From assembly GCA_020723845.1 (NCBI GenBank), contig DYIC01000015.1:1-39898 (forward strand): a stretch of DNA of 39,898 bases, written 5' to 3'. The first letter of the stretch is position 1; every line of letters starts with the position of its first letter. A program made the position numbers and the translations under genes. Below, one piece after another: positions 1 to 39,898 of the stretch. The notes beneath the pieces are model-generated. The model was given only the letters and a program-made list of their open reading frames with translations, did not search any database and had not been told where the DNA came from. Source of the DNA: Hydrogenophaga sp. (GTDB taxonomy: Bacteria; Pseudomonadota; Gammaproteobacteria; Burkholderiales; Burkholderiaceae_C).

Positions 1-411
1 CTGCGCACGCTGTTCGACGGCATTGGCGAAGTGGTGCGGCGCTACCAGCCCACGGTGGCGGCGCTGGAGATCGTGTTCGTCAACGTCAACCCGCAGGCCA
101 CGCTCATCCTGGGCCAGGCGCGCGGCTGCTGCCTGACGGCGCTGGTGGCCAACGACCTACCAGTGGCCGAATACACCGCGCTGCAGCTCAAAAAAGCCGT
201 CGTCGGCTACGGCAAGGCGCACAAAGCCCAGGTGCAGGAGATGGTGCGCCGGCTGCTCGACCTGCCGGGGCTACCCGGCAAGGACGCGGCGGACGCGCTG
301 GGCCTGTGCATCACACACGCGCAGGTGGCCCGCACCACCCAAGCCATCCGCGAGGTGGCGCCGTTGCGCGCGCGCACCCATGCGGCTTACAAGGACGGAC
401 GCCATTACTGA
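1..411 (+). CDS. ruvC: Crossover junction endodeoxyribonuclease RuvC, C-terminal part (5' truncated by window edge)
   Basis: RuvC resolves Holliday junctions as a dimer with RuvAB. The reading frame is open from base 1 and ends at 411, giving 136 residues of a family usually near 175, so the first ~40 residues, including the first catalytic Asp, lie outside the window. Visible family marks are the [11 protein letters not shown] segment with the second acidic residue, the helix [10 protein letters not shown], the [16 protein letters not shown] segment, and the C-terminal [14 protein letters not shown] with the last catalytic acids. The GTG at 31 is internal and not the start. The gene is convergent with the small membrane protein that ends at 437, only 25 nt away, with no obvious terminator hairpin between them. 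Confidence 0.95.
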
Positions 412-436
412 GTCGCCCGCTCGGCACGGCCCACCG

Positions 437-613
437 CTACCCGATGCGCGACAAGATCAACACGGCAAAGAAGGCCAAGGCGGCGATGACCGTCCACTTC
501 AGAATCACGAGGCCCCAGCGCAGATAGTGCCGCCGCCCGGTGCCCAAATAAAACGCAAAGCACAACGCCGCCCCGCCCAGCAGGGCAAACATCAGGAAGC
601 GGAAGATGAACAC
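437..613 (-). CDS. Small two-helix membrane protein downstream of lpxC (58 aa)
   Basis: This short gene starts with GTG at 613 and stops with TAG at 437-439. GGAG, 8 nt before the GTG, is a plausible ribosome binding site. The 58-residue product starts VFIFRFLMFALLGGAALCFA, which is the first hydrophobic helix (about residues 1-24). A basic turn (GRRHYLRWG) follows, then a second helix (about 35-56: ILKWTVIAALAFFAVLIL). It begins 26 nt after the lpxC stop and probably rides on the lpxC transcript as the last gene of the cluster. No function is recognised. The basic linker suggests an inner-membrane hairpin protein. The codon pattern and membrane-type composition support a real gene; its function is unknown. 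Confidence 0.65.
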   Translation of the reverse strand: MFIFRFLMFALLGGAALCFAFYLGTGRRHYLRWGLVILKWTVIAALAFFAVLILSRIG

Positions 614-639
614 GGCGCGGACTCCAGCGGCGTGGGGCG

Positions 640-1563
640 TCAGCGCGCCAAGGCCAGTTGGGCAAAGCCCGGCGGGGCACGGCGCTCGTCTTCGAAGGTG
701 ACGATCTCGGTCGCGTCCGGTTGCGCCAGCAGCGCGCGCAGCAGCCGGTTGTTGAGCGCGTGCCCGCCCCGATAGGCGCTGTAGGCGGCCAGCAGAGGCC
801 GCCCCACCAGGTACAGGTCACCCATCGCGTCGAGGATTTTGTGCTTGGCGAACTCGTCGTCGTAGCGCAGGCCGTCGGCGTTGAGGACCTTGACGTCGTC
901 GAGCACGATGGCGTTGTCCAGCCCGCCGCCCAGGGCCAGCCCTTGCGAGCGCATGTGCTCCACATCGCGCGTGAAGCCAAAGGTGCGCGCACGCGCGATC
1001 TCGCGCGCGTACTGCCCGCTGCCCAGATCGAAAGTGACACACTGCCCGGTCGCACTGACGGCGGGGTGATCGAACTCGATTTCGAACTGCAGCCGAAACC
1101 CGTGGTACGGCTCCAGCCGCGCCCATTTGAGACTGCGGCCCTCGCCTTCGCGCACCTCCACCGGGCGCGTCACCCGCAAAAAGCGTCGCGGCGCGCGCTG
1201 CACTTCGATGCCTGCGCTTTGCAACAGATAGACGAACGAGGCCGCCGAGCCGTCCAGAATCGGCACTTCCTCGGCCGTGATGTCGATGATGAGGTTGTCG
1301 ATCCCCAAGCCGCAGCAGGCGCTCATGAGGTGCTCGACGGTGTGCACGCGCACGCCGTCGCGCGACAAAGTGGAGGCCAGTCGCGTATCGGTCACCGCTG
1401 TGGCGCTCACCGGGATGTCCACCGGCTCGGCCAAATCGATCCGGCGAAAGACGATGCCGGTGTCGGGTGCTGCGGGGCGCAGCGTGAGCTCGACCCGCTC
1501 GCCGCTGTGCAGGCCCACGCCCACCGCACGTGTGAGGGTCTTGAGGGTGCGTTGCGCAATCAT
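640..1563 (-). CDS. lpxC: UDP-3-O-acyl-N-acetylglucosamine deacetylase
   Basis: LpxC is the zinc-dependent deacetylase that commits UDP-3-O-acyl-GlcNAc to lipid A synthesis in the cytoplasm. The 307-residue length is normal. It opens [21 protein letters not shown], typical of the family. The VEHLMSA segment (His78 with Glu77) and the later [13 protein letters not shown] segment supply the zinc-binding His/His/Asp set. There is no Shine-Dalgarno before the ATG at 1563. A TACAAT box lies 6 nt upstream instead, so lpxC may have its own promoter and a leaderless message besides read-through from ftsZ. It is the last recognised gene of the dcw cluster, a position also seen in E. coli. Confidence 0.98.
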
Positions 1564-1569
1564 AAGGGG

Positions 1570-1575
1570 ATTGTA
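1570..1575 (-). promoter_or_regulatory. Candidate -10 box of lpxC (TACAAT)
   Basis: TACAAT matches TATAAT at 5 of 6 positions and ends 6 nt before the lpxC ATG. No convincing -35 hexamer lies 16-18 nt upstream. A start point 6-8 nt after this box would fall at or beside the ATG, so the message would be leaderless. The same arrangement is found before hslV, rlmI and pyrC. Confidence 0.45.
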
Positions 1576-1612
1576 GGCGCGAGGTCGGATCCGCGCCCAT
1601 CCGGTCGGTCAT

Positions 1613-1670
1613 GCCCTGCCTTGGCGCAGGGCGCGCGCCGGTGAGCCGCGTCGGCAAGACGGCCCACCGG
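1613..1670 (-). terminator. Two tandem hairpins between ftsZ and lpxC, without U-tract
   Basis: Downstream of ftsZ two inverted repeats follow each other. The first in the direction of transcription pairs CCGGTG and GCCG arms (1638-1648 with 1660-1670, one mismatch). The second pairs GCCCTGC with GCAGGGC (1613-1619 with 1626-1632, perfect 7 bp). Neither is followed by a T-run, so this may be a partial terminator, a processing site or an mRNA-stabilising structure that sets ftsZ and lpxC levels apart. Confidence 0.35.
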
Positions 1671-1703
1671 CTGATCGAGGCGTTCCAGGCGTATGCGCGT
1701 GCT

Positions 1704-2930
1704 TTAGTCCGCCTGCTTGCGCAGGAAGGCAGGGATTTCGAAGTCGTCCATGCCGCTGGAAGCCAGCGCCTCGACGCGCGCAGCCGCGTTGCGGGTGCGC
1801 CAGACGCTGGGCACGGCTGGATTGCCCGCCGTGGCCGCGCCACCGCCCGCGCCGGCGGCGCCCGTCGGCACCGCCTGGTTGAGCGTCGGGATGAACGGCA
1901 TGTTGTCGGTCCCCGTGCGCAGGCCCTGGTGCGGCTGGGATTGCACCACGGTCAGCGGCTGGCGCTGGCCGTTGCGGTTCAGGCCGGTGGCGACCACGGT
2001 CACGCGCAGCGCATCGCCCAGCGACTCGTCGTACGCAGTACCGTAGATGACGTGCGCATCCGGCGCGGCAAAGGCGCGGATGGTGTTCATGGCCAGCTTG
2101 GACTCGGCCAGCTTGAGCGACCCCTTGGCCGCGCTGATGAGCACCAACACGCCCTTGGCGCCGCGCATGTCAACGCCCTCCAGCAGCGGGCAGGCCACGG
2201 CCTGCTCGGCGGCGATGCGCGCACGGTCCGGACCGCTGGCCACCGCCGTGCCCATCATGGCCTTGCCGGGCTCGCCCATCACGGTACGCACGTCCTCGAA
2301 GTCGACGTTGACCAGCGCCTCGACGTTGATGATCTCGGCGATGCCGCCGACGGCGTTCTTGAGCACGTCGTTGGCGGCGGCAAACGCTTCGTCTTGCGTG
2401 ACGTCCTCACCCAGCTCCTCGTGCAGCTTGTCGTTGAGCACGACGATGAGCGAATCGACGCATTGCTCCAGCTCGGCCAGGCCCTCCTCGGCGTTGGCCA
2501 TGCGCCGGCCGCCTTCCCAGTCGAAGGGCTTGGTCACCACACCCACGGTCAAAATGCCCATTTCCTTGGCCATCTTGGCGATCACGGGGGCCGCGCCGGT
2601 GCCGGTGCCGCCGCCCATGCCGGCGGTGATGAACAGCATGTGCGCACCCTCGATCGCCTCGCGGATGTCGGCTTCGGCCATCAACGCCGCCTCGCGGCCC
2701 TTGTCGGGCTTGCTGCCCGCACCCAGCCCGGTGCGACCGAGCTGGATCAACCGGTGCGCCGACGAGCGCGCCAGCGCCTGCGCGTCGGTGTTGGCACAAA
2801 TGAACTCCACGCCCTGCACCCGGCTTTGGATCATGTGCTCGACGGCATTGCTGCCGCCACCACCCACGCCGATCACCTTGATCTGCGTGCCGCGGTTGAA
2901 TTCTTCGACTTCGATCATCTCGATGCTCAT
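1704..2930 (-). CDS. ftsZ: Cell division protein FtsZ
   Basis: FtsZ is the tubulin-like GTPase that forms the division ring. The 408-residue protein starts at ATG 2930, with AGGAG 6 nt upstream; the longer open frame above it is not coding. It shows the GTP-binding G-box GGGTGTG at residues 106-112, the T7 loop NVDFED needed for GTP hydrolysis between subunits, a variable Gly/Ala-rich linker, and the conserved C-terminal tail DDFEIPAFLRKQ that binds FtsA and other partners. It follows ftsA by 20 nt, and the good ribosome binding site suggests strong expression relative to its neighbours, as is usual. Nothing is missing. Confidence 0.99.
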   Translation of the reverse strand: MSIEMIEVEEFNRGTQIKVIGVGGGGSNAVEHMIQSRVQGVEFICANTDAQALARSSAHRLIQLGRTGLGAGSKPDKGREAALMAEADIREAIEGAHMLFITAGMGGGTGTGAAPVIAKMAKEMGILTVGVVTKPFDWEGGRRMANAEEGLAELEQCVDSLIVVLNDKLHEELGEDVTQDEAFAAANDVLKNAVGGIAEIINVEALVNVDFEDVRTVMGEPGKAMMGTAVASGPDRARIAAEQAVACPLLEGVDMRGAKGVLVLISAAKGSLKLAESKLAMNTIRAFAAPDAHVIYGTAYDESLGDALRVTVVATGLNRNGQRQPLTVVQSQPHQGLRTGTDNMPFIPTLNQAVPTGAAGAGGGAATAGNPAVPSVWRTRNAAARVEALASSGMDDFEIPAFLRKQAD

Positions 2931-2950
2931 GGAACGCTCCTTGCCTGTGT

Positions 2951-4180
2951 TCAGAAATTGCCGACGAACCACTCTTTGACGCGCGTCAGCAGGCCCCCGA
3001 CCGAGCCCGCCTTCTGCACCACCTTGTGCCCGCGCAGGCGCGCCAGGCGCGCCTCCTCGAGCAAACCCATCACCGTGGCCGCGCGCGGCTGCGCGACCAT
3101 GTCCCCGAGGGCACCGGCGTACTGGGGCACGCCGCGCCGCACGGGTTTGAGAAAAATGTCCTCGCCCAGCTCGACCATGCCAGGCATGACTGCGCTGCCA
3201 CCGGTGAGCACGATGCCGCTGGAGAGCAGCTCCTCGTGCCCCGATTCGCGAATCACGGCTTGCACCAGCGCAAAAATCTCCTCCACGCGCGGCTCGATCA
3301 CACCGGCGAGCGCCTGGCGGCTGAGCAGGCGCGGCCCGCGATCCCCGAGGCCAGGGACTTCCACCTGCTGATCCGGATCGGCCAGCAACTGCTTGGCGCA
3401 GCCACTCTCGACTTTGATGTCCTCTGCATCCTTGGTGGGGGTGCGCAGCGCCATCGCGATGTCGTTGGTGATCAGATCCCCCGCGATGGGGATGGCCGCC
3501 GTGTGGCGGATGGCACCGCCGGCGAAGATCGCCACGTCGGTGGTGCCCGCGCCGATGTCCACCAGCGCCACGCCCAGCTCTTTTTCGTCCTCCGTCAGTA
3601 CGGCCTGCGCCGCCGCCAGCGGATTGAGCATGAGCTGGTCCACCTCCAAGCCACAGCGGCGCACGCACTTGAGAATGTTTTCGGCAGCGCTCTGGGCGCC
3701 GGTGACGATGTGCACCTTGGCCTCGAGCCGGATGCCACTCATGCCGATCGGCTCTTTGACCTCTTGGCCGTCGATGATGAATTCCTGCGGTTCGACCAAC
3801 AGCAAACGCTGGTCGGTGGAGATATTGATCGCTTTGGCCGTCTCGATGACGCGCGCGACGTCGGCCGGGCTGACCTCGCGGTCTTTGATCGCCACCATGC
3901 CGCTGGAGTTGATGCCGCGAATGTGGCTGCCGGTGATGCCGGTGTAGACACGCGCGATGCGGCAGTCGGCCATCAGCTCGGCTTCTTTGAGGGCCTGCTG
4001 GATGCTGGCCACGGTGGCGTCGATATTGACGACCACCCCGCGCTTGAGACCATTGCTGGGGGCGACACCCAGACCGGCGAGCTTGAGCTCGCCACCTGGC
4101 AGGACTTCGGCCACCACCACCATGATCTTGGCGGTGCCGATGTCGAGTCCGACCACGATGTCCTTGTATTCCTTGGCCAT
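2951..4180 (-). CDS. ftsA: Cell division protein FtsA
   Basis: FtsA is the actin-like ATPase that tethers FtsZ to the membrane and recruits later division proteins. The 409-residue protein begins MAKEYKDIVVGLDIGTAKI, where DIGTAK is the phosphate-1 loop of the actin fold. LVDIGAGTTDVAIF is phosphate-2 and IVLTGGSAVMPGM the adenosine motif. The C-terminal end GGLLTRVKEWFVGNF is the amphipathic membrane-targeting helix. The ATG at 4180 sits 7 nt after the ftsQ stop with no clear Shine-Dalgarno, so translation is probably coupled to ftsQ. A longer in-frame reading upstream overlaps ftsQ and was not chosen. Confidence 0.99.
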   Translation of the reverse strand: MAKEYKDIVVGLDIGTAKIMVVVAEVLPGGELKLAGLGVAPSNGLKRGVVVNIDATVASIQQALKEAELMADCRIARVYTGITGSHIRGINSSGMVAIKDREVSPADVARVIETAKAINISTDQRLLLVEPQEFIIDGQEVKEPIGMSGIRLEAKVHIVTGAQSAAENILKCVRRCGLEVDQLMLNPLAAAQAVLTEDEKELGVALVDIGAGTTDVAIFAGGAIRHTAAIPIAGDLITNDIAMALRTPTKDAEDIKVESGCAKQLLADPDQQVEVPGLGDRGPRLLSRQALAGVIEPRVEEIFALVQAVIRESGHEELLSSGIVLTGGSAVMPGMVELGEDIFLKPVRRGVPQYAGALGDMVAQPRAATVMGLLEEARLARLRGHKVVQKAGSVGGLLTRVKEWFVGNF

Positions 4181-4187
4181 GATGCGT

Positions 4188-5039
4188 TCAGCGGGTGGGT
4201 TGACGGGCAGACGCGGGCGCGGGCCGTGCGGTGGCGGGGGCACGCGCTCGCGGGCTTGCGGGGGCGTCGGGCTGGGTGGACACGCCGCGCAGCTGCAGCG
4301 CGTATCCGTTGGGGTAGCGCAGGTCGGCGCTGACGATGTCGCGCGCGCCGTAGCGGGCGCGCAGCGCGGCCTGGGTGGTGGCAAAGCGCTGCAGGCGCTC
4401 GACGACCTCGGCCTCGCCGCGGCCAAGCTCGATCGGCGCGCCGCTGTCGAGCGTCAGCCGCCAACTGCCGCGGCCCGACAGCTCCAGCCGTCCGACGTCA
4501 CGCCCCAACCGCTCGACGAGGGGCGACAGGCGGCGGTACATCGCCACCACGGCTTCGGCTTCGCCTGCGGGCCCATACAGCACGCTCCATTGGTCGGCGG
4601 CGGGGTCGTCGGGGTCGGCCTCGAACACCTCACCACGCACGCTCACCAAGCGCCCCCCACCGGGCTCACCCCACCACGCCAGCGGCTCGTGCTCGCGCAG
4701 TGTGACGCGCAGACGGTTCGGAAACTCGCGCTCCACCACGGCCTCGCGCACCCACGGCAGCGCCTCGAAGCGGGCGCGGGCCTCGGCCAGATCCAGCGTC
4801 AGGAAGGTACCGCGCAGGTGCGGCACCACGAGCGCCCGCACCGTCACCGCGTTTTGGTGGGTCACGTCGCCGTGCAGGGTGATGGCCTGCAGCGTCCACA
4901 GCGGATGCCGCGCCACCCACACCCCCAGCGCCACCACGACGGCCCCCGCGGCGAGCGCCCACAGCGCCGCGGCCACAGCGTTCATCCAGCGCACATCGGC
5001 CGGCATGGGCGTGGGAGGGGTCGCGGCGCGCGTCGCCAT
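4188..5039 (-). CDS. ftsQ: Cell division protein FtsQ
   Basis: FtsQ is a bitopic inner-membrane protein that links FtsA/FtsZ to FtsL-FtsB and the septal synthases. The 283-residue product has a short cytoplasmic tail, one membrane helix (about residues 18-43, NAVAAALWALAAGAVVVALGV), then a POTRA domain beginning ITLHGDVTHQNAVTV, and the beta domain with LPWVREAVVEREFPNRL, which is characteristic of FtsQ. The C-terminus is Ala/Pro-rich and variable. The ATG at 5039 lies one base after the ddl stop, with GGAGGAG about 9 nt upstream, overlapping the end of ddl. Confidence 0.97.
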   Translation of the reverse strand: MATRAATPPTPMPADVRWMNAVAAALWALAAGAVVVALGVWVARHPLWTLQAITLHGDVTHQNAVTVRALVVPHLRGTFLTLDLAEARARFEALPWVREAVVEREFPNRLRVTLREHEPLAWWGEPGGGRLVSVRGEVFEADPDDPAADQWSVLYGPAGEAEAVVAMYRRLSPLVERLGRDVGRLELSGRGSWRLTLDSGAPIELGRGEAEVVERLQRFATTQAALRARYGARDIVSADLRYPNGYALQLRGVSTQPDAPASPRARAPATARPAPASARQPTR

Positions 5040-5040
5040 C

Positions 5041-6033
5041 TCAGCGCTCTCCTCCAGACGCGGTGTCGGCGGACGGCGGGTTGTCCAACGTGGCCGCCGC
5101 CAGCAGGCGCAGGCACAGCGCACCGTAGTCCAGCCCGACGGCTTGCGCGGCCATGGGCACCAGCGAATGCCCGGTCATGCCGGGCGAGGTATTCATCTCC
5201 AGCAAATAGGGACGGCGCGTGGCGGCGTCGATCATCACGTCGGCGCGCGCCCAGCCGCGGCAGCCCAATGCGCGGTAGGCCGCCAGTACCAAGGTCTGGA
5301 TGGCCGCCTCCTCGTGCGCGGGCAGACCGCTGGGGATGAGGTAGCGCGTCTCGTCGCTGAAATATTTGTGCTCGTAGTCGTAGTTGCCACCGGGCGCCAC
5401 GATGCGAATGAGCGGCAGTGCCTGCGCCTCGCGGCCGCTGCCCAGCACCGCGCACGTGACTTCGTCACCGGCGATGAACTGCTCACACAGCACCTGTGCA
5501 TCGTGACGCGCCGCCAGCAGGTAGGCATCGGCGCACTGCCCCCGGGCGGTGACCTTGGTCAGGCCGATCGTGGAGCCCTCGCGCGCCGGCTTGACGATCA
5601 TCGGCGCGCCCAGCGCGTCGAACGCCGCCTGCGTCTCCTCGACGCTGCCGACCAGGCGCCAGTCCGGCGTGGGCAGCCCTTCGGCGCGCCACAGGCGCTT
5701 GGTCATGGTCTTGTCGATGGCCAGGCTCGACGCCAGCACGCCCGAGCCGGTGTAGGGGATGCCCATCAGCTCCAGCGCGCCTTGCACGGTGCCATCTTCG
5801 CCATAGCGCCCGTGCAGCGCGATGAAGGCGCGCGCAAACCCCTCTTGCGCCAGCATCCACAGCGAGCGCTCGGCGGGATCGAAGGCGTGCGCGTCCACGC
5901 CCGCGCTGCGCAACGCTTGCAGCACCCCCTGCCCGGACATGAGCGAGACCTCGCGCTCGGCCGAGCGGCCACCCATGAGCACCGCGACCTTGCCAAAGGC
6001 GCGCGGATCGGGCATCGTGTCGTGGCGCGTCAT
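5041..6033 (-). CDS. ddl: D-alanine--D-alanine ligase
   Basis: Ddl is the ATP-grasp enzyme that joins two D-Ala to make the dipeptide that MurF adds to the peptidoglycan precursor. From ATG 6033 the protein has 330 residues. It shows the N-terminal [12 protein letters not shown] with the D-Ala-binding Glu, the EGSTIG loop, [13 protein letters not shown], and the magnesium-binding [17 protein letters not shown]. The start overlaps the murC stop as ATGA (4 nt), which implies translational coupling. The upstream in-frame extension to 6135 lies inside murC and is low-complexity Gly/Ala, so it was rejected. Confidence 0.98.
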
Positions 6034-7472
6034 GTCGTCGCCTCCCCGGCCAGGGTGGGGGTCGCCAGCGTCTGTGCCTGCGCCAGCGCCACCACCTGGG
6101 CCGCCACCGCGCCAATCGAGCCCGCCCCCATGCACAGCACCACGTCCCCGTCGCGCGCGTGTTGCAGGATGGCCTGCGGCAGCTCGGCCACGTCGGGCAC
6201 GAACTGCGGCTCCACCCGGCCTGCCACGCGCAGCGCGCGCGCCAGGCTGCGGCCATCCGCCGCCACGATCGGGGGCTCACCGGCGGCGTACACCTCGGTC
6301 AGCAACACGGCGTCGGCTTGCCCCAGCACGCGCACGAAGTCCTCGAAGCAATCGCGCGTGCGGGTGTAGCGGTGCGGCTGAAACGCCAGCACCAGCCGCC
6401 GGCCCGGGTAGGCACCACGCGCCGCGGCCATGGTCGCGGCCATCTCCACCGGATGGTGGCCGTAGTCGTCGATCACCGTGGCGTGCCCGCCGGCAGGCAG
6501 CGCCACCTCGCCATGGCGTTGGAAGCGCCGTCCCACCCCTTTGAATTCTGCCAGCGCCTGCAGCACCGCCGCATCCGGCACGCCCAGCTCCACCGCCACC
6601 GCGATGGCGGCCAGTGCGTTGCGCACGTTGTGCTCGCCGGGCAGGTTCAGCACGACGTCCAGATCGGGCAGATCGATGCCGTTGCGCCGCTGCACGCGAA
6701 AATGCATCTGCTCGCCCACCGCCCGTACGTCGAGCGCGCGCACCTGCGCGTCGTCGCTCAACCCATACGGCGTGATGGGGCGCTGGATGGCCGGCAGCAG
6801 CGCGCGCACGTGCGGGTCGTCGATACACACCACCGCCGCGCCATAAAACGGCATGCGGTGCAGGAAGTCCACGAACGCCTGCTGCAGGCGACCGAAGTCG
6901 TGGCCATACGTGTCCATGTGGTCGGCGTCGATGTTGGTGACCACGGCCATGATCGGCAGCAGGTTCAGGAACGACGCGTCCGATTCATCGGCCTCCACCA
7001 CGATGTATTCGCCCTGGCCGAGTCGGGCGTGGGCTCCCACGCTGTTGAGCCGTCCGCCAATCACGAAGGTGGGATCGAGCCCCGCGGCGGCCAGCACGCT
7101 GGCGACCAAACTCGTGGTGGTCGTCTTGCCATGCGTGCCGGCGATGGCGATGCCTTTTTTCATGCGCATCAGCTCGGCCAGCATGACCGCGCGCGGTACC
7201 ACCGGCAGCATGCGCGCCTGCGCAGCCTGCACCTCTGGGTTGCTGGGCTGCACCGCGCTGGAGACGACGACGCAGTCGGCGCCCTCGATGTGCGCGGCGT
7301 CGTGCCCGATGAGCACACGCGCACCCAACTGACGCAGGCGACGCGTGGCGGCATTGTCGGCAAGGTCGGAGCCCGAGACGGTGTACCCCAGCGTGAGCAG
7401 CACCTCGGCGATGCCGCTCATGCCGGCACCGCCGATGCCCACGAAGTGAATGTGTCGAATCGCGTGTTTCAT
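6030..7472 (-). CDS. murC: UDP-N-acetylmuramate--L-alanine ligase
   Basis: MurC adds the first amino acid, L-Ala, to UDP-MurNAc in the cytoplasm. It is 480 residues from ATG 7472, a normal length. [20 protein letters not shown] is the N-terminal UDP-binding Rossmann motif; [12 protein letters not shown] is the ATP-binding P-loop of the Mur ligase central domain; [11 protein letters not shown] and the later DDYGHHPVE mark the catalytic and C-terminal domains. It starts 8 nt after the murG stop without an obvious Shine-Dalgarno and overlaps ddl by 4 nt at its end. The open frame continues far upstream in the wrong frame of murG; that part is not coding. Confidence 0.99.
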
Positions 7473-7480
7473 GTCGGGGT

Positions 7481-8554
7481 TTAGGTCTGCTTGGCGGCCA
7501 GCGAGGTACAGGCGCGCACCATGGCATCCACGGCGCCGGTCTGGCGGTGCGCCCAGGCACGCTCGGCGCGCTGCGCCAGGTCCTGGCGCGTCAGGCCACG
7601 CAGCCAGTCGGCCAGCCATTCGGGCGTCAGTTCCGACTGCGAACGCAGCCAGGCTGCGCCGTCGTCGCTCAGAAAGCGGGCATTGGCGGTCTGGTGGTCG
7701 TCCACCGCATGCGGAAACGGCACGAACAGCGCCGCGGCGCCCACCGCGGCAATTTCGGTCACGGTGCTGGCCCCCGCGCGCGCGATGATCACGTCGGCGT
7801 CGGCAAAGGCGCGCGCGGTGTCGTCGATGAAGGCCACGCATTGCGCTTCTACCCCGGCCTGCGCGTAGGCCGCACGCAACGCGTCCAGGTGCCGCTCGCC
7901 GCTTTGGTGCCACACCATCGGCCGCTGTGATGGCGGCAGCAGGGCCAGTGCGCGGGGCACGGTCTCGTTGAGCGCCTGCGCTCCCAGGCTGCCCCCGACC
8001 ACCAGCAGCCGCAGCGGCCCCTGCCGCCCGGCAAACCGCCGTGCCGGTGGGTCCTGCTGCAAAAACGCGGCGCGCAACGGATTGCCGATCCACTGGCCAC
8101 CAGGCAGCGCGCCGGGGAAGGCGCAAAACACCCGGTCGGCAACCTGCGCCAACACCCGGTTGGCCAGTCCTGCCACCGAATTCTGTTCGTGCAGCACCAG
8201 GGGCCGGCCAGCCAGCACGGCCATCATCCCGCCGGGGAAGGTGATGTAGCCGCCCAGGCCGACGACCACGTCCGGCCGCACCCGGCGCACCACGCGCCAC
8301 GCTTGCCAAAACGCACGCAGCAGGCGCACGGGCAACCATGCCAGCGTCAGCGGTCCCTTGCCGCGCACGCCGCCAAAATCCACGGGCTCGAACGGAAAGC
8401 CGCGCGGCGGCACCAGACGCGCCTCCATGCTGCCGGGTGCGCCCAGCCAGTGCACGCGCCAGCCCTCGGCGCGCAGCGCCTCGGCCACCGCCAGCCCGGG
8501 AAAGATATGGCCCCCGGTGCCGCCCGCCATCACCAGTGCGCAACGCGCCGTCAT
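7481..8554 (-). CDS. murG: UDP-GlcNAc:undecaprenyl-PP-MurNAc-pentapeptide GlcNAc transferase
   Basis: MurG is the peripheral membrane glycosyltransferase that turns lipid I into lipid II. The 357-residue protein carries the N-terminal [18 protein letters not shown] glycine loop, [13 protein letters not shown], the [12 protein letters not shown] motif, and the C-terminal donor domain with [13 protein letters not shown] and [13 protein letters not shown]. Its ATG overlaps the ftsW stop (ATGA, 8551-8554). It sits between ftsW and murC as in other proteobacterial dcw clusters. Confidence 0.99.
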
Positions 8555-9849
8555 GCCCGCCTCCCGTGCATGCGCAATTTGTTTTCCCAGTCCACCCGCA
8601 GCACGAACGCCAGCGCCACCAGGTTCATCAGAATGGCCGACCCGCCGTAGCTCATCAGCGGCAACGTCAACCCCTTGGTGGGTAGGGCACCCAGGTTGAC
8701 GCCAATGTTGATGAACGCCTGAAACCCGATCCACAGGCCCACGCCCTGCGCGGCCAACCCGGCAAACACCAGGTCCAGCGCGATGGCCTGCCGCCCGATC
8801 TGCATGATGCGACGCGTCAGCCACATGAACAGCACGATGAGCGTGAGCACGCCCACGAAGCCGAATTCCTCGCCGATGACGGCGAGCAAAAAGTCGGTGT
8901 GCGCCTCGGGCAGCCAGTGCAGCTTCTCGACGCTGGCACCCAGCCCGACGCCGAACCACTCGCCACGGCCCAGGGCGATGAGCGCGTGCGTGAGCTGATA
9001 CCCCTTGCCGAGTGCGTGCTGCTCGCTCCACGGATCGAGGTAGGCGAAGATGCGCTCGCGCCGCCATTCGTTGGTCAGCACCACGATCGCAAACGCCGCC
9101 ACCACCACCAGCGCGATGAGGAAGAACATGCGCGCGTTGACCCCGCCCAGGAACAAGATACCCATGGCGATGACCGCGATCACCATGAACGCGCCCATGT
9201 CGGGCTCGGCCAACAGCAGCACCCCCACCAGACCGACCGCCAAGGCCATCGGCCACACCGCCCGGAAAAATTGCTCCTTGACCTCCATGCGGCGCACCAT
9301 GTAGCTGGCGGCGTAGAGCACGACGGCGAACTTGGCCAGCTCCGACGGCTGGAAGTTCATGAACCCCAGCGGGATCCAGCGCCGTGCGCCGTTGACGCCC
9401 TTGCCGATGAACGGCACCAGGACGATGACCAGCAACGCCAGCGCGAGCACGAACAGCGGGTTGGCCCACTGCTGCCAGCGCTCGGTGGGAATCTGGAATA
9501 CGACCGTGGCGGCCACCGCGCCGATGCCGATGGCCAGCGCATGCCGCAGCACAAAGTGAGTCGGGCTGTAGTTCGCAAAACGCGGGTTGTCCGGCAGCGC
9601 GACGGAGGCGGAGTACACCATCACCAGCCCCCAGCACAGCAGCGCCACGATCACCCACAGCAGGGGCTGGTCGATGCCGCTGGCACTGGCCGCCGGCGCG
9701 GGCGCGCGCGCCCAGTCGCGACGCATCAGGCGCACGGGCAGGTCAGCGGTCATGGTCCCGCCGCTGGCGTGCCCCCCGCCTGGCAGCCACCGCGCCAGTA
9801 CCTTTCGTGTGGATGCCTGCCACCGCTGCCAACGATCGATCACGCTCAT
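8551..9849 (-). CDS. ftsW: Septal peptidoglycan glycosyltransferase FtsW
   Basis: FtsW is the SEDS-family polymerase that extends septal glycan strands from lipid II together with FtsI. The 432-residue protein has a cytoplasmic N-terminal region of about 60 residues and about ten membrane helices. SEDS signatures are GINGARRWI-like [33 protein letters not shown], the loop [18 protein letters not shown], and the C-terminal [13 protein letters not shown]. The start ATG 9849 overlaps the murD stop (ATGA). The N-terminal tail is longer than in many relatives; an internal ATG at MTADLPV could be an alternative start, but the overlap favours the first. Confidence 0.98.
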
Positions 9850-11402
9850 GCGGGTGTCCCCTCGTCGTGCTGCAGCGCACGCACCGCGTCCACGAACACC
9901 TGGGCCCGGTGCGCGTAATCGCGAAACATGTCCAGACTGGCACACGCAGGCGACAGCAGCACCGCGTCGCCGGGTTGTGCCTGGGCCGCGCACCAGCGCA
10001 CGGCGGCTGGCAAATCGTCGAACCGGGCCCGTGGCACGTCCGTGTTGGCCAGCGCGGCCTCGATGGCGGGGGCGTCGCGGCCGATCAGCGCGACCGCGCG
10101 CGCGTAACGGCGCACCGGCGCCGCCAGCGGCGCGAAATCCTGTCCCTTGCCGTCCCCGCCCAAGATCACCACCAAGCGACGCTGTGGCCCCAGCCCTTCG
10201 ATGGCAGCCAGCGTGGCGCCGACGTTGGTGCCCTTGCTGTCGTCGATGTATTCGACATCGCCGACGATGGCCACGGACTCGACCCGGTGCGGCTCGCCGC
10301 GGTAGTCGCGCAGCGAGTGCAGCAGTGGCGCCAACGGCGCGCCCGCCGCCGTGGCCAGCGCCAGCGCCGCCAGCGCATTGGTGGCATTGTGGCGGCCCTG
10401 GATGCGCAGCGCCTCGGCGGGCATGAGCCGCTGCAGCGGCAGCGAATCGGCCGCTGCTGCTGCAGCCCCACGCACCGGCGCATCGTCGTCGGGCCGGGCA
10501 CGCACCAGCCAAGTGATGCCGTTGACGGTCTCCAGCCCCCATTCGCCCGGGCGCTGTGGCAGCCCGGCACCGAAACTCGTCCACGCCCGTGCCGGCACCG
10601 GCGGCGCACGGCGACCACGCACCGGCTCGGGCGGGGGCGGCTGCCAGGCCGCGACGATGGGATCGTCGCGGTTGAGGATCATCTGCCCGTGCTGGCCGAA
10701 GATGCGCGCCTTGGCGGCCGCGTAGGCCTGCAGGGTGCCGTGCCAGTCCAGGTGATCCTGGGTCACGTTGAGCACCACGGCCGCCGTGGGCTCGAAGCCC
10801 TCCACCCCGTCGAGCTGAAAACTCGACAGCTCCAGCACCCAGACCCGCGGCAGTGCGTCGGCGGCAAGCCGATCGGCCAGGGTGTCGAGCAGGGTCGGGC
10901 CGATATTCCCGGCCACGGCCACGTCCCAGCCGATGCTGCGCAGCAGGTGGCCGGTGAGCGCAGTGGTGGTGGTTTTGCCGTTGGTGCCGGTGACAGCCAG
11001 CACCGCGGGGCGGTAGGCCCGCGCCTCGGCGAGGGTGCGCAGGGCGTGAGCAAACAGGTCCAGCTCACCGCGCACCGGCACGCCCACGGCGGCCGCGGCG
11101 TCGCGCAGCGGCGCCAGCTGCGCGGGGGCGATGCCCGGGCTGCGCGCCACCAGCGCCCAGGGCGCGCGCGCAAAGAGATCGGCGTCGAACGCGACGCCAC
11201 GCAGCAGCGTGCTGCCCGGGGCCACCGCCTGCAGCGCGTCGGCCTGCGGCGGCTCGGCGCGCGTGTCGGCCACGGTCACGCGCGCCCCAGCAGCGTGCAG
11301 CCAGCGCGCCAGCGCCCGCCCCGAGGCACCCAGCCCCAGCACGAGCACATCGCGCTCGCGCACACCGGGCAGCAGGTCGTGGGTCCAGACGGTCGTGTTC
11401 AT
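9846..11402 (-). CDS. murD: UDP-N-acetylmuramoyl-L-alanine--D-glutamate ligase
   Basis: MurD adds D-Glu to UDP-MurNAc-L-Ala. The protein is 518 residues, longer than the usual 440-480 because of Ala/Pro-rich insertions in the middle (around [19 protein letters not shown] and the [16 protein letters not shown] stretch). Core motifs are [17 protein letters not shown], the P-loop [23 protein letters not shown], and [12 protein letters not shown]. The domain-3 segment [13 protein letters not shown] is followed by [11 protein letters not shown]. It starts on the mraY stop (ATGA) and ends overlapping ftsW. The insertions are typical of high-GC Burkholderiales, as far as can be judged from memory. 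Confidence 0.98.
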
Positions 11403-12577
11403 CGCAGCTTGAGGGTGGACAGGCCGATGAGGCACAACAGCATGGTGATGATCCAGAAGCGCACGACGACCTGCGTCTCGCGCCAGCCGGATTTTTCGAA
11501 GTGGTGATGCAGCGGCGCCATCTTGAACAGGCGCCGGCCCTCGCCCCAGCGGCGTTTGGTGTATTTGAACCACGCCACCTGCAGCATCACCGACAGCGCC
11601 TCGGCGACGAAGATGCCGCCCATGATCGCCAGCACGATCTCTTGGCGCACGATAACGGCGATCGTGCCCAGGGCGGCACCCAGCGCCAGCGCACCGACGT
11701 CGCCCATGAATACCTGCGCGGGATAGGCGTTGAACCACAGAAAGGCCAGGCCCGCCCCGGCCATGGCGGCGCAAAAGACCAACAGCTCGCCCGTGCCTGG
11801 GATGTAGGGCAGCAGCAGATAGCGCGCAAACACCGCGTTGCCCGTCACATAGGCAAAGACGCCCAGCGCCGAGCCCACCATCACCACCGGCATAATGGCC
11901 AAGCCATCCAGGCCATCGGTCAGGTTGACCGCGTTGCTCGAGCCCACGATGACCAGGTAGGTCAGAATCACAAACCCGGTCACCCCCAGCGGGTAGCTGA
12001 TCTCTTTGAAAAACGGCACCATCAGTCCGGCCTGCTGCGGCAGCTCGACCTGAAAACCGGAGCGGACCCACTCGACGAACAATGCCCACACCCGCGCGTT
12101 GGAGCTCTCGGAGATGGCAAACACCAAATAGAACGCCGCCACCAGGCCGATGACGGACTGCCAGAAATATTTCTCGCGCGAGCGCATACCCTCCGGGTCT
12201 TTACGCACCACCTTACGCCAATCGTCCACCCAGCCGATGGCCCCCATCGCCAAGGTCACGGCCAGCACGATCCACACGAAACGGTTCGACCACTCGAACC
12301 ACAACAGCGTCGCGACCGTGATGGCAAACAGGATCAGCACCCCTCCCATGGTGGGCGTGCCGCTCTTGCTGAGGTGGCTCTGCACGCCGTAGGCGCGCAC
12401 GGGCTGGCCGATCTTGAGCGCGGTCAGGCGCCGAATGAACCACGGCCCCGCCGTCACACCGACCAGCAGCGCCGTCATGGCCGCCATGACAGCGCGAAAC
12501 GTCAGGTACTGAAAGACCCGCAGAAAGCCCAGCTCGGGCCAAATGCCCTGCAGCCACTGTGCCAGACTAGGCAGCAT
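11399..12577 (-). CDS. mraY: Phospho-N-acetylmuramoyl-pentapeptide-transferase
   Basis: MraY is the integral membrane enzyme that moves phospho-MurNAc-pentapeptide onto undecaprenyl phosphate to give lipid I. The 392-residue protein has about ten membrane helices. It carries the family marks [10 protein letters not shown], the Asp-rich WVDDWRKV, the second catalytic patch [26 protein letters not shown], and the C-terminal [13 protein letters not shown] histidine motif. The first 11 nt overlap the end of murF, and its stop overlaps the murD start. Confidence 0.99.
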
Positions 12578-14015
12578 GGGGGGCCTCCTCCTCGTCCGCG
12601 AGCGCGTGCATGGCGGCCAGTGCCGCCACCACCCGCTCCATGCGCATGAAGCGCGATCCCTTGACCAACACACTGCCCCCGCCGGCGGGCACGGCGTCCG
12701 TGAGCGCCGACAGCAGCGCCTCGGCCGTGGCAAAGTGCTGCAGGCGCAGCGGTGCGGTATCCAGCGTCGCCGCGGCTCGGCCCATCCAGTCGCCCAGCAG
12801 CCACACGCGCTCGATGCCCTGTGCCAGCGCGTGCTGCAGCACCTCTCGATGGAAGGCCAAGGCTTGCGCGCCCACTTCGCCCATGTCGCCCAGCAGCAGC
12901 CAGCGCGGCCCCGGCAAGGCGGCCAACATATCGATGGCAGCGCGCACCGAGTCTGGATTGGCGTTGTAGGTGTCGTCGACCACCGTCCAGCGCGCACCGT
13001 GCAGCGTCAACACCCGGGTGCGGCAGCGGCCCGCCACCGGCTCGAAGGCAGCCAAACCCGCCGCGATCGCCGCCAACGGCACCCCGGCCGCCAACGCGCA
13101 CGCCGTGGCCGCCAAGGCGTTGCGCACGTGGTGCCGACCGGCGATGCGCAAGCGTGTCTCGAACGCGCCCTGTGGCGTGTGGATGCGCAGCGACCACGCG
13201 CCGTCGATCCACTCGGCGCCGATGAGCTGCACATCGGCACCGTGCTCGCCAAAAGACAACGTGGCACGCGCACCCGCAAGCGTGCGCCACAGGGGGGTGT
13301 AGACATCGTCCGCCGGAAAGACCGCCGTGCCTTGCGCAGGCAGGGCGGCGAGCACCGCGCCGTTTTCTCGCGCCACGGCCTCGACGCTGGCCATGAACTC
13401 CTGGTGCTCGCGCTGCGCGTTGTTGACCAGTGCCACCGTGGGCTGCGCCATCGCAGCCAGGTGGGCGATCTCGCCGGGATGGTTCATGCCCAGCTCGACC
13501 ACCGCCAGCCGGTGGCTGGGTCGCAGGCGCAGCAGCGTCAGCGGCACACCGATGTCGTTGTTCAGGTTGCCGTGCGTGGCCAGCGCCGCCTCGCCCACTG
13601 CGGCGCGCAAAATGGCGGCCGTCATCTGCGTCACCGTCGTCTTGCCATTGCTGCCAGTGACGGCAATCAACCCCCCTGACCAGCGCGCCCGCCACGCGGT
13701 CGCCAGCGCGCCGAGCGCCGTGCGGCTGTCGGGCACCTCCACGCCGCTGAGCCCCGCGGCGGCCAGTCCATGCTCGGCCAGCGCGCCGACGGCACCCGCT
13801 GCCGCCGCCTGTGGCAAGAAGTCGTGTGCGTCGAAACGCTCGCCGCGCAACGCGACGAACAAATCGCCGGCCTGCAGCGTGCGCGTGTCGGTGTGCACGC
13901 GCAGCGGCGCCAGCGGCGCCACGTCGCCCACGGCGCGCGCGCCGGGCAGCGACCCCAGTAGCTCCCCCAAGCCGTGCATGGGCGCGGGGGCCGGATTCAT
14001 CGGCATCTCGGTCAT
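12567..14015 (-). CDS. murF: UDP-N-acetylmuramoyl-tripeptide--D-alanyl-D-alanine ligase
   Basis: MurF adds the D-Ala-D-Ala made by Ddl, completing the cytoplasmic precursor. It is 482 residues from ATG 14015, which overlaps the murE stop (ATGA). The N-terminal domain shows [27 protein letters not shown], followed by the P-loop [23 protein letters not shown] and [11 protein letters not shown] are typical of MurF. The C-terminus runs 11 nt into mraY. Confidence 0.98.
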
Positions 14016-15574
14016 CCCTGTGCCTCCCGGCGTTGGCGCAGCGCCGCGTGCGCATGGGCGCGATCGCTAAAAGGTCGGCGCACGCCGGCCACTTCCTGAT
14101 AGTCCTCGTGCCCCTTGCCCGCCAGCAGCACCACGTCGGCAGCGGCAGCGTGCTGTACCGTCCAGCGGATGGCTGCGGCACGGTCGGGCTCGACGATGGC
14201 GGCGGCAGGATCGGCCAGCCCCGCACGCATCTGGGCCAGGATATGCAGCGGGTCCTCGCTGCGCGGGTTGTCACTCGTCAGTACGACCCGATCGGCGCCG
14301 CGTTCGGCAGCGGCGGCCATGAGCGGGCGCTTGCCCGGGTCACGGTCACCACCGCAGCCCAGCACGCACCACAGGCGTCCGCCCCGGCGCACCGCCAGCG
14401 CGCGCACCGCCTGCAGCGCCTTGGCCACCGCGTCGGGCGTGTGCGCATAGTCGATGAGCACCAGCGGCAAGCCCTCGTCGGGGCCGTCGTCGGCACTCCA
14501 GGCGGACTGCATGCGGCCCGGCACGGCCCCGAGTGCCCGGCTGCTGCGCTCGATGACGGGCCAGGACAGGCCGCGGCTGCGCAGCACGGCCATGGCCGCC
14601 AGCAAATTGGCGACGTTGTAGTCGCCCACGACGGGCAATTCGAACGTCGCGCGCGCTTCGCCCTCGGCGACCGTAAAGCGCACGCCCTGCGCGCGCCACT
14701 CGCGCTGCAGCAGGCGCAAGCGGGCCGGCGTCTCGGGCTGCGTGGCCACGGTCCAGAGTTCCACGCCCGCCTCACCCGTGCGGCACGCGAGCGCCTGCGC
14801 CAATTCGTGACCATACGGGTCGTCCACGCACACCACCGCCACCTGGAGCCCCGGCCAGTCGAACAGGCGGCGCTTGGCGGCCCAGTAAGACGCCATCGTG
14901 CCGTGGTAGTCCAAGTGGTCTTGCGTCAGGTTGGTAAAGACCGCGGTGTGCACGGCAGTGCCGTCGAGCCGCCCTTCTTCGATGCCGATCGACGATGCTT
15001 CCATCACCACGGCACGCACGCCGTCGTCGGCAAAGGTGCGCAGGGCACGTTGCAGGGTCACGGGGTCGGGCGTCGTCAGGCCAGTGGGGACCAACGCCGC
15101 ACCGGGGCGTCCCATGCCCAGCGTGCCGATCAGTGCTGCCTCGACTCCCGCGGCCTGCAGCCACTGCGCCGTCCACCACGCGGTGGACGTCTTGCCGTTG
15201 GTGCCGGTGATCGCCACCACGTCCAGCGCTTGGCTGGCGGCGTGCCAAAAAGCACTGGCTAGGGCGCCGACCACGCCGCGCAGGCCGCGGAAGGTCGCGA
15301 CCCGAGCCGACCCTGGCTCGCCTCGATCGAATGCCGCCTCGGGGTGCGCTTGCTGCCACTCGGCCAGGCCCTCGGCCTCCACCACCACCGCGACGGCGCC
15401 CGCGTCGAGCGCAGCGGGCACGAACCGGCGCGCATCGACCGCCGCCCCGGGCCAAGCGATGAAAGCGTCGCCGGGCCGCAGCGCGCGGCTGTCGGCGCAC
15501 AGCCCAGTGGCGCCGCACGCACGCAACCACGCCACCAGGGCATCCAGCGACTCGAAGGATGGCAGCGCGCTCAC
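14012..15574 (-). CDS. murE: UDP-N-acetylmuramoyl-L-alanyl-D-glutamate--2,6-diaminopimelate ligase
   Basis: MurE adds the third residue of the stem peptide. The 520-residue protein has the N-terminal DSRALRPGDAF, the P-loop GTNGKTS at residues 124-130, and the segment VVMEASSIGIEEGRLDG. Near residue 435 it carries TSDNPRSEDP; DNPR is the signature of enzymes that select meso-diaminopimelate over lysine, which fits the dapF gene in the same window. It starts with GTG at 15574, overlapping the ftsI stop as GTGA. No ATG nearby gives a better fit. Confidence 0.98.
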   Translation of the reverse strand: MSALPSFESLDALVAWLRACGATGLCADSRALRPGDAFIAWPGAAVDARRFVPAALDAGAVAVVVEAEGLAEWQQAHPEAAFDRGEPGSARVATFRGLRGVVGALASAFWHAASQALDVVAITGTNGKTSTAWWTAQWLQAAGVEAALIGTLGMGRPGAALVPTGLTTPDPVTLQRALRTFADDGVRAVVMEASSIGIEEGRLDGTAVHTAVFTNLTQDHLDYHGTMASYWAAKRRLFDWPGLQVAVVCVDDPYGHELAQALACRTGEAGVELWTVATQPETPARLRLLQREWRAQGVRFTVAEGEARATFELPVVGDYNVANLLAAMAVLRSRGLSWPVIERSSRALGAVPGRMQSAWSADDGPDEGLPLVLIDYAHTPDAVAKALQAVRALAVRRGGRLWCVLGCGGDRDPGKRPLMAAAAERGADRVVLTSDNPRSEDPLHILAQMRAGLADPAAAIVEPDRAAAIRWTVQHAAAADVVLLAGKGHEDYQEVAGVRRPFSDRAHAHAALRQRREAQG

Positions 15575-17334
15575 ACCGGATCCTCCTCGATGGCATCGGC
15601 CACGATCTGCGGCTGCACACGCATGTCAGGCGGTACCCCCAGCAGGCGCAGCGTCTGCTGGGCGACGTCCGAAAACACCGGCGCCGCCACCGCGCCACCG
15701 TAGATCACGCCGTTGCTGGGCTCGTCGATCATCACCGCGATCACCACGCGCGGCTGATCGATGGGCGCCAGGCCGACGAAAAAGCTGCGGTACTTGCGGG
15801 CGGCGTAACCCTTGCCCTCCTGCTTGCGCGCGGTGCCGGTCTTGCCCCCCACGGAGTAACCCACCGTCTGCGCCAGTTGCGCCGTGCCGCCGGGGTCGGC
15901 GGCCATGTGCAGCATGTGCCGCACCGCCAACGCATGGCGCTCGCTGAACACGCGCACGCCATGCGCGGGCTGGTCGGTGCGCAACAGGGTGATGGGCACC
16001 AGCTCGCCATCGCGCGCGAACACGGTGTAGGCCTGCGCCAGCTGCAGCAGCGACACCGACAACCCATAGCCATAGCTCATGGTGGCCTGCTCGATCGGGC
16101 GCCACGTTTTGTACGGCCGCAGTCGGCCGCTGGTGGCACCCGGAAACGGTACTGGTGGCTTGTGCCCGAAGCCGGCGCGGGTGTAAGCCTCCCACATGTC
16201 GCGCGGCTGCAACTGCATGGCCATCTTTACCGTGCCGACGTTGCTGGACTTCTGAATCACCTCGTTGACCGTCAACACGCCATAGGGGTGCACATCGGAA
16301 ATCGTGAAGCCCCCCATCTGCAGCCGCCCCGGAGCGGTGGGGATCGGTGTCTCGGGCGTGACCAGCCCCTTGTCCAGCGCCAGCGCGGCGATGAACGGCT
16401 TCATGGTCGAGCCAGGCTCGAAGCTGTCGGTCAGCGCCCGGTTGCGCAGTTGCTCGCCGGTCAAGCTGCGGCGGTCGTTGGGGTTGTAGCTGGGGTAGTT
16501 GGCCAACGCCAGCACCTCGCCCGTGTGCGCATCCAGCACCACCGCACTGCCCCCGCGGGCGTTGTGCTGTAGCACCGCGTCTTTCAGGCGCTGGTAGGCA
16601 AAGTACTGGACCTTGCCGTCGATCGACAGCTGCAGGTCTCGGCCATCGACCGGCGGCACGATGTCGCGCACATCCTCGACGATGCGGCCCAGCCGATCCT
16701 TGATCACGCGGCGCGAACCGGGACGACCGCTGAGCTCGCGGTCGAACGCCAACTCGACCCCCTCTTGGCCACGGTCTTCGACGTTGGTGAAACCCACCAC
16801 GTGCGCCAGCGCTTCCCCCTGCGGGTACTGGCGCTTGTACTCCTTGCGCAGGTACAGGCCCTTGATGCCCAGCGCCTGCACCTGACGCGCCACCGGCTCG
16901 TCCACCTGGCGCTTGATCCAGACAAAGTTTCGCTCACCCACCTGCAGCCGGCGCTGGAGTTCGGCCAGCGGCATCTCCAGCAACCGTGCCGCTTCGCGCA
17001 ATCGGGGGTGGTTGGGATCGACGTCCTCGGGGTCGGCCCAGACGCTCTGCGCCACCACGCTGGTGGCCAAAATCATGCCGTTGCGGTCCAGGATGCGGCC
17101 GCGGCTGGCGGGCAGCTCCAGCGTGCGGGCATAGCGCACCTCGCCCTGGCGTTGGAAGAAGTCGTTGCCGATGACCTGCACGTACGCCGCCCGCGCCGCC
17201 AGCCCGGCAAAGGCCAGCGCCAGCATGGCGACGATGAAGCGGCTGCGCCATACGGGCGTGGCGCTGGTCAACAGCGGACTGCTCCCGTAGGCGATGCTGC
17301 GCGGCACCGGGGCGGGCGTCGGCTTGCGGCTCAC
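15571..17334 (-). CDS. ftsI: Septal peptidoglycan transpeptidase FtsI (PBP3)
   Basis: FtsI cross-links septal peptidoglycan and works with FtsW. The 587-residue protein has a cytoplasmic tail, a single membrane helix (about residues 31-51, SRFIVAMLALAFAGLAARAA), and a pedestal domain with RGRILDRNGMILA. The penicillin-binding transpeptidase domain follows: STMK at 309-312 (catalytic Ser309), SSN at 363-365 and KTG at 498-500. All three active-site motifs are intact. The start overlaps the ftsL stop by 4 nt. Confidence 0.99.
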   Translation of the reverse strand: MSRKPTPAPVPRSIAYGSSPLLTSATPVWRSRFIVAMLALAFAGLAARAAYVQVIGNDFFQRQGEVRYARTLELPASRGRILDRNGMILATSVVAQSVWADPEDVDPNHPRLREAARLLEMPLAELQRRLQVGERNFVWIKRQVDEPVARQVQALGIKGLYLRKEYKRQYPQGEALAHVVGFTNVEDRGQEGVELAFDRELSGRPGSRRVIKDRLGRIVEDVRDIVPPVDGRDLQLSIDGKVQYFAYQRLKDAVLQHNARGGSAVVLDAHTGEVLALANYPSYNPNDRRSLTGEQLRNRALTDSFEPGSTMKPFIAALALDKGLVTPETPIPTAPGRLQMGGFTISDVHPYGVLTVNEVIQKSSNVGTVKMAMQLQPRDMWEAYTRAGFGHKPPVPFPGATSGRLRPYKTWRPIEQATMSYGYGLSVSLLQLAQAYTVFARDGELVPITLLRTDQPAHGVRVFSERHALAVRHMLHMAADPGGTAQLAQTVGYSVGGKTGTARKQEGKGYAARKYRSFFVGLAPIDQPRVVIAVMIDEPSNGVIYGGAVAAPVFSDVAQQTLRLLGVPPDMRVQPQIVADAIEEDPV

Positions 17335-17621
17335 GGCTGCCCCCCCGGCTCGACCACGGTGGTCGCCAACGTCACGTATTCGGTGATGCCCGGGTGCGCG
17401 GGACGCATTTGCAACTGGCGTTGTGCCATCTGCTGCACACGCGACGGGGCGGCCAGCGCACGCTGCTGCGCCACCAGCCGCTCGTGCTCGGCGGCCAGGC
17501 GGTTGGCCTCGGCGCGCGCACGCTCGTTGGCCACGTACAGGCGGCGCGAGTCGTACTGCAGCGTCACCAGATAGAAACAGCTGGCCAACAGCGCCAGCAA
17601 CAGCACGAGGTTCAAGCGCAT
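17331..17621 (-). CDS. ftsL: Cell division protein FtsL
   Basis: FtsL is a small bitopic protein that pairs with FtsB by coiled coil and activates FtsWI. The 96-residue product has an N-terminal membrane helix ([20 protein letters not shown]), then a heptad-like stretch rich in Ala, Glu and Arg (residues about 30-62), and a short C-terminal tail. The sequence is poorly conserved in general; the identification rests on size, topology and its place between rsmH and ftsI. It overlaps rsmH by 10 nt and ftsI by 4 nt. Confidence 0.93.
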
Positions 17622-18565
17622 CGCGGCCCCCTCGTATCGGCTGGCGCCGGTGCAGCGGTGCGGGTGGCCGCGCGCATCACGGCGCTGCGCGCACGCGGGT
17701 TGGCCTCGACCTCTGCCGGGGACGGCAGGGTGCGCGTGACGTGTGCCAGCAACGCGGGCGGCGGCTCGACCACGGGAGCGCGGCGATCGACCGATGGCCG
17801 CGCGTGCGCCACCATGAAGCGCTTGACGCAGCGGTCTTCCAGCGAGTGGAAGCTGATCACCACCAGCCGCCCGCCCGGGCGCAGCAGCACGAGCGACGCC
17901 TTCAGCGCCTGTTGCAGCTCTTCAAGCTCGGCGTTGACGTAAATCCGAATAGCCTGAAATGTGCGCGTTGCAGGGTCCTTGCCCGGCTCGCGGGTTTTGA
18001 CCGCGCCAGCCACGATTTCGGCCAGCTCGGCGGTGGTTCGAACAGGCCCCCGTTCCTGTCGGCGACGATCAATCGCCTTTGCAACCGATGCAGCAAACCG
18101 CTCTTCGCCGTATTCACGAAACACCTCCGTCATCTCGGCCACGCTGGCCGTGGCCAGCCACTGGGCGGCGCTGAACCCGCGCGTGGGATCCATGCGCATG
18201 TCCAGCGGCCCGTCGTGGCGGAAGGAAAAACCGCGCGCCGGGTCGTCCAACTGCGGCGAGCTCACGCCCAAGTCCAGCAGCAGCCCGTCGGCACTGTGGG
18301 CCGGCTCATGCACCAGGGCGGCAAAGCCTTCGTGCCGCACCGCCACCCGCGGGTCGGTCGCCGCCAGCGCCTGGGCCACCGCAATCGCCTCGGGGTCCTT
18401 GTCGAACACCGTCAGGCGCCCCCGCGGCGACAAGCGCTGCAAAATCGCGCGGCTGTGACCGCCGCGGCCAAACGTCGCGTCGATGTAGTGACCGTCCGGT
18501 TGGATCTGAAGGGCCTCGACCGCTTCGTTCAACAGGACGGTGCGATGGGGATGGGTCATCGGCAC
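17612..18565 (-). CDS. rsmH: 16S rRNA (cytosine1402-N4)-methyltransferase
   Basis: RsmH (MraW) methylates N4 of C1402 in the ribosomal P site. The 317-residue protein has [13 protein letters not shown], the SAM-binding loop [14 protein letters not shown], the [10 protein letters not shown] acidic strand, and the [20 protein letters not shown] signature. GTG at 18565 was chosen as start because GAGGAG lies 6 nt before it; the ATG two codons on (18559) is the alternative and changes only the first two residues. It follows mraZ by 10 nt and overlaps ftsL at its end. Confidence 0.97.
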
Positions 18566-18575
18566 CGCCCGCTCC

Positions 18576-19004
18576 TCAGAACGAAAAGTCCTGGAAGGCC
18601 TCGGGCATCTCGCCCTTCATGGCCTCGGCCTCCTGGGCCGCGTACGTGGCCGCATCCCAGAGTTCGAAGTGATTGCCCATGCCCAGCAGCATGGCCTCTT
18701 TGGTGATGCCGGCCGCCGCGCGCAACTCGGGCGCAATCAGCACGCGCCCCTGGGCGTCCATCTCGACGTCCTGCGCATTGCCCAAGAAGATGCGCTTCCA
18801 CCACTGCGCCGACATGGGCAGCTGCGCGATGCGCTGGCGAAACGCCTCCCACTCCGGGCGGGGAAAGATCATCAGACAGCCGTGCGGGTGCTTGGTGATG
18901 GTGAGCAGACCGCCCGCCGTGGCGCTGAGGACGTCGCGATGCCGGGTCGGCACCGAGAGCCGACCTTTGGCATCGAGACTGAGGGACGAGGCGCCTTGGA
19001 ACAC
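18576..19004 (-). CDS. mraZ: Transcriptional regulator MraZ
   Basis: MraZ is the DNA-binding regulator of the dcw cluster and represses its own promoter by binding short direct repeats. The 142-residue protein is made of two AbrB-like halves, each with the conserved DxxxR motif: [11 protein letters not shown] near the N-terminus and [12 protein letters not shown] in the second half. It starts with GTG at 19004. The ribosome binding site is weak (GGGAT 7 nt upstream). Immediately upstream are four 10-bp phased repeats, its probable operator. Confidence 0.97.
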
Positions 19005-19023
19005 GGATCAGATCCCGCCGTGA

Positions 19024-19063
19024 AAAACCACTTTTCACCACTTTTTTGCACTAGCTCCCACTT
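19024..19063 (-). promoter_or_regulatory. Putative MraZ operator: four phased 10-bp repeats
   Basis: On the minus strand four units follow each other without gaps: AAGTGGGAGC, TAGTGCAAAA, AAGTGGTGAA and AAGTGGTTTT. Three keep AAGTGG and the second is degenerate (AGTGC). MraZ of other bacteria binds TGGG-type boxes repeated every 10 bp, so spacing and core match the family rule. The array starts inside the -10 box of the predicted mraZ promoter and covers the start point and early leader, which fits autorepression. Confidence 0.75.
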
Positions 19064-19089
19064 TAGCACCAAAAACCTCCGCACGACAA
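19060..19089 (-). promoter_or_regulatory. Predicted sigma-70 promoter of the dcw cluster (mraZ promoter)
   Basis: TTGTCG (19084-19089, 4 of 6 to consensus) and TAAAGT (19060-19065, 4 of 6) are 18 nt apart, with a TG just upstream of the -10 (TGCTAAAGT, extended -10). The start point would be near 19052, giving a leader of about 48 nt before the GTG of mraZ. The -10 overlaps the first MraZ repeat. Confidence 0.5.
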
Positions 19090-19124
19090 GTCCGCCGCGG
19101 GTTTTTTCTCGTGAAATCAAAGAG

Positions 19125-19157
19125 TTAAGGCCAATTGGGCACCCCAATCGGCCTTAA
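19125..19157. repeat. Inverted repeat between hslU and mraZ
   Basis: TTAAGGCC and ATTGGG pair with CCCAAT and GGCCTTAA (8 bp, one mismatch, 6 bp, loop of 3 nt). A run of six T lies on the minus strand before the stem, not after it, so it is not a canonical intrinsic terminator for hslU. It could still separate hslVU from the dcw transcript, or act as a protein-binding palindrome. It sits in an unusually AT-rich stretch (about 19010-19200). Confidence 0.5.
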
Positions 19158-19240
19158 AAAACAGACGCCGAATCAAATGCTTACAAGGCAGCGTGCAAGC
19201 AGCTTGTCAAGAAGCGCGGCGCCCTCGCGCGCGGCGCCGG

Positions 19241-20560
19241 TCAGAGGATGAAGCGCGACAAATCCTCGTGCCGGGCCAGCTCGCCCAGCCGGGCGTCGAC
19301 CATGGCGGCATCCACCGTGACGGTCTGGCCGCTGTGGCGCACCGCGTCGAAGCTGATCTCGTCGAGCAGCCGCTCCATGACCGTGGCCAGACGGCGCGCC
19401 CCGATGTTTTCGGTGCGCTCGTTGACCTCGTAGGCGATGGTGGCGATGCGCCGGATGGCGTCGTCGGCAAACACCAGTTGCACCCCTTCGGTGGCCAACA
19501 GTGCCTGGTACTGGCGCACCAGGCTGGCGTGCGTCTGGGTCAGGATCGCCTCGAAATCCTGCACCGACAGCGGCTGCAGCTCCACCCGGATCGGAAAGCG
19601 CCCTTGGAGCTCCGGGATCAGGTCACTGGGCTTGCTCAGGTGAAACGCGCCGCTGGCGATGAAGAGGATGTGGTCGGTCTTGACCGGCCCGTATTTGGTG
19701 GAGACGGTGGTGCCCTCCACCAGCGGCAGCAGGTCGCGCTGCACGCCCTGGCGCGACACGTCGGCGCCGCCGACCTCGCTGCGCGTGGCCACCTTGTCGA
19801 TCTCGTCGATGAAGACGATGCCGTTTTGCTCAAGGTTATGGATCGCCTCGGCACGAATGTCCTCCTCGTTGACGAGCTTGGCGGCCTCCTCCTCGATGAG
19901 CAGGCGGCGTGCCTCGGCGATGCGCAGGCGGCGCGTCTTGCGCCGCCCCAGGTTGAGCTGACCGAACAGCCCCTTGATCTGCTCGGCCATCTCTTCCATG
20001 CCGGCGGGCGTCATCACCTCCAACTGCGGCTGGCTCGCCGCCAGCTCGATATCGATTTCCTTGTCGTCGAGCTGACCCTCACGCAGCTTTTTGCGAAACA
20101 CCTGGCGCGCCGCGCCGTCGCGCTCCACGTCGCCGTCGCGCGGCGGGGGCAGCAGCGCATCCAGGATGCGGTCTTCGGCCACATCCTCGGCGCGCGTGCG
20201 CACGCGCGCCATCGCGGCCTCGCGCGTTTGCTTGACGGCGATGTCGGCCAGGTCGCGGATGATGCTGTCGACGTCCTTGCCGACGTAGCCGACCTCGGTG
20301 AACTTGGTGGCCTCGACCTTGATGAAGGGCGCGCCAGCGAGCCGGGCCAGCCGCCGCGCGATCTCGGTCTTGCCCACGCCGGTCGGGCCGATCATCAGGA
20401 TGTTCTTGGGTGTGATCTCGGCGCGCAGCTTGGGGTCGACCTGCTGGCGCCGCCAGCGGTTGCGCAGCGCGATGGCCACCGCGCGCTTGGCCGCCTGCTG
20501 GCCTACGATGTGCTCGTCGAGCTCGGAGACGATCTCCTGCGGGGTCATGGCAGCACTCAC
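19241..20560 (-). CDS. hslU: ATP-dependent protease ATPase subunit HslU
   Basis: HslU is the AAA+ unfoldase that feeds substrates to the HslV peptidase. The 439-residue protein shows [16 protein letters not shown], the Walker A GPTGVGKT at residues 58-65, the pore loop with GYVG, the I-domain with the acidic/basic helical region (about 130-240), Walker [10 protein letters not shown], and the sensor-2 region [18 protein letters not shown] 20560 was chosen because it overlaps the hslV stop (GTGA) and has GGAGG 7 nt upstream; the ATG at 20548 has no such site. The C-terminal LSRFIL tail docks on HslV. Confidence 0.98.
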
Positions 20561-21135
20561 GACAGCACCTCCACGGTGTGGTGTTGGTTGGTGTAGATGC
20601 ACAGGTCGCCCGCGATGCGCAGCGCCTCGCGCACCACGGCCTCGGCCGGCAGCGCCGTGTGGTCGAGCAGCGCCAGCGCCGCCGCCTGCGCGTAGGCGCC
20701 ACCGGAGCCGATAGCCACGATACCGCGCTCGGGCTCGAGCACATCGCCGTTGCCCGTGATGACCAGGCTGGTGCTGCGATCGGCCACGGCCAGCATCGCC
20801 TCCAGCCGACGCAGCACGCGGTCGGTGCGCCAGTCCTTGGTCAGCTCGACCGCGGCGCGCAGCAGGTGGCCCTGGTGCTTGTCCAGCTTGGCTTCGAACC
20901 GCTCGAACAGGGTGAAGGCGTCGGCCGTCGCGCCCGCAAAACCGGCCAACACCTGGTCGCGGTAGAGCCGGCGCACCTTGCGCGCACTGCCCTTGACCAC
21001 GATGTGGCCAAGCGTAACCTGGCCGTCGCCGCCCATGGCGACCTGCACGCGGCCGGGGTCGGCCGGATCGGGGCGCCGCACACTGACGATGGTGGTGCCG
21101 TGAAAGACGGCAGAAGAGGACGAGGGGCTTTCCAT
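20557..21135 (-). CDS. hslV: ATP-dependent protease peptidase subunit HslV
   Basis: HslV is the proteasome-beta-like threonine peptidase. It has 192 residues with a propeptide of 13 residues; cleavage after FHG exposes TTIVSVRR, so Thr14 becomes the catalytic nucleophile. The usual motifs follow: [12 protein letters not shown], the [23 protein letters not shown] segment, and [16 protein letters not shown]. The ATG at 21135 is 5 nt after the stop of the STAS-like gene, has no Shine-Dalgarno, and is preceded 7 nt upstream by GACAAT, so it may have its own promoter and be read leaderless. The propeptide is Ser-rich and longer than in E. coli. Confidence 0.98.
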
Positions 21136-21140
21136 GCCCG

Positions 21141-22829
21141 CTATTGTCGCAGGCGCACGGTGGCCACCTCGTCGATGCCGACCACATGGAAGAGCACCGC
21201 CAACAGCGGGCTCACGCCGTCGAACTCGACCCACACGCCGCGCCCGCGTGCCGCCAACAGCCACTGCAGCAAGGCCCCCGCGGCCGCGAAATCGACCCGC
21301 TGCAGCCGCCGGGCATCGAGGACGAGCCGCCGTTGCACGTCGGCGTCTCGAAGCGCCGCATCCCACGCGGCCAGCACCGCAGCGATGTCGCCGAGCAGCA
21401 CCCCCTCCAACCGCAACACGGGCGCGGCCTCGGGGCCGTGCGTGGGCACCGACCAACCCGATGCCTGCACCGTGGGTACAGCGGGAAACTCGGACTCGGC
21501 CGCCGGCAGTGCCGACGTGGCGAGCTCGGGCCACGCAGCGACCTCGTCCAGTGACGCCGCGGGCTGGGCCGGCGCCAATGGCGCGGGCGCTGGCGGCAGC
21601 TCGGGCCAGGCGTCCGTGGCCTCGACCCGCGCCACCGGCTCCCGCCAGGTGGGGGGTAGCTCGCCGTAGGTCACACACCAGTCGAGCGCGACCAGATCGA
21701 ATTCGTCGCGCCGCCCCATCAGGTGCAGGGCCGCCAGCCGCAGGCGCCACCACACGGGGTGATTCTCGCGCCGCCCGGACGGCGTGCTGGCCTTCAAGCG
21801 TCGCCGCAGCACGGCGCAGCCGCGCCAACGCATGACGAGTGGCCGCTGGGCCCACTGGGCCAACACCGTCGCCAGCCGTTCGGCAGCCTCGATATCGGCC
21901 GACAGCAGATCCGTCCAGTCCAGCCACACCACGCCGTCGGCGTCGTCCACCCGCTGCGCCATCGCTTCGACGGCGGCCGCATCGAGCAGGGGCGGGCAAA
22001 CCCACGCCACCGGCGCCCCCGTCGGCTCGGCCGGCATGGAGGCGGGCGTCGCCGCTGCCGCGGGCGGCAGCACCACAGGCCAGCGCGGCACCGGCTGCCC
22101 GAAACGATCCGCCCACTCTGCGGCCCATTCGTCGAACCCCTCGACGTCGCCCGCCGCCCACAACAGATCGAGCAGCATGCGCCCCGCCACGCGGGCCAGC
22201 GGCGAACGCACTTCTTGCGCCTGCAGGGCCTCCAGTGCGCGCCGCGCCTCGTCCAACCGGCCGTTGGCGAATCGCACCGCCGCCTCGGTCAACACCGGAT
22301 GCGCGAGCCACGTTTCCAGCGCCGCCTCCGGGGGGGTGGTCTCGTGCGCCACCAAGTCGATGCTCATGCGAGGAGCCCCGGCACGCGCCTGCAAATGGCC
22401 ACTGACGATCGGTCCCGCTCGGGCGTCTCCCGGCGCGCCGATGCGCAGACCCGGCGCGTCCGTGGCGCGGGGCATCCAGTGCTGCGCCATCTGGGCCTCG
22501 ATGCGCGCGATTTGCTCGATGGTGCGGGATTTGTCCGGCCCAGAGCGGTGCCAGCCACTGCGGGCGTGGCTACTGCTGGACGGCGAAGCCACCGGCTCGG
22601 ACGCAGTGCCTGCCGCCGGCCGCACCCTCATCAGCTCGCGCAGCTCATCGAGTTCCTGGTGGCGCACGCGATCGTTGCGCCGTTTGCGCAAAATGGCCGC
22701 CTTGAGGGCGCGCCGCTCCTCGTCCAGCCCGGCAACACCGCCATCGCGGCGCGCGCCCGGGCGCCACCAGCGCTGCCACAGCTGCCGCCACCAGCCAGCA
22801 CTGGTGGGCGTCGTGGGCTGGTCAGGCAT
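21141..22829 (-). CDS. Uncharacterised STAS-like domain protein between dksA and hslV
   Basis: The 562-residue protein has no function I can name. Residues 13-22 are tryptophan-rich (WW, W, WW) and 36-70 form a basic, coiled-coil-like helix. Residues 155-245 look like helical TPR-type hairpins ([36 protein letters not shown]). Residues about 275-390 and 470-562 both resemble STAS folds: [21 protein letters not shown] in the first, [20 protein letters not shown] in the second. In the C-terminal copy the usual phosphorylatable Ser/Thr position appears to be Ala, so switching by a kinase is doubtful. Linkers are Ala/Pro-rich. It starts at ATG 22829, 47 nt after dksA, and ends 5 nt before hslV. 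Similar genes in this spot are annotated in related genomes as STAS-domain proteins (from memory). Confidence 0.8.
21143..21148 (-). promoter_or_regulatory. Candidate -10 box of hslV (GACAAT)
   Basis: GACAAT lies 7 nt before the hslV ATG and overlaps the stop codon of the upstream gene. It matches TATAAT at 4 of 6 positions and no good -35 is seen. It is listed because the same box recurs at the same place before lpxC, rlmI and pyrC, all of which lack a Shine-Dalgarno. Confidence 0.35.
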
Positions 22830-22876
22830 GGGGTGCACCCTCGCAAAAACGCCAGGCTCGCCAGCCCGTTGGCGCG

Positions 22877-23596
22877 TCAGTCGCCAAACAGCTTTTGCTT
22901 GAGTTCGCGCCGCTGCTGGGCCTCGATCGACAGACTCGCCGTCGGCCGCGCCAGCAGCCGTCCGACCCCGATGGGCTCGCCGGTCTCTTCGCAATAACCG
23001 TAGTCGCCACTGTCGATACGCGCCAGCGCCTGCTCGATCTTTTTGAGCAGCTTGCGTTCGCGGTCGCGCGTGCGCAGCTCGAGCGCGTGCTCTTCCTCGA
23101 TGGTAGCGCGGTCGGCCGGGTCGGGCACCACCACCGTGTCTTCACGCAGGTGCTCGGTGGTCTCGCCGGCATTGCTGAGGATGTCGGCCTTGAGCGCGAG
23201 CAGCTTGCGGCGGAAATACGCCAGCTGCACATCGTTCATGTACTCGCTGTCGGGCATGGCCAGGATGTCGGCGTCGGTCAGCTGCTCGACGGGCAGCTTT
23301 TTCCAGTTATCGGCCCGGGCGGGATCTTTGCGCAGGGCGGAGGCGGTCGTCGGGGCAACGGTGGTCGTCATGGCAGGTTCGGGGGCATAGCTGGCCTTGG
23401 CCGCGCGCGGGTCGTGCGTGGGCGCCACCGCTTCGGTGGTCTGCGCATGCATGGCGGCCTTCTCGGCGCGGCGCGAGGCCGCCACCGACGGTTTGCGCGC
23501 CGCGCGCGGCTTGGCCTCACCACCGCCCCCGTCGGACGGGGCGGCCGAGGCGGCATCGGAGGACGGGACCTCGCTCGATGGCGAACGGTTCTTCAC
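22877..23596 (-). CDS. dksA: RNA polymerase-binding transcription factor DksA, cysteine-poor form with long N-terminal extension
   Basis: DksA enters the RNA polymerase secondary channel and, with ppGpp, adjusts transcription of rRNA and amino acid genes. The 239-residue protein is long (E. coli 151): the first 75 or so residues are Ala/Pro/Lys-rich and look disordered. The coiled-coil tip DPADRATIEEE keeps the two Asp and the Ala needed for activity. The globular end keeps the fold (YGYCEETGEPIG, ARPTASLSIEAQ), but of the four zinc cysteines only Cys202 remains; the others are Thr205, Ser223 and Ala226. GTG 23596 has GGAG 8 nt upstream; ATG 23371 (164 aa) is a possible later start without a clear site. 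Confidence 0.93.
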   Translation of the reverse strand: MKNRSPSSEVPSSDAASAAPSDGGGGEAKPRAARKPSVAASRRAEKAAMHAQTTEAVAPTHDPRAAKASYAPEPAMTTTVAPTTASALRKDPARADNWKKLPVEQLTDADILAMPDSEYMNDVQLAYFRRKLLALKADILSNAGETTEHLREDTVVVPDPADRATIEEEHALELRTRDRERKLLKKIEQALARIDSGDYGYCEETGEPIGVGRLLARPTASLSIEAQQRRELKQKLFGD

Positions 23597-23692
23597 GGCG
23601 CATCTCCTCTGGTCTGAACGGGTGCGGACGCTGAGCGGCGACACCCTGGCGGCCTCCCCGCCGCCTGGGCACACCCGACCGAATGGGCGCCG

Positions 23693-23698
23693 ATTGTA
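23693..23698 (-). promoter_or_regulatory. Candidate -10 box upstream of dksA (TACAAT)
   Basis: TTACAAT lies about 97 nt before the dksA start, in the gap after the COG0523 gene. It matches TATAAT at 5 of 6 positions; no convincing -35 is present because the upstream 17-24 nt form the GCGCAG/CTGCGC hairpin. It would give dksA its own promoter and a leader of roughly 90 nt. Confidence 0.4.
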
Positions 23699-23699
23699 A

Positions 23700-23717
23700 G
23701 CGCAGTCGGGGCTGCGC
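23700..23717 (-). terminator. Short hairpin after the COG0523 gene
   Basis: GCGCAG pairs with CTGCGC around a six-base loop, 32 nt after the COG0523 stop. It is followed by TTACAAT rather than a true T-run, so any termination would be weak; the structure also abuts the candidate dksA promoter. Confidence 0.3.
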
Positions 23718-23749
23718 TGGCCCCGCATGTGGCAGCAGGCCGACGCGCG

Positions 23750-24820
23750 TCACGCCAGCGATTGTTCCAACCCCTGCACCAGGATGTCGCGCGGCAGGTC
23801 GATGCCGATGAACACCATCTTGCTCTCGCGCGTCTCGCCCGGCTTCCACACCGGCCCGAGGTCGCTGCCCATCAGTTGGTGCACGCCCTGAAAAATCACC
23901 TTGCGGTCGGTGCCCTGCATGTACAACACCCCTTTGTAGCGCAGCAGCTTCGGCCCCCAGACCTGCACCACCGCACCCAGGAAGTCCTCCAGCTTGTGCG
24001 GATCGAACGGACGCTGGCTGCGCCAGACGAAGCTCTGGACATCGTCGTCGCGGTGATGGTGCTTGCCGTGGCCATGGCCATGCCCGTGCTCGTGCGCGCA
24101 ATGGCCGTGCTCGTGGTCGCAGTGGCGGTGGTCGTCGTGCTCGTGGTCGTGCGCGTGCCCGTCGGCCTGCAGAAAGTCCGGGTCGATCTCGAGCTTGGCG
24201 TTGAGGTTGAAGCCGCGCAAATCGAGTACCTTGGACAGCGGCACCTGGCCGAAGTGCACCGGCTCGATGGGCGCGCGCGGGTTCATGTGCTTGAGGCGAT
24301 GGATGAGCGCATCGAGCGCCTCGGGCGTTACCAGATCGGCCTTGCTGATGAAAATCTGGTCCGCAAAGCCCACCTGGCGGCGCGCCTCCTGCCGCTCGTC
24401 GAGCTGCTGCGGGGCGTGCTTGGCGTCCACCAAGGTCACGATCGCGTCGAGCAGGTAGCTCTCGGCGATCTCGTCGTCCATGAAAAACGTCTGCGCCACC
24501 GGCCCCGGATCGGCCAGCCCGGTGGTCTCGATGATCACGCGATCGAACGCCAGCAGCCCCTTGCGCCGCTTGGCCGCCAGCAGCGACAGCGTGCTGCGCA
24601 GGTCCTCGCGGATGGTGCAGCACACGCAGCCGTTGCTCATCTGCACGATTTGTTCCTCGGTGTCGGCCACCAGGATCTCGTTGTCGATGTTTTCGGCGCC
24701 GAACTCGTTTTCGATCACGGCGATGCGCTGCCCGTGCGCCTCGGTGAGCACGCGCTTGAGCAGCGTGGTCTTGCCCGAGCCCAGAAAACCGGTGAGGATG
24801 GTTGCAGGAATGAGTGCCAT
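23750..24820 (-). CDS. COG0523 (CobW/ZNG1-type) GTP-dependent metal chaperone with histidine-rich loop
   Basis: COG0523 G3E GTPases hand metals, often zinc, to client proteins. The 356-residue protein has Walker A GFLGSGKTT (residues 11-19), the metal-binding GCVCC at 64-68, the ETTGLADPGP switch segment, SKADL as the base-recognition motif, and the CobW C-terminal domain. Between the two domains, residues 222-256 contain 17 histidines and two cysteines (Cys234, Cys241), a metal reservoir or sensor loop. The gene lies 21 nt after rlmI and upstream of dksA. No Shine-Dalgarno precedes ATG 24820, but TACACT lies 6 nt upstream (24827-24832). I see no AT-rich Zur-type palindrome nearby. The client metal is not certain. 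Confidence 0.93.
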   Translation of the reverse strand: MALIPATILTGFLGSGKTTLLKRVLTEAHGQRIAVIENEFGAENIDNEILVADTEEQIVQMSNGCVCCTIREDLRSTLSLLAAKRRKGLLAFDRVIIETTGLADPGPVAQTFFMDDEIAESYLLDAIVTLVDAKHAPQQLDERQEARRQVGFADQIFISKADLVTPEALDALIHRLKHMNPRAPIEPVHFGQVPLSKVLDLRGFNLNAKLEIDPDFLQADGHAHDHEHDDHRHCDHEHGHCAHEHGHGHGHGKHHHRDDDVQSFVWRSQRPFDPHKLEDFLGAVVQVWGPKLLRYKGVLYMQGTDRKVIFQGVHQLMGSDLGPVWKPGETRESKMVFIGIDLPRDILVQGLEQSLA

Positions 24821-24841
24821 GGGATCAGTGTAGAGCAGGTG

Positions 24842-26026
24842 TCAAGGCCGGCGCCACAGCACCAGCCCTTTGAGGTACTCGCCCTCGGGAAAGGCGAGCC
24901 CGGTCGGATGGTCGGGGGCACCGCCGTGCCGCGCCACGATGGTGGCGTCCACCCCCGCCTCGTGCGCGGCGCTGGCGATGATTTTCTGAAACAACTCGAC
25001 CCCCACCGCGCCCGAACACGAATACGTCAGCAGCAAACCACCCGGGCGCAGCAGCTTGAAGCCCAGCCGATTGACGTCTTTATATGCCCGCGCGGCGCGC
25101 TCCAGGTGCGTCGCCGACGGCGCGAGCTTGGGCGGATCGAGCACGATCAGGTCGAACTGCCGCCCCTCGGTCGCGAAGGCGCGCAGACTCGCGTTGACAT
25201 CGGCGTCCAAAAAGGTACAGCGTGCCGCCTCGAAGCCGTTGAGCGCCACGTTGCGTTGCGCGCGCGCCAGTGCCGGGGCGGAGGAGTCGATCGACGTCAC
25301 GTGGCGCGCCCCACCGGCGAGTGCCGCCACCGTGAACCCCCCGGTGTAGCAATAACAGTTGAGCACCTCCGCCACCCCAAAGCGGCGCGTCAGGTGCGCG
25401 CAATCGCGCCGGCTGTCGCGCTGGTCCAAGTAGTAGCCCGTCTTGTGTCCCTCGGCCACGTCCAGACTCAGGCGCCAGCCGTTTTCTTGGATCACGCACT
25501 CGGTGGGGCCGGTACCCCGCAGCCAGCCCGTCACCGGCGGCAGCCCTTCGCGCTGGCGCACGCTGGCGTCGGAACGCTCGTACAGTCGCGTCAGGCCCGT
25601 CACCCGCAACAGCGCGTCGGCGATCGCGGCCTTGTGCCGCTCGGCGCCGCTGCTGCCAAACTGCGCGACCAGCGTCTCGCCGTAGCGATCCACGACCAAG
25701 CCCGGCAGCCCATCGGACTCGCCGTGCACCAGCCGCACGCCGTCGCTGTCGATGGCCAGCCGCGAGCGCAGCTCGACCGCAGCGCGCAGACGCCGCTCGA
25801 AAAACGCGCCGTCGATGCGCTCGGCCTCGTCGAAGCTCCAGACGCGCACGCGGATCTTGGAGCGCGGCGCATACGCGCCCCAGGCCAGAAAGCGCCCGTC
25901 GGCGCTCTCCACCCGCACGGTCTCGCCGGCATCCGCCTGACCGCGCTCGATCGCGCCATCGAACACCCACGGGTGGTGGCGCAGTAGCGAGCGCTCCTTG
26001 CCCGCTTTCAGTCGAATCGTCTTCAT
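24842..26026 (-). CDS. rlmI: 23S rRNA (cytosine1962-C5)-methyltransferase
   Basis: RlmI methylates C1962 of 23S rRNA. The 394-residue protein has an N-terminal PUA domain (IRLKAGKERSLLRHHPWVFDGAI), a linker domain, and a Rossmann methyltransferase domain with LNCYCYTGGFTVAALAGGA (SAM loop), DADVNASL, the catalytic LDPPKLAPS and LTYSCSGAV. ATG 26026 begins MKTIRLKAG, the family start; 13 further codons of open frame upstream reach into the IS607 end and were not included. There is no Shine-Dalgarno, but GACAAT lies 8 nt before the ATG. The IS607 element ends only tens of bases upstream, so the native promoter region may have been cut or replaced. Confidence 0.95.
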   Translation of the reverse strand: MKTIRLKAGKERSLLRHHPWVFDGAIERGQADAGETVRVESADGRFLAWGAYAPRSKIRVRVWSFDEAERIDGAFFERRLRAAVELRSRLAIDSDGVRLVHGESDGLPGLVVDRYGETLVAQFGSSGAERHKAAIADALLRVTGLTRLYERSDASVRQREGLPPVTGWLRGTGPTECVIQENGWRLSLDVAEGHKTGYYLDQRDSRRDCAHLTRRFGVAEVLNCYCYTGGFTVAALAGGARHVTSIDSSAPALARAQRNVALNGFEAARCTFLDADVNASLRAFATEGRQFDLIVLDPPKLAPSATHLERAARAYKDVNRLGFKLLRPGGLLLTYSCSGAVGVELFQKIIASAAHEAGVDATIVARHGGAPDHPTGLAFPEGEYLKGLVLWRRP

Positions 26027-26034
26027 GGGGATGG

Positions 26035-26040
26035 ATTGTC
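26035..26040 (-). promoter_or_regulatory. Candidate -10 box of rlmI (GACAAT) at the IS junction
   Basis: GACAAT ends 8 nt before the rlmI ATG. The bases that would hold a -35 (about 26057-26063) lie in or beside the IS607 end and read GAGTAA, a poor match. If the IS inserted here it would have separated this -10 from its original -35. Confidence 0.35.
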
Positions 26041-26064
26041 CCACCGTTCCATCAGACTTACTCA

Positions 26065-26082
26065 TTCCTGCTCACGCAGGAA
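26065..26082 (-). other. Perfect hairpin over the tnpB stop codon, near the IS607 end
   Basis: TTCCTGC and GCAGGAA form a perfect 7-bp stem with a 4-nt loop that contains the tnpB TGA. TnpB guide RNAs (omega RNAs) usually span the 3' end of tnpB and the adjoining element end, so this hairpin is a candidate structural part of that RNA. It could equally be a subterminal recombinase-related palindrome. Confidence 0.5.
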
Positions 26083-27295
26083 CGAAGCTGACTTCCTGCT
26101 TCACAGAGGCTGGTTTCGTCTTGAGCTTGCGCCCAAGGCCAGAGCCTGCCTCTCCACAGGCTTGACATCCGGCGGAACTCGCCGTAGGGCCGCTTAGGGC
26201 GGCCAGGCCATACGCCAGGAGATTCCTGGCGGCATTCACATCGCGATCATGGATGATTCCACAGTCCGGGCACGTCCATTCACGCACCGACAGCGGCAAA
26301 TCATCGAGCCTGTGCCCGCACGCCGAGCACGTCTTGCTGCTCGCAAAGAAGCGATCTGCCACCACCACCTGCCCGCCGCGCATCGCGGCCTTGTATTGCA
26401 GTTGCCGCCGGAACTCGAAGAATCCCATGTCCATGATGGAGCGGGCCAGATGGCGGTTCTTTGCCATGCCGCGCACGTTCAGATCCTCGATGCCGATGGT
26501 GTGAAACCGGCGCGTGAGGTCTGTCGTGAGCTTGTGCAGCGCGTCCGCGCGGATGTTGACGATCCTGGCATGCAGCTTTGCCAGTCTGGCTCTGGCCTTC
26601 TTGCGGTTGGCCGAGCCTTTTTGCTTGCGACTCAGGCTGCGCGAGAGCCTTCGCAATCGGTCCAGCAGCGCCTTGTGGGGCTTCGGGCTGGGAAACATCT
26701 CTCCCGTCGAGAGCGCGGCGAGTGCCGACACACCCAGATCGACGCCTACCGCGCCTTGGTTCTCGGCTTTGGGCAGGTGCGACGTGTCGGATGTGTCCAC
26801 GGTGATGCTGGCAAACCAGCGGTCGGCCACACGGGAGATGGTGGCCGACATGAGCTTGCCAGCGAAACGCAACGGCTCGCGCATGCGCACCCATCCCAGA
26901 CTGGGGATGCGGATGCGACAGCCGTCGATGCTGAACTGGTCGTTGGTGAGCGTGAAGCGGTCATGCACGCCCTTCTTGCGAAACTGCGGATAGCGGGCAC
27001 GGCCTGCAAAGAAGTTCTGGAACGCCTGCCCCAACTGGATGATTGCCATCTGCGGAGCGCACTTGGTCACCTCCAGCATCCAAGGGAACTGCTCACGCTT
27101 GATGGCGTTGAGCTGTCGACGCAAGGACTGCTGCGATGGCTTGGGCAGGCTAGGGTTGGCTTTCCATACCTCGTACTGGCGCTTCCACTCGACTAGTGCC
27201 CAGTTGTAGGCAAAGCGCGCAACACCGCACGCACGGGCAAAGTAGGTCGCCTGTGCGTTGTTCGGATCGAGCGCGATGCGGTGGGCAATCAGCAT
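26072..27295 (-). CDS. tnpB: IS607-type RNA-guided nuclease TnpB
   Basis: TnpB is the RuvC-like, RNA-guided DNA nuclease carried by IS200/IS605 and IS607 elements, ancestor of Cas12. The 407-residue protein has an N-terminal helical/OB region and the split RuvC domain: Asp186 in GVDLG, Glu270 in GIEDLNV, and Asp352 in HDRDVNAA. A zinc ribbon carries Cys323, Cys326, Cys342 and Cys345. All catalytic and zinc residues are present, and length is typical, so it should be active if expressed. Its start overlaps the tnpA stop (ATGCTGA), so translation is coupled to the recombinase. Composition is somewhat less GC-rich than the neighbours, consistent with transfer. Confidence 0.95.
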   Translation of the reverse strand: MLIAHRIALDPNNAQATYFARACGVARFAYNWALVEWKRQYEVWKANPSLPKPSQQSLRRQLNAIKREQFPWMLEVTKCAPQMAIIQLGQAFQNFFAGRARYPQFRKKGVHDRFTLTNDQFSIDGCRIRIPSLGWVRMREPLRFAGKLMSATISRVADRWFASITVDTSDTSHLPKAENQGAVGVDLGVSALAALSTGEMFPSPKPHKALLDRLRRLSRSLSRKQKGSANRKKARARLAKLHARIVNIRADALHKLTTDLTRRFHTIGIEDLNVRGMAKNRHLARSIMDMGFFEFRRQLQYKAAMRGGQVVVADRFFASSKTCSACGHRLDDLPLSVREWTCPDCGIIHDRDVNAARNLLAYGLAALSGPTASSAGCQACGEAGSGLGRKLKTKPASVKQEVSFVPA

Positions 27296-27918
27296 TGCGC
27301 AGCCTCCACGGCAGCCCGCACGCCTTCGATGAGCTTCTGGTTCTTGCGGGAGCGGCTGCCATAGAGCCGGGCACTGAAGACGGTGATGATCTCCAGCACG
27401 TCTTTTGCCAAGTCTTCCTCGAACGTCGTGTCCTCGCCCTGGTTGAGGATCACGACTTCGACGTTCTTCGCCTCGCAGATGGCAAACACCAGTTCCGCGC
27501 CCAAGCGCAGCAGCCGGTCTTTGTGCGTGATGACCAAGCGCCCGACCTGCCCGTCGATGATTGCATCGAGCAGGCGCTTGAGGCCCTTCTTGTGATAGTT
27601 CATGCCGGAACCCAGGTCGGCAATGACCTCGAACGTCCAGCCTTGGCGGGCGCAGTAGCGTTCGAGCACCTGCTTTTGCCGCTCTAGGTCGTCTTTCTGG
27701 TCGTGGCTGGAGACCCGTGCGTAGGCGATGGTGCGCCGCGCCGTTTCCGCTGCGCGGAATTGCTCTGGCCGAAGCCGCGCAAGGTCGTAGCGACGCCGGC
27801 CACCCGGCGTGCGTTCATCGGGCAAAAGCCGACCTTCGCGCTCCCAGCGGCGCAGAGTCTGCGGCGACACGCCCACGAACTCGGCGGCCTCTTGAATGCT
27901 GACCATCTTGCGAGACAT
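27289..27918 (-). CDS. tnpA: IS607-type serine recombinase (transposase TnpA)
   Basis: This is the large-scale mover of IS607. The 209-residue protein has an N-terminal MerR-like helix-turn-helix (VSIQEAAEFVGVSPQTLRRWEREGRL, about residues 6-31) and a resolvase catalytic domain starting TIAYARVSSHDQ, where Ser70 is the likely nucleophile, followed by RLVITHKDRLLRLG. ATG 27918 was taken as the start. An upstream GTG (27933) lies between the -35 and -10 of the predicted promoter and cannot be in the message. No Shine-Dalgarno precedes the ATG, and the predicted start point coincides with it. A second in-frame ATG (27906, MVSIQEAA) is the alternative. Confidence 0.92.
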   Translation of the reverse strand: MSRKMVSIQEAAEFVGVSPQTLRRWEREGRLLPDERTPGGRRRYDLARLRPEQFRAAETARRTIAYARVSSHDQKDDLERQKQVLERYCARQGWTFEVIADLGSGMNYHKKGLKRLLDAIIDGQVGRLVITHKDRLLRLGAELVFAICEAKNVEVVILNQGEDTTFEEDLAKDVLEIITVFSARLYGSRSRKNQKLIEGVRAAVEAAQC

Positions 27919-27924
27919 GATCAA

Positions 27925-27953
27925 AATATACACTTCTGCGCAATAACAGTCAA
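27925..27953 (-). promoter_or_regulatory. Strong sigma-70 promoter of IS607 tnpA
   Basis: TTGACT (27948-27953, 5 of 6) and TATATT (27925-27930, 5 of 6) are exactly 17 nt apart, the best consensus promoter on the minus strand in this window. The -10 ends 6 nt before ATG 27918, so the transcript probably begins at or within a base or two of the start codon. Confidence 0.75.
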
Positions 27954-28806
27954 CTTTTTATATGAGTCCAGTACCTTTGGCACTCGGGTTGATGTTGCAA
28001 GAAGAAGGATAGCGGTGAACGCTGGCCGAGGGTGTGGTGCGGACGCTGAAGCGTTGTAGAAGACGAGCCAGTCGGCGAGCTTGCGGTTGAAGAGGGCGAG
28101 GTCGGTAAAGAGCAACTCCTCGTGGTCGTCCACGAAGGACTCCTGGATCGTGCGATGGAAGCGCTCGGCGTGGGCGGGCGTCCGGGCGTTTTGGGGTAGG
28201 TGTACCAGCGCTTGACGCCGCGCTCCTTCAAGGAGCTGGGCGAAGTCGGCTTCGAACTCGCTGCCGTTGTCGGACAGCACCGTCGTGGGGCTCTGGGGCA
28301 GCAGGGACAGGCCCCGTTCGAGGGCGCGGGCGGTGTACCGGGCGTGCTTGGAGGGTAGCCCCACGGCAAAAGCAAAGTGTGAAACTGGATCGATGAAGGT
28401 GACGATGTAGCGGGGCATGCCGCAAGCGACTGCGCTCGCGGGTAGAGCAGGCCAGCACCTCCAGGGCTTGGGCTTTGACCTTGGTGGGGTGGAGGGTGCG
28501 TAGCCGCCGGATTTCGCTCACCAGGCGCGGGTCGGTCTTGGGCACCCTGCGCTTTCGTGGAGCGCAGGATTGTGCGGCCAGGGCAGCCGGGTTGCCGCCT
28601 TGGGCTTTGAGGGCGGCTTTCCAGCGGTAGAGGGTGCGGCGCGAGACACCGAAGGCGTCACGGGTCGCGGCCAGTCCGTGCTTGTCGAAGAAACGAAGAA
28701 TTTCAAGGCGTCTGTGGGCATCTTTGGGTGTCATGTCCCAAAGATGCCCCAGAGCCGCTACCCGGTAAAACCCCCGGATGCGGTACCCACCGCGGTGGAT
28801 TTGCAT
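27950..28806 (-). pseudogene. Decayed DDE (integrase-core) transposase, frameshifted and internally deleted
   Basis: The remains of an rve-type transposase are spread over three frames. From ATG 28806 comes an N-terminal helix-turn-helix (RLEILRFFDKHGLAATRDAF, VSRRTLYRWKAALKAQGG). Around 28420-28450 the frame changes and a block of perhaps 100 residues before the catalytic core seems lost. The core then reads RYIVTFIDPVSHFAFAVGLP and VLSDNGSEF (first two acids). The middle part KERGVKRWYTYPKTP-like, the AERFHRTIQESFVDD region with the last Glu, and the tail RPHHTLGQRSPLSF lie in alternating frames. At least three frame changes make it non-functional. Family is IS3/IS481-like; the exact group is uncertain. 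Confidence 0.85.
27973..27985 (+). repeat. Left terminal inverted repeat of the degenerate IS
   Basis: ACCTTTGGCACTC; it pairs with 28828-28840 without mismatch. The similarity extends outward by two more bases on each side (GT/AC) if one extra base on the right is allowed. Confidence 0.75.
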
Positions 28807-28835
28807 GGCACTCCTCTTGGTTCACAGGAGTGCCA
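28806..28835 (-). promoter_or_regulatory. Hairpin burying the transposase ribosome binding site
   Basis: TGGCACTCCT pairs perfectly with AGGAGTGCCA (10 bp, 10-nt loop). On the minus strand the right arm contains AGGAG followed 4 nt later by the transposase ATG, so a transcript entering from outside the element would fold the ribosome binding site and start codon into a stem. Several insertion sequences use this layout to block expression from outside promoters. Confidence 0.6.
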
Positions 28836-28840
28836 AAGGT
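28828..28840 (-). repeat. Right terminal inverted repeat of the degenerate IS
   Basis: On the plus strand it reads GAGTGCCAAAGGT, the exact complement of the left end. Its inner part also forms one arm of the hairpin at 28806-28835. Confidence 0.75.
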
Positions 28841-28892
28841 TACTGAGCTTATGCACTTATATCGAAGCTGTTCGCCCCCCCACCGCCCCCGC

Positions 28893-29321
28893 TCAGGGAC
28901 GCAGATACACGAAGCCCTCGCGTGCCTGTAACTTCGCCACCTCGGCCACGCCGGAGGGCACGATCTTCGCCTCCGGCAGCAGCTTGGCCGCGTCGATCTT
29001 GCGCGCCACCAGCGTGTTGTTGCAGACGCGGAACTCGACCCCCTTGTTGGCCAAGTCCGCCACCGCACCGGCAAACGGCTGGTCTTGCTGGTTGGTTGCC
29101 CCCTCGAGCAGAAAGTCGATGCCCAGTCCATGCGTGACGACGACGATCTTGGCCGAGGGATCGGCCGCGAGGTGGTTGCGGATATTGCCAATCGCCCGCG
29201 AGGCTTGCGGGATGCCTTCGCTCAGGTGGTACACGACCTTGATCGGCTCGGCCGCGCGGGCGGCTGACGCCAGGGTCAGCGAAACGACGAAGACGGTCAA
29301 CCAACGCCACAACCACGTCAT
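28893..29321 (-). CDS. Periplasmic DsrE-family protein
   Basis: The 142-residue protein opens with a signal peptide (WLWRWLTVFVVSLTLASAARA, cleavage after ARA near residue 23) and continues with a DsrE/YchN-like fold: IKVVYHLSEGIPQASRAIGNI, then IVVVTHGLGIDFLL, and VEFRVCNNTL, with a single cysteine. Cytoplasmic DsrE proteins relay sulfur; exported versions are common but their role is not settled. ATG 29321 has GGAGG 8 nt upstream. It stands alone between xerC and the IS patch, about 73 nt after xerC, with a CACAAT box (29371-29376) and a CTGGGG/CCCCAG hairpin (29344-29359) in that gap. Confidence 0.88.
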   Translation of the reverse strand: MTWLWRWLTVFVVSLTLASAARAAEPIKVVYHLSEGIPQASRAIGNIRNHLAADPSAKIVVVTHGLGIDFLLEGATNQQDQPFAGAVADLANKGVEFRVCNNTLVARKIDAAKLLPEAKIVPSGVAEVAKLQAREGFVYLRP

Positions 29322-29343
29322 GATCTATGCCTCCAACGATCGA

Positions 29344-29359
29344 CTGGGGGCACCCCCAG
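29344..29359 (-). other. Short perfect hairpin in the dsrE-like leader
   Basis: CTGGGGG and CCCCCAG are separated by two bases, giving a 6-7 bp GC stem between xerC and the DsrE-like gene. There is no T-run behind it on either strand. It could be a weak xerC terminator or a leader structure. Confidence 0.35.
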
Positions 29360-29394
29360 CCAGCGCGACGATTGTGGCGCAAAATACCAACCGG

Positions 29395-30420
29395 CTACAC
29401 CCCGGGGTTTCCCGAACCATCACCCCTGGCAGGGGTTTCGGCGCATCCCCGCTCGGTGGGGGCCGGCGCCGTTCGGCGCGCGCGCGGATGCGCCGCTTCG
29501 TAGATGCGGCTCAGGTGCTGAAAGTCCAGCCGGGTGTAGACCTGCGTGCTGGCGATGCTGGCGTGCCCGAGCAGCTCCTGTACCCCGCGCAGGTCGCCGC
29601 TGGACTGCAGCACATGGCTGGCAAAGCTGTGGCGCAGCACGTGCGGGTGCACGTGCACACCCACGCCCGTCTGGGCACTCCAAGCCGCCAAACGGCGGCG
29701 CGCCACTTGCGGCGTCAAGCGCTCGCCACGCGCGCCCAGAAAGACCGCCCCAGGGTCGGTGCCACGCACCCACGTCGGGCGCACCCGCAGCCACGCCGTC
29801 AACGCCGCCACGGCCGGTGGGCCCATCGGCACGCTGCGCCGCTTGCCGCCTTTGCCCACGACATGCACCTCGCCCGCGGCCAGGTCGATCCAGCCGCCAC
29901 CGTCACGCCCGGGCTGCAGATCGAGCCCGAGCAGCTCGCCGATGCGCAGGCCGCAGCCGTACAGCAGTTCGACCATGGCGTGGTCGCGCTGCGCCTCGGC
30001 CTGCGCCTGCGGCGACGCGGTGGGCGCGGGCGGCGGCGCGCCCTGCACCAGTTGCAGGGCCGCCTCCACGGGCAACGCCTTGGGCAAAGGACGCGCCGCC
30101 TTGGGCGCGCGCACGCCCTGCAAGGGATGCTGCGCGATGCCTCCCTGCCGGCCGAGCCAGTCGTAAAAACCGCGCCAGCTCGACAGCACGAGCGCAATGC
30201 CGCGTGGCGCGCGCCCCGCCGCGTGCAGCTGCGCCACCCAGCGCCGCACATGCGAGGCGCGCACGGCGCCCAGCGTCAACCCTTGCGCGTGGGCGCGATG
30301 GCACAAGTCCTGCAGGTGGCGTTCGTACAGGGCCACGGTGCGCGCGGCCAAGCGTTTTTCGACCCGCACATGGGTCAGGTATGCCGCCACCCGCGCGGCG
30401 TCGTCAGCGACTGCATCCAT
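29395..30420 (-). CDS. xerC: Tyrosine recombinase XerC
   Basis: XerC resolves chromosome dimers at dif with XerD and FtsK. The 341-residue protein has the N-terminal SAM-like core-binding domain and the catalytic domain with all active residues: Arg159 (GLRIGEL), Lys190 (VVGKGGKRR), His260 and Arg263 (HVLRHSFASH), His286 (LLGHASIAS) and the nucleophile Tyr295 (TQVYTRL). The C-terminal tail after the tyrosine is Ala/Pro-rich and longer than usual. ATG 30420 was chosen because GGGAG lies 9 nt upstream; it overlaps the DUF484 gene by 17 nt. The family includes XerD and phage integrases, but the dapF-DUF484-xerC order identifies it. Confidence 0.96.
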   Translation of the reverse strand: MDAVADDAARVAAYLTHVRVEKRLAARTVALYERHLQDLCHRAHAQGLTLGAVRASHVRRWVAQLHAAGRAPRGIALVLSSWRGFYDWLGRQGGIAQHPLQGVRAPKAARPLPKALPVEAALQLVQGAPPPAPTASPQAQAEAQRDHAMVELLYGCGLRIGELLGLDLQPGRDGGGWIDLAAGEVHVVGKGGKRRSVPMGPPAVAALTAWLRVRPTWVRGTDPGAVFLGARGERLTPQVARRRLAAWSAQTGVGVHVHPHVLRHSFASHVLQSSGDLRGVQELLGHASIASTQVYTRLDFQHLSRIYEAAHPRARRTAPAPTERGCAETPARGDGSGNPGV

Positions 30421-31171
30421 CGGCCCCATCTCCCGGGGGCAACAGGCGGCCCAGGGCGACTGCGGCCAGCTCGCCGATGCGCGCCAGAAAGTCGGTGCCG
30501 GCACTGGCCTGGAAGCGCCGTGCATCGGGCGAACCCAAGACCAGTAGCCCAAAGGCGGGCTGCTGTACCGCGCGGCGCAGCGGCAGCAACGCCACCGAGG
30601 CCACCGCCGCCGGATCGGGCAGCCACTGCACCGCCTCCACACCCGGATTGGCCCCGCAGTAAGGTTGCGGCAGTGACGAGGCGAACGCGCGGGCGTCGTC
30701 ACTGACGCCCTGGGCAAACGGGGCATTCGTCCACGGCACATCGACGCCCCAAACCTTGAGCGCCACCATGGGCACGTCGAACTCGCGCTGCAAGCCCTCG
30801 ATCACCGCCGCCGGCAACGCGTCGGGCGCGTCGACCGCGAGCAACCCACACGTCCAACGGTGCAGCCGCTGCAGCAGCGCGGTGTTGTCCTGTCCGTGGC
30901 GGATCATCTCGGCCGTGCGCAGCTCGAGCTGCCGCAGCCGCTCACGCAGGATCTCGACTTGGCGCTCCAACAGGCTGACGGCCCTGCCCGCGTGCGGGCT
31001 GGTCAGCTGCACCGAGGCCAGCACATCCGCATGCCGCTCGAAAAAATCGGGGCTGTTGACCAGAAACTGGACGATATCGTCTTCGGTGATCGGTTGCAGC
31101 GGGGCGGTGGGATTCAAGGGCGTCTCCTGCGGTCGCCGCGCCAAGGCGGCTTGACGCGGATTGTCGCGCAT
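30404..31171 (-). CDS. DUF484 family protein (GAF-like)
   Basis: A 255-residue protein of the DUF484 family, regularly found between dapF and xerC; its biochemical role is unknown. It has the N-terminal signature ITEDDIVQFLVNSPDFFERHADVL, a coiled-coil segment (SLLERQVEILRERLRQLELR, about residues 65-85), and a GAF-like domain ending SDARRFQASAGTDFLARIGEL. The ATG at 31171 shares one base with the dapF stop (TGATG), so it is translated in a chain with dapF and xerC. Confidence 0.93.
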   Translation of the reverse strand: MRDNPRQAALARRPQETPLNPTAPLQPITEDDIVQFLVNSPDFFERHADVLASVQLTSPHAGRAVSLLERQVEILRERLRQLELRTAEMIRHGQDNTALLQRLHRWTCGLLAVDAPDALPAAVIEGLQREFDVPMVALKVWGVDVPWTNAPFAQGVSDDARAFASSLPQPYCGANPGVEAVQWLPDPAAVASVALLPLRRAVQQPAFGLLVLGSPDARRFQASAGTDFLARIGELAAVALGRLLPPGDGADGCSR

Positions 31172-32049
31172 CAGCAGCTATCCGGCACATCCACCACGCC
31201 GCTGAATACCGGCTCGGCCGGACCGGTCATGCGCACCGTGCTGTGCAGCCCCTGGTGCGCCGGCCACTCGATGGTCAAGCGCCCTCCTGGCAAATCGACG
31301 TCCACGCGCTCGTCGAACCACCCCAGACGAATACCCGCCACCACCGCGGCACAGGCCCCCGTGCCGCAGGCCAGCGTTTCGCCGGCGCCACGCTCGTACA
31401 CGCGCAGCCGGGCGCGCCCGCGATCGAGCACCTGCACGAAACCCGCGTTGACCCGGCGCGGGAAGCGCGGATGCGACTCGATCCACGGCCCCCACTGCGC
31501 CACCGGGGCCTTGTCCACGTCGTCGACACGCAGCACGGCATGGGGGTTGCCCATCGACAACACGGCCAGCCAACACTCGGGGCCGCCGTCCGGTGGGGTC
31601 AGCGGCCAGCGGCACCAGTCCCCTTCGGCCCGTGGCACGAGCCCTGCGGTGTCGAACGGCACGCGCGCCGGCTCGAACACGGGCGCGCCCATGTCCACTG
31701 TCACGCGCCCGTCGTCTTGACGCAACAGCGTCAGCACCCCGGCGCGGGTCTGCACCCGCACCGACCGGGCCTGCGTCAGCCCGGCATCGTGCACATAGCG
31801 CGCAAAGCAGCGCGCGCCGTTGCCGCAGTTTTCCACCTCACCGCCGTCGGCGTTGTGGATCACGTATTCGAAATCCACGCCCGCGTGCGGCGCGGGCCGC
31901 ACGCGCAGGATCTGGTCGGCACCGACCCCGAAATGCCGGTCGGCCAGCCAGCGGATCTGCGCTTCATTCAGGGGATAGCGCGTGCGCGTCTCGTCAAGCA
32001 CGATGAAATCGTTGCCCGCCCCCTGCATCTTGGTAAACGGCACCCGCAT
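31171..32049 (-). CDS. dapF: Diaminopimelate epimerase
   Basis: DapF converts LL- to meso-diaminopimelate for lysine synthesis and for MurE in this same window. The 292-residue protein starts [19 protein letters not shown], the family opening. Both catalytic cysteines are present, in [16 protein letters not shown] and [15 protein letters not shown] 32049 shares one base with the stop of the lipoprotein gene upstream (TGATG). An apparent TTG one codon earlier adds nothing. Confidence 0.98.
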
Positions 32050-32720
32050 CAACTCGCCTGCTCCGCGACGAAGATCTCCACCCGGCGGTTGCGCGCGCGG
32101 CCTTCGGCGGTGTCGTTGCTGGCCACCGGCTCGCGCGAGCCACGCCCATCGATGGCGATGCGCTGGATCGCCACCCCGCGCGTGACCAGGTAGTCGCGCA
32201 CGGCTGCCGCGCGATTGATCGACAGCGGGTTGTTGATGGCGTCGCTGCCCGTGCTGTCGGTGTGGCCGACGATGGTCACGCGCGCCGCCGGGTTGCGCTT
32301 GAGCCCCTCGGCAAAAGTGTCGAGCACGGAGCGGAAGTTGGGCTTGATGTCAGCACGGCCGACGTCGAACGAAATGTCGCTCGGGATCTCGAGCTTGAGC
32401 CGGTTGTCCGCCGTCTGCGTCACGGCCACGCCGGTGCCCGCGGTGGCGGCTTCCATCTCGCGCTTTTGCTGCTCCATGCGGCTGGACCAGACGTAGCCGC
32501 CCAGCGCCCCGGCCCCGGCCCCGATCGCCGCCCCGCGCACCGCGCCCTTGCTGCCGTCGGTCACCGCGCCCAGCACGGCCCCCGCCGCCGCGCCGATCAT
32601 CGCGCCCTTAGCGGTGCCGGACTTTTGCTCTTCCGACATATTGGCACAGCCCGCCAGCAGCACGGCACTGGCCGCGGCCATCGCCATCGATCCGCGCATG
32701 AATGTCCGTCGAATCGTCAT
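32049..32720 (-). CDS. OmpA-family outer membrane lipoprotein (YiaD-like)
   Basis: The 223-residue protein has a lipoprotein signal with lipobox LLAGC (Cys near residue 25), a glycine-zipper segment ([15 protein letters not shown] and [15 protein letters not shown], about residues 40-77), and an OmpA-like peptidoglycan-binding domain (about 110-220) with [34 protein letters not shown], and the NRRVEIFV end. It should anchor the outer membrane to peptidoglycan. ATG 32720 follows AGGAG by 6 nt. It heads the operon lipoprotein-dapF-DUF484-xerC and is divergent from the Nudix/MBL gene across 118 nt. Confidence 0.93.
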
Positions 32721-32838
32721 CACCGTCTCCTTGTCTTGCGCGCCCCAAGGCGCGATTCATTACCATTGTGCGCCAGCTTCGCGCGCAAGGCCACCCTGCC
32801 CGCGGCTTTGTTACCAACGGTCACACTCGACACCCACC

Positions 32839-34518
32839 ATGGTCCGACCGCATCTGCGCCTGCGTCCGCCCGCACCGCCCGCCGAGCCGCGGCCGGCCTC
32901 CACTTTGCTGTTGGTGCGCGATGGCCCGCAGGGGCTGGAAATACTGATGACCCGGCGCTCGGCGCGCGCCCGCTTCGCGCCAGGGGCCTACGTCTTCCCC
33001 GGCGGGGCGATCGACGAGGCGGACCGGGCGGCCATCGACGACCCCGCCCTGGCCTGGCGGCGCGACCAGGACGCGGCCGTGCGCCCCGCATTGCTGGCCG
33101 CCGTGCGCGAGACCTTCGAGGAACTGGGCATCTTGCTGGCACGAGACGCCCACGGTCGGTGGGCATCCCCCGACACGCTCGCGCGCCTGCAACGGCACCA
33201 GCCGCTGCTACCCCAATGCCACAACCGCGGGCTGACGCTGGCGCTGGACGAGCTGTGGTGGCTCGCGCACTGGATCACGGACCGCGACCTGCCGATTCGC
33301 TTCGACGTGCCGTTTTTCGTCGCCCCCATGCCACCGGGCCAAACACCGCTGGCCGATGACCACGAGCAATTCGAGCCCGTCTGGATCACACCACAGGCGG
33401 CGCTGCAGCGGCACGCGGCGGGCGACTTCCCGCTGGTCTATCCCACGGTGCGCACGCTGCAATACCTGCAGCGGCACGCCGACAGCGCCGCCTTGCTCGA
33501 GGCTTGCGCGGCGCACGGCGGCCCGCAGTGGGTCAGTTGTCCGCGTGCCGGCTGGTGGCAGGGGCGCGAGGCGCGCTTCATGGAACACGAACCCCCGTTT
33601 GGCGAGCTGGAGCTGACCTTCCCCGATGGCCAGCTCGAGCACCACCTGGACTGGCGCCACGACGCCCCCGTCGCCCTGCTGCGGCACGTGCAACGCCTGA
33701 CCGCCCCCAACCCGGGCACCATGACCGGCCCGGGCACCAATAGCTACCTGGTCGGCGAGCCCGAGACCGGCCTCCTCGTCATCGACCCGGGGCCCCACGA
33801 TGAGGCCCACCTGCAACGCCTGTTCGACGCCGCCGGGGGCGACATCCGCGCCATCGTCTGCACCCACTCGCACCCTGATCACGCACCGGGCGCCTACCCG
33901 CTGCAGGCGCTGTGCACCGCCGCGGGCCGGCCTGCGCCAGCGGTGCTCGGGTTGCCCAGCGCCCCGACCACGCGCCCCGACAGCCGTTTCCAGCCCGAAC
34001 GTGCCCTGGCCGACGGCGAAACGCTCGTGCTGCACGCTCCGGATGGCAGCCACCGACACACCCTGCGCGTGCTGCACACCCCCGGGCATGCAGCGAATCA
34101 CCTGTGCCTGGTGCTGGAAGAAGACGGCCTGCTGTTCAGCGGCGACCACATCCTCAACGGCAGCACCACCGTCATCGACCCACCCGATGGCAACATGGAT
34201 GCCTACCTGGCGTCGCTGCAGCGCCTGCGCGCCGCCTGCGACACCTTCCGCATCCGCTACATCCTGCCCGCGCACGGCCACGTGTTGGGCGACGCAGCGC
34301 GCGCCATCGAACGACTGCACGCCCACCGCCTGCAACGCGAGGCCAAGATCGCGCGCGTCCTGGCGCAATACCCCGACGGGGATCTGGACACGTGGGTGCG
34401 GTACGCCTACGATGACGTGCCCGAGTCGCTGTGGCCGGTGGCCCGGCGCTCGCTGCTGGCGCACGTGCAGCGGCTGCGGGGCCTCGCCGCGCGCCCCGGA
34501 AACCCTGAAAATGGGTGA
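32839..34518 (+). CDS. Nudix hydrolase / metallo-beta-lactamase fusion protein
   Basis: A 559-residue two-domain protein. Residues about 18-230 are a Nudix hydrolase; the signature is split by an insertion, with GGAIDE at 55-60 and RETFEELGI at 90-98, as in Nudix proteins related to coenzyme A diphosphatases. Residues about 285-545 are a metallo-beta-lactamase-fold hydrolase with THSHPDH near 340 (HxHxDH), HTPGHAANH, the FSGDHIL acid, and the last HGH, so the metal site is complete. The second domain resembles the LACTB2/glyoxalase-II-like group. The substrate is unknown; detoxification of a CoA or nucleotide thioester is one guess. Its ribosome site is weak. Its stop overlaps the 3' end of rnpB by two bases. 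Confidence 0.92.
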   Translation: MVRPHLRLRPPAPPAEPRPASTLLLVRDGPQGLEILMTRRSARARFAPGAYVFPGGAIDEADRAAIDDPALAWRRDQDAAVRPALLAAVRETFEELGILLARDAHGRWASPDTLARLQRHQPLLPQCHNRGLTLALDELWWLAHWITDRDLPIRFDVPFFVAPMPPGQTPLADDHEQFEPVWITPQAALQRHAAGDFPLVYPTVRTLQYLQRHADSAALLEACAAHGGPQWVSCPRAGWWQGREARFMEHEPPFGELELTFPDGQLEHHLDWRHDAPVALLRHVQRLTAPNPGTMTGPGTNSYLVGEPETGLLVIDPGPHDEAHLQRLFDAAGGDIRAIVCTHSHPDHAPGAYPLQALCTAAGRPAPAVLGLPSAPTTRPDSRFQPERALADGETLVLHAPDGSHRHTLRVLHTPGHAANHLCLVLEEDGLLFSGDHILNGSTTVIDPPDGNMDAYLASLQRLRAACDTFRIRYILPAHGHVLGDAARAIERLHAHRLQREAKIARVLAQYPDGDLDTWVRYAYDDVPESLWPVARRSLLAHVQRLRGLAARPGNPENG

Positions 34519-34850
34519 AGTCTGCCGATACGCCGGATTCTGTGCGCCGGGGTTGCCCCCGGCGTGACCGTCATTCCTCTGGGCCGCCGGTCACCCGGTC
34601 GGCTCGATGCCACCTACCCGCCAGCACGGCCCGCGGGCCACGGGCAGGGGTTGCCCCCAGGCTGGCCTACTTGGTGTTGCTGCGCGTAGAGATTGCCGCG
34701 TTTCACCCCGGTCTGAACCGGCTCGTCTCTGTGGCTCTGATCCGCACCTCGCGGTGGAGAGGCGTTACCTCCTACGCTGCCCTTTGCAGTCCGGACGTTC
34801 CTCCAGCGCGCCCTTGCGGGCCTTGCGCCAGCGACGGTCTGGCAGACTTC
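34517..34850 (-). ncRNA. rnpB: RNase P RNA (class A)
   Basis: RNase P RNA cuts the 5' leader from tRNA precursors. Read on the minus strand, both ends carry the complementary GAAGTCTGCC / GGCAGACTTC arms of helix P1. The conserved core follows: GAGGAACGTCCGGAC (P4 5' strand), the GTAACGCC and AGAGACGAGCC region, GAAACGCGGCAATCTCTACG, CAACACCAAGTAGGC, the stable GGGGCAACCCC stem-loops, and the 3' core ACAGAATCCGGCGTATCGGC. Length is about 334 nt, normal for betaproteobacteria. Ends are set from P1 and could be off by a few bases. Confidence 0.95.
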
Positions 34851-34858
34851 ACACCGCT

Positions 34859-34864
34859 ATTATC
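34859..34864 (-). promoter_or_regulatory. Predicted -10 box of rnpB (GATAAT)
   Basis: GATAAT matches TATAAT at 5 of 6 and ends 8 nt before the base pairing that opens helix P1, the right distance for a transcript starting at the RNA 5' end. The sequence 17 nt upstream (GTGCAG) is a poor -35. Confidence 0.6.
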
Positions 34865-34937
34865 CCGCAACGCCGGGCTGGCTGCACGCGTATCATCGGC
34901 ACCGCTGCCCGATGACCACGGGCCCCGAGGACCCGAC

Positions 34938-36800
34938 ATGATCCGTATCGCCGAACTGAAACTGCCGCTGGAGGCGCTGCCGGTCGAAGTGCGCCGGGCC
35001 GCCGATGCGCCCGCCGAGACCGACGCCGACCGTGCGCCGCCGCCCCACCCGCTGGATGCCCTGCGCGCGCTGGCGGCGCAGACGCTGGGCATCGCGCCCG
35101 GCGCCATTGCGGCGCTGCAGGTGCACAAGCGCAGCTTCGACGCACGCGGCGCCGCCCTGCGCGCGGTCTACATCGTCGACGTGGCGCTGGCCGACCCCGC
35201 CCAGGAAGCAACGCTGCTGCAGCGCCTGGCGCGCCACCCGCACGTACAGCCCACGCCGGACATGGCGTGGCACCCGCCGGCCCGTGCCGCGCAAGACTGG
35301 GTACCGTCAGCGGGCGAGCGGCCAGTGGTGGTGGGGTTTGGCCCGTGCGGCATCTTCGCCGCGCTGACGCTGGCCGAGATGGGGTTGCGCCCGCTCGTGC
35401 TCGAGCGTGGCCGCCCAGTGCGCCGGCGCACCCAGGACACCTGGGGTCTGTGGCGGCGTGGCGTGCTCGACCCGGCGTCGAACGTGCAATTCGGCGAAGG
35501 CGGTGCGGGACTGTTCTCCGACGGCAAGCTCTACAGCCAGATCAAAGACCCCCGCCACCTGGGCCGGCGTGTCATGCGCGCCTTCGTCGACGCCGGTGCC
35601 CCGCCGGAAATCCTCTACGACGCCCATCCCCACATCGGGACCTTCAAGCTCGTCAAAGTGGTCGAGGCGTTGCGCGCACGCATCGTGGCGTTGGGGGGCG
35701 AGGTGCGTTTCGAGCAGCAGGTGACGGACTTCGTCGTGGAACGCGACAGCGATGGCCGTCTGCACCTGCAAGGGTTGCGCGTGCGCGATCTGGCGCACGG
35801 CAGCGAGATCACGCTACCCGCGCAGCGCGTGCTGCTGGCGCTGGGCCACAGCGCGCGCGACACCTTCGAGCAGCTGCACCTGCACGGCGTCTTTCTGGAG
35901 GCCAAGCCGTTTTCGATCGGGGTGCGCATCGAGCACCCGCAATCCCTCATCGACCGCGCGCGCTGGGGACGACACGCCGGGCACCCGCTGCTGGGCGCAG
36001 CGGCGTACAAGCTGGTGCACCACGCCGCCAACGGCCGCGCGGTCTACAGCTTTTGCATGTGTCCGGGCGGCACGGTCGTGGCCGCCACCAGCGAGCCCGA
36101 ACGCGTCGTCACCAACGGCATGAGCCAATATTCACGCGCCGAGCGCAACGCCAACGCCGGGTTGGTCGTGGGCATCGGGCCCGCCGACTACCCGCAGGGT
36201 GACCGCGACGCCTGGCACGCCGCGTTCGGCGCCGAACGCGGCGATCGCTACGCCGCGCAAGCCCGGGACTGCGTCAGCCGCGGCGTCACCCATCCGCTGG
36301 CGGGCATCGTGCTGCAGCGCCAACTCGAGCGCGCCGCCTACCATGCGGGCGGGGGTGGCTATCGGGCCCCGGGCCAGCAAGTCGGCGACTTTTTGGTCGG
36401 GCGCCCCTCCAGCGGCTGGGGCGACGTGCTGCCCTCGTACCGGCCCGGCGTCACCCCGGGCGATTTGGCGACGGTACTGCCCGCCTACGCGGTGGCCGCC
36501 ATGCGCGAGGCGCTGCCGGCGTTTGGCCGCCAGATCCGGGGCTACGACCGCCCCGACGCCGTCCTGACCGGGGTCGAGACGCGCACCTCGTCGCCGCTGC
36601 GCATCACGCGCGGGGCCGACTACCAGAGCCTCAACACCCGCGGGCTGTACCCCGCAGGCGAAGGCGCCGGCTACGCCGGTGGCATTCTGTCGGCCGCGGT
36701 CGATGGCATCCGCGTGGCCGAGGCACTGGGCTGCGACTTGCTCGGCGTGCCTGCCCCGCCACCCGACCGCACCGTCCACGCCGGCGTCGCCTACGGTTGA
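34938..36800 (+). CDS. FAD-dependent oxidoreductase (COG2509-type)
   Basis: The 620-residue protein has an N-terminal domain of about 115 residues seen in this family (ALQVHKRSFDARG), followed near residue 130 by the FAD-binding Rossmann motif VVVGFGPCGIFAAL and LVLERG. Downstream are SNVQFGEGGAGLFSDGKL, FSIGVRIEHPQ, CMCPGGTVVAATSE, and the C-terminal FAD motif GLYPAGEGAGYAGGILSAA. The family (uncharacterised FAD-dependent dehydrogenases) has no settled substrate. ATG 34938 has GAGG 7 nt upstream; the longer open frame crosses rnpB and is not coding. The gene stands between the divergent rnpB promoter and the htpX terminator. Confidence 0.9.
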   Translation: MIRIAELKLPLEALPVEVRRAADAPAETDADRAPPPHPLDALRALAAQTLGIAPGAIAALQVHKRSFDARGAALRAVYIVDVALADPAQEATLLQRLARHPHVQPTPDMAWHPPARAAQDWVPSAGERPVVVGFGPCGIFAALTLAEMGLRPLVLERGRPVRRRTQDTWGLWRRGVLDPASNVQFGEGGAGLFSDGKLYSQIKDPRHLGRRVMRAFVDAGAPPEILYDAHPHIGTFKLVKVVEALRARIVALGGEVRFEQQVTDFVVERDSDGRLHLQGLRVRDLAHGSEITLPAQRVLLALGHSARDTFEQLHLHGVFLEAKPFSIGVRIEHPQSLIDRARWGRHAGHPLLGAAAYKLVHHAANGRAVYSFCMCPGGTVVAATSEPERVVTNGMSQYSRAERNANAGLVVGIGPADYPQGDRDAWHAAFGAERGDRYAAQARDCVSRGVTHPLAGIVLQRQLERAAYHAGGGGYRAPGQQVGDFLVGRPSSGWGDVLPSYRPGVTPGDLATVLPAYAVAAMREALPAFGRQIRGYDRPDAVLTGVETRTSSPLRITRGADYQSLNTRGLYPAGEGAGYAGGILSAAVDGIRVAEALGCDLLGVPAPPPDRTVHAGVAYG

Positions 36801-36817
36801 CGGTGCACCAAACGAAA

Positions 36818-36839
36818 GGGCGCCCATCTCTGGGCGCCC
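36818..36839 (-). terminator. Rho-independent terminator, mainly for htpX
   Basis: GGGCGCCCA and TGGGCGCCC form a perfect 9-bp stem with a 4-nt loop in the 63-nt gap between two convergent genes. On the minus strand the stem is followed by TTTCGTTT, a fair T-tract for htpX. On the plus strand no T-run follows, so termination of the oxidoreductase transcript would be weaker. Confidence 0.8.
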
Positions 36840-36863
36840 AACGTGGGGTCGGCCTGCTGCCGC

Positions 36864-37733
36864 TCACAACGCCTGCAGGGCGGCGATGCGCTCCTCGATC
36901 GGCGGGTGGGTGGCGAACAGCTTGCCGAGGCTGCCGGTAATGCCCAGTGCCTGCATCCCCTGCGGCAACGCACCGGGCTCCAAGCCACCCAAGCGCGCCA
37001 GTGCGTTGATCATGGGCTGCTTGCGCCCCATCAGCATGGCCGCCCCCGCGTCCGCGCGGAATTCACGCTGGCGGCTGAACCACGCCACGATGATGGCGGC
37101 CAGGAACCCCAGCACGACCTCCATCACGATGCTGGTGACCAGATAGCCGATCCCCGGGCCGGAGGACTCGCTGTCCCCGCGACGCAAGAAGCTGTCGACC
37201 ACGTAGCCGATGACGCGGCTCAAGAACACCACGAACGTGTTCATCACGCCTTGGATCAGCGTCATGGTCACCATGTCGCCGTTGGCAATGTGCGCCACCT
37301 CGTGCGCCAGCACCGCTTCCACTTCCTCGCGCGTCATGTTGGCCAGCAGCCCGGTGGATACACCCACCAGCGCGTCGTTCTTGAACGCGCCCGTGGCAAA
37401 CGCGTTGGGCTCACCCTCATAGATGCCGACCTCGGGCATGCCGATGCCGGCCTTGTCGGCGAGTTTGCGCACGGTGGCCAGCAGCCACGCCTCGTCCGCG
37501 TTGCGCGGCTGGTCGATGATGACCATGCCCGTGCTCCACTTGGCCATGGGCTTGCTGATGAGCAGCGAGATGAACGCGCCACCAAAGCCGATCACCAGCG
37601 AGAAGACGGCCAGCGCCGTCACATCCAGCCCGTTGGCGGTCAGGAACCGATCCACCCCGAGGATGCGGGTGGTGATCAACAGCACCGCCATGACGGCGAG
37701 GTTGGTCAGAACCAGCAGCAAAATGCGTTTCAT
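36864..37733 (-). CDS. htpX: Membrane zinc metalloprotease HtpX
   Basis: HtpX degrades misfolded membrane proteins in the inner membrane alongside FtsH. The 289-residue protein has two N-terminal membrane helices (about 4-24 and 36-60), the zinc motif HEVAH at 144-148, a second pair of hydrophobic segments (about 157-175 and 198-216), and the third ligand in [11 protein letters not shown]. The C-terminal [13 protein letters not shown] is typical. ATG 37733 has GGAGA 4 nt upstream. It follows the phosphodiesterase-fold gene by 70 nt. Confidence 0.97.
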
Positions 37734-37803
37734 GGGATCTCCAGTCAGCGTAACAGGGGTGGTGGTTGCGGTGCTATCGAGATGGGGCCACGGCGACCCG
37801 TTT

Positions 37804-38694
37804 TCAACCGTGGGCGTGGCCTGCGATTCCGTCGGCGCCCCGAAGTTCCACCAGCAACGGCTGATGATCTGACCACAGGGTAGCAGAATCGATCTGCACG
37901 CGCATGACGCGCGCGCGCAGGCCGGCGCTGACGAACGCGTAGTCGCACGTCACCGGATGGACACCATCCTCGTGCACGCGAAAAGTGGGCGGCTGCGCGG
38001 TCTCAGGCCGACACAGCCGCCAGGCGTCCCACCACAGGGGCTGGCCAACGGGACTGACAGCGCCCGTCAGCACGCCATACGCCGGATCGTCCGGGGCCGC
38101 GTTGAAGTCGCCCATCAGCACCGCATCCGCCGCGTGCGGGCGCGTCTGGAAAGGGGTATCCGCGCGCTCCTCGCCCAGGATGGGGGGATGGGCCGCCAGC
38201 TCGGCGGCCTCCTGCTGCCAGGCCAGCAGGGCGCGCGCCTGCGCCGTGCGCTGACGCAGGCTGTAATACGCCAGGTGGGTGCTGCCCACACGCAGCGGCC
38301 CCCAGGGGGCTTGCACCGTCAGCGCCGCCAGTACGCGCGGCATCGAGGGCACGCACGGGTCGGCCGGGTACGGCAGCGCCACATGCTGCACGCGCCAAAC
38401 GGGCAGGCGGGTGGCGATCAAGTTGCCAAAGCGCTGACGCTGCGCCAACCCGGGGCGCCATTCGTCCAGCGCCGGGGCGTAAAACACCTCATACCCCGGC
38501 AGCGCCGCCCGCACCTGCGCCAACTGGTCGGCGCCGTCGTGGCCCACCAGACCCGGGTATCCCTGCGCCACCTCCTGCAGGGCGATCACATCGGGCTGCT
38601 GCCCCCACGCCAGCACGTGCGCGAGCACGCGGGCCACGTCCACGCGGCCATCCATGCCGCAAAACCACTGCACGTTCCAGCTCAACAGTCGCAT
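37804..38694 (-). CDS. Endonuclease/exonuclease/phosphatase family protein
   Basis: A 296-residue metal-dependent hydrolase of the EEP superfamily. It starts [11 protein letters not shown] (Asn of the metal site), then IALQEV (catalytic Glu), [19 protein letters not shown] (Asp/Asn), and ends with the [10 protein letters not shown] His/Asp motif, so all landmarks are present. No signal peptide is visible, so it is probably cytoplasmic. The substrate (DNA repair, phospholipid or nucleotide) cannot be told. A near-perfect AGGAGG precedes ATG 38694. It lies 38 nt after pyrC and is likely co-transcribed. Confidence 0.9.
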
Positions 38695-38732
38695 CGGCGC
38701 CTCCTTGTGCCCGTGGCGCGGGCGGCCCCCGC

Positions 38733-39779
38733 TCAGGCCGCGGGCACGACGCGCCAAGCGAGCGTCTCGCCCGCGCGCAGGGGCTTGACCACGGCGTCCC
38801 CCAACGGGTAGCCCTGCGGCACGACCCACGGCTCACGCCGCAGCGTGAGCGTGCCGCGGTTGCGCGGCAGGCCGTAGAAATCCGGCCCGTACCAGCTCGC
38901 AAAACCCTCCAGCTTATCCAAGGCCCCCGCGGCCTCGAACGCCTGCGCATACAGCTCCAGGGCGGCGGGCGCGGTGTAGCAGCCCGCGCAACCCACCGCG
39001 TGCTCCTTCAGGTGCGCCGCGTGCGGGGCGCTGTCGGTGCCCAGAAAGAAGCGCGGCGAGCCACTGGTGGCTGCCGCCACCAGCGCCTGGCGGTGTATCT
39101 CGCGCTTGAGCACGGGCAAACAGTAATAGTGGGGCCGAATGCCCCCCGTGAACAAGGCGTTGCGGTTGTAGAGCAGGTGATGCGCGGTGATCGTGGCGGC
39201 CAGATTCGGCCCGCCGTCGGCCACGTACTGTGCCGCCTCGCGTGTGGTGATGTGCTCCAGCACGATCTTGAGGCCTGGAAAATCGCGTCGCAACGGCTCG
39301 AGCACACGCTCGATGAACACCGCCTCGCGGTCGAAGATGTCGATCTCGCCATCCGTGACCTCGCCGTGGATGAGCAGCAGCAGCCCCTCGCGCTGCATCG
39401 CCTCCAGCGTGCGGTAGGTCTTGCGGATGTCCGTCACGCCCGCGTCACTGTGGGTGGTGGCGCCAGCCGGGTACAGCTTGCAGGCCACCACGCCGGCTTC
39501 GCGCGCGCGCGCGATCTCGTCCGGCGGCAGATGGTCGGTCAGGTACAGCGTCATGAGCGGCTCGAACGACACCCCTGGTGGCACGGCGGCGAGGATGCGC
39601 TCGCGATACGCCCGCGCCTGCGCCGCCGTGGTCACCGGCGGCTTGAGGTTGGGCATGACGATGGCACGCCCGAACTGCGCGGCCGTGTGCGGCACGGTCG
39701 TGGCCAGCGCCGCACCGTCACGCAGGTGCACATGCCAGTCGTCGGGTCGGGTGAGGGTCAGAGAGTCGCGGGTCGTCAT
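38733..39779 (-). CDS. pyrC: Dihydroorotase
   Basis: PyrC closes carbamoyl-aspartate to dihydroorotate in pyrimidine synthesis. The 348-residue protein is of the short, E. coli-like class. Metal and catalytic residues are visible: DWHVHLRD (His16, His18), the bridging lysine in VACKLYPAG, the histidines in LIHGEVTD and LEHITT, and FLGTDSAPH with the catalytic Asp. ATG 39779 gives the usual opening ([14 protein letters not shown]). There is no Shine-Dalgarno, but GACAAT lies 8 nt upstream. Six further codons to GTG 39797 were rejected because they contain that box. Confidence 0.98.
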
Positions 39780-39787
39780 GGAAGGGT

Positions 39788-39793
39788 ATTGTC
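39788..39793 (-). promoter_or_regulatory. Candidate -10 box of pyrC (GACAAT)
   Basis: GACAAT lies 8 nt before the pyrC ATG. A TTGGGG 18 nt upstream (39812-39817) is a possible -35. It is one of the set of similar boxes before SD-less starts in this window. Confidence 0.4.
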
Positions 39794-39803
39794 GCACCGC
39801 CCC

Positions 39804-39832
39804 TTGTCTTTCCCCAAACCCGCCCCTATACT
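39804..39832 (+). promoter_or_regulatory. Sigma-70 promoter for the gene at the right edge
   Basis: TTGTCT (39804-39809, 4 of 6) and TATACT (39827-39832, 5 of 6) are spaced 17 nt apart on the plus strand. A start near 39839 would leave a leader of about 27 nt before ATG 39866. It is divergent from, and overlaps, the pyrC upstream region. Confidence 0.6.
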
Positions 39833-39865
39833 CAACCCGGTATTGTTCATATCCGGAAACAGACG

Positions 39866-39898
39866 ATGCAGACCACCACCTCTCCCAAACCTTTTTGG
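39866..39898 (+). CDS. Start of an unidentified gene, cut by the window edge
   Basis: ATG 39866 opens a frame that stays open to the last base, giving [12 protein letters not shown] purine-rich GGAAA lies 8 nt upstream and a good promoter precedes it. Only 11 residues are visible, so no function can be assigned. Confidence 0.45.

Follow-up and report, generated by a model that had tools for sequence, protein, structure and literature searches.

We analysed a window of 39,898 nucleotides from a Hydrogenophaga genome (2.27 Mb in 118 contigs), which carries on its minus strand, between dksA and hslV, a gene for a TPR-STAS-TPR-STAS protein (hereafter the TPR-STAS protein). The gene (21141..22829; 562 codons, 562 aa) starts with an ATG at 22827-22829 and stops with a TAG at 21141-21143. 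It is separated from the dksA stop by 47 nt and from the hslV ATG by 5 nt. A sequence-only reading of the window had given these coordinates and spacings correctly without the strand. The upstream dksA gene (22877..23728, minus strand) has an uncertain start codon, and its reading frame permits a long N-terminal extension, the DksA domain lying at residues 164-272 of 283. Directly after the TPR-STAS gene comes hslV (20557..21135, minus strand), followed by hslU (19241..20548, minus strand), which was named from its own sequence. Between dksA and the TPR-STAS gene there is a weak terminator-like hairpin (22851..22868, minus strand); the region has three terminator-like sites, compared with a mean of 1.2 (sd 1.2) in shuffles. 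A search of 20900-24000 for sigma-70-like promoters found 0 with 0.1 expected, an RNA family search of 17000-28000 returned no match, and no kinase gene is among the named neighbours of the TPR-STAS gene. The window also contains a CobW gene at 23750-24820 that encodes a His-rich stretch, and at 26072-27295 (minus strand) a gene for a 407-aa OrfB/TnpB-type transposase with a Cas12f-like TNB domain.

Three congeners match the TPR-STAS protein over nearly its full length at 60-69% identity, and a fourth matches residues 1-414 at 63% identity. Among the named loci fetched, Tepidimonas is nearest to the window's genome. Against six congeners, dN/dS was 0.25-0.64 for the TPR-STAS gene and 0.09-0.16 for hslV, values that indicate a gene under constraint, yet one evolving far faster than hslV. 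This is a genuine gene and not a chance ORF.

Domain anatomy and module duplication

An AlphaFold2 model of the TPR-STAS protein, built with a 60-row alignment of relatives, contains folded parts and disordered linkers (mean pLDDT 76.8, pTM 0.47). All feature coordinates in this section are on the minus strand. A basic helix at residues 35-69 (22623..22727), a helix in the model and conserved as columns in the A1 and A2 alignments, carries the RKRRND..R..E...LR motif of the window's family and represents a family-specific N-terminal extension. The model also places a second conserved N-terminal helix (IARIEAQM) at residues 99-118 (22476..22535), with invariant I107, I110 and M114. The Trp-rich start described in the sequence-only reading holds for the window and its congeners, but most other relatives in the family have an LLSKVVxFVxNPTxxW-like start. 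Across the order, a VFSFFKKK-like N-terminal segment, defined by a pattern of our own, occurs in 26 of 39 sequences.

TPR-like helical region 1 (residues 168-250, 22080..22328) was assigned from the model and from profile homology to the FimV-type cytoplasmic TPR region, and TPR-like hairpin 2 (residues 358-395, 21645..21758), which carries an SPPSW-type motif, from the model and profile comparison. The helical repeats proposed earlier are recovered in the model, with five TPR-like helices at 168-243 and two at 358-388. A weak BamD match (TIGR03302, 12.9 bits) and the BamD/TPR rows of the fold searches were taken as reflecting a generic TPR fold.

The C-terminal domain, STAS2 (residues 466-562, 21144..21434), is clearly a STAS domain. 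It passes the Pfam STAS_2 cut-off (E 1.4e-9 at 472-553; 38.4 bits, cut-off 29.2), is folded as such at 471-560 in the model, and matches TM1442 (1vc1) in structure (Z 12.8, rmsd 2.2, 95 residues). The middle domain, STAS1 (residues 274-350, 21780..22010), was assigned from profile comparison, a separate model and the STAS_2 stretches of relatives; the full-length model shows a domain of strands and helices at 274-348, and the Pfam scan of the window protein gave no match over this region. STAS1 and STAS2 align in profile comparison with 98.3% probability (E 1.5e-13). Two STAS_2 stretches (each E 1 or better) were found in 6 of 8 relatives, hand-picked from 39, and the middle domain gives the best PF01740 stretch in 2 of the 8. 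Modelled alone, residues 265-410 reached a pTM of 0.89, and the top rows of their structure search were mostly STAS domains, at weak scores (Foldseek E at least 0.044, Z at most 7.1). Because these structural matches are weak, the assignment rests on sequence, and the middle domain is a degenerate STAS domain supported mainly by profile comparison. The two STAS folds of the sequence-only reading hold, the C-terminal one by Pfam and structure and the middle one by profile.

The same reading had seen no obvious acceptor residue in the C-terminal domain, which also holds. The window protein has Ala515 at what we take to be the position of SpoIIAA Ser58, and this position is variable in relatives, being Ser or Thr in 29/60 close and 5/39 order-wide sequences; neither STAS domain has a conserved phospho-acceptor. 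These counts bear on the idea that the protein is an anti-anti-sigma or stressosome-like component of a partner-switching system with an unlinked kinase. STAS2 is structurally closest to TM1442, SpoIIAA and transporter STAS domains, the arrangement of a STAS domain behind an N-terminal sensory part resembles RsbR, and the anti-sigma factor antagonist model TIGR00377 matches 15/39 order-wide members at E 0.01 or better. The window protein, however, has no TIGR00377 match, and with Ala at an acceptor position so rarely Ser or Thr across the order, partner switching is very unlikely. Without a conserved acceptor at this position, we also set aside a phospho-switch role.

The last part of helical region 1 is related to hairpin 2 (profile comparison, 98.9%), and module 1, from that part onward, aligns with module 2 at 99.9% (E 1.6e-31). 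These profile comparisons show the TPR-STAS protein to be a tandem duplication of a module of TPR-like helices and a STAS domain. Helical region 1 in turn matched the cytoplasmic region of seven FimV-like proteins (profile comparison, 99.4%, E 4e-21); STAS profiles compared with the same region as a negative control gave 0.1-0.2%. The Pfam scan covered four of the seven (L168, L169, L171 and L173; the other three are L170, L172 and L177), of which L168 and L173 pass the FimV_N cut-off of 27 bits and L169 (26.4) and L171 (21.1) fall short. L161 and L165, FimV proteins from outside the order, pass it. The four scanned proteins score below the FimV_core cut-off, carry the same helical region and coexist with a canonical FimV in the genome. 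The hairpin is a TPR-type fold, and ancestry in common with FimV need not imply common partners. Passages of PMC12918733 regard the FimV TPR domain of HubP proteins as the probable main interface for binding clients. Passages of PMC7214476 describe Pseudomonas aeruginosa FimV as important for pilus assembly and twitching, and treat TapV, the Ralstonia member, as a pilus assembly protein.

A search by sequence, at E up to 10, for a relative of solved structure found none. We found no NCBIfam model specific to the TPR-STAS protein; the window protein had no NCBIfam match at E 0.01, and order-wide relatives matched general or unrelated models only.

Distribution and gene order among relatives

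The broad profile (A3) matched 184 of 300 genomes of the order at E<=0.001 and 127 at E<1e-20, and the TPR-STAS family is order-wide. A narrower profile (A1) matched 26 of 274 genomes of the class at E<=0.001. Three of these belong to the family of the window; the remaining 23 matches (best E 2.9e-11) are weak or short, and several fall within long frames. Of the 23, four were translated, and the two scanned with Pfam are FimV proteins.

Gene order was compared at 79 named loci, which are best matches and not a random sample, and at 40 distant loci (L118-L157) hand-picked from 136 matching genomes, one of which, L156, is a short paralog. At the named loci hslV follows the TPR-STAS gene in 76/79 and dksA precedes it in 77/79, with contig ends truncating the remaining two; in 3/79 the fetched flank has no hslVU and the gene lies between dksA and mraZ. 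At the distant loci hslV is downstream in 37/40, at gaps of -8 to 611 nt, and dksA is within the fetched upstream flank of ~3 kb in 9/40. The distant loci differ in their upstream genes, which revealed no additional constant partner. The dksA-hslVU address is old and hslV is the most constant neighbour. The gene order that the sequence-only reading had regarded as fixed holds for hslV, and for dksA in part of the order. At 24 of the 40 distant loci a zinc-handling gene lies no more than 3 kb upstream (CobW-type GTPase 12, ZnuA-type 12), labels that come from Pfam on two CobW-type examples and one ZnuA-type example.

Short relatives, consisting of helices, one STAS domain and the hairpin, are present in G098 (L156:2713-3396) and G142 (L178:2710-3396), two genomes of another family than the window's, both without PilB over the cut-off. 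A spoT/relA-type gene precedes them by 18 and 20 nt. The short spoT-linked relative was sought in two further genomes with no match, in a search that had no positive control. Further short relatives are a tandem pair in L175 (1293-1955 and 2125-2832) and one in L176 at about 2045-2653; no neighbour common to these was recognised.

These neighbours are the evidence for placing the TPR-STAS protein in the stringent response, as a regulator tied to DksA and ppGpp. The gene follows dksA at every named locus not cut by a contig end, and the short relatives follow spoT/relA in a second family. However, few of the distant loci have dksA upstream, and the spoT neighbours come from two genomes of a single family, so that we consider such a regulator quite unlikely.

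Co-occurrence with PilB, HslV, FimV and FliF

HslV, FimV core (E<=0.001) and PilB were sought in the same 300 genomes of the order. Presence of the TPR-STAS gene was defined as an A3 match at E<1e-20, a threshold chosen after the scores had been seen, which gave 127 genomes, or 125 after the short paralogs of G098 and G142 were dropped. The pilus was scored by PilB alone, one T4P gene, at E<1e-200 (166/300 genomes, the same number as with the curated cut-off). This threshold is strict because, below the curated cut-off, the search also picks up related ATPases, as it did in 13 of 14 control genomes.

In the 125 set, genomes with and without PilB number 118 and 7 where the gene is present and 48 and 127 where it is absent (Fisher p 1.5e-34); with the short paralogs kept, the counts are 118/9 vs 48/125 (p 2e-32). 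The corresponding counts are 124/1 vs 132/43 for FimV (FimV_core E 0.001 or better) and 120/5 vs 109/66 for HslV. With ancestry handled by family strata, a crude correction, z in the 127 set was 6.3 for PilB over 10 informative families, 3.0 for HslV and 2.7 for FimV over five each. The PilB link persists in genomes that have both HslV and FimV (114/7 vs 29/59, 127 set). Within the genomes that have PilB, presence of the gene is also associated with HslV (115/3 vs 37/11, p 8e-5) and FimV (117/1 vs 38/10, p 2e-5). PilB is the best predictor of gene presence among the systems compared.

The association with HslV, together with the 5-nt spacing in the window and the constancy of hslV downstream, is what one would expect of a protein that regulates the HslUV protease or acts as its adaptor. 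Such a protein would be co-translated with hslV, its hairpins would hold substrates and its STAS domains would dock on HslU or HslV. Yet the gene is absent from 109 of 229 HslV genomes and present in five without clear HslV, the fetched flank of three named loci that carry it contains no hslVU, and PilB-negative genomes show no significant link with HslV (p 0.30). We judge a role in HslUV proteolysis unlikely. The sequence-only reading had suggested a link to the stringent response or HslUV from location; this does not fare well against the partial dksA adjacency and the poorer prediction by HslV. Neither HslUV nor DksA was retained as the first choice of direct target, because PilB is tracked more closely than HslV and dksA adjacency is limited.

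Among 34 relatives of the window's family, both genomes without the gene (G032 and G035) are without PilB over the cut-off, and 30/32 carriers have PilB, two damaged copies included (p 0.011). The genomes G024 (100% complete) and G004 (73%) carry the gene without PilB over the cut-off. In one further genome (G268) the gene, PilB over the cut-off and a FimV match are all missing. Over the whole set, seven genomes have the gene without PilB over the cut-off, two of them with split reading frames, and 48, including entire families, have PilB but not the gene. PilB in the window's genome is on another contig (C78), and no pil gene was noticed beside the TPR-STAS gene in a view of its neighbours that was not a systematic scan. 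The damaged copies are in congeners. One (G002, C28:28894-29889) has an in-frame loss of residues ~285-477, which removes the middle STAS domain and the second hairpin, and in the other (G005, L022:1477-2032) the N-terminus alone remains. Both genomes keep PilB over the cut-off, and since damaged copies occur alongside PilB, pilus assembly as such probably does not require the TPR-STAS protein.

The 48 PilB genomes without the gene would also suit a general membrane or envelope scaffold that was lost in lineages losing pili, its link to the pilus being indirect, and the PilB statistics are uncorrected for genome size and lifestyle. As a control we used the flagellar protein FliF, which is also often lost. 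In a subset of 125 genomes with three informative families for each system, FliF barely co-varies with the gene (41/11 vs 45/28, p 0.05, stratified z -0.4); PilB in this subset gave 49/3 vs 24/49 (p 9e-13, stratified z 2.4). Against a scaffold, the PilB link also holds inside families, and we regard this explanation as unlikely.

A candidate pilus adaptor and its relation to known systems

Co-occurrence and homology suggest that the TPR-STAS protein may be a usually single-copy cytoplasmic adaptor of the order's type IVa pilus/FimV polar system, a tentative reading to which we give a little less than an even chance. The protein arose when a module combining FimV-type TPR-like helices with a STAS domain was duplicated in tandem, as the profile comparisons show. 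On this proposal, its helices would pair with the cytoplasmic region of FimV or bind FimV's clients. Lacking a conserved phospho-acceptor, the two STAS domains would serve as fixed docking surfaces for a pilus or regulatory partner and not as a kinase-driven switch. The N-terminal segment is basic and hydrophobic, VFSFFKKK-like in most of the order-wide sequences and a long basic helix in the family of the window; it probably keeps the protein near the membrane or another acidic partner. The dksA-hslVU address would reflect inherited gene order and co-expression and not the target of the adaptor.

A broader version, which we offer as a long shot, is that TPR-STAS modules form a hitherto unrecognised adaptor family linking growth control with type IVa pili and the pole that FimV organises. 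The growth-control side would be represented by the long form beside dksA and the short form beside spoT, and pilus activity would follow the ppGpp/DksA state through non-phosphorylated STAS docking.

The open-licence literature gave no description of the TPR-STAS protein among the matches listed, and none joining a STAS domain with FimV, with hslU, with TPR and pilus, or with hslV and dksA. STAS domains and twitching motility came together in one review, which concerns cyanobacterial carbon concentration. PMC8256260 does not mention two STAS domains, TPR, Burkholderia, Proteobacteria or MlaB. Each part is of a known kind. As far as our search reached, neither their arrangement in tandem nor its distribution has been described. 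If the adaptor reading is true, a soluble, order-wide protein with a FimV TPR-like region and STAS domains would be a new kind of cytoplasmic partner of the type IVa pilus, and a single gene, easily located upstream of hslV, gives a direct handle on this idea. The case also cautions that a very stable housekeeping gene order can be a poor guide to function.

Four known systems resemble the TPR-STAS protein in part. It shares the STAS fold of STAS2 with the anti-sigma factor antagonists SpoIIAA and RsbV (Z 11-13), but has two STAS domains and TPR-like helices and lacks a conserved acceptor Ser/Thr. RsbR and other stressosome proteins carry a STAS domain behind a variable N-terminal sensory part; the TPR-STAS protein has TPR-like helices, and its named neighbours include no kinase gene. 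With MlaB (NF033618) it has a STAS_2-type domain in common, and differs in being multi-domain and in having dksA and hslV as neighbours; an MlaB-like role in lipid transport was rejected at 12.9 bits against an NF033618 cut-off of 90. Known FimV-type hubs are membrane proteins. In FimV/HubP/TspA (PF25800 FimV_N, TIGR03505) the cytoplasmic TPR-like region is homologous to helical region 1 of the TPR-STAS protein; where FimV/HubP proteins have FimV_N, LysM and FimV_core, of which the TPR-STAS protein has none (Pfam and NCBIfam, E up to 10), it has STAS domains.
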